Assembly: GCA_019186965.1 (NCBI GenBank)
Contig: JABARV010000008.1
Span: forward strand, 1 to 64,000
Source: Turneriella sp.
GTDB lineage: Bacteria > Spirochaetota > Leptospiria > Turneriellales > Turneriellaceae
Direction of reading: 5' to 3'
DNA: 64,000 nt
Made by a program: the position numbers and the translations under genes. Each line of letters starts with the position of its first letter. Within the stretch, counting starts at the first letter, position 1. The notes under the pieces were generated by a model. That model worked only from the letters and a program-made list of their open reading frames with translations, was not told the DNA's origin and searched no databases. Positions 1-64,000 of the stretch are shown here, in pieces.

Positions 1-71
1 GGAAATAAATCGGCAAAGTTAAGCGTTACCATTTGATATTGCTCTGTTACGGGTTCTTTATAGCGTGCCAT
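1..71 (-). CDS. Transposase, N-terminal fragment (partial)
   Basis: Minus-strand reading frame from an ATG at 69-71 running off the left edge of the window. The visible residues start MARYKEPVTEQYQMV, like the start of IS1182-type transposases. No catalytic DDE residues lie inside the window, so function cannot be judged. It lies just inside a terminal-repeat-like sequence at 111-126, as expected for the 5' end of an IS-borne gene. It could be another short-start DNA-binding protein. Confidence 0.4.
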   Translation of the reverse strand, partial: MARYKEPVTEQYQMVTLNFADLF

Positions 72-126
72 AATATTACCAATACATAGATTCAAAAAAA
101 AGTCAAGTCGGGTTTTTCAACAGGCT
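1..126 (-). mobile_element. End of an insertion sequence, cut by the window edge
   Basis: On the minus strand an ATG at 69-71 opens a frame to the window edge that begins MARYKEP and continues QYQMVTLNFADLF. This resembles the start of IS1182-like DDE transposases, which commonly begin MARYK followed by a short polar stretch. At 111-126 the sequence GGTTTTTCAACAGGCTC resembles, from general familiarity, the CTGTTGAAAAAC terminal inverted repeat of such elements, so the element probably ends near 126. Only about 23 codons of the transposase are visible. Family assignment is by resemblance only. Confidence 0.4.
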
Positions 127-128
127 CC

Positions 129-222
129 CCCCGTAGCCCCGGTCTTCAGCCCGGGGTTACGGGGCTGGTCGAGTGATTTGCCGGATGCCTCGATACGCTG
201 CGCTACTCGGCGACCGGCAAAT
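129..222. repeat. Two REP-like imperfect palindromes next to the IS end
   Basis: Two hairpin-forming sequences lie side by side. The first pairs 129-142 (CCCCGTAGCCCCGG) with 151-164 with one mismatch, around the loop TCTTCAGC. The second pairs 176-184 (ATTTGCCGG) with 214-222, enclosing a GC-rich section with ACGCTGCGCTACTCGG. They are much more GC-rich than the flanks and contain no plausible gene. They look like dispersed extragenic palindromes in the gap between an IS end and the lipoprotein gene. A role as terminator is less likely, since no T-run follows. Confidence 0.6.
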
Positions 223-245
223 TTTATCGAGACCTGCGGTGGGTA

Positions 246-300
246 GCGCCAACTCGTGCGGTGTTTATGAAAGAGCAATTTTTTTACAAATTTTTGTAGA
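246..300. repeat. Partial copy of the dispersed palindromic repeat family
   Basis: The stretch GCGCCAACTCG, then after a gap AGAGCAATTTTTTTACAAA, closely matches the left arm of the large palindrome at 27500-27711 (there 27508-27562). Only one arm is present here, so it cannot fold into the large cruciform. It sits just upstream of the DUF1554 lipoprotein gene. Confidence 0.55.
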
Positions 301-330
301 CAGATAGAGTGTGCCTGATGAAATTTGTTT

Positions 331-3066
331 ATGGGAAAAGCAGCAAGGTTAGGTATCCTTATAGCTTTTATAATAGCTTGCGATAGCAAACTCGTGAAGC
401 AAATACAAAACTTTCGTGCAAACCAAGCACCGCAAATAACGCAGTTCACGAGTAACTCCCCGGGTGGGGCAACGCTCCTCCCCAACCAGGTTTTCACAAT
501 CAACGTAAGCGCAAATGATCCTGAAAAGAAGCCCATTACTTATAAATATAGTTCGGATATTGGCCTTTTTTCAGGCCAAGTCGATAGCGGAAATAGCAGC
601 CAAGTGTCGTTTGTGCTCCCCAACAACCTTTTACCCGGCTTTGTCGCTAATGTGCAGGTAACTGTTGCCGACGAGAAAAAAGCCGCGACGACGCAAACCT
701 TGAATTTGGGCTCAGGCCAGTTGGGTCCGCAGGTTTCGCAGGTGGGCACAACGGTGAATAGTATCATGCCTTCGGATTCACTGGCGGTAACGTGGCAAAC
801 GCAAAGTAATGGCTATTACCAAATTGCCCTCATCGACGATCACACCGCAGCATGCCAACTCGATCAACTCGGTGCACTCTACATCTACAACGCCAATACC
901 CCTATTACAACGACCGTTTATGGTTCTTTGTCGGCAAACCCGCTTAAACTTTTTGCCGCAGACGGCAAAGACAAGCTTTGCATCATGGTGCGCGACGGAT
1001 TAAACCAAGTAGGCACATTGGAAATTGTGGTTACGGGCGACGCAACGCCGCCTGCGACCAGTGCAGACATCGCTGCCGGCTCTTACGCATCGGTGCAAAG
1101 CGTTACTCTCAGTTGCACAGACTCTGGCTCATCTTGTACCAAAATTGCGTACACAACCGACGGCTCGGATCCAACGTTCGACGCCAACAGTAATATCACG
1201 AACGGTATTGAGTATTCTGACAAATGGGATACTCCCGACACCGCTGTAACCGAGCTACGCTTTGCCGCAATTGACGAAGCTGGTAATGTTGAGTCGGTAA
1301 AATCGAATGTATATATCATCAACTTGGCAATTCCCTCAATTACCATCGTAACAAATACGCACGACGCCATCAGTACAGCGGGGTATGTATCGACGAGTAT
1401 AACGTGGAAAAGTAGTGAAAATTTAACTTCGTACCAAATACGTTCGGGTTCATGTTCGGTAGGCACAATTCACGATTCGGGAGGTGCTTTGTCTGCGAAT
1501 ACAAACCATGTAAGTACGATTAACGCTTCGGCGCTTTCTTCGGGCACTACCCAAATCTACATTTGTGGAACCAATGGATTGGGCACCGGTTACGCCACAA
1601 AAAGCATTATCCGCAACGATACCGTGCCAGCCATTACTTTCAATTCAAACTCCCGTGATTACTTGAGTACCAGCGGCTATACATATTCCAAACTCAATTG
1701 GCATTCCAATGTTGCAGGCTCGTATTCTGTGGTTAAAGGTGCAAACTGCTCTGGAACGCAGCTTTTGGGAACCTATACATCGGGAAGCGTTAGTGCATCA
1801 AGCCCACTCAACAGCGAAATTCATGCGACTGAAATTACTAATTTGGGAAGTATTACCGTGCGTGTTTGTTTTACGAGCGATGCAGGAGTCACCAACACAG
1901 CTTTAGGTAGCGCGTACGGAACGCCAATCCAACGCAACGATACGGTACCAATTGTCACTTTAACGTCAAACCAGTATAGCTATTTAAGCCAAAATGCGGG
2001 GGCTTATAACTCTTCGTTGTGGACTTGGAGTTCGAGTATGGCGGGCACTTACAAAGTTTACGTTTCTGGTGCCTGCGGTTCTGGTACACTTTCGAGTGGA
2101 ACAAACAACAGCGGCAGCGTTGCCGCTTCGACCAATGTGGGTTCGGCTATTTTGGCATCGGAACTTGCCTTGGGAACGAACACCGCACGTGTTTGCCTCA
2201 CAAGTTTTTTTGGGGTTATCGGCAACTTTACACAAAACTTTACGCTCGATAACACCAACCCCACTTTCGCAGGCGTGGCGAGCGCGGTTTCCAACAGTTC
2301 GTCGCAGATTACGCTGAGCTGGAGTGTGGCGAGCGAGGCGACGAGCAATCCCGTTACATACGAAATATGCCGTTCAACGACTGCAGGTGTCTGCAATACG
2401 ACATTTACGGTTCTTGCAAGTACGCCATCCTTAGGCTATAATAGTGCTGGATTAACCTCACGTACCGTTTACTATTACATTGTGCGTGCACGCGACGCCG
2501 CAGGAAACCGTACAACCACGACAGTCGAAAAATCTGCCCGTACATGGTGCCCCGCAAGCGGCGGATCGTCGTGCTATGTTTTTGTAACGAGTGCAACGGC
2601 CAATGGATTAAGCGGCGCTGCCGACTCAGATATCCTTTGTAACGTAGACAGTAATCGGCCTTTGATAACAGCCGTCTACAAAGCGGTAATCTACGATGGT
2701 GCAGTGCGCCGCGCTTGCACGACAGCAAATTGCTCCGGTGGCGCAGCAGAAAATATCAACTGGGCGTTTAGGCCATCGACACTTTACCAAATACTTGGAG
2801 GCGCCGATGTTTTTACAACAAACGCAGCGGGTATATTTGTTTATGGTACACAATCTAATGCGTTTAGTTCGGGAGCAAACTACTACGCCACCGGACTCGA
2901 TGCAGACTGGACAGGTGGTTTAAATTGTTCCCATTGGGCAACCTCTGCAAGTGGTAGTAAATACCGTACGGGTAACCCTAGTGCCACAAATAGTACCGCG
3001 ATTGCATGGGTAGGTGCTGAAGATCCTTGCTATGCAGCACGCCACCGCCTCTGCGCCGAACAGTGA
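331..3066 (+). CDS. Large surface lipoprotein with Ig-like repeats and C-terminal DUF1554 domain
   Basis: Predicted outer-surface lipoprotein of 911 residues. ATG at 331 is preferred over an in-frame TTG at 325 because it gives a compact signal peptide ending in the lipobox IIAC followed by DS. Order: N-terminal Ig-like section; a chitobiase C-terminal-like domain around residues 245-330 (YTTDGSDPTF motif); three tandem repeats of about 105-115 residues at roughly 335-660, each with conserved tryptophan and paired cysteines; a fibronectin-III-like section around 660-740; and a C-terminal domain of about 165 residues with WAF, YATG and HRLCAEQ features typical of DUF1554. DUF1554 is characteristic of Leptospirales secreted or surface proteins; its ligand is not known to me. 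The gene ends tail-to-tail with the next gene, 3 bp apart. Confidence 0.85.
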   Translation: MGKAARLGILIAFIIACDSKLVKQIQNFRANQAPQITQFTSNSPGGATLLPNQVFTINVSANDPEKKPITYKYSSDIGLFSGQVDSGNSSQVSFVLPNNLLPGFVANVQVTVADEKKAATTQTLNLGSGQLGPQVSQVGTTVNSIMPSDSLAVTWQTQSNGYYQIALIDDHTAACQLDQLGALYIYNANTPITTTVYGSLSANPLKLFAADGKDKLCIMVRDGLNQVGTLEIVVTGDATPPATSADIAAGSYASVQSVTLSCTDSGSSCTKIAYTTDGSDPTFDANSNITNGIEYSDKWDTPDTAVTELRFAAIDEAGNVESVKSNVYIINLAIPSITIVTNTHDAISTAGYVSTSITWKSSENLTSYQIRSGSCSVGTIHDSGGALSANTNHVSTINASALSSGTTQIYICGTNGLGTGYATKSIIRNDTVPAITFNSNSRDYLSTSGYTYSKLNWHSNVAGSYSVVKGANCSGTQLLGTYTSGSVSASSPLNSEIHATEITNLGSITVRVCFTSDAGVTNTALGSAYGTPIQRNDTVPIVTLTSNQYSYLSQNAGAYNSSLWTWSSSMAGTYKVYVSGACGSGTLSSGTNNSGSVAASTNVGSAILASELALGTNTARVCLTSFFGVIGNFTQNFTLDNTNPTFAGVASAVSNSSSQITLSWSVASEATSNPVTYEICRSTTAGVCNTTFTVLASTPSLGYNSAGLTSRTVYYYIVRARDAAGNRTTTTVEKSARTWCPASGGSSCYVFVTSATANGLSGAADSDILCNVDSNRPLITAVYKAVIYDGAVRRACTTANCSGGAAENINWAFRPSTLYQILGGADVFTTNAAGIFVYGTQSNAFSSGANYYATGLDADWTGGLNCSHWATSASGSKYRTGNPSATNSTAIAWVGAEDPCYAARHRLCAEQ

Positions 3067-3069
3067 CTA

Positions 3070-3966
3070 TTAAAATCGATACCGAAGGCCAAAGATGGGC
3101 GTAATACTGTGCATTAACGCCGCCGAGTCAAAAAGTCCTTCGTAGCGTGCCTCGAGTGAAAGCGTAATCCATGGCGTAAGCGCAAATTCTTCAACAAGAC
3201 CCAACGTAAAAAAGAAGACGGCTTGGCTTGGCGCCTCGCCTTCGCCGGTCGTAAAGCGCAAGAGAGCCGTTCCCACCCCCACGCGCAGCGCTGTCTTTAG
3301 GCGCTTTGTCCATTTTACGTTGCCATCGGTAACGCGTGACCACGGTGCTGCAAAAATGAGCGCGTTTATGGAGAGGGGTATCACTTGTAAACTTTGCCCC
3401 GCGTTTACTGATTTGTGTTCGGCAAAACCCACTTCACCTAAGACAATCACATTTGTAAACCACGGCGGGTGGGCTGCGTAAAAAAGCGACGGGGCAAATG
3501 CCGGCTTAAGCTTAGAGCCCCCCGAATTTAAAAAAGCACGGTAACCGAAAGAAGCTCCCACTTCAGAATAGTAAGAAACAATTTTTTTATTGCTCATTTT
3601 GCTAATGGCAGATTTGGGGATTTTTTCCTCTGCAAGCAGCGCTTTTTTACGGCGGATGAGGACGTAATCCGATTCTTGATCGACTAAATAGCCTTCGATG
3701 ATTTCATCGCTTTCGGTTTGGATGTAGAGTTTTTCCATCATATCTTGGCCATAGCGGACGCGCAAAACATCTTTATTGGGAATGTGCCGTGGTTTACCTT
3801 TTTCTAAAATCACGGTTGCGTTGGCATTGGTTTCGGTAATTTTTACCGCCTCTAAAACTTCTCCTGTTTTTAAATAGAGTATATCGGCAAAGAGAGAAGT
3901 GGGATATATTACAAAAAAAATGATAAAAAAAGCCAAACAGATAATCCGCGTACTATTTTTTTTCAC
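3070..3966 (-). CDS. Outer-membrane beta-barrel protein with N-terminal periplasmic domain
   Basis: 298 residues starting at a GTG codon. Residues 1-27 form a signal peptide ending near LFA|DILYL. A domain of about 115 residues follows in short beta-strand pieces (DILYLKTGEVLEAVKI, then IPNKDVLRVRYG), a pattern I associate with leptospiral envelope proteins. From about residue 130 the sequence alternates hydrophobic and polar residues like a small beta barrel and ends ITPIFGLRYRF, with the terminal Phe typical of BamA-inserted outer-membrane proteins. The decayed gene at 11897-12735 has the same two-part plan. No enzymatic motif is visible; specific function unknown. Confidence 0.7.
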   Translation of the reverse strand: MKKNSTRIICLAFFIIFFVIYPTSLFADILYLKTGEVLEAVKITETNANATVILEKGKPRHIPNKDVLRVRYGQDMMEKLYIQTESDEIIEGYLVDQESDYVLIRRKKALLAEEKIPKSAISKMSNKKIVSYYSEVGASFGYRAFLNSGGSKLKPAFAPSLFYAAHPPWFTNVIVLGEVGFAEHKSVNAGQSLQVIPLSINALIFAAPWSRVTDGNVKWTKRLKTALRVGVGTALLRFTTGEGEAPSQAVFFFTLGLVEEFALTPWITLSLEARYEGLFDSAALMHSITPIFGLRYRF

Positions 3967-4035
3967 TGCTTCGTATCCTTAGAAAAGAAGTTGGTGCGTA
4001 TACGGGTACTACCGTGTAAACATTTAAAAGTACTG

Positions 4036-4773
4036 TTACACCAAAAGTGCACCTGCGGAAAGGATAAGCAAAAGTTGCAAGGTGATACGAAACCACCTTT
4101 CGGAGACGCGTTCGTGTAGCCATGCACCGGCTTTTAAAGCCAAAGGGATTGTCGGTAATAGGTATAAAAACACCCAAGTTTCTTTTGCTCCAAAGCTGCC
4201 GTTTATCATATAGACGGCAAGAAGCGCTCCATTCAAAACGAACCACACCATTGTAAGCGTTGCGCGGAATACCGCACGGTCAAGTGCAGAGCGGCTAAGC
4301 GCGTACACCAAAGGCGGCCCTCCCGAAGCGTAAATTCCATGGATGAGCCCTGCGATAAAAATCCAAAATGCGCTGATGAATTTATGCATGGGTTTTGTGG
4401 CTGTATTTTTTTGGAAAATTAACGCCGCAAGTTCCCGTAAAGAAAACGCCGCGATAATTATTCCAAAGAGCCGGCGCAAAAGGGGACCCTCGAATACGTC
4501 GAAAAGGAGAACTCCGAAGACAACCCCAAGCCCCATAAGCGGTAAAATACGCTTCCATAAAAGGTTGTTGTCGATGGATTTAAAATCGCGGTAGAGCATC
4601 CACGCGCAAAGCGGCATGTTGAGTGCAACCAACACGGGGAGTATTACGCGCATTTCAAAAAAAAGAGACCCCAGTGTGAGCGCAACGACAATGCTCCCAA
4701 ACCCCGTCATGGCCTGTGCGGTGTACGAAGCAAAAACTAAAACAGCAAGAAGGAGTATTTGTGTGGTATCCAT
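4036..4773 (-). CDS. TauE/SafE (TSUP) family membrane permease
   Basis: 245-residue integral membrane protein with about eight hydrophobic segments in two similar halves. The first half begins with AMTGFGSIVVALTLG and the second carries GIYASGGPPLVYALSR; both are hallmark positions of the TSUP family, which exports or imports small sulfur-containing or organic anions such as sulfite, sulfoacetate or taurine breakdown products. The substrate cannot be read from sequence. It is divergent from the ABC transporter at 4855, sharing an 81-bp intergenic space, so the two could be co-regulated, though this is inference. Confidence 0.8.
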   Translation of the reverse strand: MDTTQILLLAVLVFASYTAQAMTGFGSIVVALTLGSLFFEMRVILPVLVALNMPLCAWMLYRDFKSIDNNLLWKRILPLMGLGVVFGVLLFDVFEGPLLRRLFGIIIAAFSLRELAALIFQKNTATKPMHKFISAFWIFIAGLIHGIYASGGPPLVYALSRSALDRAVFRATLTMVWFVLNGALLAVYMINGSFGAKETWVFLYLLPTIPLALKAGAWLHERVSERWFRITLQLLLILSAGALLV

Positions 4774-4854
4774 ATATTGTTTGATTTCTGTAAACTCTTC
4801 GACGCGTAACGCCTAAAAGCTTGACGATACAAAGTCGCCTCCAAAGCGTCAATT

Positions 4855-5883
4855 ATGAAAGCGATTCTCAATTTCAAAAAAGGTGTATGGCAAAAGCCTC
4901 ATAGGGTTATTTTAGCAGCCAGCGTCCTCTTTTTTATTTTTACAGTGCGTTTGGGTGGCCAAACTACTAAGGTAGAAACCCTTGTGCTTTCAGGGCCGCC
5001 TGCATCGGTGTCGTTCCCTTTGGCGTACGCTGTTGCATCGGGCGCTCTTAAAAATGTAGCAGAGCACGTCGAGTTTAAGCTGTGGATGACCCCCGACCAA
5101 TTGCGTTCGCTGGCACTCGATAAAAAAACAGCGATTATGGCAATGCCGTCGAACGTCGCGGCTAATTTGTACAACAAAAATATTGCGGTAAAGCCGCTCA
5201 ATATTTCCACGTGGGGAATCCTCTACATGCTTTCCCGCGATAAAAATCGCACACGCCTCGCAGATTTCAGAGGCGAAGAAATAGTTATCCCCTTTCGGGG
5301 AGATATGCCCGACATCGTTTTTCAAATCCTTGCAAAAAAACAGGGGCTTAATATACAAAAAGATTTCAAAATACGTTACGTAACAACTCCACTTGACGCG
5401 ATGCAGTTGCTCCTTACGCGGCGTGTTCGGCATGTCATTTTACCCGAACCTGCAGTGTCGATGGCGTTGCGTAAAAGTGGTGCGTATCCCATAAAACTTA
5501 TCGCTCCAGATCTATTCCGTAGCATGTCTTTCCAAGAAGAATGGGCGCGTGTCTTTAAACGTAAGGACATTATGCCACAAGCGGGTATTGTTGCGGTAGG
5601 CGATTGGGCAAACAACAAAGCGCTCAGCAAACGCGTAACAGATGCGTATTCACAAGCGCTAAAAAAATGTATGGAGAATATTGCCGTATGTAGTTATGCC
5701 ATCGCGCCTTATTTTGGGTATTTAACACCCGAAGCAATTTACGATGCGCTCAAAACTTCTAAACTGGACGCAGTAGATATACGCGCATCAGAAGCGGAAC
5801 TAAAATATTTTTTCCAAAAGCTATACGAAGAAAATCCGGCACTTTTGGGAGGTAAAATGCCTGCTGAAGATTTTTATAGATAA
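4855..5883 (+). CDS. NitT/TauT-type ABC transporter substrate-binding protein
   Basis: 342 residues with an N-terminal hydrophobic segment (about residues 17-36, VILAASVLFFIFTV) acting as signal peptide or anchor. The mature part has the two-lobe periplasmic-binding pattern of the SsuA/ThiY/NrtA group: a first lobe with SFPLAYAVASGAL, a hinge segment MAMPSNVAANLY, then RGEEIVIPFRGDMPD and ILPEPAVSMAL. Role: captures a small solute for the permease and ATPase encoded immediately downstream. Classical members bind nitrate, sulfonates or thiamine precursors; no residue here decides between them. Linkage to nnrS three genes downstream suggests a nitrogen-oxide or metal connection (inference). Confidence 0.8.
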   Translation: MKAILNFKKGVWQKPHRVILAASVLFFIFTVRLGGQTTKVETLVLSGPPASVSFPLAYAVASGALKNVAEHVEFKLWMTPDQLRSLALDKKTAIMAMPSNVAANLYNKNIAVKPLNISTWGILYMLSRDKNRTRLADFRGEEIVIPFRGDMPDIVFQILAKKQGLNIQKDFKIRYVTTPLDAMQLLLTRRVRHVILPEPAVSMALRKSGAYPIKLIAPDLFRSMSFQEEWARVFKRKDIMPQAGIVAVGDWANNKALSKRVTDAYSQALKKCMENIAVCSYAIAPYFGYLTPEAIYDALKTSKLDAVDIRASEAELKYFFQKLYEENPALLGGKMPAEDFYR

Positions 5884-5886
5884 ACA

Positions 5887-6681
5887 GTGGCACGCTATTT
5901 CACGCAAAGCCTCAATTACCTTTGGAGCGGTTGGGGTTCTATAGCATCGGTATTTCTTTTTATTGCAATTTGGGAATTTACCGCGCAGAGTTACTCCGAA
6001 CTTATCCTACCTTCCCCCGTTAAAGTATTTGGCCAGCTTGCAGCAATGCTCCAAGATACACAAGTTTTGCATACGCTTGCAATAACGCTACGCCGTGCAA
6101 TGTTGGGTTTTGTTATTGCGTTTGTTTTTGGTGTTTTGGGAGGCCTTGCCGCAGGAGCGACTGCAGTGGGCGCCCTTTTTTCGCGCCCATGGATGAGCAT
6201 CCTCATTGGAACTCCACCTGTTGCGTGGCTCATTTTAGCGCTCCTTTGGTTTGGTACGGGGGATGGCACTCCCGTACTTACCGTTGCGCTTGCATGTTTG
6301 CCTGTTGTTTTTTTGCAGTCGATGCAAGGCGCGCGCACTTTAAACGGCGAACTTTCTGAAATGGCGCTGGCGTTTCGCCTCCCGTGGTATGTCCGCTGGA
6401 GGTCGGTTTATTTTCCGCACATTCTTTCGTATGTTCTACCTGCGGCAATTACCGCGCTGGGCATTGCGTGGAAAGTTGTCGTGATGGCAGAACTTCTTGC
6501 GACGTCGGATGGAGTGGGCGCGTCGCTTTCTGTTGCGCGTAGCCTTTTAGATACCCCCTCGGCGATGGCGTGGATAACTGCCACTGTGGGCTTATTGCTT
6601 GCCGTCGAGTATTTAGTCCTCGAACCGATTAAGCGGCACACCGAAAGGTGGCGCGAAGCAAACCAGCAAAAAATATTTTAA
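5887..6681 (+). CDS. NitT/TauT-type ABC transporter permease
   Basis: 264 residues from a GTG start 4 bp after the binding-protein stop. About six transmembrane segments are visible. The cytoplasmic coupling loop typical of BPD_transp_1 permeases is seen as EMALAFRLPWYVRWRSVYFP followed by an ITALGIAWKVVVMAE helix, the pattern of SsuC/TauC/NrtB permeases. It forms the channel (as a homodimer in this family) for the substrate delivered by the upstream protein. The tight gene spacing indicates one transcript with the ATPase gene. Confidence 0.88.
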   Translation: MARYFTQSLNYLWSGWGSIASVFLFIAIWEFTAQSYSELILPSPVKVFGQLAAMLQDTQVLHTLAITLRRAMLGFVIAFVFGVLGGLAAGATAVGALFSRPWMSILIGTPPVAWLILALLWFGTGDGTPVLTVALACLPVVFLQSMQGARTLNGELSEMALAFRLPWYVRWRSVYFPHILSYVLPAAITALGIAWKVVVMAELLATSDGVGASLSVARSLLDTPSAMAWITATVGLLLAVEYLVLEPIKRHTERWREANQQKIF

Positions 6682-6687
6682 AAGTCC

Positions 6688-7437
6688 ATGGAGCCAAAAC
6701 ACAAACTTGTAGTCAACGGTGTATCGCAGCGTTTTGGCCGGCAAGAAATTTTAGAGGATATCAGTTTTACTTTAGAAACGGGAAAATCTGTCGTGCTTTT
6801 GGGACCTTCGGGTTCGGGTAAAACGACGCTTTTTAGGATATGCGCGAATCTTCTGGAAGCCGAAAAAGGCAAAGTCGAAAGGTATTATAAAAATTTAGGA
6901 TATATGTTCCAAACCCCGCGCCTGCTCCCTTGGGAAACAGCGTACGCAAATTTACGCATTGTGCTTAAATCGCGTGGGATTTCGTCCAAAGAAAGCCGCG
7001 ACAAAATTATTGCGATGGGTAAATCGTTAGGATTAACAGAAGACGATTTAGAAAAATATCCGTACCAACTTTCGGGTGGAATGCAAAGCCGCGTTGCAAT
7101 GGGCCGTGCGCTCATCATTGAACCAGATGTTCTTTTTTTGGACGAACCTTTTACAGGGCTTGACATTGGGCTTAAAAGAGAACTTATGCAGGCGCTAAAA
7201 AATGAACTCAAAAAAAAGACTTCGATATTTATGATTACGCACGAACTTTCTGACGCAGTTGAACTTGCAGACCAAATTATCCTCTTAGGCAAAAAACCAG
7301 GAAGAATTTTAGAAAAAATTAATATCCCCCTTGCAGTAGAAAAAAGGACACCATTAGATATTAACGAACACCTACAAACGCTCGTGGTAAATCCTAAAAT
7401 TAGTGAGGCTTTTGAATTACGGAGAGGCTTTCTATAG
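6688..7437 (+). CDS. NitT/TauT-type ABC transporter ATP-binding protein
   Basis: 249-residue cytoplasmic ATPase with every hallmark motif in order: Walker A GPSGSGKTT (about residue 38), Q-loop YMFQTPRLLPW, ABC signature LSGGMQSRVAMGRAL, Walker B DVLFLDEPF and switch histidine in MITHEL. The LLPW after the Q-loop is common in SsuB/TauB-type ATPases. It powers the permease at 5887. The C-terminal 40 residues are a short extension. Its stop at 7437 is one base before the nnrS start, so nnrS is almost certainly on the same transcript. Confidence 0.92.
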   Translation: MEPKHKLVVNGVSQRFGRQEILEDISFTLETGKSVVLLGPSGSGKTTLFRICANLLEAEKGKVERYYKNLGYMFQTPRLLPWETAYANLRIVLKSRGISSKESRDKIIAMGKSLGLTEDDLEKYPYQLSGGMQSRVAMGRALIIEPDVLFLDEPFTGLDIGLKRELMQALKNELKKKTSIFMITHELSDAVELADQIILLGKKPGRILEKINIPLAVEKRTPLDINEHLQTLVVNPKISEAFELRRGFL

Positions 7438-7438
7438 C

Positions 7439-8650
7439 ATGTTAAAAAAAATTTTGCGTATTTTCAATTTTGACCATCCTTTATGGATGGGAGCATTCCG
7501 TCCGCTTTTTTTCCTAAGCGCGTTGTTTGGTATCGCTGTAGTTCTTCTTTGGCCATTCCTCTATTTTAAAGGGTGGTATGTTTCTGGGCAAGTACACTCG
7601 ACGGGTATTGTCCAGGCGCATGGCTACCAAATGCTTGTAGGATTTATTCTTGCTGCGCTTGCAGGTTTTCTTCTTACTGCAATTGCTGAATTTACGAATA
7701 CGGCATTTTTGTCGAAAAAAAATGCCCTTTATCTTATTTGTGCATGGCTTTTGGGAAGGTTTGCATTTTTTGTTCCTGGCTTTGCGGGGGCAATTTTTGT
7801 CGCGCTTACCGATGTATTCATATTATTTCTTCTTTTGGGATTTGTCGTACGCCGGCTTAATTGGCATTACTGGAAAAAGCACTACGATTTCGTGTTTGGC
7901 TTGGCGTTCCTTTTAGTTGGGGTTATAGGCTACCATGCAACGCACCTTAAAAATAATCCCTCTGTACATTGGTTACGTGTAGTCTCTGGAGCATGGGTTG
8001 TTTTAGTGATAACCGCAATGAGCCGTATTTCGATGCGTATGGTCAACGAAGCTTTAGAAAAAGATAATTCGGATAAAAAATACCTCGCACGGCCACCGCG
8101 AAAGCATTTAGCAATGCTGTGCGTTGCTATTTTTACTGTAGCCGAATTTCGGCAAGACTCTCCTGCGGTTTTAGGGTGGCTTGCCCTTGCAAGTTCTGCG
8201 GCGGTGTTAAACCTCCTCAACGATTGGCACATCGAAAGGGTTATCTTCCGGCGGTGGGTGCTCCCTTTGTATGTTGTTTATTTGTGTATGGCTTTGGGGT
8301 ATGCCCTTTTGGGCCTTGGCCACCTATTGGGGTGGTCTTTGGGAATTGAAAGCGCGGCACGGCATTTTCTTTTTATTGGTGCTATGGGAGTCTCTGTTTT
8401 TATGGTCTTTAATATTGCGGGCCGCACACATAGCGGGCATAGCCTCGATACGCGCGCATGGGTGCCAATTGGCGTTCAGCTCCTTCTCGGCGCAGTAATT
8501 TTTCGTTTTCTTTACGGTTATTTTGCAGCGCCTGTATATTTTTGGCTATCTGCCTTGCTTTGGGTTGTAGCGTTTTCGTTGAGTGTTTACTACATGGCAC
8601 CCATTTTCTTTGCGCCCCGCCCCGACGGACTTAAAGATGCAAGCGGTTAG
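7439..8650 (+). CDS. nnrS: NnrS family integral membrane protein
   Basis: 403 residues from the ATG at 7439, directly after the ATPase stop; upstream in-frame codons exist but overlap the ATPase gene. About twelve transmembrane helices are predicted by eye. Features agreeing with NnrS include an N-terminal HPLWMGAFRPLFFLSALFG, the HAHGYQ-like segment VQAHGYQMLVGF, and GRTHSGHSL in the late part. NnrS is a haem- and copper-containing membrane protein that protects against nitrosative stress and is usually controlled by nitric-oxide-responsive regulators. Being the fourth gene of an ABC transporter operon suggests the transported solute belongs to the same process; which solute is not known. 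Overlaps the convergent glycerophosphodiesterase gene by 20 bp. Confidence 0.8.
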   Translation: MLKKILRIFNFDHPLWMGAFRPLFFLSALFGIAVVLLWPFLYFKGWYVSGQVHSTGIVQAHGYQMLVGFILAALAGFLLTAIAEFTNTAFLSKKNALYLICAWLLGRFAFFVPGFAGAIFVALTDVFILFLLLGFVVRRLNWHYWKKHYDFVFGLAFLLVGVIGYHATHLKNNPSVHWLRVVSGAWVVLVITAMSRISMRMVNEALEKDNSDKKYLARPPRKHLAMLCVAIFTVAEFRQDSPAVLGWLALASSAAVLNLLNDWHIERVIFRRWVLPLYVVYLCMALGYALLGLGHLLGWSLGIESAARHFLFIGAMGVSVFMVFNIAGRTHSGHSLDTRAWVPIGVQLLLGAVIFRFLYGYFAAPVYFWLSALLWVVAFSLSVYYMAPIFFAPRPDGLKDASG

Positions 8651-9575
8651 GGTAATCTGAAATAATGCCGTCAACGCCACGATCTAAAAGATCGCGTATT
8701 TTTTTTGTGTCGTTCACAGTCCAAGGGATAACTAGCATTTTATTCTCGTGCGCCTTTAAAATAAAATCGTTACTACAATAAAGCCAGTATGGCGAAATAA
8801 TGTCGGCTTTTACAGCAATTGCCTTTTGTAAAATTGCATCGCGTACACCGCCACCTAACCCTATGTACATACGAAAGCCTTGCCAATACGTAGGTTGAAA
8901 GAGTGCAGATGTCCTCACGTGAGGGCTTTTGGCTTTTACCAAAGGCAAAATTTCAATCGCGAAAGATTGAACAGTAATGCGCTGGGCATACCCCGAAGCA
9001 TTTACGGCGGCTGCCATAAGCGTTGCAAATTCGTCGAGGGCTTCTTTAGAGACACTCGATGAATCTTTGTTGTCCGGTACGTCTGGAAACTTGGCTTCAA
9101 TGTTAAATAAAATGTTTCTGTATTGCGGATTTTCTTTTTCGGTCTTTTTAAATTTCTCAAAAAACTCCTCAATGGAAATTAATTTTTCGTGAGGTGAGGG
9201 TGTTTGTTCTGCAAAATCAGGATTGCGTTTCGAGCCGCAGTCGAGAGTTTTGAGCTCGGCTAATGTAAAATTACGTATCGGTTGTTCCTCTACCGGTTGG
9301 CCGTCTGGGGTGTTACAGATTATAGGATTGAGTTTTGAATTGTGGTGGATCACCAGCTTTAAATCTTTAGTGATGTTCGTGTCTAATTCAAGGACTGTTG
9401 CGCCTTCTTTGAGGCCGCGCTCAAATGCTGCCCATGTGTTTTCGGGTGCAAGTCCCCGTGCGCCACGGTGGCCCTGCAGTTCTGGTTTAGGTAAAAGACG
9501 GCGTTGGGGAGATGTACTTGTACACGCCACAACAATAGCGGTAGCAAAGAGAGTAACTCCAACATGCATTTTCAT
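8631..9575 (-). CDS. Glycerophosphodiester phosphodiesterase lipoprotein
   Basis: 314 residues when begun at the ATG at 9575. This start gives a short signal peptide ending in IVVAC|TSTS, so the enzyme is likely a lipoprotein in the periplasm. The catalytic core matches the GDPD fold: [12 protein letters not shown] (first catalytic His, about residue 36), [17 protein letters not shown] with the metal-binding Glu and Asp and the second His, and a C-terminal segment [28 protein letters not shown]. It hydrolyses glycerophosphodiesters to sn-glycerol-3-phosphate and an alcohol, normally with a divalent metal. The region upstream of this start carries three direct repeats (9650-9744). Confidence 0.88.
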   Translation of the reverse strand: [314 protein letters not shown]

Positions 9576-9649
9576 GCTTGCATACTTCGCAAAGAGGATT
9601 GGTGCATCAAGCAGAATCGTGATTTTTTCACTAAAATTGCTCGTAGGGA

Positions 9650-9744
9650 TAGTTATCCCTTTATGTGACATAATAAGGAGTAGTTACCCCTTAATGCGAC
9701 ATAATACAAAAAAATAGGATAGTTGCCCCCTAATGTGGCATAAT
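9650..9744. repeat. Three degenerate 25-bp direct repeats
   Basis: Units at 9650-9674, 9681-9705 and 9720-9744 share the pattern TAGTTaYCCCttaATGYGRCATAAT (lower case varies). Start-to-start distances are 31 and 39 bp. They occupy the space between the minus-strand phosphodiesterase gene and the plus-strand TetR gene. They could be binding sites for the TetR product or a terminal multiple-repeat remnant of an IS21-type element, whose ends carry several copies of a similar-length unit. The sequence alone does not decide. Confidence 0.7.
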
Positions 9745-9801
9745 CCAAACTCGCTATTTTTGTAGTTGACTATATATTTATATTTAACAGTATAATTCAG
9801 A

Positions 9802-10500
9802 ATGCCTCCTGTTTTCGGCGCATACGGCAAACGTGATTTGCAGAATATTTCCCTGCGCGAACGTAAATTCGCGTACGCACGTTTTTCTCTTCTTAAAGAA
9901 CTGGTAGATGCACTCGAGAAAAAAACCTTCGCAGAAATTCGCATTCGCGATTTATGCGCGGCTGCCGAAATTAGCGAGCCTTCGTTCTTCAATTATTTTC
10001 CCGAGAAAGACGATCTTCTCAACTATTTTGTCGCGCTTTGGGGTATCGAGCTCGAGCTTTTTTCGCAAAAAAACTCTCCAGGGCTCAGCGCATTAGAGGC
10101 CGCTTTCGCGCACACCGGTAAAACGGCAATTTTATATCCGCAACTTATGAAAGAACTGCTCGCGTACCAAGCGCGGGCGAATGTTCCCGAACGGCTCAAA
10201 GTACTCAAAGAACTAACGCTTGCAGAAAAAATTCTCGCCTTCGGCTGCGCACCCGACTTAGCAGAAATAGCTCCGCATGGCATTCGTAGCTGGCTGATGC
10301 AAAACGTGCAGAGTGCTATTCTGCGTCGAGAGCTGCCGAGCCATACCAATCTTCATACGGCTGCGATTGCATTCGGCGCTGTCTTTTTCGGCGTCGCAGG
10401 GCTCGCTGCAGCAGAGAACTTTGCACGCTTACCGCAACAATACGCAGATACATTGCAGATAATCATAAGTGGACTTAGAAAAGGAGGCAAGAAAAAATGA
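9802..10500 (+). CDS. TetR/AcrR family transcriptional regulator
   Basis: 232 residues. The N-terminal DNA-binding domain shows the TetR pattern: ARFSLLKELVDALEKKTF, then IRDLCAAAEISEPSFFNYF and the EKDDLLNYF turn that begins the connecting helix (residues about 25-75). The C-terminal helical ligand domain has no recognisable signature, so the inducer is unknown. Its stop codon overlaps the start of the next gene by 4 bp, so the two are translated from one mRNA. The three direct repeats just upstream are candidate operators. Typical family behaviour is repression of its own operon. Confidence 0.85.
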   Translation: MPPVFGAYGKRDLQNISLRERKFAYARFSLLKELVDALEKKTFAEIRIRDLCAAAEISEPSFFNYFPEKDDLLNYFVALWGIELELFSQKNSPGLSALEAAFAHTGKTAILYPQLMKELLAYQARANVPERLKVLKELTLAEKILAFGCAPDLAEIAPHGIRSWLMQNVQSAILRRELPSHTNLHTAAIAFGAVFFGVAGLAAAENFARLPQQYADTLQIIISGLRKGGKKK

Positions 10501-11039
10501 AGAGCTATGCAGATATCGACAAAGAGAAACTCAAAGAGCTTCTCAACGCCAATTGGATGACCCACGATGCGCAATGGTTAATGCTCTGTGCCGAAAAATT
10601 GGGCATGGTTGCGACAAATGAAATTAACCGCAAGGCAGTGCGCAATATGGCCAGCGTCGAAGTTAAACGCTTAAAAAAAGCTATGGGAGTAAAGGAAATC
10701 AAAAACTTTGCCGAGTTGAAAAACTTTCTTGAGTGCGCATTTGAAATTATTCGTGGTTCGTTCATGCGCTTCCAGATGGAATTTCCCGAAGAGAACATAA
10801 TGCTCTGGAAAATTCCGCGCTGCTTTGCGCACGATGGCGTCAAGAGTCTTGGGCTCATTACGCAGTACGAATGCGGAATCGTCGAACGCCTTTATGCTTG
10901 GTTTGATACGCTCGGTGTGCGCTATACGATTAGCCCAAAACCAAAGGGTTGCAATATGGTCGATTTCGGTAAATGCGAAATGCAAATTCGTTTTGACTTT
11001 AAGCCCGGCTTTGTCGCAGAGGCGCACAGTAATGCATAG
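10497..11039 (+). CDS. DUF6125-like protein co-transcribed with TetR regulator
   Basis: 180-residue cytoplasmic protein, start overlapping the TetR stop in an ATGA. The segment HDAQWLMLCAEKLGM followed by NEINRKAVRNMASVEVKRL resembles the DUF6125 family as I remember it, small proteins often paired with TetR regulators. Several cysteines (about residues 31, 81, 102, 121 and 146) could bind a metal or cluster, but no classical motif is present. Function unknown. The partnership with a TetR protein suggests an inducible enzyme or binding protein. A hairpin with a T-run begins about 45 bp after the stop. Confidence 0.55.
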   Translation: MKSYADIDKEKLKELLNANWMTHDAQWLMLCAEKLGMVATNEINRKAVRNMASVEVKRLKKAMGVKEIKNFAELKNFLECAFEIIRGSFMRFQMEFPEENIMLWKIPRCFAHDGVKSLGLITQYECGIVERLYAWFDTLGVRYTISPKPKGCNMVDFGKCEMQIRFDFKPGFVAEAHSNA

Positions 11040-11082
11040 GGGATGTCAGTGCCCTTAATCCGCATTTTGTGCGCGGTGCGCG

Positions 11083-11104
11083 GCGGGCGTAACCCGCATC
11101 TTTT
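11083..11104 (+). terminator. Probable intrinsic terminator after the TetR operon
   Basis: The sequence GCGGG CGTAA CCCGC at 11083-11097 can form a 5-bp GC stem with a 5-base loop and is followed by ATCTTTT. It lies between the plus-strand TetR operon and the convergent decayed lipoprotein gene. The stem is short, so strength is uncertain. Confidence 0.45.
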
Positions 11105-11139
11105 AAAAAAAACAGAGTATATTGTATTGGTTTTGTCTA

Positions 11140-11489
11140 TCAGCGTCGAAAACGTAAATTCCATTCAGGTGTTTCGTAGACGAAGCGCGACTGCATAGCC
11201 GTATCGATCGCTTCAGGCAGTGTATCGGCCAACCAATCGAAATTTTGCGCGTTATCCTGTGTCGAATTGGTAAAACGCAGAAATCCCAAGCGTGCCTTCT
11301 CTCGCGTAGATTTAATATTTTTTCGTCGCGAAGTATTTCTGTCTTACCTATCTTCACATAGGGACTCGTTGATACCGGATAAGCGAGCTTATCAAATCGT
11401 ATTTTTGCGCGGCCGCCAGCACACGCAGTCATCGTCAACAGAAAAGCAGCGCATAAGGTGAAAACTGAGCAACCGCGCAAGCCGTTCAT
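11140..11489 (-). pseudogene. Frameshifted small lipoprotein gene
   Basis: Starts at the ATG at 11489 with a clear lipoprotein signal peptide ending LLTMTAC|AGG, then RFDKLAYPVSTSPYVKIGKTEILRDEK in pieces. Just after DEK the original frame loses protein-like character, while the next frame continues KSTREKARLGFLRF, FDWLADTLPEAID and FVYETPEWNLRFRR to a stop at 11140-11142. The switch point is a run of six T (six A on the coding strand) at 11318-11323; one extra A would join the halves as a protein of about 117 residues. This is a one-base deletion, a sequencing error in a homopolymer, or a phase-variable tract. Start overlaps the upstream gene stop (ATGA). Function unknown. Confidence 0.65.
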
Positions 11490-11839
11490 TTAGTTTGTCC
11501 TTTTTCGCAAGTTGTCGCAGAAATTTCTAGCCATTGGCTATTGCCGCCCATCAGCAGAATAAACCAACCGTAGCTACCCGCACGAATTTCGTTAATTTGG
11601 GCGAGCTTTTCGTCTCTTGGGTCGGCTTTCAGGAAAACCAGATCGCTTTCTGAGGGTATCGAAGGGTCGCTTACAGAAGCTGAAGTGAAAGCATAGAAAA
11701 CCGATCTGGCTTGCTGCGTACTACTATCTACGCTCGCAGTTTTCGCCGCACACCCATCTGCGTTGAGCAGGACAGGCTTTGTCACGTTCGGAGTTGCGAT
11801 CGTCAAACGAGTCGTACAGCTTATAGTCCACAGGCTCAA
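11486..11839 (-). CDS. Probable lipoprotein with damaged signal peptide
   Basis: 117 residues from a TTG at 11839, the first possible start after an in-frame stop. The reading begins LSLWTIS|CTTRLTIATPNV, which looks like the end of a lipoprotein signal peptide and the first mature residues, but no hydrophobic stretch precedes it. An ATG at 11853-11855 in the neighbouring frame (MRTVA) would join it if one base were removed, so a further small frameshift is possible. The mature part (GSYGWFILLMGGNSQWLEI) reads as a beta-rich domain. The stop overlaps the next lipoprotein start in ATGA. Function unknown; possibly a pseudogene. Confidence 0.5.
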   Translation of the reverse strand: MSLWTISCTTRLTIATPNVTKPVLLNADGCAAKTASVDSSTQQARSVFYAFTSASVSDPSIPSESDLVFLKADPRDEKLAQINEIRAGSYGWFILLMGGNSQWLEISATTCEKGQTK

Positions 11840-11896
11840 AGGCTACAGTCCTCATTTTTGCGTGACGCCTTGAATATCCGCAATAAAATCGAGCTT

Positions 11897-12735
11897 ATGC
11901 ACAAAATCATTATCTTTTTTATTAGCTTCTCTCTTATCCACGCAGCAACCGTTATCACAACGACGGATCGTTTTACAGGCACGATTACAGCGAAGACACA
12001 AACGAGTCTAACCATGAGAGATGAAGACGGCGTTACGCACCAAATCGATCGCAATCATATTTTGAAAGTTATGGATGACGACGGTAAAGTTGTCTACACC
12101 GCGCCATCGCTCGCTCAAGACGCAGCACTTCCACCCCCACTCCCTTCAGCCGCAGCGGCACCACCTCCATCACAGCAACACGATGAAGGGTTTGAACAAC
12201 ATGACGGCTTTTTTCTACGTATGTTGGGTGGGTGGGGGCTTATTCATTCGAAGGAACAAATATCTATAATGACAAATTAACTTTTTCCTCACTAATGGGC
12301 GTTTTTCATTTGCAGCTTGGGTTTGCTGTGGTCGATAATTTTATTTTATACGGTTCTTTGAGTGGATATTCGTCCATGGATATTACTAAAGCGGAAGTCA
12401 ATGGCCAAACACAATATATGTCAAACTCCATGAAAGCTGGTATCAGTGGCATGAGTGCGGGCTTTACCTATTATATCATGCCTTTAAATCTCTATATAGG
12501 TGCAGACATTGGGCGAGCAGTAACGATACTGACCAGTGGATCAGCATCACTGGAATCAAAAGCTGGCTTTGGCTTCAATCTCTACATAGGTAAAGAATGG
12601 TGGGTTTCAAAGAATTGGGGAATTGGTGCAACATTATTTTATCACTATAGCTCGTTACCGGATGGTACGCCCGATTCAATGATTGCGCATACCAACACCG
12701 TCATCGGCATCGCCTTCAGCGCGACGTATAATTAA
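11897..12735 (+). pseudogene. Outer-membrane protein gene split by a frameshift
   Basis: The first part (ATG 11897) encodes a signal peptide MHKIIIFFISFSLIHA, a domain with TDRFTGTITAKTQTSLTM and IDRNHILKVMDDDGKVV, a proline-rich linker and HDGFFLRMLGG. It then runs out of frame and stops at 12278-12280. The next frame (visible from 12232) continues GAYSFEGTNIYNDKLTF and a barrel-like sequence ending VIGIAFSATYN at 12735. Together they form one protein of about 280 residues with the plan of the gene at 3070-3966. The break lies in the G-rich tract near 12227-12239 (GGGTGGGTGGGGG), where a change of one base inserted or two removed restores the frame. It could be a true pseudogene, a phase-variable gene or an assembly error. 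Confidence 0.7.
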
Positions 12736-12740
12736 AGCGC

Positions 12741-14570
12741 GTGTGTGTGCGTAAGATTTTTTTTCTTACGTTAATCTATTTAACTGCTTGCCATAACAAG
12801 ACGGCAACGCGCGGTGTGGCTCCACCGGCGACACCCAACACTGCACCCATTTTACTTCTCAAGCCCACACAGTCAAAAGGGATCGACGCTATCTCTTTTA
12901 TGGGGGTACTTGCCGATAGAGTGGATTTATCCACTCTATCGGCGGTGGTGCAGAAGGGAAATTTTTCTTACAACGACGTGGATTCTATACACTATGGCTT
13001 CACCGACAAGCCGCTTTGGTTCCACTTGCGCTACCGCTACACTGAGGCAACGGCAACGCCTTTACTTCTCATGCTCGGTAATTTCACGCTGCATTATGTC
13101 GATTTCTATTTTGTCAAAAAAGGTAAATTGCTTACAAAACGCTCAATGGGACAGGCGCGCCCTTTCGCAAGACGTTACCGAGCTTTACGCGAGTTTTCAT
13201 CACCGCTACCCGTCGATACCGAACCTATTGATCTCTATTTACGCCTCAAGAGCGCGACGACTATTTATTTTACTCCTGTCGTGAAACAGGAAAGACAAGT
13301 CATTGAAAAAGAAAACTGGGATCAACTTATTGCAGGTTTAATCTTTGGAGCACAGGCGGTGCTCATCCTTTTTAATTTTTTTCTTTTTCTAAGTTTGAAA
13401 GACCGCAGCTACTTTCTCTATTCTGCGTATATTTTCACTTGGTTGGCGTTCGAGCTCAACAATTCTGGCTTTTTAGCAAAATACATTTTGCCGAACCGCC
13501 CCGCATGGGACGCTCGCATTTTGCCGATGACTTCTCTCCTTTTGCACGGTTGCTTTATGCTTTTTGCCGAAAATTTTATGCGAATGAAGAAAGGAATCAC
13601 ACGAAACATCCTTAAATATGGCGGCAACGCTCTGCTTCTTTTGTCGCTGCCTGCGCTTTTTACTCCACAGCCTTTGACCAATCGAATTCTACTTACTTTA
13701 ACGCTTCCGGTAACTCTTGTTATTCTCGTACACGCGTACCGTGCGATACGTTTGAAACACCCCTCGTCGGGATACTTTCTTGCTGCGACGATTGTTTCTT
13801 TGTTGGTGGTGCCTATTTTTATTTTGACCCGAATCGTCGAGTTGGATACGGAAAATTACGCCATCAATACTTTTTTATTTTACGCAGTGCCGCTCACTGT
13901 TGTCGCCGAGGCAATCCTCTTTAGTTTTGCTTTGGCCGATAGATACCACCGTCTTCGAGAACAAAATGAAGTGCAGCGTATGGCTTTTGCGGCAGAACTG
14001 AAAAAAGAACGGCAACAAATTTTCTCTGAACTACACGATTTCATCGGGTCTGATCTCACCCTCATCATGATGAAAACAGCCGACGCAAAAAATAAAACAA
14101 TGCAAGAGTTGCGTGAACGTGTCATGGGGATTTCAAAAAGTTTGCGTACACTGCTCGAGTTGGAGAATGTCGACCCTGAGCTGCCGCAAAAACTTGCCTC
14201 AAGCATCGAAGGGCGTTCGCGCGAGGTTGCTCAAAGCTGCGGTATGAGACTCAACTTAAAGTTGACGCCTTTGGTTTTGTCTACCCGTGCGGCTTTTCAT
14301 CTACAGCGCTTCGCGTATGAAGCTCTCTCTAACGCCATGCAGCACAGCGGCGCTTCGCAGTTAACGGTAAAGTTTTACAGGCGTAGCGAGTACGTCCACC
14401 TCATCGTTGCCGATGACGGCGTGGGTATTCAACAAAGAGCGCAGGGCAGTGGGCATGGATTGAAAAATTTGATGGTGCGTGCGCGTAGTTTACATGGCCG
14501 AGCGCGAATATTTACCCGAGCGCAAAAAGGCACTGCCATAATTTTAAGTTTTCATTTCGAGCCCACTTAA
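12741..14570 (+). CDS. 7TM-DISM sensor histidine kinase
   Basis: 609 residues from GTG 12741 (another GTG at 12747 is possible). Order: signal-like segment with a lipobox-like LTAC at about residue 17; an extracytoplasmic 7TMR-DISM sensing domain (about 45-170, with LWFHLRYRY); seven membrane helices (about 190-395); a short coiled coil; a HisKA_3 dimerisation domain with the phospho-acceptor in FSELHDFIGSDL (about 434); and a HATPase domain with ALSNAMQHSGA, ADDGVGI and GSGHGLKNL. It autophosphorylates on His and is the evident partner of the NarL-type regulator starting 11 bp downstream. The ligand is probably carbohydrate-like or envelope-derived by family analogy, but unknown. Confidence 0.88.
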   Translation: MCVRKIFFLTLIYLTACHNKTATRGVAPPATPNTAPILLLKPTQSKGIDAISFMGVLADRVDLSTLSAVVQKGNFSYNDVDSIHYGFTDKPLWFHLRYRYTEATATPLLLMLGNFTLHYVDFYFVKKGKLLTKRSMGQARPFARRYRALREFSSPLPVDTEPIDLYLRLKSATTIYFTPVVKQERQVIEKENWDQLIAGLIFGAQAVLILFNFFLFLSLKDRSYFLYSAYIFTWLAFELNNSGFLAKYILPNRPAWDARILPMTSLLLHGCFMLFAENFMRMKKGITRNILKYGGNALLLLSLPALFTPQPLTNRILLTLTLPVTLVILVHAYRAIRLKHPSSGYFLAATIVSLLVVPIFILTRIVELDTENYAINTFLFYAVPLTVVAEAILFSFALADRYHRLREQNEVQRMAFAAELKKERQQIFSELHDFIGSDLTLIMMKTADAKNKTMQELRERVMGISKSLRTLLELENVDPELPQKLASSIEGRSREVAQSCGMRLNLKLTPLVLSTRAAFHLQRFAYEALSNAMQHSGASQLTVKFYRRSEYVHLIVADDGVGIQQRAQGSGHGLKNLMVRARSLHGRARIFTRAQKGTAIILSFHFEPT

Positions 14571-14581
14571 GTTTCTGGCCG

Positions 14582-15223
14582 TTGGCTAAAAGAATTATCG
14601 TTATCGAAGACGACCATAACGTGAGTAAAGCGCTCACCGAAAAGTTGCGCAAAAGCGCAATGTACACTGTCCAAGCGGTTTTCCAAAAATGTGAAGATGC
14701 ACTTCCTTTTATTGAGCGCGGCAACACTTGGTTAACAATTCTCGACCTGGGACTTCCAGGGCTTTCAGGGGCGAGCGCCATCAAAGCAGTCAAAAAAGCA
14801 AACCCCGAAGGGGAGATACTCATCCATTCCATTTACGACAGCGGTGATGAAATTTTTACAGCGCTGCAAGCAGGGGCATCGGGATATTTATTAAAAGGTT
14901 GCAACTCCATCGAGCTCGTCGAAGCGCTCAAGCAAATCGAAGCGGGTGGCGCACCAATGTCGTATAGCATTGCGCGCAAGGTTGCCAGTTTTTTTACAAA
15001 GCTTACACCGAAAGAAAAGCCAACCACCGAAGAGGGCACTCTCACCGAACGCGAAAATTCAATCTTGAGGCGGTTATCAGAAGGCTATGCGTATAAAGAC
15101 ATCGCGCAGCTTGCTGGCATCAGCGTACACACCGTGCATACGCACATTAAAAACATTTACCGCAAGCTTGAAGTGCATTCCCGCGCAGAAGCGGTTTATC
15201 AACAGCGAAAGCACCTGAACTAA
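14582..15223 (+). CDS. NarL/LuxR-type response regulator
   Basis: 213 residues from a TTG start just after the kinase gene. The receiver domain has the acidic pair in VIEDDHNV, the phospho-acceptor Asp in ILDLGLPGLSG and the conserved Lys in GYLLKG. The C-terminal LuxR-type helix-turn-helix is LTERENSILRRLSEGYAYKDIAQLAGI followed, in the recognition helix, by VHTVHTHIKNIYRKL (split here). It is a typical partner for a HisKA_3 kinase. The lipoprotein gene 77 bp downstream with its own promoter-like sequence may be a target (inference). Confidence 0.92.
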   Translation: MAKRIIVIEDDHNVSKALTEKLRKSAMYTVQAVFQKCEDALPFIERGNTWLTILDLGLPGLSGASAIKAVKKANPEGEILIHSIYDSGDEIFTALQAGASGYLLKGCNSIELVEALKQIEAGGAPMSYSIARKVASFFTKLTPKEKPTTEEGTLTERENSILRRLSEGYAYKDIAQLAGISVHTVHTHIKNIYRKLEVHSRAEAVYQQRKHLN

Positions 15224-15239
15224 TACCCAGTTTAGGGGA

Positions 15240-15268
15240 TTGACAAACGGCAAAAAATCCAATAAAAA
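15240..15268 (+). promoter_or_regulatory. Sigma-70-like promoter of the lipoprotein gene
   Basis: TTGACA at 15240-15245, a 17-base spacer, and TAAAAA at 15263-15268. The -35 box is perfect and the -10 box matches four of six consensus positions. It lies 32 bp upstream of the ATG at 15301 and just after the response-regulator stop, so the lipoprotein can be transcribed separately from the two-component operon. Confidence 0.55.
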
Positions 15269-15273
15269 CCAAA

Positions 15274-15291
15274 ACAAATTTACCAATTTGT
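15274..15291 (+). promoter_or_regulatory. Stem-loop abutting the ribosome binding site
   Basis: ACAAATT (15274-15280), loop TACC, AATTTGT (15285-15291): a perfect 7-bp stem ending one base before the Shine-Dalgarno sequence GGAGG at 15293-15297. A stem this close could tune ribosome access or protect the 5' end of the mRNA. It is AT-rich and weak, and it may be chance. Confidence 0.4.
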
Positions 15292-15300
15292 GGAGGACAA

Positions 15301-15945
15301 ATGAAACATTTGAAACAATTTTTAATCGCAATCTCGGCATTGGCGCTGAGCTCTTGCGCTACACTCATGGGCGGGGGAGCATCCGACCCAGTCATCAACG
15401 CCGACGATTTAACGATGGTCCAAGGGGCAAACCCTTCGAACACTTGCCTTGTCACTGGCCTTGTGGACGGAACCAAAGAAGCAGGCACGGGCTTAGCTGG
15501 TGCGATTGAACACGAAGGCAAAAGAGCCGCACTCGTATTTAAAGGTGCTGGTGCGCTTGACGCGAGTGTTTTCTATGCTTTGGTGCCTCAAGGTTCTTTT
15601 GAAGTTAAATACCTTGCTTTGGGTGAAAACAAAAAAAGCAACGAATCGTGCTGGGGGGCTAACAACAAATGTGTTGTAACCTATGGCGAGCCCGCGACAG
15701 TGGCGGACAAAAATCCATTGCCCGGTAAGCACGGCGCTTTACCTGCTGCGTATAAAGGCACTTGCAAAGGTGGTTTTGTCTTTTTAGGCGTTTACGAAGC
15801 GGTGGTGGGTGGACTCATGAGCTCGTCCAAATTTACTGAAATGAGCACCGGCATGTATATGCCTGGCGAGCGCTTCCAAAGCCGCCACTTTGCAGCACTG
15901 AAAGAACAGCTCAAGGGAACACCTTGGGAAAGTTTGATTAAGTAA
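15301..15945 (+). CDS. Lipoprotein of unknown function
   Basis: 214 residues with a strong ribosome binding site (GGAGG). The signal peptide ends in ALSSC|ATLMGGG, a good lipobox. The mature protein has paired cysteines (NTC, SCWGANNKC, GTC), which may form disulfides in the periplasm, and a glycine-rich segment GGFVFLGVYEAVVGG. I do not recognise the family. It stands alone between the two-component operon and metH with its own promoter-like sequence and a strong shared terminator, which suggests an abundant, separately regulated envelope protein. Confidence 0.75.
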   Translation: MKHLKQFLIAISALALSSCATLMGGGASDPVINADDLTMVQGANPSNTCLVTGLVDGTKEAGTGLAGAIEHEGKRAALVFKGAGALDASVFYALVPQGSFEVKYLALGENKKSNESCWGANNKCVVTYGEPATVADKNPLPGKHGALPAAYKGTCKGGFVFLGVYEAVVGGLMSSSKFTEMSTGMYMPGERFQSRHFAALKEQLKGTPWESLIK

Positions 15946-15964
15946 GACGTATAATTAACATTTT

Positions 15965-15993
15965 ATATTTTTGGGGATATACCCCAAAAATAT
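15965..15993. terminator. Bidirectional intrinsic terminator between the lipoprotein gene and metH
   Basis: A perfect 12-bp inverted repeat, ATATTTTTGGGG (15965-15976) and CCCCAAAAATAT (15982-15993), around the loop ATATA. A-rich and T-rich flanks on both sides give a T-run in either direction. It lies between two convergent genes. Confidence 0.85.
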
Positions 15994-16011
15994 AAAAAAA
16001 TTCTAATACTC

Positions 16012-19000
16012 CTACTCTAAATACGGGCGCAGCCAGCGGTCCATTTCTTCGACGCTTTTGCCTTTGCGTGCTGCGTATTCTTCGAGTTGGTCGGGGGCAA
16101 TTTTACCCACCGCCATGTATTTCGATTGCGGGTGCGCGATGTAAAGACCCGACACCGACGACGGCGGCGTCATCGCGAAGTGGTCGGTCAAGTGGATGCC
16201 GGTATTTTTTTCCACGTCGAGCCAATCAAAGAGTGTGCGCTTCTCGGTGTGGTCGGGCGATGCAGGATAGCCGGGCGCGGGGCGGATGCCCAAGTACTCT
16301 TCTTTGATGAGCCCTTGCACGTCGAGATTTTCGTCGGATGCATAGCCCCAAATTTCTTTGCGCACGCGCTCGTGTGCATACTCGGCGAACGACTCAGCGA
16401 AGCGGTCGCCCAATGCCTTGACGATAATCGCGGAGTAGTCGTCGTTTTTCTTGCGGTAGAAATCGGCGTACTCGGTGACACCCGGGCCTGCTGTTACGGC
16501 GAAACCGCCCATGAAGTCTTCTTTTTCGATATAGTCAGCCAGTGAGATATACACTTGCTCGTTCTGTTTTTGTTTTTGCTGGCGCAGGAAATAAAACTTG
16601 TGCGTGGGTTTTCCCTTGCGCGCTAAATCGTCCGCAGCAAAAACTTCTACATCGTCGCCTATACGCTTCGCAGGGAAGAGCCCCACCACACCGCGCGGAG
16701 TGAATGGCTTTTCTTTCAAAATTTGCTTGAGGATTTTTTGTGCATCGTCAAAAAGTTTGCGCGCCTCAACGCCGACTGTTTTATCGTCTAAAATACGCGG
16801 GTACCTGCCGTGGAGTTCCCACGCCAAGAAAAACGGCGTCCAGTCGAAGTAAGGCACAAGGTCGTCGAGAGCCACTTTGTCCAAAAGAGTGATGCCGAGT
16901 TTGTTGGGGACTTTTACTGTAAAAGAATCAAGCTTGGGTGCATGCGCACGCGCGTCGTCAATCGACAAGAACACCCGCTCTTCTTTCGTCGCTAAATATT
17001 TTTGCCGAGTCTCTTCTTGTTCGACCTTGAGCTCTTCTAAAAATTGTGCGCCTTGCTCTTCGCTCAAAAGACGACTTAAAACGCCTGTGACGAGTGACGC
17101 GTCGGCGACGTGTACCACCGGTTCTTTATATTGAGGCGCAATTTTAACCGCCGTGTGCGCAGCCGATGTCGTCGCGCCGCCGATGAGAAGTGGTAGAGCG
17201 AAATTTGCCTTTTGCATTTCTTCGGCGACGTGTACCATTTCATCGAGCGACGGCGTGATGAGACCCGAAACACCAATCACATCGGCACCGATTTCTTTCG
17301 CTGTGGATAAAATTTTGTCGGCAGGCACCATCACACCCAAGTCGGTCACTTCATAATTGTTGCAGCTCAACACCACGCCGACGATATTTTTACCGATGTC
17401 GTGAACGTCACCCTTCACTGTTGCTAAAAGCACTTTGGGTTGTTTGGCCGCCGTGCCCGCGCTCGCTTTTTCGGCTTCCATGAAAGGTAACAGATACGCG
17501 ACCGCTTTTTTCATCACCCGCGCCGATTTTACCACTTGGGGTAAAAACATTTTACCCGCGCCGAAAAGCTCGCCGACAACGCGCATGCCCGCCATGAGCG
17601 GACCTTCAATCACGCGTAGTGTTGGCGAATAGTGTAAGCGCAACTCTTCCACGTCTTCATTGACATAAGTGTCGATACCTTTGACGAGCGCGTGCTTGAT
17701 GCGCTCTTCTGCCGACGCCTCGCGCCAGCTTAAATCTTCTTTAACTTGCTCTTTGCCGCCCGCTTTGAATTTTTCGGCGATCGCCAAAAGCCGTTCGGTG
17801 GCGTCAGCGCGTCGGTTTAAGATGACATCCTCGACATGCTCACGTAACTCGAGGGGAATATCTTCATAAACGGCGAGCATCCCCGCATTGACAATCCCCA
17901 TGTCGAGGCCTGCTTTAATCGCGTGGTATAAAAATACCGAGTGCATCGCTTCGCGCACCGCGTTGTTGCCGCGGAACGAAAACGAAATATTGCTCACACC
18001 GCCCGATACGCGCGCACCCGGGCACTCGGCTTTGATGCGGCGTGTGGCGTTGATGAAATCGACTGCGTAGTTGTTGTGCTCCTCGATGCCCGTCGCCACG
18101 GTTAAAATATTTGGGTCGAAAATAATATCCGAAGGGTGGATGCCCGCTTTCTCGGTGAGGAGTTTGTACGCGCGCTTGCACACCTCAACCTTATCTTCTT
18201 CGTTCGCGGCTTGGCCTTTTTCGTCAAACGCCATCACAATCATTGCGAAGCCGTGGTCGCGCACGATGCGGGCGTGTTCCAAAAATTCTTCTTCGCCTTC
18301 TTTGAGGCTAATCGAGTTGACGATGCCTTTGCCCTGCACGCACTTGAGCCCCGCTTCGATAACCGACCAGCGCGACGAATCGATCATAATCGGCACGCGC
18401 GCAATGTCAGGTTCGGATGCGACGAGGTTCAAAAATTTTGTCATCGCCGCGACGCCGTCGAGCATCCCTTCGTCGAAGTTGATGTCGATGATGTTTGCAC
18501 CCGCAAGCACTTGCTGCCGCGCCACTTCAAGCGCTTCATCATATTTATTTTCTAAAATGAGTTTTTTGAATTTTGGTGAGCCGGTCACATTCGTGCGTTC
18601 GCCCACCATCAAGAAACCAGTCGAGCCATCGATGTTCAAGGGTTCCAATCCCGCTAAATGTAGCCCCACCCCCGACCCCTCGCCCGAAAGCGTGCCCAAT
18701 GGCCCACCATATGGAGAGGGGAGGTTTTGGCTCCCCCCCTCTCCTTGGGGAGAGGGGGATAGGGGGTGAGGCGGGTGAGGCCGGGGTGGCTGAGTGGCCA
18801 CCCTCTTCACCATTTCTTTGATGTGGTCGGGGGTTGTGCCGCAGCAGCCGCCGGCGATGTTGAGCATGCCTTCTTTGGCAAATGCCGCAAGGTCGGCTGC
18901 AAACATCGACGGCGTTTCGTCGTAACCGCCGAATGCGTTGGGTAGCCCCGCGTTGGGATAACACGAGATGGGCACGTCGGCGACGCGCGCAAGCTCTGCC

Positions 19001-19908
19001 AAGTGCGGCTTCATGTCTTTCGCGCCCAACGCGCAGTTGATGCCAATCGACAACGGGTTCGCGTGGCGCACCGAATAGTAAAACGCCTCGGCGGTTTGCC
19101 CCGAAAGCGTGCGCCCCGACGCGTCGGTGATCGTCACCGAAATCGAAACCGGCACGCGAAAGCCCACTTCTGCAAACGCGTCTTCAAACGCCACAATCGC
19201 GGCTTTGACGTTCAACGTGTCGAGGTTTGTTTCGGGTAAGAGTAAATCCACCCCTGCTTTAAGGAGAGAAACTGTCTGTTCTTTGAATGCATTTTTGAGC
19301 CCATCGAAAGTAATCGCACGGTAAGCGGGATTGCTCACGTCGGGCGATATAGACGCCGTTTTTGTCGTAGGCCCGAGTGAGCCTGCGATAAAAATTTTTC
19401 GTGCATTTTTATCGTCATTGGGATTACCATGTTTGCGGTAAAAATCGCTACGTGCTTTGAGGGCGCACACCGCCGATGCATAGTTGAGGTCGTTCACAAG
19501 ACGCTCCAACTCGTAATCCGCCTGAGAAACGGCGTTGCTACTAAACGAATTGGTTTCGATGATGTCGGCGCCCGCTTCCATATACTCGAGATGGATTTGG
19601 CTAATCACGTCGGGGCGGGTGAGGCAGAGGATGTCAGAGTTTCCCTTGAGGGGGATTTTATGCGTAGCTATGGAATTCCATAGCTGTGTGTTCTTTGCAA
19701 AGTCCTTAGCTATGGAAATCCACGGCTCTGCGGCATAATGAGGGTCGCTAGCTATGGAATTCCACAGCTCGGAGGGACTAACTGTCTTGCCACGGTAGTC
19801 GTCCTCGGTTAAATTGCGCCGTTGGATCATCGTGCCCATCGCGCCGTCGAGGATTAAAATGCGCTGGGCTAACGCCGCACGAATATCGGTTTCACTATAA
19901 AGTGGCAT
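16012..19908 (-). CDS. metH: Cobalamin-dependent methionine synthase with two in-frame repeat insertions
   Basis: 1298 residues from ATG 19908 ([13 protein letters not shown]); longer starts lack family similarity. It transfers a methyl group from methyltetrahydrofolate to homocysteine through cobalamin. Homocysteine domain: [12 protein letters not shown] and zinc cysteines in GINCALG (about 291) and [10 protein letters not shown] (about 354). Pterin domain: [13 protein letters not shown] onward (from about 420). Cobalamin domain: DVHDIG His ligand (about 833). Activation domain: [12 protein letters not shown] (about 1214). Two features are odd: residues about 44-86 hold three 14-residue repeats (LWNSIA/PWISIA) absent from E. 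coli MetH, and residues about 373-416 of the interdomain linker are encoded by a GC-rich REP-like element ([11 protein letters not shown]). Both keep the frame open and all catalytic motifs remain, so the enzyme is probably active. Confidence 0.96.
18662..18790. repeat. REP-like palindromic element read in frame inside the metH linker
   Basis: GC-rich stretch with inverted repeat CCCCCTCTCC (18735-18744) and GGAGAGGGGG (18749-18758) around the loop TTGG, plus a competing partner GAGAGGGG at 18714-18721. On the metH strand it encodes [16 protein letters not shown] and continues with Pro/Gly-rich residues. The composition is unlike the rest of the gene. Similar CCCTCTCC/GGAGAGGG palindromes are, from general familiarity, common dispersed repeats in many bacteria. 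It falls exactly between the homocysteine and pterin domains. Confidence 0.75.
19666..19769. repeat. Three palindromic units with 42-bp spacing inside metH
   Basis: A perfect 20-bp palindrome AGCTATGGAATTCCATAGCT lies at 19666-19685. Diverged copies follow at 19708-19727 (AGCTATGGAAATCCACGGCT) and 19750-19769 (AGCTATGGAATTCCACAGCT). Start-to-start spacing is exactly 42 bp both times, so each unit adds 14 residues to MetH in the same frame (LWNSIA, PWISIA, LWNSIA). The spacers between palindromes are not conserved. Confidence 0.88.
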
Positions 19909-19941
19909 ACATCGATACATATAGATACATCGATGCGTTGT

Positions 19942-19976
19942 AAAGGAGTAAGAAGTCTTCTGTCTTAAACTCCTTT
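19942..19976. other. Stem-loop between metH and the divergent coiled-coil gene
   Basis: AAAGGAGT (19942-19949) pairs with ACTCCTTT (19969-19976), and the inner AAGA/TCTT can extend the stem. It lies in the short divergent intergenic space. It contains GGAGT, which could act as a ribosome binding site, so the stem may mask one. No riboswitch fold that I can recognise is present upstream of metH. Confidence 0.4.
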
Positions 19977-19980
19977 GGGC

Positions 19981-20400
19981 TTGACAGAGTACAAAGCTTC
20001 CTTCCAAAAGCTCCTAATGGATTTGAACGAGATAGAGGTGCTCAAAAGTGAAAACGCTTCACTACGCCAAACTCTACGCGGCTACGAAACAGTTGTACGC
20101 CTAAACGACGAGGAGATAAACCAACTCGAACAAATGATTGCGATGTACGAGCAAATCATCGAATTTAGCCGTAGCGAACTTATGGAAGCGCGTGAAGAGC
20201 AAAAAGCGAACGAAAAACTCTCCGATTTTACCCGCGACGAACTCATCTCCGCTAAACGCACAGTTGAGGCGTCCGAAAGCGTTTCAAAAATGAGCCGCGC
20301 CGAGTTAATAGAAGCTTTAGGGCGCATTAAAGAGCTCGAAGTGGAAAACAAGCGTCTCAAAGAACAGCGCCTTGCAGCAGGCGAAAAAATTAATCCGTAA
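19981..20400 (+). CDS. Coiled-coil protein
   Basis: About 140 residues, almost entirely a charged helix with heptad-like spacing of Leu, Ile and Met. The start is uncertain: TTG 19975, TTG 19981 or ATG 20017, none with a clear ribosome binding site; helix character already begins before 20017. A motif of the type (S/T)RxEL(M/I) recurs three times at about 25-35 residue spacing: [22 protein letters not shown] and [12 protein letters not shown]. No membrane segment or enzyme motif. Its stop directly abuts the start of the TPR gene, so the products probably work together; a scaffold role is inference. Family not recognised. Confidence 0.7.
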
Positions 20401-21759
20401 ATGGACGATTTAATTAGCATATTACTTGGCGCTGGAATACTTGGCGTCGTTGGTATTTTCGGCTATTACGTCATTCGAACGTATTTAATACCTAAGCGCG
20501 TTGAAGAACTTGCGGAGATGATACGGCAAGGGCATGTTGGCCCTGCAATCTCTAAACTCACTAAAATGATTGAGGAAAACGACCGCGATTCATATTTGCA
20601 CTTTTTGCTCGGCGAAGCATACTTCAAACAAAACGATTTACAAGGGGCAGCCACCGAATACCGTCAAGTCATCAAGCTCAGTAAATGGAGCCCGCAGGTA
20701 AAAGAAGCGGTGGTACGCAGCCGTATTGCAAAAATCTATATGCAAAACCGCAATTACGACGAAGCAAAAAAAGAATACCTTATCCTCACGCGCCTCGATG
20801 GAACAAACCACGAGAATTATTACCAAGTAGGGATTCTCTTTGAAACAGCGGGGTTAAGCGACAAGGCGTTGCCTTATTTTAAGCAATCGGCAAAACTAAA
20901 GCCCACACACGCCGATTCTTTTTTGCATATTGGCACAACCGAATACCACTTTGGTAATTTAAACGACGCTAAATTAGCGCTCACCGAAGCGGTAAAACTC
21001 AATGGAAATTTGCATTCCGCACATTACTATTTGGGGATGTGTTTAAAAAACCAAAAAGACTACGATTGGGCAATCAAAGAATTTGAGCTTGCATCAAAAG
21101 ACGAAAACTTAAAAGGTAAGGCGCTACTTGCAAAGGGGCTCTCTCTTATGGAAAAAGGACAGCTCCCTACAGCGCAAATAGAGCTTGAAAAAGGACTCAT
21201 GGTTGCGCCCAAAGGTGGCGATCTTGAACTCAACTTACGCTATGCAATTGGTGCGTGTGCAGAGCGTAAACGCGACTTCCATACAGCTATTGCAAACTGG
21301 GAGCGCATTATCGATGTTAACGCAAAATTTCGCGACGTACAAGACAAACTAAAAGCATACGATGAATTCCGCACCGACGATACCATCAAAGACTTTATGA
21401 TTGCGCCTCCAGGAAAATTTGAAGCACAAACGCGAGCAATTATCGAGGCTTTGTCGTATAAAATAGTTGACCTTAATGTTATCGACGATTCCGAAGTTCA
21501 CATTCTTGCTACAGAAGAAGAAGGTACGCGGCGCTCCACAAAAAAATCAAACCGGCTTATTTACGTTTTGCGTACGACTGAACTTATTCCAGAGCGAACA
21601 GTTCGCGCACTCCACGAAGAGATGCGTGCGAAGGGAGCGAATAAAGGTATATGCATAAGTACATCCGATTTTTCGAGCCAAGCGCAAGCGTTTATACAGT
21701 CGCGCCCCATCGAGCTTTACGACCGCAAACAGCTTATCGCGCTTTTGCGTGCAATTTAA
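20401..21759 (+). CDS. Membrane-anchored TPR protein with C-terminal Mrr-like nuclease-fold domain
   Basis: 452 residues. One N-terminal transmembrane helix (about residues 5-28, ISILLGAGILGVVGIFGYY) is followed by roughly seven TPR units (about 35-315; examples YLHFLLGEAYFKQNDLQGA and SAHYYLGMCLKNQKDYDWAI). The last 110 residues (from about 340: RAIIEALSYKIVDL, then SNRLIYVLRTTELIP, KGICISTSDFSSQAQAFI and LYDRKQLIALL) match the restriction-endonuclease-like Mrr_cat fold. The usual catalytic Asp and QAK-type motif are not clear, so it may bind rather than cut. Related TPR proteins occur in other spirochaetes, as I recall. Starts directly at the upstream stop. Confidence 0.75.
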   Translation: MDDLISILLGAGILGVVGIFGYYVIRTYLIPKRVEELAEMIRQGHVGPAISKLTKMIEENDRDSYLHFLLGEAYFKQNDLQGAATEYRQVIKLSKWSPQVKEAVVRSRIAKIYMQNRNYDEAKKEYLILTRLDGTNHENYYQVGILFETAGLSDKALPYFKQSAKLKPTHADSFLHIGTTEYHFGNLNDAKLALTEAVKLNGNLHSAHYYLGMCLKNQKDYDWAIKEFELASKDENLKGKALLAKGLSLMEKGQLPTAQIELEKGLMVAPKGGDLELNLRYAIGACAERKRDFHTAIANWERIIDVNAKFRDVQDKLKAYDEFRTDDTIKDFMIAPPGKFEAQTRAIIEALSYKIVDLNVIDDSEVHILATEEEGTRRSTKKSNRLIYVLRTTELIPERTVRALHEEMRAKGANKGICISTSDFSSQAQAFIQSRPIELYDRKQLIALLRAI

Positions 21760-21815
21760 GGAGGTTGGGTAAAAACCCACGTGGTTAGGCCGAAACTCGC
21801 GAAGCCAAGAAAGGA

Positions 21816-21868
21816 AGTAACTTTTTTGCACATTTTGAAGCGCGGTTCGCTTAAAGACGCGAAATTTT
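21816..21868. repeat. Partial copy of the dispersed palindromic repeat family
   Basis: The intergenic stretch with GCGCGGTTCGCTTAAA and CGCGAAATTTTAAA matches the middle of the left arm of the 27500-27711 palindrome (GCGGTTCGCTTAAA and GCGAAATTTTG). Only one arm is present. It lies between the TPR gene and the ParA-like gene. Confidence 0.5.
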
Positions 21869-21891
21869 AAATTTTACACTCGATCTTTAAA

Positions 21892-23316
21892 ATGGAAAAA
21901 CAAGAATCGTACCATGAGCTTTTTGTCAGCCTAACACACGAAGAGATTGTGTCGCTTCTTGCGCTACCTTGGCAAGCCGAACCTATTTTGGGAGAAGCTG
22001 TTGCGGCTATACTTTCAGAAGAAGTTGGACTACTCTATTTAAATGGTTTTATTCCTTTTACCGAAATAATAAAGAAAGACAGGAAGTATCCACAGGACGC
22101 ACGCTACTTAAAAACAGATATCCTTGCACAATACCTTTTAGAAAATCGCTCTCTATTACGCGCATACCTTTCACGCGTTGAAAAATTATCTACGTTTACG
22201 TGCGAAGTACCACAGTCGTATATTGCGCATGTCACGAGCGAACAACCAGGAATGGAAGCGGCAAATTTTGCAATTTTTTTAGGAGCGCATCTTCAGCGCC
22301 AATCTGGTAAAACACTTCTCATAGACGCCGATCCACAAAACCAATCTCTTTTTTCGCTTTTAACTTTTTCTGAAGAACCGAAGCTTTTAACAGAGAACTT
22401 ACAAAAGCCAACAACATTTAAAAACGATCTTGCAAAAGTAATTGTTCCTTTAAGCCCAAACATTTCGTATTTGAATTTGCAATCTTTAAGCTTACGCCCT
22501 TTTAGTGAGGCGGAGCTACAGCGCATTTGTGGCTTTCTCGAGATGGATTTTGATAACCTTGTTTTCTATGCGGGCCGCCACGAAAGCCGCTGGCTATCCC
22601 TTAACGCCCAGATAAATTACTGTGTTTGTGAAAACACACTTAAAAGCGAACAAAGCGCTCTTATCCGACACCGTGGGAGCTTACATACTGTTTTGCTCAA
22701 AAAAGGCGATACGCCCTATTTACCGCGTTTAGGAAAAGTTTTTTTAAAAAAACGTGAATTAACAGCATGGGCTCAAGAAGAAAACGAAACGCTTGCACTC
22801 CGCACATTTATCCTTCACCTTTACCGTACAAAAAGGTTGCTCCTTGCAGGCGATGACAAAGAAGAGAATACTCTTGGCGTATATACCGGAGTTGATCTTT
22901 TCGCGCATTACCTCGGCCTTAAAAGAAGCGAAGCAGAAAAAGCTCTTAAGCTCCTCCAAAAAAAATTAACCGCGCACTATCCCAAAAAAACTTTTTTTAG
23001 CACGTCCTCTTTCCTTAAGCATTTAAAAACTCTTCTTGAAACGGCAGCGACAACTATTTTAGAAATCGGTAGCGAACCACAACTGGTAAGTTGTATTGAC
23101 TCGGTGGAGCTTAAAGCTGCCGCAATTCTTCCAGCGGGAATTTACCCTGCAACTACATACAAAGATATACGTATCGCTGCATGTTCCGCTTCTGGTTTTG
23201 TGCGTTTTAAAGAACGGATAGAACGCGGCGGCATAACAAGCATTTTTACTAAGCCTAAAATACCGCTCAAGAACCCCAATGCATTGGCCGCTGTTATGGA
23301 ACAATTGCAACCGTAG
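21892..23316 (+). CDS. ParA/MinD-like protein lacking a Walker A lysine
   Basis: 474 residues. The central part (about 110-260) resembles the ParA/MinD fold: a position equivalent to the P-loop reads TSEQPGMEAANFAIFLG, then HLQRQSGKTLLIDADPQNQSLFSLL, which matches the ParA switch (LLIDADPQ). The P-loop has lost both conserved lysines of KGGxGKT, so ATP hydrolysis is doubtful. A preceding helical domain (about 1-110) and a C-terminal domain of about 200 residues have no recognised family. It may be a pseudo-ATPase partner in chromosome, envelope or polar positioning, which is inference. It follows the TPR/Mrr gene in the same direction after 132 bp. Confidence 0.6.
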   Translation: MEKQESYHELFVSLTHEEIVSLLALPWQAEPILGEAVAAILSEEVGLLYLNGFIPFTEIIKKDRKYPQDARYLKTDILAQYLLENRSLLRAYLSRVEKLSTFTCEVPQSYIAHVTSEQPGMEAANFAIFLGAHLQRQSGKTLLIDADPQNQSLFSLLTFSEEPKLLTENLQKPTTFKNDLAKVIVPLSPNISYLNLQSLSLRPFSEAELQRICGFLEMDFDNLVFYAGRHESRWLSLNAQINYCVCENTLKSEQSALIRHRGSLHTVLLKKGDTPYLPRLGKVFLKKRELTAWAQEENETLALRTFILHLYRTKRLLLAGDDKEENTLGVYTGVDLFAHYLGLKRSEAEKALKLLQKKLTAHYPKKTFFSTSSFLKHLKTLLETAATTILEIGSEPQLVSCIDSVELKAAAILPAGIYPATTYKDIRIAACSASGFVRFKERIERGGITSIFTKPKIPLKNPNALAAVMEQLQP

Positions 23317-23342
23317 GAGCGTTTTTGTTTTGTGCTAACTTT

Positions 23343-24755
23343 TCAGATAACTTCTTTTTTTCTTAAAAAAGAAAAGGGTAACCAATAAATAAAATAAAAA
23401 AGATACGGAATTATCGAAGCAAAAAATCCTGCAATTGCAGAAGGAAAATCTTCTGCACGGATTTGTACCCAAAGGCTTAGTTTTTCCCAAAAAAGCCATA
23501 CAAGAAAACCAAGCGACATACTTAAAACAGTAACAGTTGCATTCGTGCAGCGCGTGAAAAAGCCAACGAGAAAAGGCACAAATAGTGCGACTAAGCCAAT
23601 CGCCGAAGAGTCCATCACTAAGTCGTGTATGTGCCTTTCCACATACGCTGTGTGTGCAGCCCAAAGAGCTATACCAATAGTGCTAAGTCTTGAAAGAAGA
23701 AGAAGGTATTTTTCGTTTGGAAAAACTTTTCGTAAAAGATTTTCACTCACCAAAACAGAAGGTGCAAGAAGTGCGCCGCTTGCAGTACTCAAAATAGCCG
23801 AAAGGAGAGCTCCGAAAAAAATTATTTGGATAAAAAGCGGCGTCTTAAGCAAAATCACCTGCGGTAAAAGGTGTTGCATGTCTTTTGGCAATTCGGCAGT
23901 TGTCAGCATGCCGGTAGCAATCAGCCCTAAAAAAAGCGGAATCATTGCAATCGAAACATAGAGAAAACCTGCAAGTATAGACGAAGCGGCAGCGACGGTT
24001 CCACTTTTGGATGACATAACGCGTTGAAAAACATCTTGGCCAGGAATGGAACCAAAACCCAAAACAATCCAAAGTGAAACATAATGGAACCACTGAATTT
24101 TACCTTGTGGCAAAAAAGAAAAATGCGAGGCAGGTACTTTGCTAAAAATTTTTTCCCAACCACCGGCCTGTGGTACAAGAAGGAGTAAAACTGTGACAAG
24201 CCCTACGATAATTAGTGTCGTTTGTAATGTATCGGTTAGCGACACTGCCCACATACCGCCCATTGTGGTGTAGAGTGCAACAAGGGCAGCCATGAGTAAA
24301 ATTGCCGCCTCGAGAGATATTCCCGTAACCGTTTGCATAACAATTCCCAACGCAATAAATTGTGCCGCAACCCAACTAACGTACGAGTACGCCAAAACAG
24401 AAGAAGACACGACTTCAGCAAATACACCAAAGCGTACTCGAAAAAAATCGCCAAAAGTTGTGAGGTTCATCGCGTATAATTTTTTTGCAAAAATTGCTCC
24501 CACCAAAATTAAACAAATAGCGGCGCCAAATGGCTCTTCGATAACTCCGTAAAAACCATCGCGTACAAAACTTGCCGAAGAGCCTAAAACGGTTTCTGAA
24601 CCAAACCACGTTGCAAACACAGTCGAGGTCGCCATAAAAAGTGAAAGATTTTTTCCCGCTAAAGCAAAATCGCGATTATTTTTAACCTTCCGTGCGGCAA
24701 AAAAGCCTACAAGAAGCGTCGCAAGAATATAAAGTACAACGCCAAGAGTGAGCAT
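23343..24755 (-). CDS. Sodium/solute symporter (SSS family)
   Basis: 470 residues with about 13 transmembrane helices. Family features include an N-terminal RDFALAGKNLSLFMATSTVFATWFG stretch (seen in two pieces, about residues 28-52), the YTTMGGMWAVSLTDTLQ segment (about 165) and GQDVFQRVMSSK around 245. Members import organic solutes such as proline, pantothenate or acetate using a Na+ gradient; the substrate cannot be decided here. Its ATG overlaps the stop of the hydroxyacyl-CoA dehydrogenase gene by one base, suggesting translational coupling and possibly uptake of an organic acid that the dehydrogenase pathway consumes (inference). Confidence 0.88.
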   Translation of the reverse strand: MLTLGVVLYILATLLVGFFAARKVKNNRDFALAGKNLSLFMATSTVFATWFGSETVLGSSASFVRDGFYGVIEEPFGAAICLILVGAIFAKKLYAMNLTTFGDFFRVRFGVFAEVVSSSVLAYSYVSWVAAQFIALGIVMQTVTGISLEAAILLMAALVALYTTMGGMWAVSLTDTLQTTLIIVGLVTVLLLLVPQAGGWEKIFSKVPASHFSFLPQGKIQWFHYVSLWIVLGFGSIPGQDVFQRVMSSKSGTVAAASSILAGFLYVSIAMIPLFLGLIATGMLTTAELPKDMQHLLPQVILLKTPLFIQIIFFGALLSAILSTASGALLAPSVLVSENLLRKVFPNEKYLLLLSRLSTIGIALWAAHTAYVERHIHDLVMDSSAIGLVALFVPFLVGFFTRCTNATVTVLSMSLGFLVWLFWEKLSLWVQIRAEDFPSAIAGFFASIIPYLFYFIYWLPFSFLRKKEVI

Positions 24756-25618
24756 TAAGCACTATAAGTAAAAAAACCGCGTCCTGTTTTTTGTCCCAAG
24801 TGCCCCGCTTCGACTTTTTTTCTAAGCAACATACACGGGCGATACTTGGGGTCTTGGTAATTTTCGTAAAGAGACTGTGTAACGGCAAAAACAACGTCGA
24901 GTCCAATAAAGTCTGCAAGCGCAAGAGGCCCCATTGGGAAATTATACCCAAGCTTCATCGAGGTATCAATGTCTTCTGCAGACATTAAATTTTCTTGGAG
25001 TGCAAAAATTGCTTCGTTGATGAGAACAATTCCCAGCCGAGATGTAATAAAACCCGGTGCGTCTTTACAGATAACAGGTTCCTTTGCTAAAGTATGTGCA
25101 ATTTTTTTTGCAAGCTCCAGTGCGTCGCTTTCCGTTGCCTCTGTAGTTATAATCTCAAGGAGTTTCATTACACGCGGTGGATTAAAAAAGTGCATTCCTA
25201 ATACGCGCCCCTGCCTTTTAGGGTTAACCGCTGTCGAAAGCTGTGTAATCGAAAGCGATGATGTGTTACTCGCAAAAAGTGATGCATCGTGTGCGCGTAA
25301 ATCGAACTCTGCAAAAATTTTCTTTTTTATCTCAATATTTTCTGTAACTGCTTCGAGCATAAAATCGTATTGCAGTTGTGTTTTGCCAAACCCTGCAAGG
25401 AGATTTAACCTTCCCGATATGTCTATGGGAGGTTTCCCTTGTTCGACTGCTTTTTGGTTGTCTTTCATCATCCATTTTTCAAAGCACTCAGCAGCCTGGG
25501 CGCGTACCTTCTCGTTTAAATCGATTACATCAACCTGCGCTTTGGGGTATGCATGCGCAAAAACATAGCCAATACCGGCACCCATTGCGCCACCACCAGC
25601 AATTAGGATTTTTTCCAT
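24755..25618 (-). CDS. 3-hydroxyacyl-CoA dehydrogenase
   Basis: 287 residues from ATG 25618 (MEKILIAGGGAMG); an ATG at 25633 is also possible and neither has a good ribosome binding site. The NAD-binding Rossmann motif is GGGAMGAGIGYVFA, and the catalytic histidine lies in MHFFNPPRVMKLLEI with the paired Glu just after. The C-terminal domain shows PGFITSRLG and FPMGPLALADFIGLDV. Length and form fit single-domain 3-hydroxybutyryl-CoA dehydrogenases (Hbd/PaaH type), which interconvert 3-hydroxyacyl-CoA and 3-ketoacyl-CoA. It is upstream of and overlaps the SSS symporter. Confidence 0.92.
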   Translation of the reverse strand: MEKILIAGGGAMGAGIGYVFAHAYPKAQVDVIDLNEKVRAQAAECFEKWMMKDNQKAVEQGKPPIDISGRLNLLAGFGKTQLQYDFMLEAVTENIEIKKKIFAEFDLRAHDASLFASNTSSLSITQLSTAVNPKRQGRVLGMHFFNPPRVMKLLEIITTEATESDALELAKKIAHTLAKEPVICKDAPGFITSRLGIVLINEAIFALQENLMSAEDIDTSMKLGYNFPMGPLALADFIGLDVVFAVTQSLYENYQDPKYRPCMLLRKKVEAGHLGQKTGRGFFTYSA

Positions 25619-25759
25619 TGCGTTGGAGTCCATGCGGCAAGATAGATGTGCGAAATACGCCGACACGCGCAAAACAATACGGCGGGTAAAAAACCTTGAT
25701 TATCTCTTGCTAAAGAAGGATATGGCTTTAAAAATGGAGTGTTTTTTTTAGGAGGGAGT

Positions 25760-26341
25760 ATGAAAATTTGGAAAACAGTTGTCTTTTTCTTTGTTCTTGG
25801 AGTATTTTCTCTTCAGGCTAAATCTGTCGTTGTAGAAAATTTACCCAGCACAATCGACGAGTTTTTGGTTTTGCGCGATAAACTATCAGTTACCCCCGAA
25901 GGAGGCGCTGCAGTACTTATTGTAGCGATGCAAATTTACACACGTAACGAAAAATTGGGCTTGCAATGCCTTACCATAAGCTTAGATAATTCATCGTTAC
26001 AAAAGGGTAACACCTATAAAGGATATACTCCCGCACAACCTGCGATGTTTCTTATTAAACAATTGGATAACCGAAAGTATTTACCCGATGCTTATGCGAA
26101 AGGAGCGAAGTGGGAAAACGGTTACGCTGTAAATCCGCCTTTTGAATACGAATTTTCACGACAAAAGAATAGTGGTTTAGATGAAGAGGGGAAGGTAAAA
26201 GTTTTTGTGGCAACCCCCGGCGTGCGGGCAAGGCCAGTAACAATGGCACGCAACAACAAAGGCGTGTGGAAAGCGTTTGAATTTTCATCGGTGTTTGTGG
26301 GTGTAAGGGCTCCACAACAAAATAAAAACGACGATCTTTAA
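25760..26341 (+). CDS. Exported DUF6935-like protein
   Basis: 193 residues from ATG 25760, which has a strong ribosome binding site GGAGGGAG and gives a clean signal peptide (MKIWKTVVFFFVLGVFSLQA). The mature protein has STIDEFLVLRDKLSVTPEGGAA, seen in two parts, and LGLQCLTISLD plus YKGYTPAQPAMF; this pattern resembles the DUF6935 family as I recall it from leptospiral genomes. No catalytic motif; probably periplasmic. It ends in a 4-bp convergent overlap with rnhB. Confidence 0.6.
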   Translation: MKIWKTVVFFFVLGVFSLQAKSVVVENLPSTIDEFLVLRDKLSVTPEGGAAVLIVAMQIYTRNEKLGLQCLTISLDNSSLQKGNTYKGYTPAQPAMFLIKQLDNRKYLPDAYAKGAKWENGYAVNPPFEYEFSRQKNSGLDEEGKVKVFVATPGVRARPVTMARNNKGVWKAFEFSSVFVGVRAPQQNKNDDL

Positions 26342-27000
26342 CTAAAGGTGCTGCGGAAAGATTTGCGGTGGAACTTTGTTTGCCCCAAACGCTCTATCGC
26401 TTCGCGGTGCTCTGCTGTTGCATAGCCTACGTGGTTTTCTAACCCATACTTGGGAAAGCGTTGCGCTGCGTTTTTAATCAGCCTGTCGCGCTCGACCTTG
26501 GCGATAACCGATGCGGCGGCGACAGGGAAAAAAAATCGATCCGCTTTGACTTTAGCGCTTAGGTGTGGCATCGGTTTTTGGAGCCTAAGCTGTGGAAAAC
26601 GTGGCGCTGTTTTGCCGTCAAAAATGGCGTGTACACGTTCTACGGGAATTTTCACACGCGACAAAAGAATTTGTACGGCCTTATAAATTCCATAGTCGAC
26701 TGCACGGCTAATGTTGTAGCGGTCGATATACAAAACCGCTGTGTGCACAACCACGCACGGCAAATGCTGCCTTAGCACTGGTGCAAGATTTTCACGTTTC
26801 GCTTCGTTTAAAAGCTTGGAGTCGCGTACTTTTTCTGCCCATGGCTGATTTACAACATGGCGCCATCCATCTTTTGTAAGAAGAACAGCGCCAACGGCCA
26901 CAGGCCCAAAGAGGGCGCCACGGCCCACTTCGTCGACGCCGATTACGGCATCAAACGAATGCAAGCTGTGGTTAAAAAGCGATGCGGTGTTTTCCCACAA
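26338..27000 (-). CDS. rnhB: Ribonuclease HII
   Basis: 220 residues from a TTG at 27000. The DEVGRG motif (about residues 23-28) holds the first catalytic carboxylates; further conserved parts are KLLNEAKRE and AASVIAKVERD. It removes ribonucleotides from DNA and cuts RNA/DNA hybrids. It follows rplS by 13 bp on the same strand, a common arrangement. Confidence 0.93.
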   Translation of the reverse strand: MWENTASLFNHSLHSFDAVIGVDEVGRGALFGPVAVGAVLLTKDGWRHVVNQPWAEKVRDSKLLNEAKRENLAPVLRQHLPCVVVHTAVLYIDRYNISRAVDYGIYKAVQILLSRVKIPVERVHAIFDGKTAPRFPQLRLQKPMPHLSAKVKADRFFFPVAAASVIAKVERDRLIKNAAQRFPKYGLENHVGYATAEHREAIERLGQTKFHRKSFRSTFS

Positions 27001-27013
27001 TGGGAATCAAGCT

Positions 27014-27457
27014 TTACGCTGTCGCGTTTTCTTGAGGTGCGCTTGGAGCAGCTACAGGCTTTGAAGCTTTATACGCTTGTGCTTTTTCGTAGAAGGGATC
27101 TTTTATGCTTTTACGTACAATTTCTTTAAGTCGGCTATCTTTGCCTGATTTTTCGCGGAGGTAGTAAAGTTTCGCACGGCGTACTTTGCTTGAACGCATG
27201 CGCTCTACCTTGGTAACAGTAGGTGCGTAGAGGGGAAAAATACGCTCTACACCCACGTCAAAGCTTATGCGGCGTACGGTAAATGTTTTCCCTGCGCCTT
27301 GGTTTTGTATTGCAATTACAAGCCCTTCGTAGACCTGGATACGTTCTTTTTGGCCTTCTTTAATTTTATAATGTACTTTAACGGTGTCGCCCACAGAAAA
27401 ATCGAGCGGTTTGGAGACTACATCGTAGTTTAATTTTTCGAGAATTTGGCTAAGCAT
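27014..27457 (-). CDS. rplS: 50S ribosomal protein L19
   Basis: 147 residues; the conserved L19 core includes FSVGDTVKVHYKIKEG, RIQVYEGLVIA, FTVRRISFDVGVERIFP and RAKLYYLREKSGK. It is longer than the usual length of about 115 by a C-terminal Ala/Pro/Lys-rich tail. It sits at the 50S/30S interface. rnhB follows immediately; trmD, the usual upstream partner, is not here. Upstream lies the large palindrome instead of a normal leader. Confidence 0.96.
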   Translation of the reverse strand: MLSQILEKLNYDVVSKPLDFSVGDTVKVHYKIKEGQKERIQVYEGLVIAIQNQGAGKTFTVRRISFDVGVERIFPLYAPTVTKVERMRSSKVRRAKLYYLREKSGKDSRLKEIVRKSIKDPFYEKAQAYKASKPVAAPSAPQENATA

Positions 27458-27499
27458 TTCCCTTTATGCCATTTTGAGACAGGGCGTCAATCGTTGTAA

Positions 27500-27711
27500 G
27501 AGCCTGTGCGCCAACTCGCGCAGCGTTAGTTAAAGAGGCAATTTTTTTGCAAATTTTTGTACGCGGTTCGCTTAAAAGTGCGAAATTTTGCACAAATTTG
27601 GGTGTCCTCGCCCCTTGCAGAGCGAATTGGCGCAATTCGTGGAGGAATTTGTGCAAAATAGCGTACAAAAATTTGCAAAAAAATTGCTACAGCGAGTTGG
27701 CGCACAGGCTC
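27500..27711. repeat. 212-bp interrupted palindrome between rplS and mlaA
   Basis: Outer arms 27500-27519 (GAGCCTGTGCGCCAACTCGC) and 27692-27711 are a perfect 20-bp inverted repeat. An inner pair, 27538-27564 and 27661-27687, is perfect over 27 bp (it contains GCAATTTTTTTGC and TTTTTGTACGC). A third pair, 27585-27598 and 27646-27659 (ATTTTGCACAAATT), extends it. The centre is about 45 bp and GC-rich. The arms are collinear, so the region could form one long cruciform or RNA hairpin. It fills the gap between two divergent genes and no protein-coding frame is convincing. Single-arm relatives occur at 246-300, 21816-21868 and 45770-45812. Confidence 0.9.
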
Positions 27712-27742
27712 GTGACTTATTGGTAACCCAAAAATCGTTTAC

Positions 27743-28537
27743 GTGCTTCTGCGTTTCTTACGATTAACATATATTGTGCGGGTTGTAGTAGGGCTTGTAA
27801 TTTTATGTGGTTTTGTAACCATGCAATGTAGCAGTGCGCAAACAAAAAACAAGGCTACGGTTGAAAACTCGCAAGATGCGGACTCTTTTGACGACGATTT
27901 GCCGATTTCGGATCCTCTCGAAAAAGTTAACCGAAAAGTCTTTGCGTTCAACGATGTGTTCTACCGTTATCTTTTGAATCCGTTGGCTACCGCTTGGAAC
28001 TTTATAATGCCGCAGTTTTTGCGCGTAGGTATAGATAATTTTTTTTATTGGATTTATACTCCAGGGCGGCTTATCAATAACCTATTACAGGCAAAATTTG
28101 TTGGCTCAGCGAAAGAAGTAGCCTATTTTGCAATCAACGGGTCTGTTGGCCTTTTGGGTTTTTACGACGCCTCACAGGATATTTTTGGTTTAGAAAAAAC
28201 AAACGAAGACACCGACCAAACTTTAGGAAAGTGGGGTATAGGCGAAGGCGCGTATATATTATATCCCTTTATTGGGCCTCGAACAGTACGTGGCACGTTT
28301 GGTTTTGTAGGGGATTTATTTCTACAGCCACAAACGGTATTTGTTCCACGCTACGTTGCTCCGCAAACGGTGTGGGAGCAAGCGGGAATTGTTGTCGGTA
28401 CGTATACTGTGCGTACGGTTAACGGAGTATCTTTAAGTTTGGGCGCGTACGAAGGTCTAGTGAAAGATTCTATCGATCCGTATTCTTTTTTTCGTGATAT
28501 TTATTTACAAAATACACGAAAGAATGTCGACGACTAA
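27743..28537 (+). CDS. mlaA: MlaA (VacJ) family lipoprotein
   Basis: 264 residues from GTG 27743. The signal peptide ends in FVTMQC|SSAQ (lipobox). The MlaA domain includes DPLEKVNRKVFAFND, YWIYTPGRLINNLLQ and YILYPFIGPRTVRGTFGF. MlaA removes misplaced phospholipids from the outer leaflet of the outer membrane and hands them to periplasmic MlaC. mlaC follows 3 bp downstream, which supports the assignment. The inner-membrane MlaBDEF parts are not in the window. Confidence 0.93.
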   Translation: MLLRFLRLTYIVRVVVGLVILCGFVTMQCSSAQTKNKATVENSQDADSFDDDLPISDPLEKVNRKVFAFNDVFYRYLLNPLATAWNFIMPQFLRVGIDNFFYWIYTPGRLINNLLQAKFVGSAKEVAYFAINGSVGLLGFYDASQDIFGLEKTNEDTDQTLGKWGIGEGAYILYPFIGPRTVRGTFGFVGDLFLQPQTVFVPRYVAPQTVWEQAGIVVGTYTVRTVNGVSLSLGAYEGLVKDSIDPYSFFRDIYLQNTRKNVDD

Positions 28538-28540
28538 AGT

Positions 28541-29116
28541 ATGGTACTACGGTATTTTTCGGCTCTTTTTTTTGTAATAACAGCGGCTCTTTTTGCAGAG
28601 GCTTCACCGTTACAAGAGTTAAAGCATACAGTTACAAGTGTTCTCAAAATTCTCGACAGCCAAAAATCTATCCAAACGAAACGTACAGAAATTACAAAAA
28701 TTTTTTACCAAACGTTTGATATCGAGCGTTTGGGAGCTAATACGCTAAAAAGCGACTATAAAGCGTTATCGAAGGAAGAAAAGGCGCTTTTCAATAAAAC
28801 ATTTAGCGAATTTGTACTCGAATTTTATCTTGAGAAAATTGATAGGTATAGCCATAACAAAGTTGAGTATCTTAAAGAAGAAATAAAAGGTAGCCGCGCC
28901 ATTGTGTATACACACTTCGAATACCAAGGTAAGTTTGCTAGCCTCAACTATTCGATGGTACAAAAGGGCGGCAAATGGCTCATTTACGATTTTGAAATTG
29001 AAGGTGTGCGTCTTTCGACAACGTACCGCTCGCAATTTGCGCGGGTGCTCAAGCGGCGGCAATTCGACGGGCTTATGGTAGAATTAAACAAGTTAATTTC
29101 CAGGTACCGTAAATAA
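28541..29116 (+). CDS. mlaC: MlaC/Ttg2D family phospholipid-binding protein
   Basis: 191 residues with a signal peptide (RYFSALFFVITAALFAEA). The domain shows FDIERLGANTL, LFNKTFSEFVLEFYLEKI and a C-terminal GGKWLIYDFEIEGVRLSTTYRSQF, split here; the YDFEIEGVRL part is a strong MlaC hallmark. It shuttles phospholipid across the periplasm between the MlaA complex and MlaFEDB. It is transcribed with mlaA and ends 4 bp from the convergent zapA. Confidence 0.92.
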   Translation: MVLRYFSALFFVITAALFAEASPLQELKHTVTSVLKILDSQKSIQTKRTEITKIFYQTFDIERLGANTLKSDYKALSKEEKALFNKTFSEFVLEFYLEKIDRYSHNKVEYLKEEIKGSRAIVYTHFEYQGKFASLNYSMVQKGGKWLIYDFEIEGVRLSTTYRSQFARVLKRRQFDGLMVELNKLISRYRK

Positions 29117-29120
29117 CAGC

Positions 29121-29444
29121 TTACCCAAGTTCCGGTTTGGTGTACTGCCCAACCAGGCCGGTTTCGAGCATCCGCAGGAGCGCCTGTGTGCGTCTTTCGA
29201 TTTGTTGTGCCTCATCTGGAGAGACTTGAACTCCGCGCTTTGCTTGGAATAGTTCATCGGCAATATTAAGTGCAGTAAGAAGCAGCATTTTGGTGTTGTC
29301 GCCCGAGGTGAGGCGTTGCATTTCGTGGATTTTGGAGTTTACGTAACTTGCCACCTGTGCCATGTACTGTGGGTCTGCGTCCCCTTTAACAGTAAAGGTT
29401 TTCCCCATTAGTTCGACGTTAACGCGGCTTTCGGAGTCGGTCAT
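29121..29444 (-). CDS. zapA: Cell division protein ZapA
   Basis: 107 residues from ATG 29444 (MTDSESRVNVELMG), which overlaps the upstream stop by one base. The ZapA pattern is clear: an N-terminal beta region VNVELMGKTFTVKG, then YVNSKIHEMQ and LLLTALNIADELF, followed by a coiled-coil tail. ZapA bundles FtsZ filaments at midcell. It is the last gene of the FKBP - DUF1318 - zapA run. Confidence 0.9.
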   Translation of the reverse strand: MTDSESRVNVELMGKTFTVKGDADPQYMAQVASYVNSKIHEMQRLTSGDNTKMLLLTALNIADELFQAKRGVQVSPDEAQQIERRTQALLRMLETGLVGQYTKPELG

Positions 29445-30100
29445 TAGTCTTTTGCAACCCATTCGCCGGTTTCTTTTTGTATCATTTCGCCTTTTAAAGC
29501 CGCCTGCTGGTATTTATCTTTTTGTGTAGCGAGTATTTCCTTTTCTGTCGATTTAAAGGCTTTGTTGATACGTTTTTGGTTTTGTACATACCCTCGTGCG
29601 GCAAGCACACGCGCTTCGTTAATTTCTTTTACTGTTTGGATTAGCGTACGGTAAGGGCGACCAAGTTCGGGATCGTCTGAATTTTCGGAGGAGTATTTTG
29701 CGCGTATCTCTTCGGGCAATTCGACCTTTTCAAGTAGTAAATTAGAGACAAACCCGTCCTTATTTTCGCCGACAACACGATCTTTTTTTAGTTCGACAAG
29801 AGATTTGGAGAACATCTCGAATTTTAAGAACGCGCGGCTTGTGTTCGCATTTTCTTGCGCAACGCTACGCTGTATGTCCTGTGGTTTGCTTTCTAACTGT
29901 GCGTGTTCAGCGGTTTTTGCAGAGGAAATCATCCACACGTCTTTTTCGAGTTCTGTTTGTTCTCCGATGATTTGCTTTTCAATTGCCGTTTTTTGTCCTG
30001 TAATTGTAACTGGTGGAACGACAAATGTACCGCCGAAACAGCCCAGCGCTACCGGACAGAGGGCGATAAAAAATAAGTTTTGTATACTGGTGCGCCGCAT
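29444..30100 (-). CDS. DUF1318-like lipoprotein
   Basis: 218 residues from ATG 30100 (MRRTSIQNLFF). The signal peptide ends PVALGC|FGG. The mature start TFVVPPVTITGQKTAIEKQIIGEQ matches the DUF1318 pattern I know from leptospiral proteins; a long charged helical part follows (FEMFSKSLVELKKDRVVGE) and a C-terminal basic helix. Function unknown; likely periplasmic or at the outer membrane. It starts one base after the FKBP stop and overlaps zapA by one base. Confidence 0.7.
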   Translation of the reverse strand: MRRTSIQNLFFIALCPVALGCFGGTFVVPPVTITGQKTAIEKQIIGEQTELEKDVWMISSAKTAEHAQLESKPQDIQRSVAQENANTSRAFLKFEMFSKSLVELKKDRVVGENKDGFVSNLLLEKVELPEEIRAKYSSENSDDPELGRPYRTLIQTVKEINEARVLAARGYVQNQKRINKAFKSTEKEILATQKDKYQQAALKGEMIQKETGEWVAKD

Positions 30101-30101
30101 T

Positions 30102-30515
30102 TTATTCGACGTCGAGTAACTCAACGTCAAAAATTAAATCTGCGTTTGGAGGAATCGCTCCGCCTGCGCCACGCGCACCGTACCCCATTGCGGAAGGGAT
30201 GTATAAAGTACGCTTTTCACCGACTTTCATCCCTGCGACACCTTCGTCCCAACCACGGATGACCATGCCTTGGCCTAAAGCGAACACAAACGGACGGCCA
30301 CGATCAACCGAGGAGTCAAATTTTTTTCCTTTTTTGCCCTTTTCGTTGAGCCATCCTGTATAATGGACTTGCACGCGGTGGCCAGATTGCGCGACTTTTC
30401 CTTTACCTTCTTTTAGAACTTCGTACTGCAAGCCATCCCCCTTCGTGATTCTTCCTTTTGAGTAGACTGCCATTGGCGCAAGCGCCAGCGCAGCAAGTAA
30501 TGCTATCCACTTCAT
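30102..30515 (-). CDS. FKBP-type peptidyl-prolyl isomerase, exported
   Basis: 137 residues from ATG 30515, giving signal peptide MKWIALLAALALAPMAVYS. The FKBP core is nearly textbook: VQVHYTGWL, KKFDSSVDRGRPFVFALG, VIRGWDEGVAGMKVGEKR and GYGARGAGGAIPPNADLIF, each part separate. Aromatic pocket residues (Tyr, Phe, Trp) are all present. It speeds folding of periplasmic proteins and heads the operon with the DUF1318 lipoprotein and zapA. Confidence 0.93.
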   Translation of the reverse strand: MKWIALLAALALAPMAVYSKGRITKGDGLQYEVLKEGKGKVAQSGHRVQVHYTGWLNEKGKKGKKFDSSVDRGRPFVFALGQGMVIRGWDEGVAGMKVGEKRTLYIPSAMGYGARGAGGAIPPNADLIFDVELLDVE

Positions 30516-30619
30516 AGCCACTTCTTTCATTTTTGGAGGTCTTGTCGAGTATAAATTAAGGTTTGGGTACGTTTTCTCAAAGTCCTTTACGATGCGTTAC
30601 GCACACCTAAGGTGCCTTA

Positions 30620-31093
30620 ATGAAGCACGTTCTTTCAGTAAAAGTTAACAACACTGCGGGTGTCCTTAGCCACGTCACGGGACTATTTACTCGCCGTAGC
30701 TACAATATAGATTCTCTATGCGTTGGCGCCACGCACGACCCCAACTATTCGGTAATTACTTTGGTCATCGATGCAGACGATGCGATGATTTCCCAAATTA
30801 AAAAACAACTGTTTAAGCTAATTGACGTTATCGACATACAAAACCTCACAGGAGAAAATTCCGTAAAGCGTGAATTACTTCTTATATGCATCGAAATAAA
30901 AAAAAGTGAGCGGGCAGAGCTTTTAATGCTGTCGCGGCTTTTTGAAACAACGGTAATCGAAATGTCGGATTCACAAATTTTATTACAAATGGTTGCAGAA
31001 CCACGGAGAGTAACCCATTTTCTTGAAGCGATACAACCCTTTAAAGTATTGCACATGGCGCGTACGGGTGTCGTAGCGCTTAACCTTCCATGA
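30620..31093 (+). CDS. ilvH: Acetolactate synthase small (regulatory) subunit
   Basis: 157 residues. The N-terminal ACT domain reads HVLSVKVNNTAGVLSHVTGLF and SYNIDSLCVGAT; a middle segment KQLFKLIDVIDIQNLTGE leads to the C-terminal half ending ARTGVVALNL. The subunit activates IlvB and gives valine feedback control in branched-chain amino acid synthesis. No catalytic ilvB gene is adjacent, so it must be elsewhere. Unusually, its stop overlaps the start of a lipoprotein gene (ATGA). Confidence 0.93.
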   Translation: MKHVLSVKVNNTAGVLSHVTGLFTRRSYNIDSLCVGATHDPNYSVITLVIDADDAMISQIKKQLFKLIDVIDIQNLTGENSVKRELLLICIEIKKSERAELLMLSRLFETTVIEMSDSQILLQMVAEPRRVTHFLEAIQPFKVLHMARTGVVALNLP

Positions 31094-32199
31094 AAAAAAA
31101 TATTTTTTTCTTAAGCGTGTTTTTGGCCGCGTGCGGACCTTCTCCCGAAAAATATATCGAAAAGTCCCAACAGGCTCTTGCCAAAGAAGATTACGATTCC
31201 GCGCTCCTTTTTATGAAAAACGCGTACGAAATTTCATTGCCTAAAGAATTTTTTATTACCGACCGCAAACGCTCCTTCTCTTTTTTGCAAGCTTCGTATA
31301 ATGGAGAGCGCGTACTACTTGTGGAAAGGAAACTTGCAAAAAACGCTTACGATACGACGAAAGTTTACGCCATCGATAGAAGTAAAAAAGAAGAAAAGAA
31401 AAAATCTATCCCTGGAAAAATTCGCGATATAAATCTTTCGCCGGATGGAAATACAGCGGTTTTTTTGCAACAACCCGATGAGTCTATTAAAAAATGCAAT
31501 ATCTGGTTGTGGCAAATTGATAAGAATGAAATACGCGAAGTTAGTTATTCACATTGCGTCACGAAACCCGCTGTCAAAAATGACGGAACAGTGTGGTACT
31601 TACGATTAGACCAAATCCATATTTTTAATCCAGAAACCTCTAAAGACACGCTTTTTAACCAAGGGCGTAAACCCGAAAAGTCTACAAAAAAATTTCCTGC
31701 GTATGCATACTTTTATGCATCCCCCGATAACAAAGTTTGGTTAATTTATGGCGCCGCTGGAAGTTACCGTTTGTACCAGCTTTCTGAAAAAACGTTAAAA
31801 CTTGTTTCTAAAGAGATTGCATCGAGTAAATTGTATTTGGTTTCGGAAAATAAAATAGCAGGAGTTTTTATAGGGGGGGCGGGAAACCACCAGTTTGTTA
31901 CTTTAGACCCTAAAGACTCTAAAATTAATCGCCGCATGAAAGCGAAAGTTTGGAGCGATGCCGCTTTTGTAAGTAACGGCGAATACTACTACATCGAAGA
32001 TGGAGTACTTGCGCACCGTAAAGGCGACAAAGAAACCGAGCTTCCTTTTTGGGCAGAGCAAATTGCCGTTGGTACAAAAAATGAATTGTTATTTCTTTCA
32101 TCTACAGGTTCTGCAATGCATTACGCTAATGTAATGCCACCAGCGGAATCTATTAAAATTTACAATAAGGCAGTCGAAATCGACGACAGTAAATCATGA
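31090..32199 (+). CDS. Lipoprotein with beta-propeller-like repeats
   Basis: 369 residues. Signal peptide MKKNIFFLSVFLAAC|GPSPEK with a good lipobox. A short TPR-like helical start (YIEKSQQALAKEDYDSALLF) is followed by beta-rich repeats with WD40/TolB-like turns (INLSPDGNTAVFLQQ, YASPDNKVWLIYG). Probably a periplasmic propeller in a scaffold role; family unknown. Overlaps both neighbours by 4 bp (ATGA at 31090-31093 and at 32196-32199), so it is translationally coupled to ilvH and to the next membrane protein. Confidence 0.65.
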   Translation: MKKNIFFLSVFLAACGPSPEKYIEKSQQALAKEDYDSALLFMKNAYEISLPKEFFITDRKRSFSFLQASYNGERVLLVERKLAKNAYDTTKVYAIDRSKKEEKKKSIPGKIRDINLSPDGNTAVFLQQPDESIKKCNIWLWQIDKNEIREVSYSHCVTKPAVKNDGTVWYLRLDQIHIFNPETSKDTLFNQGRKPEKSTKKFPAYAYFYASPDNKVWLIYGAAGSYRLYQLSEKTLKLVSKEIASSKLYLVSENKIAGVFIGGAGNHQFVTLDPKDSKINRRMKAKVWSDAAFVSNGEYYYIEDGVLAHRKGDKETELPFWAEQIAVGTKNELLFLSSTGSAMHYANVMPPAESIKIYNKAVEIDDSKS

Positions 32200-33557
32200 T
32201 CTACTTTGTTTTTGCGCTCATTGTTGCAGCAGCGCTTCTCTACTTAATTTTTTCAGAAGGCCGTACGTTAAGGCAAGGGGTGACGCAGGCTTTATCCGAA
32301 CTTACGCGGCTTAAAGAACGTGCGAAATCCATTAAAGCCTCGCTCAAAGATATTGAATACGAAAAGAGCGTCGGCAAAATGGACGAGGAAAACGCCAACC
32401 GCCTCACGCAAGAATTACTTTCCGAATGGGACTTAATCGAAAAAAAAATAACAGGGCTTGAAAATGCATCCGCTACGCAAAAGGTACAGCAAGAAAATTG
32501 TCCCCAGTGCGGCACAAAAATTCTAACGGCATCGGCAAAATTTTGCCATAGTTGTGGAACAAAGTTTTCGATATTAATCCTCGCCGTTGCGACGTTTTTA
32601 TTTTTTCCCGAGTATTCTTTCGCGTACGACATCCACGTGACTATCCAAAACAGTACGCACGAACGCGTTGAGACGGCGCCGCTTAACGTACAACTTTTAA
32701 AACTTGCGCAGGGAATGGAACCTGTTACTGCGCAAAAGGCGGTACAAGGGAAAGCAAATTTTCTTAATTTACCCGAAATGGCGGGAGCGCCGTATATGCT
32801 GCAGGTTGTATACCGTGGCGTGGCCTATAACCGCGTTATACCGCCCAATACACAAAGCCCTGCGAGTGTAAATCTCGAAGTATTCGACCCAACGTCTTCC
32901 ACAGAAAAATTGCGTGTGCGTACTCTTGTTGAATTACGCCGTACACAGGAGAAAGAACTTTCGGGAATTATAATCCTCTTTTTTTTAAACACGGGCAAAA
33001 GCGCGTTTGTTGGCGGTGGTGGCGGTTTAGAATTTGCGCTCCCCCCCAATGCAAAAGTGGAGCAAGCGTCTATTTCGGTGGGAAGCGGTGGCTCTAACAT
33101 CGAATGGTTAAAGCTAAACCCCGAAAAAACGCAAAGAGCGGGAGTTTATGCTATTGGGCAGAACATTAAACCAGGCGATAGGGTAATGCAGGCGACCTTT
33201 AAAATCCCGTACGATATAAAAAAGACGCTGGTAGAGTTTCAATCGGTTTACCCGCAAGACACAGGGTTACAGCTTATAGTCGAACCTGAAGATGTTGTTG
33301 TTAAACAAGGAGAAAAAACACTTTCACGGCACGAAGACAAAAATTTAGGAAGAAAGTTGATTAGCTTTGGAGCTAACCAAAAAAATGTTTCGCTTGCTCT
33401 TTCGGGCGGAGGCATTGCAGAGCGCATAAAAAATGAAGAGGTTGAAGTTGTCGTAAAATCGCCGCTTACGCTTACGCAAAAAATATTGTTTCCGCTTGTC
33501 GCGGTCCTTATTTTTCTTGTTGGTTTCTTGGTGATGGCGCGGCGTAAAATTGCTTAG
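32196..33557 (+). CDS. Membrane protein: coiled coil, zinc ribbon and periplasmic beta domain
   Basis: 453 residues with a rare order: N-terminal membrane helix (1-20, like CcmI-type starts YFVFALIVAAALLYLIF); a coiled coil (about 25-95); a double-knuckle zinc ribbon CPQCGT at about 107 and CHSCGT at about 124; a second membrane helix (about 130-148) ending in a signal-peptidase-like SFAYD; a periplasmic beta domain (about 150-420); and a third helix (about 428-448, ILFPLVAVLIFLVGFLVM) with a basic tail. The zinc ribbon would be cytoplasmic. Function unknown; the start and ribbon recall cytochrome c biogenesis proteins, but no haem motif is visible. Coupled to the upstream lipoprotein, with a 4-bp convergent overlap downstream. 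Confidence 0.65.
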   Translation: MIYFVFALIVAAALLYLIFSEGRTLRQGVTQALSELTRLKERAKSIKASLKDIEYEKSVGKMDEENANRLTQELLSEWDLIEKKITGLENASATQKVQQENCPQCGTKILTASAKFCHSCGTKFSILILAVATFLFFPEYSFAYDIHVTIQNSTHERVETAPLNVQLLKLAQGMEPVTAQKAVQGKANFLNLPEMAGAPYMLQVVYRGVAYNRVIPPNTQSPASVNLEVFDPTSSTEKLRVRTLVELRRTQEKELSGIIILFFLNTGKSAFVGGGGGLEFALPPNAKVEQASISVGSGGSNIEWLKLNPEKTQRAGVYAIGQNIKPGDRVMQATFKIPYDIKKTLVEFQSVYPQDTGLQLIVEPEDVVVKQGEKTLSRHEDKNLGRKLISFGANQKNVSLALSGGGIAERIKNEEVEVVVKSPLTLTQKILFPLVAVLIFLVGFLVMARRKIA

Positions 33558-34288
33558 CTTTCCATTAGCTCTAAGAAGTCTTCGTCGCTTAATGGAAACG
33601 CTTGTTCGAGATAAATTTCTGCAAGGATTTCAAAGCGTTCAGGAATTACCTCCCCAGCAAGTTGCGCAAATTGCCTATACCGCATAATAAGAAATTCAAC
33701 GGTGGGGTCCTCTAAGTAAAAATTTACGCGCAGCGAGTTAAGTTTGCGCACCAACCAATTGATATTATATACCGTATAGTCGCCGACGATTTCTAAGGAA
33801 ACAATCGACGGTTCAAATTTGCGCAATACTTCACAGGTGTAGAGCGCCCGCCTAAACGCATCGCTTTCTCCCGCTAACCCGTCTTGGATATTGCGGCTTA
33901 AATTTTCCATAATTGACATCTGTGGAGAAAGATAATCCAACATTTTCATAAGAAATTGCGGATATTCATCCATAACCTTCATAAGGTCTATAGGTTCGTT
34001 TAAAGCTTTAAAATGGTCTAAAACCAATTTTTGGTTTTCGTTTTTGGGTTCAGGGTCGTATAAAGGAATATAAAGAAATTTATCTTGGTATGCAAAACGG
34101 CTTTCTTTGGGGATGTAATATTCAATTGTTACGGCCTCTTTGTAGTAGTTATCCGATTCGGCTTTTGCAATTTGCGGAACTGCTTCGAGTGCTTTGAGTA
34201 TCGCGACATTTTCGGTAATGACACGCTTTCCTCCTTTGCGCTTCGTCAGCATGTTTTTCATCATGCGTTGCGAAACAATATCTGCCAT
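33554..34288 (-). CDS. Conserved-looking cytoplasmic protein of unknown function
   Basis: 244 residues without signal peptide or membrane helix. Acidic overall, predicted mixed helix, with YIPLYDPEPKNENQKLVLDHF and a C-terminal EILAEIYLEQAFPLSDEDFLELMES-like acidic end seen in two pieces. I do not recognise a family. Its start follows directly on the stop of the membrane protein with a degenerate GGDEF domain (34289), so the two are likely co-translated and may be functional partners. Confidence 0.6.
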   Translation of the reverse strand: MADIVSQRMMKNMLTKRKGGKRVITENVAILKALEAVPQIAKAESDNYYKEAVTIEYYIPKESRFAYQDKFLYIPLYDPEPKNENQKLVLDHFKALNEPIDLMKVMDEYPQFLMKMLDYLSPQMSIMENLSRNIQDGLAGESDAFRRALYTCEVLRKFEPSIVSLEIVGDYTVYNINWLVRKLNSLRVNFYLEDPTVEFLIMRYRQFAQLAGEVIPERFEILAEIYLEQAFPLSDEDFLELMES

Positions 34289-35809
34289 TTAGATAATTCC
34301 TGAGTAGGATTGAGACTTGTAAAGCGATAACGCGCCTGTTGCTGCGGATTCTTCGAGTAGCCGTGACAAAATTTTTATTGTGCGAGTGCTTGAGCCAAAA
34401 CTTGCGGCATCTGAAACAAGTGCGCCTTTAACAGAACGCTCTACAGAAAGTAAATTTCGATATGATAAATAAAGTTGCTTTACCGCTTTTTCGGTTTGTG
34501 AAACTTTTGTTTCACCTTGTGGTTGAAAAATAATAAGAAGCGTATTTCCACTGCCGCGGGAAATCACCGGCGCTTCTTCTACCGTAAAGTATTCGCGCAT
34601 TGTGCGGATAGCTGTGCGCGAAAGTTTTTGTAGAACCCCTGTGTCGAACGCGACTTTTGGAAACTCAAACGCGGCTACGGCAAACGGTAATCCGCTCAAA
34701 ATTCTTTCTTTGAGCGTAAAGTTTGCATACGGAAAACTATAAAGGCCGCTTTCGATATCAAGGATTGAATTTTCATAGTAGTGCTCGACAATGAGGTTGC
34801 GAGAATGTGATTTTACAAAGTCTGCTATACGTACTTTTGCATTAGCATCTAAAATTCCTTTTGTTTGCGCAAGATAAAGCACAAAACAAAGTTGTGCATT
34901 TTGGGCAGGGCCATTAAAACAAAGCCACTCGCCCTCTTTGTCGCCTTCGACAATTTCCTCAATAAAATTTATTTCTTTAGAAAGAGAGTTTGGAATTTCC
35001 ATTGCTTCGCCGCGCACAGCTAAAGAGCCACGTACCTCAGCAATACCCTGCCAACGAGCCGTTGTTTTTGCAAAAAGGCGCACCGATTCCGCGCCAGAAA
35101 GGGTTCGTAATTCTGCTAATGTTGAATAAATGCTCCCTTCGGCGAGCATGCCAGATTTCAATTGCCACCGATTTTTTACTTCGGATATTTTTGTCTGTGG
35201 AGTACTTTCTACTTTTGGTTGCGCTGCAAAAAATGGCAGGCGTTTTTTATGCCCTAAATTATTTTTACCGTGTAGTTGTAGTATGTCTCGCCCAAACCGG
35301 TGGTAAACAAAAAGTAAAAATACTCCCGCAAGAATATAAAGAGGGATAACGTACTGTAGAGCATACGCATGGCTCATCGCAACAAGGTATGTACTCCACT
35401 GTGTTCTTTCAAGGCTAAGCGCGACAATCCGCAATTTACGTCCTTTACTTTCCCAAATGAGTATTTCGTAACCCGGAAACGGTGATTTTTGTGTGCTAAA
35501 TTCGGCGGTATCTAAAAACTGTTTATATATTTCTGCACGCATGCGGCGTGCATCATACATTGCGCCTAAAAATTCGCCCTTTAAGTTAATTATTTTGAAA
35601 GCTGCCGCGTGTGGGTTTTCTCGAAAAACGGTGGGTAAATTGTCGACAAGTTGCGGCAGCGAAAAATGCGAAGCGGCAACAAGCGTCAGTGTTTCGTCTA
35701 ACGCTGTTTTACTATAAGGAGAGGTTTGCCAATAATGCGTGTACAAAATTGCAAATCCTGCAAAGAGGTAAAAAATTGCGATTAGGCCATATTTTTTAAC
35801 TAACCCCAT
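34289..35809 (-). CDS. Membrane sensor protein with degenerate GGDEF-like domain
   Basis: 506 residues. Helix 1 (about 8-26) and helix 2 (about 155-172) enclose a periplasmic domain of about 125 residues. After a linker comes a GAF-like region (about 215-345; SIYSTLAELRTLSGAESVRLF in two parts) and a C-terminal domain starting SILDIESGLYSFPYANFTL. That start matches the DxLTGLxNR opening of GGDEF domains, but the signature position reads RGSGNTLLIIF, so the catalytic GGDEF is gone. It is likely a non-catalytic signalling or scaffold module. Followed directly by the unknown gene at 33554. Confidence 0.6.
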   Translation of the reverse strand: MGLVKKYGLIAIFYLFAGFAILYTHYWQTSPYSKTALDETLTLVAASHFSLPQLVDNLPTVFRENPHAAAFKIINLKGEFLGAMYDARRMRAEIYKQFLDTAEFSTQKSPFPGYEILIWESKGRKLRIVALSLERTQWSTYLVAMSHAYALQYVIPLYILAGVFLLFVYHRFGRDILQLHGKNNLGHKKRLPFFAAQPKVESTPQTKISEVKNRWQLKSGMLAEGSIYSTLAELRTLSGAESVRLFAKTTARWQGIAEVRGSLAVRGEAMEIPNSLSKEINFIEEIVEGDKEGEWLCFNGPAQNAQLCFVLYLAQTKGILDANAKVRIADFVKSHSRNLIVEHYYENSILDIESGLYSFPYANFTLKERILSGLPFAVAAFEFPKVAFDTGVLQKLSRTAIRTMREYFTVEEAPVISRGSGNTLLIIFQPQGETKVSQTEKAVKQLYLSYRNLLSVERSVKGALVSDAASFGSSTRTIKILSRLLEESAATGALSLYKSQSYSGII

Positions 35810-35818
35810 GGATGTTTC

Positions 35819-35852
35819 GGCAACCTTAATTATTTATCGGAAAAAGGTTGCC
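35819..35852. other. Stem-loop between czcA and the degenerate-GGDEF gene
   Basis: GGCAACCTT (35819-35827) pairs with AAGGTTGCC (35844-35852), a perfect 9-bp stem with a 16-base loop. It lies on the minus-strand path from the RND pump gene to the next gene. No T-run follows on that strand, so it is not a standard terminator; a processing or attenuator role is possible. Confidence 0.4.
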
Positions 35853-35881
35853 CAAACTTGGCTTAAATTAAAGCGAAAAAT

Positions 35882-38800
35882 TTATTTCTTTTTTCCCAAA
35901 AAATAGTAGAGCGCCGGCAGGACAAAAATTGTCATAAAGGTCGCGCTCAAAAGCCCGCCCAAAACAACAACGGCAAGCGGACGCTGTACTTCCGCGCCAA
36001 TCCCTGTATTGATGACCATCGGCAAAAAACCAAGCCCTGCTACAAGGGCAGTCATAAGTACCGGACGCAATCTTCCTTTTGCACCCAATTTCACCGCTTC
36101 TAAAATAGGATGTCCTTCTTTTATGAGTTGGTTTATGTAGCTAACCTCGACAAGCCCGTTTAACACAGCAATCCCCGAAAGCGCAATAAAACCCACTGCT
36201 GCAGAAACAGAAAAGGAAAGTTTGCTTAGATAGAGCGCCAAAATTCCACCTGTCCATGCAAATGGGATTGTCAAAAAAATAAGGAATGTTTCTTTAACCG
36301 AAGTAAAAACGCGGTAAATTAAAAATAGGATTGCCGCAAGCACCAACGGCACAATAACGATAAGTTTATTTCGCGCCCTTTCTAAATTACGAAATTGTCC
36401 CCCCCACTGCAGGCGGTACATTGGCGGCAGGTGGATTTCTTTCGCTACGCGTTTTTGTGCTTCTTCGACAAAAGATTGCGTGTCGCGTCCTTTTAAGTAG
36501 ATGGCAATTCCCGCGTAACGCGTCAAAGCGCTGCGTGCAATCGCCGTGACATTTTCCGTAAATTTAAATTCTGCAATATCTCCAAAAGTGATATTACCTC
36601 CTTCGGGAAGCGCGACGGGAATTTTTCGTATAAGGTTTAAATCGCGCCGCATTTCGTCGGCGATAATTACGTCGACGCGAAACCTCCAGTCCTCTTCGTA
36701 ATAACTGCCTACAGAGCGGCCCACCATCGCCGTCTCCAAGGTTTCGTTTGCATCTTGGAGTGGGATACCATAAAAATTGAGTTTATCTAAACGTAGCCGC
36801 GCATCTAAAACATTGCTTTTACGTAAAGCAGTAAGTGCGTCGAGTTCAATTTCTCCCGCGCCGGGAATTGTTTTAAGAAGTGCAATAAGCTTTGTCTGTA
36901 GTCCTATTAAAGTATCCAAGTCTTTGCCGTACACACGCAGTGAAATATCTGCGCGGCTTCCTTCAAGCATTTCATTAAAGCGCATCGCGATGGGCTGTGT
37001 TGCGACAAGTTCGGATGCGCTCAGCTTTCCTTCTTCTTGAAGAAACGGTTCAATGTCCTGGCGTATTTTTTCAAGGAGTTCTTCCTGTGAAATTGTTTCC
37101 CCTTGCGAATTTTTTCGCCACGTGGATTTATCTTTTTTTAAAATGACAAATAGATCGGTTAAATTTGCTCCCATGGGGTCTGTCGCTGCTTCGCTTGTTC
37201 CAATGCGGCTAAAAACCGTTTTAACTTCTGGGTACGCCATAATTTTTTTCTCAGCTTCCTTTTCTCTATAAATAGTTTCGCTGAGTGATATTTTTGCGTC
37301 GTGTAATAGGTTGAGGGTTATATCTCCTTCGTTTAGGGGTGGCATAAAGTCAGCCCCTAAACGCGTAAAAAGATATGCGCAGAAAAAAAGAAATGCGCCC
37401 AGAAAAATGAGTGTCTTGCGTATATTCCCGATGGGAAAATGGAGGATAGGAAAATAAATTTTATAGGCTTTCTCCATCAGTCTTGAAGGCGATGTATGGG
37501 GGGTAACTTTTATGTAGCATGCAAGTGTGGGAATAATAAAAACTGCCATTAGAAGAGCGCCCATAAGCGCAAGGAGTACGGTTATAGCCATGGGGTAGTA
37601 TAGCTTCCCTTCGACGCCTTCAAGGGTAAGAATAGGAAGATAGACTCCCATAATAATAAGAAGTCCCGTCGTTAAAGGGCCAATGACTTCACGTGCGCAT
37701 TCTTTTACGACGGCAATTTTTTCCGCATAGCTATTGACGGGCTTTTTCTCAAGGTGTGTAACAACACTTTCTACCATAACAATTGAACCATCGACGATAA
37801 GCCCAAAGTCGAGCGCCCCCAAACTCATCAAGTTTGCAGAAATTCCTAATCCCTTCATTCCCAAAAGAGCGACCGCCATCGCAAAAGGAATTGAGAGCAT
37901 CACAAAAAAAGCAGCGCGTGCGTTACCCAAAAAAATTAGAATAATTATAATAACAAGCGCCGCGCCTTCGGATAAATTTTGGGCTACTGTTTTTAGCGTG
38001 GCGTTTACCAAAAAACTACGCGTGTATACAATTTGCGTTGTAACGTCTTCGGGTAAAGGGGCGTTCTTTAGCGCCTCTTCTGCGCTAATGGCGACATCCC
38101 TGCTATTTTGTCCCATAAGCATGAGAACGGTTCCTAACACCGCTTCTTTACCTTGGTATGTCGCTGCGCCCAAGCGTTGCGGGTGGTGTGTTTTTATATC
38201 GGCGATTTGCTTAATGCGTATTTCTTTTCCATCGTACGAACGCTTAATTGGAATTTCCCGTAATCTTTTGAAAAGGTAACTTCCCTCTGTACGTACAATA
38301 ATTTGTTCTTTATTTTGTTCAATGTATCCGCCGCCAAAATTTTCTCCCAACGAGCGTAGCTTTCCAACAATTTCGTTTAGCGTGATTCCATACTTTTCTA
38401 AAGATACTGGATTTACGTCGACATCAATCTGCTTTTCGTATCCGCCTAACGTATCGATTTCTGCTGCACCTTTGACGTGTGCCTTAAGGTATGGTTTTAA
38501 AATGAAATCTTGTACTGTGCGCAAATACACCAAGCGCTCCCTTTCGTGTTCTTTTGCTCGAAGGCTATCTGGTTTAAGTTCGACGGTGTACATGAAAACT
38601 TCTCCAAGCCCTGTTGTAATGGGAGCCATATTGACGCTTACTGTTTGTGGAATTTTTTCGGATGCACTCAGGATACGCTCTGCAACCTGTTGTCTCGCCC
38701 AATAGATATTGGTGCCGTCTTCAAAGATAATTACGGTTTGCGAAAGCCCAAAGCGTGAAAGCGAGCGTACTTCGTGTACGCGTGGAATTCCCGCCATCTC

Positions 38801-39010
38801 CGCTTCGATAAAAAAGGTAACCGATTTTTCAACCTGTTGCGGATCAAGACCTCCTGTACGTGCGTTAACTATTACCTGGACATTTGTAATGTCGGGCACT
38901 GCATCGACAGGCAAGTGCGCAACGACAGAAACTCCTCCAATAAAAATTGCGATAAAAATTGTAAGCATCCATATACGGTGCTTTAGTGAAAATTCAACAA
39001 GACGAAACAT
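35882..39010 (-). CDS. czcA: CzcA/CusA-type heavy-metal efflux RND transporter
   Basis: 1042 residues with a good ribosome binding site (AAGGAGG). Twelve transmembrane helices flank two large periplasmic loops: N-terminal SLKHRIWMLTIFIAIFIGG, first loop with RTGGLDPQQVEKSVTFFIE and PRVHEVRSLSRFGLSQ in separate pieces. The TM4 motif ALDFGLIVDGSIVMVE (about residues 400-415) holds the Asp-Asp-Glu proton/metal relay of the heavy-metal subfamily (CzcA-type for Zn, Co, Cd). It expels metal ions from periplasm to outside when joined to an adaptor (CzcB) and a channel (CzcC). Neither partner is adjacent; the neighbour is a His-rich exported protein instead. Confidence 0.93.
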   Translation of the reverse strand: MFRLVEFSLKHRIWMLTIFIAIFIGGVSVVAHLPVDAVPDITNVQVIVNARTGGLDPQQVEKSVTFFIEAEMAGIPRVHEVRSLSRFGLSQTVIIFEDGTNIYWARQQVAERILSASEKIPQTVSVNMAPITTGLGEVFMYTVELKPDSLRAKEHERERLVYLRTVQDFILKPYLKAHVKGAAEIDTLGGYEKQIDVDVNPVSLEKYGITLNEIVGKLRSLGENFGGGYIEQNKEQIIVRTEGSYLFKRLREIPIKRSYDGKEIRIKQIADIKTHHPQRLGAATYQGKEAVLGTVLMLMGQNSRDVAISAEEALKNAPLPEDVTTQIVYTRSFLVNATLKTVAQNLSEGAALVIIIILIFLGNARAAFFVMLSIPFAMAVALLGMKGLGISANLMSLGALDFGLIVDGSIVMVESVVTHLEKKPVNSYAEKIAVVKECAREVIGPLTTGLLIIMGVYLPILTLEGVEGKLYYPMAITVLLALMGALLMAVFIIPTLACYIKVTPHTSPSRLMEKAYKIYFPILHFPIGNIRKTLIFLGAFLFFCAYLFTRLGADFMPPLNEGDITLNLLHDAKISLSETIYREKEAEKKIMAYPEVKTVFSRIGTSEAATDPMGANLTDLFVILKKDKSTWRKNSQGETISQEELLEKIRQDIEPFLQEEGKLSASELVATQPIAMRFNEMLEGSRADISLRVYGKDLDTLIGLQTKLIALLKTIPGAGEIELDALTALRKSNVLDARLRLDKLNFYGIPLQDANETLETAMVGRSVGSYYEEDWRFRVDVIIADEMRRDLNLIRKIPVALPEGGNITFGDIAEFKFTENVTAIARSALTRYAGIAIYLKGRDTQSFVEEAQKRVAKEIHLPPMYRLQWGGQFRNLERARNKLIVIVPLVLAAILFLIYRVFTSVKETFLIFLTIPFAWTGGILALYLSKLSFSVSAAVGFIALSGIAVLNGLVEVSYINQLIKEGHPILEAVKLGAKGRLRPVLMTALVAGLGFLPMVINTGIGAEVQRPLAVVVLGGLLSATFMTIFVLPALYYFLGKKK

Positions 39011-39096
39011 ATTTCCTCCTTAAAAATATACTTGTAGGGCTATTCCATTGCCGCGTTAGCAATGTTAGAAAGCCCTAAAGGTTTAGCATGTTTTGT

Positions 39097-39480
39097 TCAT
39101 TTAAGCGCCACAGGTGGCGCACGTGACAAAGGAGGGGTGTCGAGGGCAGAGTACCAACGGGTGTCGTTATGCTGAACGATAGGTGCAGTGATGGAATTAA
39201 CAGTAAGTACAATATCGTACACTAAGTAACCCGCCGCACAAAGCGGTAAGTAGGCTTTACCCAAAGATGCGCCGTCTTCAAATGTATGCTCAAGCAGTGA
39301 ATCTTCGCCTGGGTGTGAGCTTTCGTGTTCGTGTGGTATATCGCTGTGGCATTGCGCAGTAATGTTGTTGGGCGCACATTCGCGTTCGTGGCTTCCTGCA
39401 TGGTCGACATGCAATGACGAAAAAACAGAAGTTGCTAAAAAGAGGAGATAGAGCAAATTGAATGTCGCAAAAAACCGCAT
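39097..39480 (-). CDS. Histidine-rich exported protein
   Basis: 127 residues from ATG 39480, giving a signal peptide (MRFFATFNLLYLLFLATSVFS). The mature part is dense in His, Asp, Glu and Cys (HVDHAGSHERECAP, CHSDIPHEHESSHPGED), suitable for periplasmic metal binding. The C-terminal end SRAPPVALK is short and unstructured. It lies 86 bp upstream of czcA on the same strand and 5 bp after the ATPase-domain gene. A metal sponge or chaperone feeding the pump is likely but inferred. Confidence 0.7.
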   Translation of the reverse strand: MRFFATFNLLYLLFLATSVFSSLHVDHAGSHERECAPNNITAQCHSDIPHEHESSHPGEDSLLEHTFEDGASLGKAYLPLCAAGYLVYDIVLTVNSITAPIVQHNDTRWYSALDTPPLSRAPPVALK

Positions 39481-39485
39481 ACTAT

Positions 39486-40181
39486 TTATACTGCTTGTTT
39501 TTCGCTCCACATTTTACGAGCAGGAATATATTCTGCCCTAAGAGGAAATTCGGCGCGTGCCACAGTCTCTTTTTTATAGTCGGTAGAAATCGATAGTAAA
39601 CGAGGATCAATATTGGATGAACGTAACGCCGTTAAACAAAGCATTAACCCAAGTCCTGCACCTTCAGTTTCGTCGACATTTTCGGTAAAAAGTTGTGCAA
39701 AGTCCGTCGTTTGCATCGCTGCACGTAATTTTTCGCGCACGCGTTCTTCTTCTGCAATCGACATTGGCACATTGTTACGTACTTCAAGGATTACTCTGTC
39801 TTCGTTGTAGTCAAGCGCGATTAAAATATGGAGGTCTGCTTTTTTCGCTTTTTGGCTATACTCGTTAAACATTTCTGTACAGAGCGCTTCACGGAATGCC
39901 AGCATTCCGCGTGCATACTGGTCTATATTGTTGCTGTTTATTCCGTTTTCAGAAAAAAATATTTTTTTAAAATTTGCCTTTGCAGCGTTCATGGTAAGTT
40001 CGCGCAAAAGGCATTCTACTGAGAGCGCGAGGTCTGGCCTTTTTAGGTGTTGCATAATATGCCGAATTGCTTTTTGTAACAAAACTTCTGTACTTTTAGC
40101 TAAGCCATACGATTTGATAAAAAATCTTTTTCCCGATTCGATTCCTTCGAGGCTTTTTTCATCAAATTCTGAATCCAACAT
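39486..40181 (-). CDS. Orphan HATPase-domain protein
   Basis: 231 residues, soluble, with the GHKL ATP-binding features: N-box-like ECLLRELTMNAAKANF (about 58-73), the middle strand VILEVRNNVPMS and the lid DETEGAGLGLMLCL (about 168-182). No histidine phosphotransfer domain or sensor is attached, so it resembles anti-sigma or phosphorelay helper ATPases rather than a complete kinase. It leads the minus-strand set of three genes with the His-rich protein and CzcA. Partner unknown. Confidence 0.7.
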   Translation of the reverse strand: MLDSEFDEKSLEGIESGKRFFIKSYGLAKSTEVLLQKAIRHIMQHLKRPDLALSVECLLRELTMNAAKANFKKIFFSENGINSNNIDQYARGMLAFREALCTEMFNEYSQKAKKADLHILIALDYNEDRVILEVRNNVPMSIAEEERVREKLRAAMQTTDFAQLFTENVDETEGAGLGLMLCLTALRSSNIDPRLLSISTDYKKETVARAEFPLRAEYIPARKMWSEKQAV

Positions 40182-40328
40182 AGTAGTAGCTACTATAATA
40201 AATGCTGCGCTATATTACTCGAATGCCAAAATCCTTGTAGAATGCATAACCAGAAGTATTTTAGCATGGTGGATTTTTCGAATGTACGAGTTTGACTGGC
40301 AACAACTTTAAAGCACAGGCCTAAGAAC

Positions 40329-41528
40329 TTATTTCTTTTTTTCGAGATATTGGAGCATCTCGTCTTCGGGGAGTGGTTTAGAAAAAAGGTATCCTTGGCC
40401 GTAGATGCAACCCAATTCAATAAGTGCTTTTTGTTGTGCAGTGGTTTCAACCCCTTCGGCAACAACACGTATGCCCAAGTTTTGTGCTAAGTCGATAATT
40501 GCCTTGCAAATATTACGGCTATCCGCATTAAAAGGAAGCCCCGTTACAAATGAACGATCTATTTTTAAAACCTTTGGTTTAAATTGTTGTAGATAAAGAA
40601 GGCTCGAGTACCCAGTACCAAAATCGTCAAGAGCAATAGAAAAACCTTGTCGAGTGCATTGGGAAATCCAATCTTGCATTTTGCCTTGTATAAGAAAATT
40701 ACGTTCCAGTATTTCCAGTTGTATTTCTTTTACATCCAAACCATTTGCTTTTACTTTTTGCACAACCGAAGGTAGAAAATCTTCATCTTCTATTTGGCGG
40801 CGAGCGATGTTAGAACTTATCGAGAAATCTTTATGCATCTTTTCGTTAAACCGCTTAATTGCCGAAAGGCCGGTATCAAGTACCCAGTCACCAATGGGGA
40901 GTATCAATTTTGTTGCTTCGGCAATTAAAATAAAATCAGCGGGTGGTAAAAGGCCGCGCTTTGGGCTTTTCCAACGGATAAGAGCCTCAAACCCGGTAAT
41001 TGCCTCTGTTTTTAGTTCAACAATGGGTTGGTAAAAAAGACGAAAATCGTTGTTGTTAATTGCCGTTCTTAACTCCGCCTCGGTACGCGCCATTGCAACT
41101 GCTTCGTTTACTCGTAATTGGTTGAATTTCTCGGCGTCGGGAATAATGTCTTGCCGTTTTAGCGGAGAGTACTGTGCACGCGCACGCGCCACTTCGGAGC
41201 GAAAGTGCTTCATAACGACGTATAGAAGCATTTTTAGTATAGGGTCTGCATCGCGGATGCGCTCGTCTACTTGCTGTTGTGTAATAAGAGTGAGGGTCGT
41301 TCTTTTGACGGCAATAGCAGACGCTGTACGGGGTTGTTTGTCGACGAATGCAAGTTCGCCAAAAAGGCTGCCGGCGACTAAAACATTGAGCACTTTTCTT
41401 TCGTTTGCAATTGAAGTGTATATTTCCACTTCCCCTTCTTCGATAATGTATGCAAAATCAGAGGCGTCTCCTTCTTCGAAAATTACTTCGCCTTCTTGAA
41501 AAATCCTTATGTCGACAGTATGGATCAT
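40329..41528 (-). CDS. Cyclic-nucleotide-binding EAL phosphodiesterase
   Basis: 399 residues. N-terminal cNMP-binding domain (about 8-115) with phosphate-binding cassette SLFGELAFVDKQPRTASA. C-terminal EAL domain (about 155-395) with the catalytic pattern intact: FEALIRW, SSNIARR (Asn), LEILERN (Glu), DDFGTGYSSL (Asp-Asp), LKIDRSF (Lys) and EGVET (Glu). It should degrade cyclic-di-GMP to pGpG, with activity set by a second nucleotide such as cAMP, linking two second messengers in the cytoplasm. LEILERN departs slightly from the usual LEITES. It stands alone, 147 bp upstream of the HATPase gene. Confidence 0.9.
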   Translation of the reverse strand: MIHTVDIRIFQEGEVIFEEGDASDFAYIIEEGEVEIYTSIANERKVLNVLVAGSLFGELAFVDKQPRTASAIAVKRTTLTLITQQQVDERIRDADPILKMLLYVVMKHFRSEVARARAQYSPLKRQDIIPDAEKFNQLRVNEAVAMARTEAELRTAINNNDFRLFYQPIVELKTEAITGFEALIRWKSPKRGLLPPADFILIAEATKLILPIGDWVLDTGLSAIKRFNEKMHKDFSISSNIARRQIEDEDFLPSVVQKVKANGLDVKEIQLEILERNFLIQGKMQDWISQCTRQGFSIALDDFGTGYSSLLYLQQFKPKVLKIDRSFVTGLPFNADSRNICKAIIDLAQNLGIRVVAEGVETTAQQKALIELGCIYGQGYLFSKPLPEDEMLQYLEKKK

Positions 41529-41688
41529 ACTATACGGTCATACAGACCAATAACTTGCCAATGTAAACCTAAAAGAAAAAATAATTTCAAGAATACCTAA
41601 GTGGTGAGAGATCCTAAATGTACAAAAGTTTTTCGTAGCAAGTTGCTATCTAAATACCCACAGCCATTTTTAAAAAAGTTAAAAAAAG

Positions 41689-41715
41689 TTGCCGCAACAG
41701 AAGCTTTATTATACT
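41689..41715 (+). promoter_or_regulatory. Possible promoter of the hsp20 pair
   Basis: TTGCCG at 41689-41694 and TATACT at 41710-41715 with a 15-base spacer. The CIRCE-like operator begins directly after the -10 box, a typical position for HrcA repression. The spacer is shorter than ideal, so this is tentative. Confidence 0.4.
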
Positions 41716-41742
41716 TTAGCAATGTGATTGATAGAGTGCTAC
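41716..41742 (+). promoter_or_regulatory. CIRCE-like HrcA operator
   Basis: TTAGCAATG, nine bases, GAGTGCTAC. The CIRCE consensus is TTAGCACTC-N9-GAGTGCTAA; seven of nine positions match in the left half and eight of nine in the right half, with the exact nine-base spacer. It lies 48 bp upstream of the first hsp20 start. HrcA would repress the two small heat-shock genes under normal conditions and release on heat stress. Confidence 0.75.
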
Positions 41743-41790
41743 CAATCAACAACAATAAGCGCCAGCTTAAAACTGGCTTTTGGAGGGATT

Positions 41791-42228
41791 ATGTTAGTAA
41801 AAGCACACCCATTATTTCGCACCAACGCAGCACAGCTGTGGGGTGATTTTGTAGAGGCGCAAAGTGAGTTTGACCGCCTGTTCCAATGGAACTTCACCAA
41901 TGGCATCACCGGGTACTATCCTCCGGTCAATATCCGCGAAAATGAAGACGCCTACACTGTGGAAGCGCGAGTTCCGGGTTTAACGAAAGACGATATCGCT
42001 GTTGAGCTCGAAGGCAAAAAGCTCACAATCCGTGGCGAGCACAAACGCGAAGAAGTAGAATTTACCCGTGAAGAGCGCGCTACAGGTAAATTTGAACGTA
42101 TCGTAACTTTCAAGAACGTCTTAGCGCCCGAAGGTGTAGAAGCTGAAGTGAAAAACGGTATCTTGACGGTTAAACTGCCAAAAGCCGCTGAAAGCAAGCC
42201 ACGCAAAATAAACGTGCTTGCAAAATAG
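41791..42228 (+). CDS. Hsp20-family small heat-shock protein (first of pair)
   Basis: 145 residues from ATG 41791, preceded by ribosome binding site GGAGGG. The alpha-crystallin domain spans about 40-140: PPVNIRENEDAYTVEARVPG, then DDIAVELEGKKLTIRGEHK and the strand VEAEVKNGILTVKLPK. The C-terminal tail PRKINVLAK carries the I-x-V anchor motif. It is an ATP-independent holdase for unfolding proteins. Placed directly behind a CIRCE-like operator and followed by a second hsp20 gene 23 bp downstream. Confidence 0.93.
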   Translation: MLVKAHPLFRTNAAQLWGDFVEAQSEFDRLFQWNFTNGITGYYPPVNIRENEDAYTVEARVPGLTKDDIAVELEGKKLTIRGEHKREEVEFTREERATGKFERIVTFKNVLAPEGVEAEVKNGILTVKLPKAAESKPRKINVLAK

Positions 42229-42251
42229 AAAAAAACTCTAAGGAGGAATTT

Positions 42252-42635
42252 ATGTTTGGATTACAAAAGAAATCAACACCCGAAGCGGAAGAGCAAACTA
42301 CAGCAGTATTGACTCCCGCGGTGGACATCACCGAAACAGAGGCAGGGTACACAATTATCGCCGACGTTCCGGGAATGGATAAAGAAAATGTCGACGTATC
42401 TTTTGAAAATGGCGTTGTAACTCTCAAAGCGAGCCGTGAATCCAATACGGAAGTCAAAGTGGGGGAAACAATCCATCGCGAATTTAAGCACGCAAGTTAC
42501 GAACGTGCATTTCGTGTCGGCGACGACATTGATTCTGAAAAAATTAGCGCCGAAATTACTAATGGCGTTTTGCGGGTAACTTTGCCTCGTAAAGCATCGA
42601 GCACTAAAAGAACGATTGCTGTTAACGCAAAGTAA
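42252..42635 (+). CDS. Hsp20-family small heat-shock protein (second of pair)
   Basis: 127 residues with a very strong ribosome binding site (AAGGAGG). The alpha-crystallin domain runs from about 20 to 120: PAVDITETEAGYTIIADVPG, NVDVSFENGVVTLKA and ISAEITNGVLRVTLPRKA, ending KRTIAVNAK with the I-x-V motif. It has a shorter N-terminal arm than its upstream neighbour, so the two probably form mixed oligomers. Transcription ends at the strong hairpin at 42645. Confidence 0.93.
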   Translation: MFGLQKKSTPEAEEQTTAVLTPAVDITETEAGYTIIADVPGMDKENVDVSFENGVVTLKASRESNTEVKVGETIHREFKHASYERAFRVGDDIDSEKISAEITNGVLRVTLPRKASSTKRTIAVNAK

Positions 42636-42644
42636 ATGAGCATA

Positions 42645-42676
42645 AAATCCAAGCGCATTCGCGCTTGGATTTTTTA
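42645..42676 (+). terminator. Intrinsic terminator of the hsp20 operon
   Basis: AAATCCAAGCGC (42645-42656), loop ATTC, GCGCTTGGATTT (42661-42672), a perfect 12-bp stem continuing into a T-run. It marks the end of the hsp20 transcript and faces the convergent ispD stop. Confidence 0.92.
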
Positions 42677-43405
42677 TATGCGGCTTAAAACTAAATCTTC
42701 TGGATACGTAATTTTTACGTTTTGCAAGTCCCCTTCAAAGCTCCCTACACGCAAGCCAAACGAAAGCCCTAAAGAACCCTCGTCGGTGTAGTCAATCGAA
42801 AGCCTTCCCAAGGCGCCCGAAGAAGATAGCGCGTCGTCGAACGTAGGGTAATGGAGCAGTTGGGGGGTTTGTACGCGGCGAAGCTCTTGTCGGGGTTCGT
42901 AGCCAATGACGTTTTTTCCATCCAAGCGCACTACCGAATCGACAACAGGAACAACGGGAATAAAAACGGGCATGTCGTTCGACAAATACCCCATGTGCGT
43001 ACTTACGCGCTGCAAAAAATCGGGGGTAAGGTACGGACGGTTTGCGTCGTGTACAACTAAACGTTCTATACCTGCAAAGTGTCGTGCGGCGGTAAGCCCG
43101 TTACAAAAACTCACAAACCGCGAAGCTCCCGCCGCAGCATGACGCATTTTGCGTCCAGGAAAATCTGCTTTAAGCTTTTCGATAATGGGATTTACCATTG
43201 CGCTTCCCATTGTGCTTTTGGGCGAAACAAAAACTGCCGCGTCGATGGGGAGTGCGCCTAAAAGTTTGCGCGCAGTGACCTCGAAAAGAGGGCGCATTGC
43301 ACCCTCGTATTCTACTTCAATAAATTGCTTCGGAACTTTACCTCCGAACCTTTCGCCGCTACCGCCTAAAAGCAGCAACAAGATATTTGCATTACTTTTG
43401 GGCAA
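42674..43405 (-). CDS. ispD: 2-C-methyl-D-erythritol 4-phosphate cytidylyltransferase
   Basis: 243 residues. Nucleotide-binding start [18 protein letters not shown], substrate segment [12 protein letters not shown], then [17 protein letters not shown] and the C-terminal [14 protein letters not shown], all IspD landmarks. It makes CDP-methylerythritol in the MEP isoprenoid pathway. The first 14 bp overlap the end of the PIN/TRAM gene, so the carD - PIN/TRAM - ispD set is one operon. ispF, the frequent partner, is not present. Confidence 0.9.
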
Positions 43406-44288
43406 GTTTTGTAAACACCATTTTACCGGCGTTGGTTTGGATAACCGACGTGACGTTGATTTTTACTTTTTTGCCAATAAGTTTACCGCCGCCTTCTACA
43501 ACGACCATTGTACCATCTTCGAGGTATGCAATACCTTGGTTTTCATCCTTACCTTCTTTAACAACTTGGAGTTCAAGCTCTTCGCCTGGCAGCACTACCG
43601 GCTTTAGCGCATTCGCCAAATTGTTCATGTTTAAAACACGTACCCCCTGAAGCTCGGCGACCTTGTTTAAATTAAAATCGTTCGTCACAAGAAATCCGCC
43701 TATCTCTTTTGCTAAACGGATAAGTTTTTGATCCACTTCGCGTGTTTCGGTATAGTCCTTATACGAAATTTTAACTTCAAGATCGCTACGCTTTTGCAGT
43801 TGGTTGAGCATGTCGAGTCCGCGCCTTCCCCTGTTACGTTTTATCGCATCGGGAGAATCGGAGATAAGCTGTATTTCGCGCAAGACGAAATTGGGTACAA
43901 GGAAAGGAGGCTCCAAAAAACCTGTCGCCGCAATATCAATAATGCGGCCGTCAATGATAATTGACGTATCCAAAATTTTTGTCTTTGCCTCGTTTACTAT
44001 AGGTGTATCTTTTTCTTTTGTGGATGTCTTATCTTGCCCTGCCGATACAACAGGAGTAATTATGGTTGGCGCCTCTTTTGCTGCCTGTGGCCAAAAAAGG
44101 CCAAAGAGCAGTGCGCTCACCAAGGTGAGTCCAGCGAGTACACCGTATCCGACGGTAACTGGCACATCTTTGAGGTAGGGCGCAAGTGCACCAGCGGCAA
44201 TTATTCCCGCGAGGGCGCCTAAAACATACGCCAGATAATTTTTTGAGACGCCTTGATTCGCCTCTTTTAACAAATGGGAATTCTTCAT
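43392..44288 (-). CDS. PIN/TRAM-domain membrane protein (YacL-like)
   Basis: 298 residues from ATG 44288 with ribosome binding site AAGGAGGG. Two N-terminal membrane helices (about 20-40 and 46-68), a linker rich in Thr/Lys, a PIN nuclease domain (about 105-220; acidic residues in [15 protein letters not shown] and [17 protein letters not shown]) and a C-terminal TRAM domain (about 235-296; [21 protein letters not shown], seen in parts). The YacL-like group is commonly next to ispD. Probably an RNA-acting nuclease at the membrane; substrate unknown. Confidence 0.88.
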
Positions 44289-44337
44289 ATTCCCTCCTTT
44301 TTTAACTAACAAACAGGAGGAAAACTTCGGCCGACGG

Positions 44338-44820
44338 CTACTTCGACAAAATATCGGAGATCATATTACTCGCGTCTTCGACGCTAATGCCTTTCGCGAG
44401 CGCCACTTCGTTAATCATTAGGGAGTATGCTGACTCGTAGAGCTTACGCTCCATTACCGAGAGTTCTTTGTCGCGAGCTCTTTTATAAAGGTTACGACAC
44501 ACTTCGGCTACAGCGTTGATAGAGCCGGATTTTATTTTCGCTAAATTATTTTGGTACCGAATTTTCCAGTCTTCTTCTTGTTCGACGTACTCTTCTTGAA
44601 GAAGTTTAGTAATCTTCGGGATTTGCTTTTTGTCTACGATGTGCCTTAGGCCAATCGTCTCGGCAGTCTCTACAGGTACATACACCCGCATTTTGGTATT
44701 TATAAGCTCTACAGTGTAATACTTTTTCTTCTTTTTACCTAAAATCGTCTTAGTGGCAATTTCTACAATCTTCCCGACGCCATGCATCGGATAAACGACG
44801 TTTTCCTCAATATTGAACAT
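44338..44820 (-). CDS. carD: CarD family transcriptional regulator
   Basis: 160 residues from ATG 44820 ([16 protein letters not shown]); an upstream ATG at 44856 is possible. The CarD/TRCF RNA-polymerase-interacting domain is at about 1-60 ([19 protein letters not shown]), and the helical C-terminal domain has [20 protein letters not shown] and the end [14 protein letters not shown]. CarD binds the polymerase beta subunit and stabilises open promoter complexes, often for ribosomal RNA genes. It heads the operon with the PIN/TRAM gene and ispD. Confidence 0.92.
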
Positions 44821-44916
44821 TCTAACGCTACCCCTTGGTAGCGGCGAATTTTCCATGATTTAAGACGTGTGGTCAATCAAAAAGCAAAGAGTGTGCGGGG
44901 GTCTGAGAGGAGCCTA

Positions 44917-45324
44917 TTATTCTAAAAAAAGCGATTTTTCGTTGGGTGTCGGCAAACGGCATGTTGCTTTTTTGCCAAACCAGCGGTAGCGGTTGCGTGC
45001 GATAAAATCGTAAAGCGCATCACGCAAAAAGCGGGGCAAGAGCCATCCCACACGCAGCATTTGCCATGGCCACGGAAGAAATCCCACAAGTTTTAGTGCG
45101 GCAGTGCTACGCGTAAAAATTTGGCCGTGCATATAAAGCACGATTGAATCGGGGATAGCCTTCTGTGTAAGTAGCGCCGCCGCTGTTTTTCCTGAAAGCG
45201 GAGCAAACCGTAAAAGGCGGCGTTTATCGCGGCGGACTAAAAAATCCACGCTGGCGTTGCAAAGGTTACACACCCCATCAAAAAAAACGATTGGGTTTTC
45301 AGCGGTATTCGCCAACACGTTCAA
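44917..45324 (-). CDS. DCC family thiol-disulfide oxidoreductase-like protein (DUF393)
   Basis: About 135 residues; the start is uncertain (TTG 45324, with other codons close by). The diagnostic DxxCxxC reads FFDGVCNLCNASVDFL (about 14-29), followed by LRFAPLSGKTAAALL and a C-terminal helix pair with LPRFLRDALYDFIARNRYRWFG in separate parts. DCC proteins are small thioredoxin-related cytoplasmic proteins of unclear substrate. It overlaps the end of the exported-protein gene by 26 bp. Confidence 0.88.
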   Translation of the reverse strand: MNVLANTAENPIVFFDGVCNLCNASVDFLVRRDKRRLLRFAPLSGKTAAALLTQKAIPDSIVLYMHGQIFTRSTAALKLVGFLPWPWQMLRVGWLLPRFLRDALYDFIARNRYRWFGKKATCRLPTPNEKSLFLE

Positions 45325-45718
45325 ACGAGTAACCGCGTGCGGTGGGGCGTAAAATCACTCCACGTTTTTTATCGACCCCGATGCGTTCGCCAAAAAAATC
45401 GGTTACCGAATTTTCTTCTAAAAGCGGCATGGGTCGCGGGCCAGCCCATCCGCCCGATGGAGTGAAAACATCGTACTCAAAAAAAACCTGCGTGGCAGGA
45501 GTTAATCCGACTTTGCTCTTGTTAACTTCAACAACAACTGCTTTCACTTTAACGTGGCGGGTGTCGCTCCAAAAACGCCAATCACGCGACACATCCAGGA
45601 TTTTTAGGCGCAAATCTTCAGGGGCGTTTTGCTGCATTTCGCGGTAGTATTTGGGATGGATTTCTGCCCCCAAAGAAACTACCGCCATAAAAAAAAATAA
45701 AGTGGCTACTTTACGCAT
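45299..45718 (-). CDS. Exported protein of unknown function
   Basis: 139 residues from ATG 45718, giving a signal peptide (MRKVATLFFFMAVVSLGA). The mature part has RDWRFWSDTRHVKVKAVVVEV and PSGGWAGPRPMPLL, probably a small beta domain. No family recognised; likely periplasmic. It overlaps the DCC gene, so the two are co-transcribed; a redox-linked envelope role is possible but unsupported. Confidence 0.6.
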   Translation of the reverse strand: MRKVATLFFFMAVVSLGAEIHPKYYREMQQNAPEDLRLKILDVSRDWRFWSDTRHVKVKAVVVEVNKSKVGLTPATQVFFEYDVFTPSGGWAGPRPMPLLEENSVTDFFGERIGVDKKRGVILRPTARGYSFERVGEYR

Positions 45719-45769
45719 AGCGCACAAACCATGATAACATTATTGCCGTCACGCGTTTTTTAAGTAGCG

Positions 45770-45812
45770 TTGGAGCAATTTTTTTACACGCTGCGCGAAG
45801 TTAGCGCATGAG
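45770..45812. repeat. Degenerate copy of the dispersed palindromic repeat family
   Basis: GTTGGAGCAATTTTTTTACACG followed by CTGCGCGAAGTTAGCGCATGAG (cited in parts) combines pieces of the family at 27500-27711: the T-rich core GCAATTTTTTT and an outer-arm-like GCGC...AGTTAGCGC. The match is shorter than at 246-300. It lies between the exported-protein gene and mdh. Confidence 0.4.
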
Positions 45813-45868
45813 GTCCAAAGCAACCCACACAAAACGCACCCACTCCATGGGAACGATTTTACGATTAC

Positions 45869-46912
<1,044 letters not shown>

Positions 46913-47013
46913 TTACGACCCTCCAAACCACATTGTACACTCCCAATTTCTACACTAAGGATTTTTCAAGCTTGCCTCAATTTTTTTTATTTTTAGGCTT
47001 GCAGCCCGCGCAA

Positions 47014-47286
47014 ATGAACCAAAAAAGACTTCTTATGTGGCAAAAAATTAAAACTTATTTCATAGCACATTTCTTTGGGTTTATAATTATGGTAATTGGT
47101 TGGGCACTGAGTATCAACTTTATCGCACTCGATCGCGGTTCTTTTAGGTTTGCCCCAGGCGGGGTAACCGAAAGAAGCCTTTTCCAAACGCCAACTTTTA
47201 TTGGTTTAGGGCTCATTATCATTGGTGCTTATTTTCCAGAAATTTGGATTGCAATTAAAAATCGGAAAAATAAGTCCCAGCCGTAA
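47014..47286 (+). CDS. Small membrane protein with two helices
   Basis: 90 residues from ATG 47014 (or 83 from ATG 47035). Two hydrophobic helices (about 15-36, HFFGFIIMVIGWALSINFIA, and about 58-78, FIGLGLIIIGAYFPEIW) flank a short loop rich in Arg, Gly and Ser; the end is basic (KNRKNKSQP). No family recognised. It lies 23 bp before the CheY-like gene and could be its membrane partner, though that is speculation. Confidence 0.5.
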   Translation: MNQKRLLMWQKIKTYFIAHFFGFIIMVIGWALSINFIALDRGSFRFAPGGVTERSLFQTPTFIGLGLIIIGAYFPEIWIAIKNRKNKSQP

Positions 47287-47309
47287 AATTTTTATATACT
47301 GTAGCCAAT

Positions 47310-47684
47310 ATGTCAGAAAAAAAGAAAATCCTCATTGTTGACGATTCAGGTTATATGCGGCAGGTTATACGCCGCCACTTAGAAGCAAAGGGATTTGAAA
47401 TTGTCGGTGAAGCCTCTGACGGAACACAGGTTGTTGCTATGGCAGAGTCCCTAAAGCCCGATTTAATAACAATGGATTTGTCCATGAAAAGTCTTGGCGG
47501 TATTGAAGCAACGAAGCTTGTCAAGCAAGCAATGCCCGACGCAAAAATAATCGTTGTTTCCGCGCTGGGAGAAAGCCGCTTTATTAAAGAAGCAGTTTCG
47601 GCAGGCGCACACGACTTCATCATCAAACCCTTTACCGAAGAACGCCTGCTTTCCTCCGTGCTGAGTGCGTTAAAAATGAATTAA
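47310..47684 (+). CDS. CheY-like single-domain response regulator
   Basis: 124 residues, receiver domain only. Acidic pair ILIVDDSGYMR (about 11-12), phospho-acceptor Asp in LITMDLSMKSLGG (about 55), the Ser/Thr switch in IIVVSALGE and the Lys in FIIKPF (about 106). The usual MP after the Asp is replaced (MDLSMKS instead of MDxxMPx), which is uncommon. No output domain, so it acts through a partner, possibly the PilZ protein 30 bp downstream. Confidence 0.9.
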   Translation: MSEKKKILIVDDSGYMRQVIRRHLEAKGFEIVGEASDGTQVVAMAESLKPDLITMDLSMKSLGGIEATKLVKQAMPDAKIIVVSALGESRFIKEAVSAGAHDFIIKPFTEERLLSSVLSALKMN

Positions 47685-47714
47685 CAACTACAAACCGTTT
47701 TTAATTACGGTTAT

Positions 47715-48785
47715 GTGAGTAAATTAGCGCTTAGCGATACTCAATTTTTTATCTATGGTGAAAGCGCAATTGTTGCTAATGTGCTAAAAAAATATCTTGT
47801 CGCTCGAAACGCAAAGGTTGTGCCAGTAAAATTTTTTGAAGAAATTCAACTTAACCCAGAAAATCACAATGTTCTCATTGCGCACTACAGTGTTGCAAAA
47901 AATCTTGCAGAGAAACTACAAAGACTTAAAAACAGCTACGACTCTTTTCGTATCCTTTTATTGCACGAATTTATTGATCGTGGAAAAATTTCGCAACCAA
48001 TTCTTTCTGTAACAGACCACCTGCTCGAAAAACCATTTTCCAGAACAAATTTAGAAAAAGCGCTTTCTCAATTCTATTTTCGTCCACTTCTTGGTAAAAA
48101 TATTTTTTCGACAACATGGACAAGCGACACTCTCGCTTCCCCCCTTATAACGTCACTTGGAGCAACAGTGTTCGACTCTTTACCGCAACTTATAAACGAA
48201 AAGCCCAAAATAGAACTGGCTATCTTTTCTCCCCGTGCGCTTGACGAAGACTTTCGTTTAACTCTTAAAACTTTTCGAAAAGAATATGCGGATGTTCCTA
48301 TTTTTATGATTTACGATCCCGAAATACCGGGAGTTCTAAACTCTGCCATTTTAAACGAAGTCGCATATTTACTCCAACAGCCAATCCAACGCAAGGTACT
48401 TCGTTCAAAGCTTCTTGAATATTTCGAGCAACCGCAGCGCGACCGCCGTAAAAATCCACGCAAAAAAGGCATTAGCCAAGTTTGGGTTTCTGCCTACAAC
48501 GCCGAACTAAACGCCCCCGAGCTTTTTGAATCGCCAGTGCTCATCGATATTTCACAAAGCGGTATGTCTTTTGAATCGCATACCGAATACCGTGAAAGAC
48601 AAAAAATGTCGGTGTGGATTGTCGCAGACGAAAATCCCGATAAAATTTTAGACCTACACGCAGAAGTACGCTGGAAACGTAAAGATGAAGGTGGAGGGCA
48701 TTTTAAGTATGGAATCGAATTTACAAAAGAAAACCCAACCGTTTACGATAATTTTGCGCGGATGATCGCAATGCACTTAGGGTAG
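47715..48785 (+). CDS. PilZ-domain protein with receiver-like N-terminal halves
   Basis: 356 residues from GTG 47715. Residues about 1-120 and 125-240 look like two degenerate receiver-type alpha/beta domains (LEKPFSRTNLEKAL recalls the end of a receiver) without the phosphorylatable Asp pattern. The C-terminal PilZ domain (about 245-356) has RRKNPRK for the RxxxR motif and DISQSGMSFES for D/NxSxxG, so cyclic-di-GMP binding is likely. Probably the effector next to the CheY-like protein. Its end overlaps the convergent permease gene by 9 bp. Confidence 0.8.
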   Translation: MSKLALSDTQFFIYGESAIVANVLKKYLVARNAKVVPVKFFEEIQLNPENHNVLIAHYSVAKNLAEKLQRLKNSYDSFRILLLHEFIDRGKISQPILSVTDHLLEKPFSRTNLEKALSQFYFRPLLGKNIFSTTWTSDTLASPLITSLGATVFDSLPQLINEKPKIELAIFSPRALDEDFRLTLKTFRKEYADVPIFMIYDPEIPGVLNSAILNEVAYLLQQPIQRKVLRSKLLEYFEQPQRDRRKNPRKKGISQVWVSAYNAELNAPELFESPVLIDISQSGMSFESHTEYRERQKMSVWIVADENPDKILDLHAEVRWKRKDEGGGHFKYGIEFTKENPTVYDNFARMIAMHLG

Positions 48786-50018
48786 ATCAACAAGTTTTTT
48801 CTTTCTCGACAACACCTTACGCAACATTTGCTGAAACGAAATTTCGTTTAGCCTTCTCAAAGAAAAAATTACCGTAGCTGCCAAAAGCAACATATTCGCT
48901 GCATGCGCGGCAAACCATGGAGGGACAATTGTTCTATCTACACAAACCATTTCTGCAGAAAGAAAAATCGCAAAGTACGCAAAAATAAACACAACCGAAA
49001 CCCCAAGTCCCATCCCTTTGCCGCTGCGGCGGTTAACAATTGCAAGTGGAAATCCCATAAGTACAAAAAGAATTACAGAAATAGAAAGCGCAAGCCGCTT
49101 GTTTATTTCCAAATTTGCTTTCAGCGATAACTTCGCAGCGTCAGGATACGTTTTTGTCGTCTCGAAGCTTTGTACAAGTTCGGGCAATGTAAGCGAGCGC
49201 ATATCGTCAATTTTTTTCATCTCCTTAACTTGTGCTCTTTCTTGGATATTGAGGTCAAGCATGCCGTTTGAAAAATCAATCCGCTGGAACGTACCATCGC
49301 TTAAGGTCGCAAAAAGATAACCTTTGGTAAGGCGCAACGCTTTCATCCAAGATCCTTGAGCGGTAGGTTTAAGCACTTTACGCCCTTCTTGCGCTAAAAT
49401 TAGTTCAGAGAGCCTTCGGATGCCTCCAATCCGCGCAATTTTTCGCACCTGGATATTCTTTAAAGTCTCGCCTTGTCCTACAACATCCTTAATACTTTTT
49501 TCGATATAAATTTTTCGAACAAAATTTTCACTCCTGTCGAGGTTCACGAATTGTCCGGGTTGTATTGCCACAATAGGGTCTGTTGTTAGGATAAACTTAC
49601 GTACGTTTTCCATGTTATCAGCAAAACGCGGCACAACAAAATTAGAAAACCAAATAAGAAAAATACACGCTACAAAAGCAATAAAAAGAAAAGGACGCAA
49701 AATGCGAGGATATGTGATTCCGCCTGCACGAAGAGCGATAATCTCTGAATCGGCGTTTAACGCACCCACCGAAAGGATTGTCGACAAAAGAAAAGCCATT
49801 GGAATGGTGAGTGTAAGTGTCCAACCCAAGGCATACCAACAAAGTTCTAAAATAATCCAAATATCTAAATTTTTTTCCACAGCGTGGCGGATTGTTTCTT
49901 TGAGAAAAAAAATTAGAATAATAAAAGTAAAAAAAACGCATGCAACTGTAAGCGAAGGTAGAAACTGTTTGAGTAAATACCTATCGAGAATATATATGCG
50001 TGGCATTTGGGGGCGCAT
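48777..50018 (-). CDS. LptF/LptG family permease
   Basis: 413 residues from ATG 50018 (an ATG at 50006 gives the more typical start MPRIYILDRYLLKQF). Six membrane helices in the YjgP/YjgQ arrangement: three before and three after a periplasmic beta domain (about 115-295). The turn LNADSEIIALRAGGITYPRIL is the LptF/G cytoplasmic coupling segment. It forms half of the LptBFG exporter that extracts lipopolysaccharide from the inner membrane. Only one of the pair is here. Last gene of the nuo - htrA - coaX run. Confidence 0.9.
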   Translation of the reverse strand: MRPQMPRIYILDRYLLKQFLPSLTVACVFFTFIILIFFLKETIRHAVEKNLDIWIILELCWYALGWTLTLTIPMAFLLSTILSVGALNADSEIIALRAGGITYPRILRPFLFIAFVACIFLIWFSNFVVPRFADNMENVRKFILTTDPIVAIQPGQFVNLDRSENFVRKIYIEKSIKDVVGQGETLKNIQVRKIARIGGIRRLSELILAQEGRKVLKPTAQGSWMKALRLTKGYLFATLSDGTFQRIDFSNGMLDLNIQERAQVKEMKKIDDMRSLTLPELVQSFETTKTYPDAAKLSLKANLEINKRLALSISVILFVLMGFPLAIVNRRSGKGMGLGVSVVFIFAYFAIFLSAEMVCVDRTIVPPWFAAHAANMLLLAATVIFSLRRLNEISFQQMLRKVLSRKKKLVDLP

Positions 50019-50028
50019 AAATATTTAT

Positions 50029-50799
50029 CTACCCAGAGTTTGCATCAAGTGAAAGATAAAGTCCTTTGAGCGTTAAATTTTTATCAACTACATCGAAAAA
50101 ATCGGGGGCAAATTCAAGATTTTCTGAAATGCCGCCTGTTGCGATAAACTTATGTTTTGCACCTTTTTCGGGAAGTTCTTTTTTTATCTCGTGTAAAATT
50201 TCGCGCACCATTCCACGCCAACCTAAATATGCGCCAATTTCAATCGATTCTCCAGTAGATTTTCCCAGCGCGTGTTCCGCACGGCGAAAAGCAATTTGCG
50301 GAAGCTTCGCGGTGCGGCTAAAAAGAGCCTCCAGTGAAGAGGTAATTCCGGGTGCAATTACTCCACCTTGAAAAACACCATCGACAAGTACAGAAAATGT
50401 AATTGCGGTACCAAAATCGATAGTCACACAGTTAGCACCAAAGTAATGCCGCGCAGCTACCATATCCGCAAGGCGGTCTGCGCCTAAAGTTTCGGGGTGT
50501 GGATACGAAAAAGAAAAATTGAGGGATGAATTTGACGAAAGCCATATTGTTTTTTGTACACCCATTTGGGAAACAGCTTCGCTAAGCGCAGAACGCGCCG
50601 CAGGGACAACGGAACAAAGCGCGGCTTGCTTTATACCACCAGGTATCGCCGCTTCTCGTGCCGATGTTGCAAGAAGAATGCGCCATTCATCTGCTGTGCG
50701 TCGCGCATCAGAGGCAAGCCGCACAGTGTGTAAAAGCGCACCGTCTTTCCAAAAACCGACGACGGTGTGCGAATTACCGACATCGATTGTTAGCGCCAT
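50029..50799 (-). CDS. coaX: Type III pantothenate kinase
   Basis: 256 residues. ATP-binding start MALTIDVGNSHTVVGF, substrate segment PETLGADRLADMVAARH, catalytic VTIDFGTAITF and a C-terminal FIATGGISENL strand. It phosphorylates pantothenate, the first step to CoA, using the CoaX-type ASKHA fold that needs a monovalent cation. It follows htrA by 5 bp and precedes the LptF/G-like gene by 10 bp. No birA is adjacent, unlike in many genomes. Confidence 0.93.
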   Translation of the reverse strand: MALTIDVGNSHTVVGFWKDGALLHTVRLASDARRTADEWRILLATSAREAAIPGGIKQAALCSVVPAARSALSEAVSQMGVQKTIWLSSNSSLNFSFSYPHPETLGADRLADMVAARHYFGANCVTIDFGTAITFSVLVDGVFQGGVIAPGITSSLEALFSRTAKLPQIAFRRAEHALGKSTGESIEIGAYLGWRGMVREILHEIKKELPEKGAKHKFIATGGISENLEFAPDFFDVVDKNLTLKGLYLSLDANSG

Positions 50800-50804
50800 T
50801 GAAT

Positions 50805-51998
50805 TTATTGTTGCGCGTCTTGTAACGGCGCCTCGCCAATTTTTACCTTAACTGTTTTTTCTTGCCCTTGCCGAATAATCTTTAATTCCACTGTTTCACC
50901 AGGACCTTTTTGCGTTACAGTGGCTTTTAAAACGCTAAAATTTTCTGCTGGTTTTCCGTCGACGTGCGTAATAAAATCGTATGCCTGAAGCCCTGCTTTA
51001 AATGCAGGTGAGTTAAGCGCGACTTGGTTTACAATAAGTCCAAGTTTACCTTTGACACCCAGTGCGTTAAGTTTTTCATCGGTGGGTTCACCGTCTACTT
51101 GCAAACCAACATAACCGTAGCGAATTTTTTTACCCGATTTGAGTTTTTCAATAACTTGTTTTGCATGGTTCACGGGGATTGCAAATCCAAGCCCAATGCT
51201 TCCCCCCGTTTGCGAATAAATCATCTGGTTAATACCAATAACTTCCCCACGAATATTGATAAGCGGTCCGCCAGAATTTCCTGGGTTAATTGAAGCGTCG
51301 GTTTGTATTTTGGGCAATCCGTCGTGGTTGAGGTCTCGGTTAATCGCTGAAATAACCCCTGTGGTAAAAGTTGACTGCAACCCATGCGGATTTCCAATCG
51401 CAAAAGCGTAATCTCCCACTTCGACTTTATCCGAATCGCCCAAGTGTACTGTTTTCAAATTTTTTACTCCACTAATTTTAAGGAGCGCCAAATCGGATCT
51501 TGCATCGGAACCAACAATCGATGCTTGGTATTCCTTGCCGTTTGTAAGTTTGACAATAATTTTATCGATTTTGGCTCCCTGTGCAATCTGCACAACGTGG
51601 GTGTTCGTCACAACGTATCCGTCATTTGAAATAATAAATCCTGTTCCCAATCCGCTTTGTTTTTGTCCACGCCTTTGGCCTTCTGGAATTTGAAAAAAAC
51701 GACGGAACATGGGGTCGTTAAACATGGGATTATTCACTTCCGCAGTAGTCGCAATCAGCACTACCGCCGGACTTACTTCTTTATATATTTGGCGCATTGC
51801 ATCCTGAAACTTTAACGCCATTTGGATAGAATCTGATTTAAGAAGAGGATTATCCGTTGCGCCTTCTGCCAAAGATGACCTGTTGCAAGTACCCGCGAAA
51901 GGTGAGAAGGCAACACCAATCAAAAAAACAAACATAGTTAAATTCGCAATCCCCATCGTCGAAAGACGGAACTTGCGTTTGTTTAACTTTTTAAACAT
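50805..51998 (-). CDS. HtrA/DegP-type serine protease with PDZ domain
   Basis: 397 residues. N-terminal membrane or signal segment (about 17-35, TMFVFLIGVAFSPFAG, then TCNRSS which could be a lipobox-like end). Protease domain about 75-285 with catalytic triad His in VTNTHVV (about 133), Asp in SDLALLKI and Ser in NPGNSGGPL (about 240). One PDZ domain (about 290-390; GLIVNQVALNSPAFKAGL in parts). It degrades and refolds damaged envelope proteins. Located 14 bp downstream of nuoN on the same strand, which links it to complex I transcription. Confidence 0.94.
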   Translation of the reverse strand: MFKKLNKRKFRLSTMGIANLTMFVFLIGVAFSPFAGTCNRSSLAEGATDNPLLKSDSIQMALKFQDAMRQIYKEVSPAVVLIATTAEVNNPMFNDPMFRRFFQIPEGQRRGQKQSGLGTGFIISNDGYVVTNTHVVQIAQGAKIDKIIVKLTNGKEYQASIVGSDARSDLALLKISGVKNLKTVHLGDSDKVEVGDYAFAIGNPHGLQSTFTTGVISAINRDLNHDGLPKIQTDASINPGNSGGPLINIRGEVIGINQMIYSQTGGSIGLGFAIPVNHAKQVIEKLKSGKKIRYGYVGLQVDGEPTDEKLNALGVKGKLGLIVNQVALNSPAFKAGLQAYDFITHVDGKPAENFSVLKATVTQKGPGETVELKIIRQGQEKTVKVKIGEAPLQDAQQ

Positions 51999-52012
51999 AT
52001 ATCCCCCAAAAA

Positions 52013-53545
52013 TTAAAAAATCCGCTGCATTGCAGTGATTCCCGTATTATATAAAAATGCCGTAAAAGAAGCAAATAAACCGATGACTACCAAAAGGACA
52101 GAAAGCACTACGCGTCCCGACTCACCGAACCCAAATTTTTCTTCTGTTACAACTTTACGCTCCGTAAAAAATAGTGGGAGTATAATTGTAACGTAAGCAT
52201 AGAGCGATATGGCCGTTGCAATACCCGCAATTGCAGCAAGAGTTAAATTTCCCGAAAACGCTAAATATTTAAAAAGGAAAAATTTTCCAATAAACCCCGC
52301 TAAGGGGGGCATCCCTAAAAGCGAAAGTACCGAAATTGCAAGCGACCAACTACCAAGCCCTTTGCCGCTAAAAAATTCGCCTAAATTGTCGATAGTGAGT
52401 GCGCCTTTTTCAGGATGCTTTGCTTCTGCGTACGCGATAATTCCGAAACTCAAAAGCGATGCAAGGGTATAGCCAACTGCGTAGATATAAAACCCTGCTG
52501 CTGCTTCTTGCTTGAGAGTCGAAAAAAGAGCGACATTGGTGTCTTTAGGAATAACTAAAAAACAAGCGAGAAAGCCCGCATGGCTTATTGACGAGTACGC
52601 TAAAATACGTTTGATATTCCGTGTTGCTAAAGATGCAAAGGCGCCATAAAGCAGCGAACCTACTGCGACGGTTAAGAAAACAGGCATAAGGTATGGGCGG
52701 AATCCATCGTGCATCACAGAATAAATTTTAAGAAGAAGAAACAATCCGCCTGCTTTTGAGAGCGAACCTAAAATTCCGGTGAAAATTGTCGCCGAACCTT
52801 CGTATACATCGGCGATATAGCTGTGGAGGGGAAATGCGCCAATTTTAAAGAAAAAGCCAACGAAGATAAGGATATACCCTAAAACCATTACTTGCGAACG
52901 CATGTAATGGGGGGCAATATTTTGTATATCACGCAAACGTACTGTGCCGCTTACAGAATAAATTAGCGCAATCCCCAAAAGAAAAAACGCAACGGCAAAC
53001 GCAGAAAGCAAAAGGTACTTAAGCGCCGCTTCGTTATTTGTGAGGCTGTCACGGTTCATACCGACAAGAACCAAAATAGGAATAGAACCCACTTCGAGCG
53101 CAATAAAAAGCGTAATTAAATCCTCGGCGCATACAGCGTAACTGTACCCTGCGACGCTCATCAAAAGAAGAAAATAATTTTCGCCAAAGTCGAGATTTGT
53201 ATCTGCGAGCACACGGCGCATCATAAAAAGGGAGCCTAAAGCAAGAACTAGAAAAACAACTATACTGTTTGCTGCAAAGGCGGAGTACCGCAATGAGCCC
53301 GAAAAAGCAATTACTGCGTCAAAAGCGGTAAACGCCGCTGGAAACAAAGTCGTTTTTCCATCGGCGGTGCTTATCCCGAAAATGACAAGAAGAAGAGCGA
53401 TAAAAAGCGTGAGGGTGGAAAATTGCCATGCCATACGCGTACGATTTTTTTTAAAAGTAAATTGGCTCAAAAGCACGATAAGCGAACCTGTTACCAAAAC
53501 CAGTTGTGGCAGCGTTACGAGTATATCTTTCCACTCAATGTTCAT
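52013..53545 (-). CDS. nuoN: NADH-quinone oxidoreductase subunit N
   Basis: 510 residues from the start codon at 53545 (MNIEWKDILVTL), overlapping the nuoM stop by 4 bp; longer starts would intrude on nuoM. About fourteen helices with the antiporter-like core: LFIALEVGSIPILVLVG with Glu near 135, the GAFPLHSYIADVYEGS segment with a helical break, and LAYSSISHAGF. One of three proton-pumping antiporter-like subunits in the complex I membrane arm. Confidence 0.95.
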   Translation of the reverse strand: MNIEWKDILVTLPQLVLVTGSLIVLLSQFTFKKNRTRMAWQFSTLTLFIALLLVIFGISTADGKTTLFPAAFTAFDAVIAFSGSLRYSAFAANSIVVFLVLALGSLFMMRRVLADTNLDFGENYFLLLMSVAGYSYAVCAEDLITLFIALEVGSIPILVLVGMNRDSLTNNEAALKYLLLSAFAVAFFLLGIALIYSVSGTVRLRDIQNIAPHYMRSQVMVLGYILIFVGFFFKIGAFPLHSYIADVYEGSATIFTGILGSLSKAGGLFLLLKIYSVMHDGFRPYLMPVFLTVAVGSLLYGAFASLATRNIKRILAYSSISHAGFLACFLVIPKDTNVALFSTLKQEAAAGFYIYAVGYTLASLLSFGIIAYAEAKHPEKGALTIDNLGEFFSGKGLGSWSLAISVLSLLGMPPLAGFIGKFFLFKYLAFSGNLTLAAIAGIATAISLYAYVTIILPLFFTERKVVTEEKFGFGESGRVVLSVLLVVIGLFASFTAFLYNTGITAMQRIF

Positions 53546-55044
53546 TGCTGTACGCTCCCTTGAGGAATGGGATTTGCAGGCGCGGCTAAGGATGTTTTTG
53601 CCGCAGTACGTCCTATATCTCCAAGCGCTGAAGGCGCAACACCGAACCAAATAATTGTTGCGCTAAGAAGAACAAGACAAACACGTTCGGCGGTATTGGG
53701 ACGCCACGACACATCGCGTTCGGTGGCACGCACTTTATGGAAAAGGCGGAGCATATACGCTGCGCTAATGACAATTGTAAGAACGGCAAATATTGTAATT
53801 GGCCATGAATAGTACGAAAACCCAAAGAGGATAAAAAACTCCCCAACAAACCCAATTGTTCCTGGAACACCAATAGCCGAAAATACCGCAATAACAAGCG
53901 CAGCCCAGTATACAAAACTTTTAGGGGCACGCATAGCACCAAATTCGTCGGATTTATTACGTACCATTGGCATGCAAACTAATACAAAAAGGAGGGCGTT
54001 CGTAAGTGAATGCCCCACGTTTTGGATAATTGAACCTGTAATTGCGTATTCGTGTGCGGTAATCGCTCCTGCGAAAAGAAGCCCCATGTGCGAGAGAGAC
54101 GAATAGGCGATAACATAACGAAACGACTTTTGCCGGTACGCTGCAAAAGCGCCGTAAAACATTGATAGAAGCCCTAGCACGATAAGGGATGGTCTCCATT
54201 CGATGAGCGCCGATTGCATATTGGGGGTTACAAAACGTAATACGCCGTACGAACCCAATTTGAGAATAATTCCCGAAAGGAGCAAAGTTCCTATAGGCGC
54301 CTGTGTGTGCGTAAGGGGTAACCACGAATGGAATGGCAGCACAGGCATTTTGGCAAGAAACGCGAGCATTAAAAAAATGAGAACTAACTTTTGGTTTCCA
54401 TAGCTTAAAAGCTGTGTATCTTGCGCGATGTTTTGGCGGATGTTGAAATCGACACCGATGCGCGGAGTATAGTAAACGAATGCCGCGAATGCAGCAAGCA
54501 TAAATACCGACGAAAGGAATGTATAGAGAAAAAACTGCATCGCCGCACGTTTGCGTTCCTCTAAACCAAACCGCCATACCAAGTAGACCACAGGAACCAA
54601 AAATAGCTCCCAAAAAGCATAAAAAAGAATTAAATTCCAAGCGGCAAAAACACCTAAAATGGTGCTTTCGAGTAAAAGTAGCATGCCCCAATAGATTTTA
54701 CTCTGCAAAATGCCTTGTTCTTTAAAAACGCCCAGCGAAAAAACAACCGCTATAAAAAAGAGGAATGCAGTTGTAACAAAAAGCGGCAGCGAAATGCCGT
54801 CGAGTGCAAATGTAAGACTAAAACCTGATTGGCCGCCATTCCACCAAACTTCATAAAACTGCGGTGCAGCAGTCGAAGGATGGAAACCTGCAACGATAAC
54901 AAAGCACGCAAACAAAGACACCAAAGTTGCGCCAATGCTTAACCACGCGTTACGGCTAAACCAAGTCACAGGTGCTTTCTCTTCGCGCAATGCTAAGATG
55001 AGGATGGCAACTGCCGCTGGAACAAGAATTGAAACTGCAATCAT
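53542..55044 (-). CDS. nuoM: NADH-quinone oxidoreductase subunit M
   Basis: 500 residues with fourteen helices. Key parts include LILFYAFWELFLVPVVYLV with the conserved Glu (about 145), AKMPVLPFHSWLPLTHTQAP with the lumen-side Lys, and YSSLSHMG (about 320). Antiporter-like proton channel of complex I. It overlaps nuoL upstream by 4 bp (ATGA) and nuoN downstream by 4 bp. Confidence 0.95.
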   Translation of the reverse strand: MIAVSILVPAAVAILILALREEKAPVTWFSRNAWLSIGATLVSLFACFVIVAGFHPSTAAPQFYEVWWNGGQSGFSLTFALDGISLPLFVTTAFLFFIAVVFSLGVFKEQGILQSKIYWGMLLLLESTILGVFAAWNLILFYAFWELFLVPVVYLVWRFGLEERKRAAMQFFLYTFLSSVFMLAAFAAFVYYTPRIGVDFNIRQNIAQDTQLLSYGNQKLVLIFLMLAFLAKMPVLPFHSWLPLTHTQAPIGTLLLSGIILKLGSYGVLRFVTPNMQSALIEWRPSLIVLGLLSMFYGAFAAYRQKSFRYVIAYSSLSHMGLLFAGAITAHEYAITGSIIQNVGHSLTNALLFVLVCMPMVRNKSDEFGAMRAPKSFVYWAALVIAVFSAIGVPGTIGFVGEFFILFGFSYYSWPITIFAVLTIVISAAYMLRLFHKVRATERDVSWRPNTAERVCLVLLSATIIWFGVAPSALGDIGRTAAKTSLAAPANPIPQGSVQQ

Positions 55045-57011
55045 GTGAGGGTACCCATTGCAATAAAAATTAGGAGCATTACACCCGCAAGCGTATACGC
55101 TGCGTAATGCGCGAGAGAGCCATTTTGTAAACGTGCAATAACCCCCGCAAGAATTTGCGCGGTAGCGCCAATACCATCAGAAATAATAGGAAGTATTTTA
55201 AAATCCCACGACGCAATTTTTTCGCCAATTTTTTTATACGGAGTTACAAAAATCGCTTGATAAATTTCGTCGATATAAAGTTTATTCAAACTTAATCGGC
55301 TAAGTGTTCTGTGGAATGCGCCTTCTGCAACTGGGTAACGCCGCATAATGCCGTAATAAATAATTGCCGCTAAAGCTCCCAACACGGCAACGGCAATACT
55401 TGCGCCTACAACCCAAGTTTCCGCAGAGTGGTCTAATTTAGTACGGAAGAGGACAAAAAAATCAGAGGTACTCGCTGGTAAATTCATCCCCAACCTTTCA
55501 AAAAAGATACCTTCGTAACCTGTAAAAAAAGCTGGTATACCAACATACCCAGCGACAACCGTTGGGATACTTAAAAGAACTAACGGCAAATAAAAGCTAA
55601 CTGAAGGTAAATTAGTTTCGGGATGCATGCCATGCGCACGGTCTTTACCATGGAAAACAAGAATACCCAAACGAAAGCTATAAAACGCCGTAAGAAGAGA
55701 AGCTAAAAGAGCGATTGTTCCCAAAGTAGGACCACAACCTTGGAGCGAAAACGCTGCTGTGATAATGTGGTCTTTCGAGAAAAAACCTGAAAGTCCGGGA
55801 AGCCCTGCAAGTGCAAAAAGTGCAAGCCAAAAAAGTAGCGCAAGAACAGGCCGTTTTCGTGCAATCCCCCCCATGTGGCGGATATTTTGTTCGTGGTGCC
55901 GGTATACGATAACTGCACCCGCACCCAAAAAAAGCATCGCTTTAAAAAAAGCGTGTGTAAAAAGATGAAAAAATGCTGCAACATAAGAACCTGTGCCCAC
56001 AGCAAGTACCATAAGGCCTAACTGTGAAACAGTTGAAAAAGCGAGAACTTTTTTGATGTCTGTTTGCGAGACAGCGATAAACGCAGCCACCAAAGAAGTA
56101 AGCGCACCCATCCATGCGACAATTTGCGAGGCCTCGGGAGCGACGAGAAAAATGGGCTCCAAACGCAGCATAAGAAAAATACCCGCAGTTACCATTGTCG
56201 CAGCATGGATGAGTGCAGATACAGGGGTAGGTCCCGTCATTGCGTCAGGAAGCCATGTATAAAGAGGAATTTGTGCCGATTTAGCCGCTACTGCGATAAA
56301 AATCATTAGGCCAATAAAATTTGCGTTCGCAGCGGCAATACTTCCTTTAGAAAAAAGAAAAGTAATTTCGCGAAAATCGGCGGTACCCGTAACGCGAAAA
56401 ATTGCAAACATGGCGACAAGAAACGCCGCATCGCCAATCCTATTTAAAATGAAGGCTTTAATTCCCGAACGCTGGGCATCTTCTTTTTCCATATAAAAAG
56501 AAATTAGCTTGTACGACGAAACTCCGACAAGTTCCCAACCGATAAAAAAAACAAGCAGGTTTGCTGCCGTTGTAAGGAGCAGCATACTAAAAATAAAAAA
56601 ACAAACCCACGCATAAAAACGCGCATAGTCTTTTTTTCTATCCGCTAAGTAGCCTACGCTAAAGACAAGTACGGCTAAAGAAACAAAAAGTACAACGCCT
56701 ATCATTACAAGGTTAAACGCATCGAAACGCAACGACCACTCGAAGCGCACTACCGAGGTAACCATCCATTTAAAAGGCGCGATAATTGTCACTGCCCCTT
56801 CTCCGATAAGGGGTGGATGTATTTGTATAAGGAGTATATACAAACCTATTGCCATAAGCGTCGCAAGAAGCGAAACAAAGATTGTCCAGTATTGCAACCC
56901 TTGTTTTTCAAAACGCTCGGATGCGCCGTAAAATAACGCATTTACAATAGCTGCCAAAAGTGGAAGAACAGGAATTGCTAAAAGTAGATATGGTATTAGT
57001 TCTGGTCTCAT
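55041..57011 (-). CDS. nuoL: NADH-quinone oxidoreductase subunit L
   Basis: 656 residues. Core antiporter fold with FIGWELVGVSSYKLISFY (Glu about 160), IPLYTWLPDAMTGPTPVSALI, seen in parts, and AFSTVSQLGLMVLAVG. After the core come the C-terminal helices and the long lateral helix region ending near LIFIAMGTLT. The distal proton-pumping subunit of complex I. Overlaps nuoK by 4 bp and nuoM by 4 bp, so translation is coupled throughout. Confidence 0.96.
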   Translation of the reverse strand: MRPELIPYLLLAIPVLPLLAAIVNALFYGASERFEKQGLQYWTIFVSLLATLMAIGLYILLIQIHPPLIGEGAVTIIAPFKWMVTSVVRFEWSLRFDAFNLVMIGVVLFVSLAVLVFSVGYLADRKKDYARFYAWVCFFIFSMLLLTTAANLLVFFIGWELVGVSSYKLISFYMEKEDAQRSGIKAFILNRIGDAAFLVAMFAIFRVTGTADFREITFLFSKGSIAAANANFIGLMIFIAVAAKSAQIPLYTWLPDAMTGPTPVSALIHAATMVTAGIFLMLRLEPIFLVAPEASQIVAWMGALTSLVAAFIAVSQTDIKKVLAFSTVSQLGLMVLAVGTGSYVAAFFHLFTHAFFKAMLFLGAGAVIVYRHHEQNIRHMGGIARKRPVLALLFWLALFALAGLPGLSGFFSKDHIITAAFSLQGCGPTLGTIALLASLLTAFYSFRLGILVFHGKDRAHGMHPETNLPSVSFYLPLVLLSIPTVVAGYVGIPAFFTGYEGIFFERLGMNLPASTSDFFVLFRTKLDHSAETWVVGASIAVAVLGALAAIIYYGIMRRYPVAEGAFHRTLSRLSLNKLYIDEIYQAIFVTPYKKIGEKIASWDFKILPIISDGIGATAQILAGVIARLQNGSLAHYAAYTLAGVMLLIFIAMGTLT

Positions 57012-57322
57012 ACGTCTTTTAAATTTTGCATTGCGGTTGTCTCTGCGCTGCGAGCCTTACGGAAAAGCGCAATAATGAGCGCAAGGCCAATAGCCGTTTC
57101 TGCCGCAGCTACTGCCATAACAAAAAGCACCATTATTTGTCCTGTGGTATCGTTAAAGCTACGTGAAAAACCAACGAAAAGAAGGTTTACCGCATTAAGC
57201 ATAATCTCCACCGACATCAAAATAACAATAAGGTTACGCCGGCTAACAACGCCAACAATTCCAATACCAAAAAGGATAAACGCTAAAACAACAATCGAGC
57301 GTACCGAAAGATATTCAACCAT
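57008..57322 (-). CDS. nuoK: NADH-quinone oxidoreductase subunit K
   Basis: 104 residues, three helices. Diagnostic text: GVVSRRNLIVILMSVEIMLNAVNLLFV with Glu in the second helix, and AVAAAETAIGLALIIALFR with the second functional Glu (each shown in part of its helix). It conducts protons in the E-channel of complex I. It starts one base after the nuoJ stop and overlaps nuoL by 4 bp. Confidence 0.95.
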   Translation of the reverse strand: MVEYLSVRSIVVLAFILFGIGIVGVVSRRNLIVILMSVEIMLNAVNLLFVGFSRSFNDTTGQIMVLFVMAVAAAETAIGLALIIALFRKARSAETTAMQNLKDV

Positions 57323-57323
57323 A

Positions 57324-57881
57324 TTACTCCGGCCCCTTGCGGTTATGTTTAGCTATCATTATTGCACCGACGACAGCGACTAAAAGAAGAAGCGAAACTA
57401 ATTCAAATGCAACTAAATATTCGCTAAAAAGGCTTACGCCAATAACCTGTGTCGTGTCGGTTAGGTTTTGCCCTGCTTTAAGCGCTGCAGATGGCTGTAC
57501 GAACGGATTAAAATCGACTTTGCCAATGCGTAACTGGAGCAACATAAAAATTTGTAAAAGAAACGCAAGCGTAAGCACGCTGATTGTTGCCGTGCGTCCC
57601 AAATTGTGTCCTGGGCTTTCAAAATTTTCTTCGCGGATTGCAATAAGCATAATAACGAAAAGAAAGAGTACCATAATCGCGCCTACGTACACAAGAACCT
57701 GGAATGTCGCGAGTGTTTCTGCGCCAATAAGCGCGTACATTGCGGCGAGGGAAACAAAAAATGCAATAAGAAACAAGGCGGACTTTATAGGGTTACGGTG
57801 AAAAACAACGCCGGATGCAGACCCAATGAGCACAAACGCGAAACAGTAAAAGAGGGTTTGCCGAAAACTTATTTCCTCCAC
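57324..57881 (-). CDS. nuoJ: NADH-quinone oxidoreductase subunit J
   Basis: 185 residues from GTG 57881 (MEEISFRQTLFYCF). Five helices with the hallmark VLVYVGAIMVLFLFVIMLI containing the pi-bulge helix 3. GGAGG occurs just inside the frame rather than before it, so the exact start is uncertain, but the protein is full-length. First preserved nuo gene of the cluster: nuoA to nuoI are not upstream. Instead there is a 59-codon gene and a transposase remnant. Confidence 0.92.
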   Translation of the reverse strand: MEEISFRQTLFYCFAFVLIGSASGVVFHRNPIKSALFLIAFFVSLAAMYALIGAETLATFQVLVYVGAIMVLFLFVIMLIAIREENFESPGHNLGRTATISVLTLAFLLQIFMLLQLRIGKVDFNPFVQPSAALKAGQNLTDTTQVIGVSLFSEYLVAFELVSLLLLVAVVGAIMIAKHNRKGPE

Positions 57882-58056
57882 AGTGCGGTGTTAATAACCC
57901 TGTTTCGGTGGAAAGCATTTTGTGGGTTACAAAAGTGGTAGCCAGGCCAGCGGGGCGCGAAGACTCGTCACGTCAGGTAAATTCCGCGTTCTCTGCCGTA
58001 GTTGCGCCATTGTATTTTGCCGCCATCCGTGGCGCCCCCTGTTAAAGCAAAGAGTG

Positions 58057-58236
58057 TTAGGCTTTCTTAACAGCCGCCGCTGCCAGAGAAACCAAGGTTG
58101 CGACCCCGAATCCGATAAGAAAAGGTCTGGCTTCCTGAACGCTCATATGGCCATCTGATAAACTTGGCACAATCGCCGTAAAGGCCGTCGCAGCCGCCAT
58201 TACAACGGTAATGATAATCAGTGTTTTCTTACTCAT
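58057..58236 (-). CDS. 59-residue membrane protein
   Basis: A short frame read on the minus strand from ATG 58236 to TAA 58057. The protein starts MSKKTLIIITVVMAAATAFT and continues AIVPSLSDGHMSVQEARPF, then LIGFGVATLVSLAAAAVKKA. It has two hydrophobic helices joined by a polar loop, Lys-rich at both ends. It is too tidy for chance: a start, two balanced helices and a basic end. No family recognised. It lies upstream of nuoJ on the same strand, 175 bp away, in a region otherwise marked by transposase remains. Confidence 0.55.
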   Translation of the reverse strand: MSKKTLIIITVVMAAATAFTAIVPSLSDGHMSVQEARPFLIGFGVATLVSLAAAAVKKA

Positions 58237-58360
58237 GCAGCAATTAGTTATTGGCTAATTATTTTGTCAAGGTGTACCCAAGCCTTTCGATGGGAAAGAG
58301 AAGGATGATGCTGACCCCCTCCGGCCACGGCAGCGGGGCGCGAATATCAGGTTCGCCGGT

Positions 58361-58746
58361 CGTGGAGGGTTAGAAGCGATTAAGGATTGGGTGGAGAAAA
58401 CTTCTGAGAAGAATGTTAAAGATAAAAAAATTCTGCGTAAGCGGATTGTTGATTATGCTGCCGATCATGGCATCAAGCCAACGGCGGAAAAGTTTGCCAT
58501 TTCAAAGAACACTGTACGCCTCTGGTTGCGCCGCTACAAAAGCGGCATTATTACGAGTTGATGAGCTTTAAAGCAATGCGGAAAATATTTCGCGAAGAAA
58601 AATTAATCCGCGTCAAGCGCAAGAAACCGAAGACGAAACAGAGCCTGCGCGAAGTGAAAAAAGCCTACGCTGGATTTCAACTGTCAGTCCTCAGAGCCGA
58701 CCCATCGGCCGTAAGGGGTCATGATCTTGTTCCCTATCCCTTTTAA
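58361..58746 (+). pseudogene. Transposase remnant with internal deletion
   Basis: First piece (58361 to stop 58559-58561) reads GGLEAIKDWVEKTSEKN, then ILRKRIVDYAADHGIKPT and AEKFAISKNTVRLWLRRYKSG, a helix-turn-helix of IS481/IS3-type transposases. A second piece in another frame from ATG 58561 reads MSFKAMRKIFREEKLIRVKRK and KKPKTKQSLREVKKAYAGFQ, typical of the segment before the DDE domain. The middle is missing and the catalytic domain is lost after about 58680, so this is a dead fragment. No start codon precedes the first piece except GTG 58391. Confidence 0.65.
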
Positions 58747-58771
58747 AAACCATAAACTCGAGGTTTTATGG
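58745..58771 (-). terminator. Intrinsic terminator of ogt
   Basis: Read on the minus strand: CCATAAA, loop, TTTATGG, TTTTT. The arms are 58750-58756 and 58765-58771 and the A-run at 58745-58749 provides the T-run on the minus strand. It lies 12 bp after the ogt stop. Confidence 0.75.
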
Positions 58772-58782
58772 TGGATTTTAAG

Positions 58783-59286
58783 TTAATTACTGTTTTTATG
58801 CTCTAAATCTAAAAGAAATTTTTTTCGTGAAAGACCTCCGCCGTAGCCTGTTAACGAATTATTTGCACCAATAACGCGGTGGCATGGCACAATTATTGAA
58901 ATAGGATTACGCCCGTTTGCAAGCCCCACTGCACGCGCGGCATTGGTATTTCCTATGCGGTGGGCAAGAGCGCCGTACGAGAGGGTTTTACCATAAGGAA
59001 TTTCTTTGAGAGCGTTCCAAACTTTTTTTTGGAATTCTGTACCCTTGGGTTTTGTAGGGATAGTAAATTTTTTAATTTTTCCCTCAAAGTATAGCTTTAA
59101 TTCAGAAGCTGCTTTTTGGAGGATTGGTAAATCCGCCTTGCGTATTCCATATACTTCGGGAAGGGGAGCGTGTTTTTGGTTTTCCATCAAAAGGTGTGTT
59201 AAAAAACTTTCTTCCGCGACAAGGGTTAAACGGCCGATAGGGCTTTGGATTTTTGTGTAAAAAGCCTGAGTTCCACTTTTTTGCAT
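58783..59286 (-). CDS. ogt: Methylated-DNA-protein-cysteine methyltransferase
   Basis: 167 residues. DNA-binding helix-turn-helix and active site in the order FQKKVWNALKEIPYGKTLSYG, seen in parts, ARAVGLANGRNPISIIVPCHRVIG with the acceptor Cys in PCHRVIG (about 132), and GYGGGLSRKKFLLDLE. It moves alkyl groups from O6-alkylguanine to its own cysteine, once per molecule. It is divergent from the ECF sigma gene and followed by its own terminator. Confidence 0.94.
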   Translation of the reverse strand: MQKSGTQAFYTKIQSPIGRLTLVAEESFLTHLLMENQKHAPLPEVYGIRKADLPILQKAASELKLYFEGKIKKFTIPTKPKGTEFQKKVWNALKEIPYGKTLSYGALAHRIGNTNAARAVGLANGRNPISIIVPCHRVIGANNSLTGYGGGLSRKKFLLDLEHKNSN

Positions 59287-59336
59287 AAGATATTTTGTTT
59301 GACAAGACGCATTCTACTATCGACTTCCCGCCGTCC

Positions 59337-59903
59337 ATGGTATTCAAGTACCTTTCCTTTCTTGCGGTACAAGCAAGTAACGCTGTAAGCTTTTTTGAAA
59401 GGCTTTCCCCATACCGTGAAAGGTTGTACCGCCTTGCGCTTGCGCAGCTACAAAATATGCACGACGCAGAAGATGCAGTCCAAGATGCGCTTATAAAAGC
59501 TGCACGCAACACAAACACTTTTAGAAACCAATCGAGCGAGTATACTTGGGTTGTGCGTATTTTAATTAACCACTGCCACGATTTGCAGCGAAAGGCGCAA
59601 AGGCGTAAAAAACGTGAAAGCTCCGACGAAGCGCTCGAACTCAAAATGGACACACGCACAAATGTTGAAGCAAATATCGAACTTTCTGAGACATCAAAGC
59701 ATCTAATGGATGCAGTGAATACTTTGGGCGAAGGGTATAAACCACTCATCCTGATGCGTTATTTTGAAGGGTTAAGTTACGAGGATATCGGCGAAGCCCT
59801 CGAAATTCCTTTAGGCACAGTTAAATCACGAATGAACCAAGCAAAAAATTTGCTTAAAGCAAAACTTTTAGAGCTTGGTATTTCGGAGGCAGACCTTGCG
59901 TAA
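59337..59903 (+). CDS. ECF-type RNA polymerase sigma factor
   Basis: 188 residues from ATG 59337. Sigma-2 region: YRERLYRLALAQLQNMHDAEDAVQDALIKA (in parts; DAEDAVQD is the hallmark) and YTWVVRILINHCHDLQR. Sigma-4 region: LSYEDIGEALEIPLGTVKSRM. A charged linker of about 40 residues joins them. It directs polymerase to stress-type promoters when released from an anti-sigma factor. The next gene starts inside its last codons, a typical sigma/anti-sigma coupling. Confidence 0.92.
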   Translation: MVFKYLSFLAVQASNAVSFFERLSPYRERLYRLALAQLQNMHDAEDAVQDALIKAARNTNTFRNQSSEYTWVVRILINHCHDLQRKAQRRKKRESSDEALELKMDTRTNVEANIELSETSKHLMDAVNTLGEGYKPLILMRYFEGLSYEDIGEALEIPLGTVKSRMNQAKNLLKAKLLELGISEADLA

Positions 59904-60666
59904 AAATTTGCCTAAGCAAAATAGCGATGCCTTCGATATTTTTTTAGAGAAGAAGTTTAGTGTCCTCAAAAACGAACTCGACGAAACCATCCAAAAGCAC
60001 CAAAGTACAAAAGAAAAAAAAGCAATTGCTTTTAAGCCAGATATCCCCCGTTACCAAAAAAGGCGTCCGTTCCTATACGGTATTGCAGCGCTTGTTTTGG
60101 TGGGAGTAACTATACCTATTTTAGTAGAGCTTAACTACGAAAAACAAAAGTTTAATACAAGCGATAATGCTACAATTCCATCTGCGGTGGATATAGAAAA
60201 CGAAAGTCCAAGCCCTACAAAGCGAGAGGCAAAAAATAAAAAGAAACAAGTGCCCGCACGCAAAGGAATAGAAAACCCCGAAGCTACGGAACCAAAAACA
60301 GAAAAAGAGGCACCCCCGCTTAATAGAAGAGAAAGCCCCAGGAGAGATAATACAGCGGATGCGGTAGATGCTACACCTGCGGCAGCAAGTGCTGAAGAAT
60401 TTGCAAAGGCTGCTCCTCCGCAAAGAGCGCGTGAAGAAGCTGCTGCGCCTAAACCCTACGATGCAGGCGCTGTTATGCCCAGCGAACCTAATTTAAAAAT
60501 AAGCCCTAAAGAAATTTCACAAATTGAAAAAAATGAAATGGAAAAATTGTGGCGTGAATTCAAAAGCAATCCAACTGCGTTTAAAAAAAACGCGGCGAAA
60601 GTAAAACAACTTAGAGTGCTTCTTAAACGTTACGACACAAAACGCCTTAAAGAACTGGAACAATAA
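59896..60666 (+). CDS. Probable anti-sigma factor, membrane-anchored
   Basis: About 256 residues from TTG 59896, chosen because GGAGG lies at 59885-59889 at the right distance; the frame overlaps the sigma stop by 8 bp. An N-terminal cytoplasmic part of about 60 residues, one membrane helix (about 62-80, PFLYGIAALVLVGVTIPILV), then a disordered periplasmic tail rich in Glu, Lys, Pro and Ala (SPSPTKREAKNKKK, TPAAASAEEFAKAAPPQ), ending in a short helical domain. The layout fits a cognate anti-sigma factor, but no zinc-binding ZAS motif (HxxxCxxC) is visible, so the assignment rests on position. Confidence 0.6.
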   Translation: MRKNLPKQNSDAFDIFLEKKFSVLKNELDETIQKHQSTKEKKAIAFKPDIPRYQKRRPFLYGIAALVLVGVTIPILVELNYEKQKFNTSDNATIPSAVDIENESPSPTKREAKNKKKQVPARKGIENPEATEPKTEKEAPPLNRRESPRRDNTADAVDATPAAASAEEFAKAAPPQRAREEAAAPKPYDAGAVMPSEPNLKISPKEISQIEKNEMEKLWREFKSNPTAFKKNAAKVKQLRVLLKRYDTKRLKELEQ

Positions 60667-60668
60667 CC

Positions 60669-60706
60669 GTTTATCTATAAGTCGCGCAAGCGACTTATAG
60701 ATAAAC
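60669..60706. terminator. Bidirectional intrinsic terminator
   Basis: GTTTATCTATAAGTCGC (60669-60685), tetraloop GCAA, then its perfect 17-bp complement (60690-60706). Flanks are AT-rich with T-runs on the plus strand. It lies between the ECF operon and the convergent hppA gene and serves both. Confidence 0.9.
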
Positions 60707-60712
60707 TTACTT

Positions 60713-63163
60713 TTATATTTCTTTGCTCTCTTTGATGCGCATCTTATAGAAAGATCGCCATACAAAAACTGTCGAAAACACAAAAAAGATAACCGCTAAA
60801 ACACTGCGGAGCGTCATTGCAGAACCATCGGGATTCTTAAGCACCACTGCAAGCTCTACCGCTAAAAGACCAAAGAGTGTTGTGAACTTAATTACAGGGT
60901 TAAGAGCTACCGAAGATGTATCCTTGTAAGGATCGCCTACAGTATCGCCTACAACAGTTGCATCGTGCAACGGGGTTCCTTTTTGCTGTAGTTCCACTTC
61001 AACAAGTTTTTTCGCATTATCCCATGCACCACCGGCGTTTGCCATAAAAATTGCTTGGTAAAGGCCAAAAACAGCAATCGAAATAAGGTATCCAATAAAG
61101 AAATATTCATTTAAGAATGCAAACGCCAGCGTACCAAAAAAAATCCCCAAAAAGACATTGAACATTCCCTTTTGCGCGTATTGCGTACAAATTTCGACGA
61201 CACGTTTCGAGTCTTTAATCGACGCCTTCTCTGCACCCTCGAGCTTAATATTCGCTTTTATGAACTCAACCGCACGGTAAGCGCCCGTTGAAACCGCTTG
61301 CGTCGCAGCGCCCGAGAACCAATAAATGACCGCACCACCAGTAATAAGGCCAAGCAAAAACGGCGCGTGCAAAATAGATAAATTTTGTATCGCTACAGCG
61401 TTCCTAAAATTATCGGTAAGCATAAGGATGATAGAAAAAATCATCGCTGTAGCGCCGACAACAGCAGTGCCAATGAGAACTGGCTTTGAAGTTGCCTTGA
61501 AAGTGTTTCCTGCGCTATCGTTGGCTTCAAGAAAATATTTTGCTTTGTCAAAATTGAGAGCAAAACCAAAATCTTTTTTTATTTCCGCTTCGACATTGGG
61601 AATGTTTTCAATAAGAGAAAGTTCGTAAACTGACTGTGCATTGTCGGTAACAGGGCCATAAGAGTCGACCGCAATGGTAACAGGTCCCATACTCAAAAAT
61701 CCATACGCTACTAAACCAAAAGCAAAAACAGCTACTGCGTATGGATTCATTAGTTGCGTAAGGGAATTGATTGCAACCGAGTACGATACACCCATGAGAA
61801 CGACGATAACGATACCCATCCAGTATGCAGAAAAGTTTCCTGCGGTAAGGCCAGCAAGAATATTGAGCGAAGCTCCTCCTTCTTTTGAGGCAGTTACCAC
61901 TTCACGCACGTGCGCCGACTCGGTTGAAGTAAACGCTTTAACAACCTCGGGAATAATTGCGCCTGCGAGGGTTCCGCACGAAATAATTGACGCAAGCTTA
62001 TACCACAGCGTTCCATCGCCTAAGTTAGGGATGAGTAAATACGAAGCGAGGTATGTAAACACTACAGAGACAATCGATGTAATCCACACTAAAGAAGAAA
62101 GTGGAGATTCAAAATTAAAATTCTCTGCATTTTTGAAACGGATGTTTGCTATAAGTGCATTCAAATAGTACGAACCCAAAGAAGCAAAAATCATTATAAT
62201 GCTAATGGAGAAAATCCAAACTAAAAGTTGTACTTGATTTTGTGGGAACACAGCTAAAAGGACAAGAGAAATAAGCGCAACCGCAGTAACTCCGTATGTT
62301 TCAAAACCGTCGGCAGTAGGCCCTACAGAGTCGCCCGCATTGTCGCCCGCACAGTCGGCAATAACACCCGGATTACGTGCGTCGTCTTCTTTAATTTTGA
62401 AAACGATTTTCATAAGGTCGGAACCGATATCGGCAATTTTGGTAAAAATACCGCCTGCGATACGTAACGCAGAAGCGCCCAAAGATTCACCAATCGCAAA
62501 ACCAATAAAACAAGCACCTGCGTAGTCGGCGGGCATAAAAAGAAGAATAGCGAGCATAAAAATAAGTGCTACAGAAATTAACAGGACGCCGATAGACATC
62601 CCCGAACGTAAAGGAATTGCATAGACACTAAAAGGTTTACCCGCAAGCGAAGCAAACGCGGTGCGCGAATTAGCAAACGTGTTGATGCGGATACCAAACC
62701 ACGCAACCCCATAGCTACCCAAAATTCCCAAAATAGAGCATGCTAAAATAGCGGCAACTTTTGCAAAACCATACCCTGATTGTACTTGGCCTTGAGCGTC
62801 GGTAGAATGCGCAAGAAAGCCAAAATAATAGACCATGATTATAGCGACAAAAACCCACAAAAGTGATAGAAACTTTCCTTGTGTAACCATGTATGTTTTG
62901 CACGTTTCGTAAATAAGTTCAGAAACCTCACGCATCGCTTTATGCACAGGCATATTTTTAACGCGGAGAAACTCCACCAAACCAAAAAGGATTCCCAAAA
63001 AGCAAACGCCCAACCCTACTGTAAGTAATGTACGGCCGTCTAAACCCAAAAAGTTTTGGCTTGATAAATCTGGAACTTTGAGGTCTGCCTCGCTAGCCCA
63101 AAGTGGTGATGAAACAATAAAAAGCGTTAGTATAAAAAACACTCTTTGACGAATTTTTAGCAT
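60713..63163 (-). CDS. hppA: Membrane-bound proton-translocating pyrophosphatase
   Basis: 816 residues with about sixteen helices and a cleavable-looking N-terminus (ILTLFIVSSPLWASEADL). Active-site signatures: DCAGDNAGDSVGPTADGFE (about 275) and EGGASLNILAGLTAGNFSAYW (in parts, about 430). The K+ determinant region reads GNTFKATSKP (about 550): a Lys where K+-dependent enzymes have Ala, which marks the K+-independent H+-pumping class. It hydrolyses pyrophosphate to drive H+ export. It is longer than the usual length of about 700, mostly in the N-terminus and loops. It faces the strong terminator shared with the ECF operon. Confidence 0.94.
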   Translation of the reverse strand: MLKIRQRVFFILTLFIVSSPLWASEADLKVPDLSSQNFLGLDGRTLLTVGLGVCFLGILFGLVEFLRVKNMPVHKAMREVSELIYETCKTYMVTQGKFLSLLWVFVAIIMVYYFGFLAHSTDAQGQVQSGYGFAKVAAILACSILGILGSYGVAWFGIRINTFANSRTAFASLAGKPFSVYAIPLRSGMSIGVLLISVALIFMLAILLFMPADYAGACFIGFAIGESLGASALRIAGGIFTKIADIGSDLMKIVFKIKEDDARNPGVIADCAGDNAGDSVGPTADGFETYGVTAVALISLVLLAVFPQNQVQLLVWIFSISIIMIFASLGSYYLNALIANIRFKNAENFNFESPLSSLVWITSIVSVVFTYLASYLLIPNLGDGTLWYKLASIISCGTLAGAIIPEVVKAFTSTESAHVREVVTASKEGGASLNILAGLTAGNFSAYWMGIVIVVLMGVSYSVAINSLTQLMNPYAVAVFAFGLVAYGFLSMGPVTIAVDSYGPVTDNAQSVYELSLIENIPNVEAEIKKDFGFALNFDKAKYFLEANDSAGNTFKATSKPVLIGTAVVGATAMIFSIILMLTDNFRNAVAIQNLSILHAPFLLGLITGGAVIYWFSGAATQAVSTGAYRAVEFIKANIKLEGAEKASIKDSKRVVEICTQYAQKGMFNVFLGIFFGTLAFAFLNEYFFIGYLISIAVFGLYQAIFMANAGGAWDNAKKLVEVELQQKGTPLHDATVVGDTVGDPYKDTSSVALNPVIKFTTLFGLLAVELAVVLKNPDGSAMTLRSVLAVIFFVFSTVFVWRSFYKMRIKESKEI

Positions 63164-63294
63164 AGATTTCTCCCGAAATTTTTCATGAAAATGGTGTGTC
63201 GGCTGGATTAGTCTATAAAATCACGGGGTAAAGTAAAAAAGATTTTAAGGTGGAATAATTCTTTACACCCAACCCGCACATCAACCAATCAAGC

Positions 63295-63537
63295 ATGGCT
63301 CGCATAATTGAACTTAAAATACCCGATATTGGCGGCAACGATGGGATTGAACTTGTAAAATGGAATAAAAAACCCGGAGAAACCTTTGCTATAGGCGACG
63401 AATTGTGCGAGCTTGTCACAGATAAAGCCGCTTTTTCATTGGAAGCGCCACAGGCAGGTAAACTTGTGGAAATTTTACAACAAGAAAAAACGCACCCTAA
63501 AGTTGGCGATTTAGCGGCACGCGTAGAAGTTGATTAA
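63295..63537 (+). CDS. Single-domain lipoyl/biotinyl carrier protein
   Basis: 80 residues, one complete barrel-sandwich hybrid domain. IKIPDIGG-like start (LKIPDIGGNDGIELVKWNKK), the lipoylation hairpin LVTDKAAFSLEAP with the modified Lys in DKA (about 43), and a closing VGDLAARVEVD. Normally this domain is the N-terminus of E2 subunits of 2-oxoacid dehydrogenases; here it stands alone with no catalytic gene nearby. It could serve as a free carrier or as a substrate for trans-acylation. 6 bp from the convergent exported-protein gene. Confidence 0.9.
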   Translation: MARIIELKIPDIGGNDGIELVKWNKKPGETFAIGDELCELVTDKAAFSLEAPQAGKLVEILQQEKTHPKVGDLAARVEVD

Positions 63538-63543
63538 ACAATA

Positions 63544-63903
63544 CTATAGAGTCTCGTCAATTTTTTGGACAGAACAGTATTTTTGTGCAAAGCTACAATA
63601 GAATATACGCCCTTCGATACGTATTTTACCCTGGATTTGCGGCAATGCGACGTTATCTAAACGGTTAAAGTAGTGTTTGTCCTCTTGGGCTGTACTGCCG
63701 CGGAGTGTAGTTATTTTTTTAATTATTTTACCGTTTGCAGCAGAAGAAATTGTGAGTTGATTTTTTGCGTCTTTTTGTACACCAAACCCTTTTTCGAGCA
63801 AAAAAGCTACTTGGTTTGGCTCACGTACTATTTTGACTACTTTTGCGCCAAACGCGTATACAGCAACGGCGCCTATTAAAAACAAAGCTACTACACTACG
63901 CAT
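63544..63903 (-). CDS. Exported protein of unknown function
   Basis: 119 residues with a signal peptide (MRSVVALFLIGAVAVYAFGA). The mature part reads as a small beta domain with a Cys pair near the end (FYCSFAQKYCSVQ) that may form a disulfide. No family recognised. It lies 28 bp downstream of the partial minus-strand gene at the window edge, so they may share a transcript. Confidence 0.55.
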   Translation of the reverse strand: MRSVVALFLIGAVAVYAFGAKVVKIVREPNQVAFLLEKGFGVQKDAKNQLTISSAANGKIIKKITTLRGSTAQEDKHYFNRLDNVALPQIQGKIRIEGRIFYCSFAQKYCSVQKIDETL

Positions 63904-63931
63904 ACAGAAAGTATAAACAAAAACGAGTAAA

Positions 63932-64000
63932 TCAGCCAGATTTTTGGACGGCTGTAAAGATTGCTTTTGCCATTTGGTGGCGCCTCAATAAAATGCGTAT
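63932..64000 (-). CDS. C-terminal fragment of a minus-strand gene at the window edge
   Basis: Read on the minus strand from the right edge, the frame IRILLRRHQMAKAIFTAV ends QKSG and a TGA at 63932-63934. The basic-hydrophobic pattern and its position just upstream of another minus-strand gene suggest the true end of a coding sequence. Only 22 codons are visible, so the product cannot be judged. Confidence 0.35.
   Translation of the reverse strand: MRILLRRHQMAKAIFTAVQKSG

Follow-up and report, generated by a model that had tools for sequence, protein, structure and literature searches.

A palindrome between rplS and mlaA in Turneriella is probably a copy of a MITE-like element with a conserved branched fold and exchangeable ends

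MITEs are usually viewed as decaying scraps in which the ends matter and the middles do not. REP/BIME elements, which go with RAYT, consist of a palindrome of 20-40 nt that carries a GTAG/CGTC tag and lies beside a Y1 transposase, and they show no target duplication. Bacterial MITEs, including Chunjie of Geobacter, QMITE of Coxiella and ERIC of the enterobacteria, have been reviewed (PMC10969869, PMC2229807), and the element described here, from a Turneriella genome, is like all three in being short, non-coding and mostly intergenic, in having terminal inverted repeats and target duplications, in forming a stable stem-loop if transcribed, and in having many truncated copies. The class, MITE, is known; what is new is the combination of a strongly conserved, strand-biased branched fold with exchangeable ends.

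The window (the whole 64,000-nt stretch of DNA that was analysed) contains a 212-bp interrupted palindrome flanked by two divergent genes, rplS (PF01245) and mlaA (PF04333), and its forward strand is the 'sense' strand, that is, the strand with the conserved fold. The coordinates are collected in Table 1. The sequence-only reading had described a palindrome of this length with perfect arms of 20, 27 and 14 bp, a GC-rich centre of about 45 bp, these divergent neighbours and no convincing gene, and all of this was recovered: the outer and middle arm pairs, at the positions of helices P1 and P2, match at 20/20 and 27/27 positions (100%), the inner pair (27585-27598 with 27646-27659) matches at 14/14 (100%), the centre (27599-27645) is 47 nt long with 62% GC compared to 45% in the window, and the 212 bp, a length below the 500-600 bp that bounds MITEs in size, hold no convincing ORF. 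The folding energy of the palindrome as RNA is -118 kcal/mol, compared to -66 +/- 4.6 kcal/mol in shuffles (z = -11.5), and the 27-bp arm pair ranks first among the inverted repeats of the window; these data indicate that the palindrome is not a product of chance. Beyond what had been noted, the centre forms two extra hairpins and there is one side hairpin, and these are conserved in relatives. No match to the palindrome was found in Rfam at the gathering score; weak matches under permissive settings were mostly to plant and animal microRNA hairpins and were taken as chance. A promoter and terminator scan of 27400-27800 found nothing.

Table 1. Features of the palindrome and its immediate flanks, in window positions.
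Feature	Position	Strand	Remarks
Complete element, 212 bp	27500..27711	+	covariance model matches 28 other places in the genome; ends from the family's 4-bp target duplications
Left terminal inverted repeat (5' side of helix P1), GAGCCTGTGCGCCAACTCGC	27500..27519	+	
Right terminal inverted repeat (3' side of helix P1)	27692..27711	-	
Helix P2, 5' side, 27 bp perfect	27538..27564	+	double compensatory change in 22/27 pairs across the family
Helix P2, 3' side	27661..27687	-	
Side hairpin P3 (27567-27571 with 27580-27584)	27567..27584	+	double change in 4/5 pairs
Helix P4, 5' side	27585..27599	+	G-U 40 to A-C 3 in P4
Helix P4, 3' side	27645..27659	-	
Hairpin P5, family consensus GGCGTCTTCGCC	27600..27613	+	
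Hairpin P6, family consensus GCGAATCG..CGATTCGC	27622..27640	+	
Imperfect target duplication, left half GTAA	27496..27499	.	
Imperfect target duplication, right half GTGA	27712..27715	.	3/4 positions match
TTGACG motif upstream of rplS, intact	27485..27490	-	also in T. parva and G006

The host genome (G000; 3.08 Mb in 27 contigs) was searched together with genomes of the same genus (G001-G006, of which G005 is Turneriella parva). A DNA search of the host genome returned ten further matches of 211-218 bp at 87-98% identity, four matches of about 260 bp, five copies of a second type (B) whose ends differ, and numerous partial copies. Built on the core, and with both strands of one place in the match table tallied as one, a covariance model placed the element at 29 dispersed loci in the host genome, so that the genome-wide search proposed by the sequence-only reading yielded about 29 detectable copies there. 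In the relatives the same model matched 19 places in T. parva, 25 in G006, 22 in G004 and two each in G003 and G002, but neither G001 nor any of 41 other genomes of the class gave a match. As far as searched, the family is confined to the genus Turneriella, judging from these model matches; a search of plasmids and phages for similar DNA gave nothing meaningful, and a literature search on Leptospira and MITEs found no paper. Full-length copies measure 202-214 bp, almost all of them 210-214, and identity between species is roughly 72-83% in BLAST-aligned regions. With the longest ORFs standing in for curated gene annotations, each of the 47 full-length copies examined is intergenic, none lying inside an ORF, and with respect to tandem genes the two orientations are equally common (12 to 11). 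Two other traces of the family lie in the window: a degenerate B-type copy at 21780-21890 (GTGGTTAGGCCGAAACTCGCGAAGCC...) that has lost its right arm and that the model matches weakly at 21817-21908 (E = 0.0014), and a fragment at 240-300 (GTGGGTAGCGCCAACTCG... AATTTTTTTACAAATTTTTGT) whose end looks like a B/A hybrid.

Full-length copies carry terminal inverted repeats of about 20 bp, and copy ends were set by these repeats before flanking duplications were counted. Exact 4-bp direct repeats flank 27 of 44 full-length copies, compared to a mean of 1.2 and a maximum of 6 in 2000 shuffles, and no exact 5-bp repeat flanks any of the 44. The targets are YWDR-like, TTAG being the commonest. The target duplications that the sequence-only reading had thought worth seeking are therefore a property of the family, but the window copy itself has an imperfect pair. 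In two cases one copy has inserted into another: at L017 a B copy flanked by duplicated GCAT interrupts the end of an A copy, which is the equivalent of an empty site, and at L007 an A copy lies within an A-like fragment with TTGG duplicated. Internally shortened derivatives that keep both ends measure 138-140, 116, 114 and 97 bp, down to minis of 31-44 bp; two of the minis have exact duplications (L034, TTTA; L037, TAAG), and others have none, the flanks of some extending the palindrome. Such flanks were seen at L082, L094, L090 and L050, mini-palindromes of 44 bp and 38 bp in which the flanking bases prolong the palindrome outwards and no direct repeat is present. Internal inserts were also found, of about 48 bp in L012-L015 and about 40 bp in L109 and L110, and the insert of L012-L015 itself resembles an inverted repeat (CCAAAGCGGCGTGCAACGCC...GGCGCTTTGG).

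Because the copies are dispersed, fixed in size, intergenic and flanked by 4-bp target duplications, the palindrome is best read as a copy of a small, non-coding, non-autonomous, MITE-like element that is mobilised in trans and whose body is kept as a conserved hairpin, a reading to which we assign a probability of roughly 85%. The dispersed copies, exact ends, 4-bp duplications, derivatives that keep both ends and nested insertions are shown directly, and the MITE-like option raised from the sequence gains further support from relatives, whose orthologous genes lack the element. The verdict follows from every completed test, the matching transposase being the exception. Against it stand the failure to find a transposase with such ends, ends that vary more than the core, and the imperfect duplication around the window copy.

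The fold was assessed on an alignment (A2) of 39 full-length copies from five genomes with the RNAalifold structure, which comprises 78 pairs in six helices (P1-P6). Pairing is maintained in 97.2% of cells, 47/78 pairs show double changes, and 549 cells are changed on both sides compared to 160 in shuffles; pairing falls to about 40% if the partner is shifted by one column. These data demonstrate that the branched hairpin P1-P6 is held by compensatory change. Selection acting purely on double-stranded DNA should leave G-U and A-C about equally frequent on the same strand; however, G-U outnumbers A-C on one strand by 111 to 25 over all cells and by 41 to 7 in the non-redundant count, with helix P4 by itself at 40 to 3, and the alignment fold of the reverse strand is much poorer (-86 vs -121). 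The pairs were picked by an energy model that allows G-U and the structure was predicted on that strand, a bias in strand choice that is lessened, though not wholly removed, by counting only the 62 pairs predicted from both strands, where the ratio is 58 to 16, or 25 to 6 non-redundant. The excess favours a constraint on the plus strand, in the orientation of the window, as RNA or single-stranded DNA, and the fold of one strand seems to be constrained, which falls short of proof. The structured transcript over both leaders that had been suggested is thus retained in part: the compensatory change and the excess of G-U over A-C suggest one constrained strand, the transcript itself being putative, but coverage of the leaders finds no support, because the element falls outside the stretch that is conserved ahead of rplS and the copies have no gene-orientation bias.

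While the core is conserved, the terminal 13 bp vary both between and within species, and both arms vary together. In the host genome the same core is enclosed by GAGCCTGTGCGCC (type A), by GTGGGTAGGCCGG (type B) and once by GAGCCTGTTTATGATCT (type C), and in relatives the ends include GTGACTCGGCGGG, GTGACTAGGCGGG, GAGTTTAGGCGGG and GAGCCTGTGCGGG, among others. The type C copy, L029 (G000:C13:12788-12939), has the conserved core between these quite different repeats and no obvious target duplication. Outside the genus, in a genome of the same order and another family (G013), a small palindrome, GAGTCTGTGCGC-TA-GTTGGCGCACAGACTC, at L059 (1431-1523) has the GAGCCTGTGCG end type, and the core is absent. 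The core tree mostly tracks the genome, and the six end types require eight changes on it; this greater variability of ends than of core is the opposite of what is expected for a MITE with one transposase. Two hybrids, L025 and L049, combine a left arm of type B with a right arm of type A and have no target duplication, as expected if copies had recombined, and the matching arms of ordinary copies suggest that hybrids are later corrected arm to arm.

The MITE-like element would be mobilised in trans by a transposase, most likely of the DDE kind, that recognises its 20-bp terminal inverted repeats, cuts YWDR-like targets with a 4-bp stagger and inserts the element between genes. One strand may then be selected as RNA or single-stranded DNA, perhaps because the fold assists mobilisation or because a folded transcript prevents insertions from harming the genes beside them. 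The arms could be renewed together through arm-to-arm correction after recombination between copies, and the hybrids, whose two arms differ in type and which have no target duplication, resemble intermediates of such a process. A transposase with ends GAGCCTGTGCGCC, which the sequence-only reading had expected to identify the mobiliser, was not found among three DDE families or by end patterns. DDE_Tnp_1 (PF01609) is represented by a single gene each in the host genome and in T. parva, the ends being unrelated in both cases, and by none in G004 or G006; DDE_5 (PF13546) had no match over the cut-off in the genus, with one sub-threshold fragment in G004, and DDE_Tnp_1_2 (PF13586) had no match in the genus. 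The complete T. parva genome has no wide pair of matching ends, every exact end in it belonging to a short element, and the end patterns had no match in viral contigs. An IS5/IS4-type element of the DDE_Tnp_1 kind was rejected, since the element holds no gene and the DDE_Tnp_1 genes have other ends. Either the autonomous partner has been lost or is unsampled, or the enzyme belongs to a family other than those searched, or it does not have these ends.

The failure to find a matching transposase also speaks for a structured-RNA or single-strand-dependent element, in which the folded strand, copied from RNA or present as a single-stranded hairpin, is the substrate and the fold, not the end sequence, is recognised. 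Such recognition would explain the fixed length, the free exchange of ends, the co-changing arms and the G-U bias on one strand, and it agrees with a length and fold fixed across species and with ends that are variable yet complementary; however, exact ends with 4-bp duplications, and internal deletions that spare both ends, are what DNA transposons typically show, and we consider this account improbable, although the strongest of the rivals. If true, it would be a new route of movement for a small bacterial element. Less probable still is a REP/BIME family dispersed by a RAYT (Y1) transposase. The host genome does have two Y1_Tnp genes, and there are mini-palindromes (31-44 bp) that share the ends of the element, but each Y1 gene is flanked by unrelated palindromes of its own, the ends of the element (GAGCC/GTGAC/GTGGG) have no GTAG/CGTC tag, and the target duplications are of exactly 4 bp, which Y1 enzymes are not known to make. 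The first Y1 (RAYT-like) gene, at L032 (G000:C7:27103-27426), is accompanied by tandem 25-bp units with CGTTGCCACGGGTTTAAAC palindromes, and the second, at L033, by different palindromes, neither set being related to the element.

The sequence-only reading had named a locus-specific regulatory structure as the alternative to a mobile element. Such a structure of rplS-mlaA (an attenuator, a shared leader or a cruciform switch) has in its favour the strong fold and the short distances to the rplS start codon (42 bp) and to the start of the mlaA ORF (31 bp), but it is the least probable account and is refuted as the main explanation by about 28 further places at unrelated genes of the host genome and by the lack of an element at the rplS and mlaA orthologues of relatives. 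T. parva and G006 retain a block of rplS, rnhB and the gene at 24755-25672, and most relatives retain the block mlaA-mlaC-zapA; the two blocks are not adjacent there, and the window copy therefore marks a synteny breakpoint. No element was found near mlaA in the relatives examined, nor upstream of rplS in the sequence read from them. As for the empty sites that the sequence-only reading had envisaged, the element is absent at rplS and at mlaA in relatives, but the junction itself does not occur there. The motif TTGACG precedes rplS in T. parva and G006, and the intact motif of the window lies nine bases outside the element. The GTAA/GTGA flanks match at 3/4 positions, as do 7% of unrelated flank pairs by chance. 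Because the element is absent in relatives, the blocks lie apart and the duplication is imperfect, the window copy is, on comparative sequence grounds, not ancestral at rplS-mlaA, and it may be the scar of a recombination that joined two gene blocks rather than a simple insertion. A recombination partner was sought by looking for the rplS and mlaA neighbour genes of relatives beside other copies in the host genome, and none was found at the loci examined; a scan of named genomes for MlaA gave only distant Desulfovibrio. Given the 31 bp to the mlaA ORF start, the element and the predicted mlaA promoter probably overlap, or the real start codon lies further inside, and a local effect of the element on mlaA expression is possible.

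The MITE-like family provides a natural test of selection on RNA or single-strand structure in small mobile elements and a test case for the way in which the two arms of long palindromes stay matched; it also supplies a clean marker set for Turneriella genomes, and the window copy marks a rearrangement junction beside a ribosomal protein gene. Compared to known systems, RUP of pneumococcus is similarly small and intergenic with inverted ends; however, RUP is linked to IS630-Spn1 and its ends match an autonomous IS at TA targets (PMC2229807), and no such element was found for the Turneriella family. The stem-loop repeats of Borrelia plasmids (PMC2674063) are likewise intergenic, come from a spirochaete and have stems with compensatory base changes, but they were proposed as RNA motifs on plasmids, whereas the Turneriella copies lie in chromosomal contigs with target duplications, a distinction drawn from descriptions. 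Correia/NEMIS of Neisseria (PMC2229807) is palindromic, a possible RNase III substrate, and has two size classes with an internal insert of about 50 bp, to which the 212 and about 260 bp of Turneriella correspond; going by description, the Turneriella element is set apart by its 4-bp YWDR-like target and by having no known mobiliser. Dissimilar from Chunjie, QMITE and ERIC, the Turneriella element has a branched fold of six helices, which compensatory change maintains in several species at a length of about 210-214 bp, and it is strand-biased with terminal repeats that change. Taken together, the family reverses the usual view of MITEs: its middle and fold are conserved across species, its ends are replaced, and one strand is favoured.
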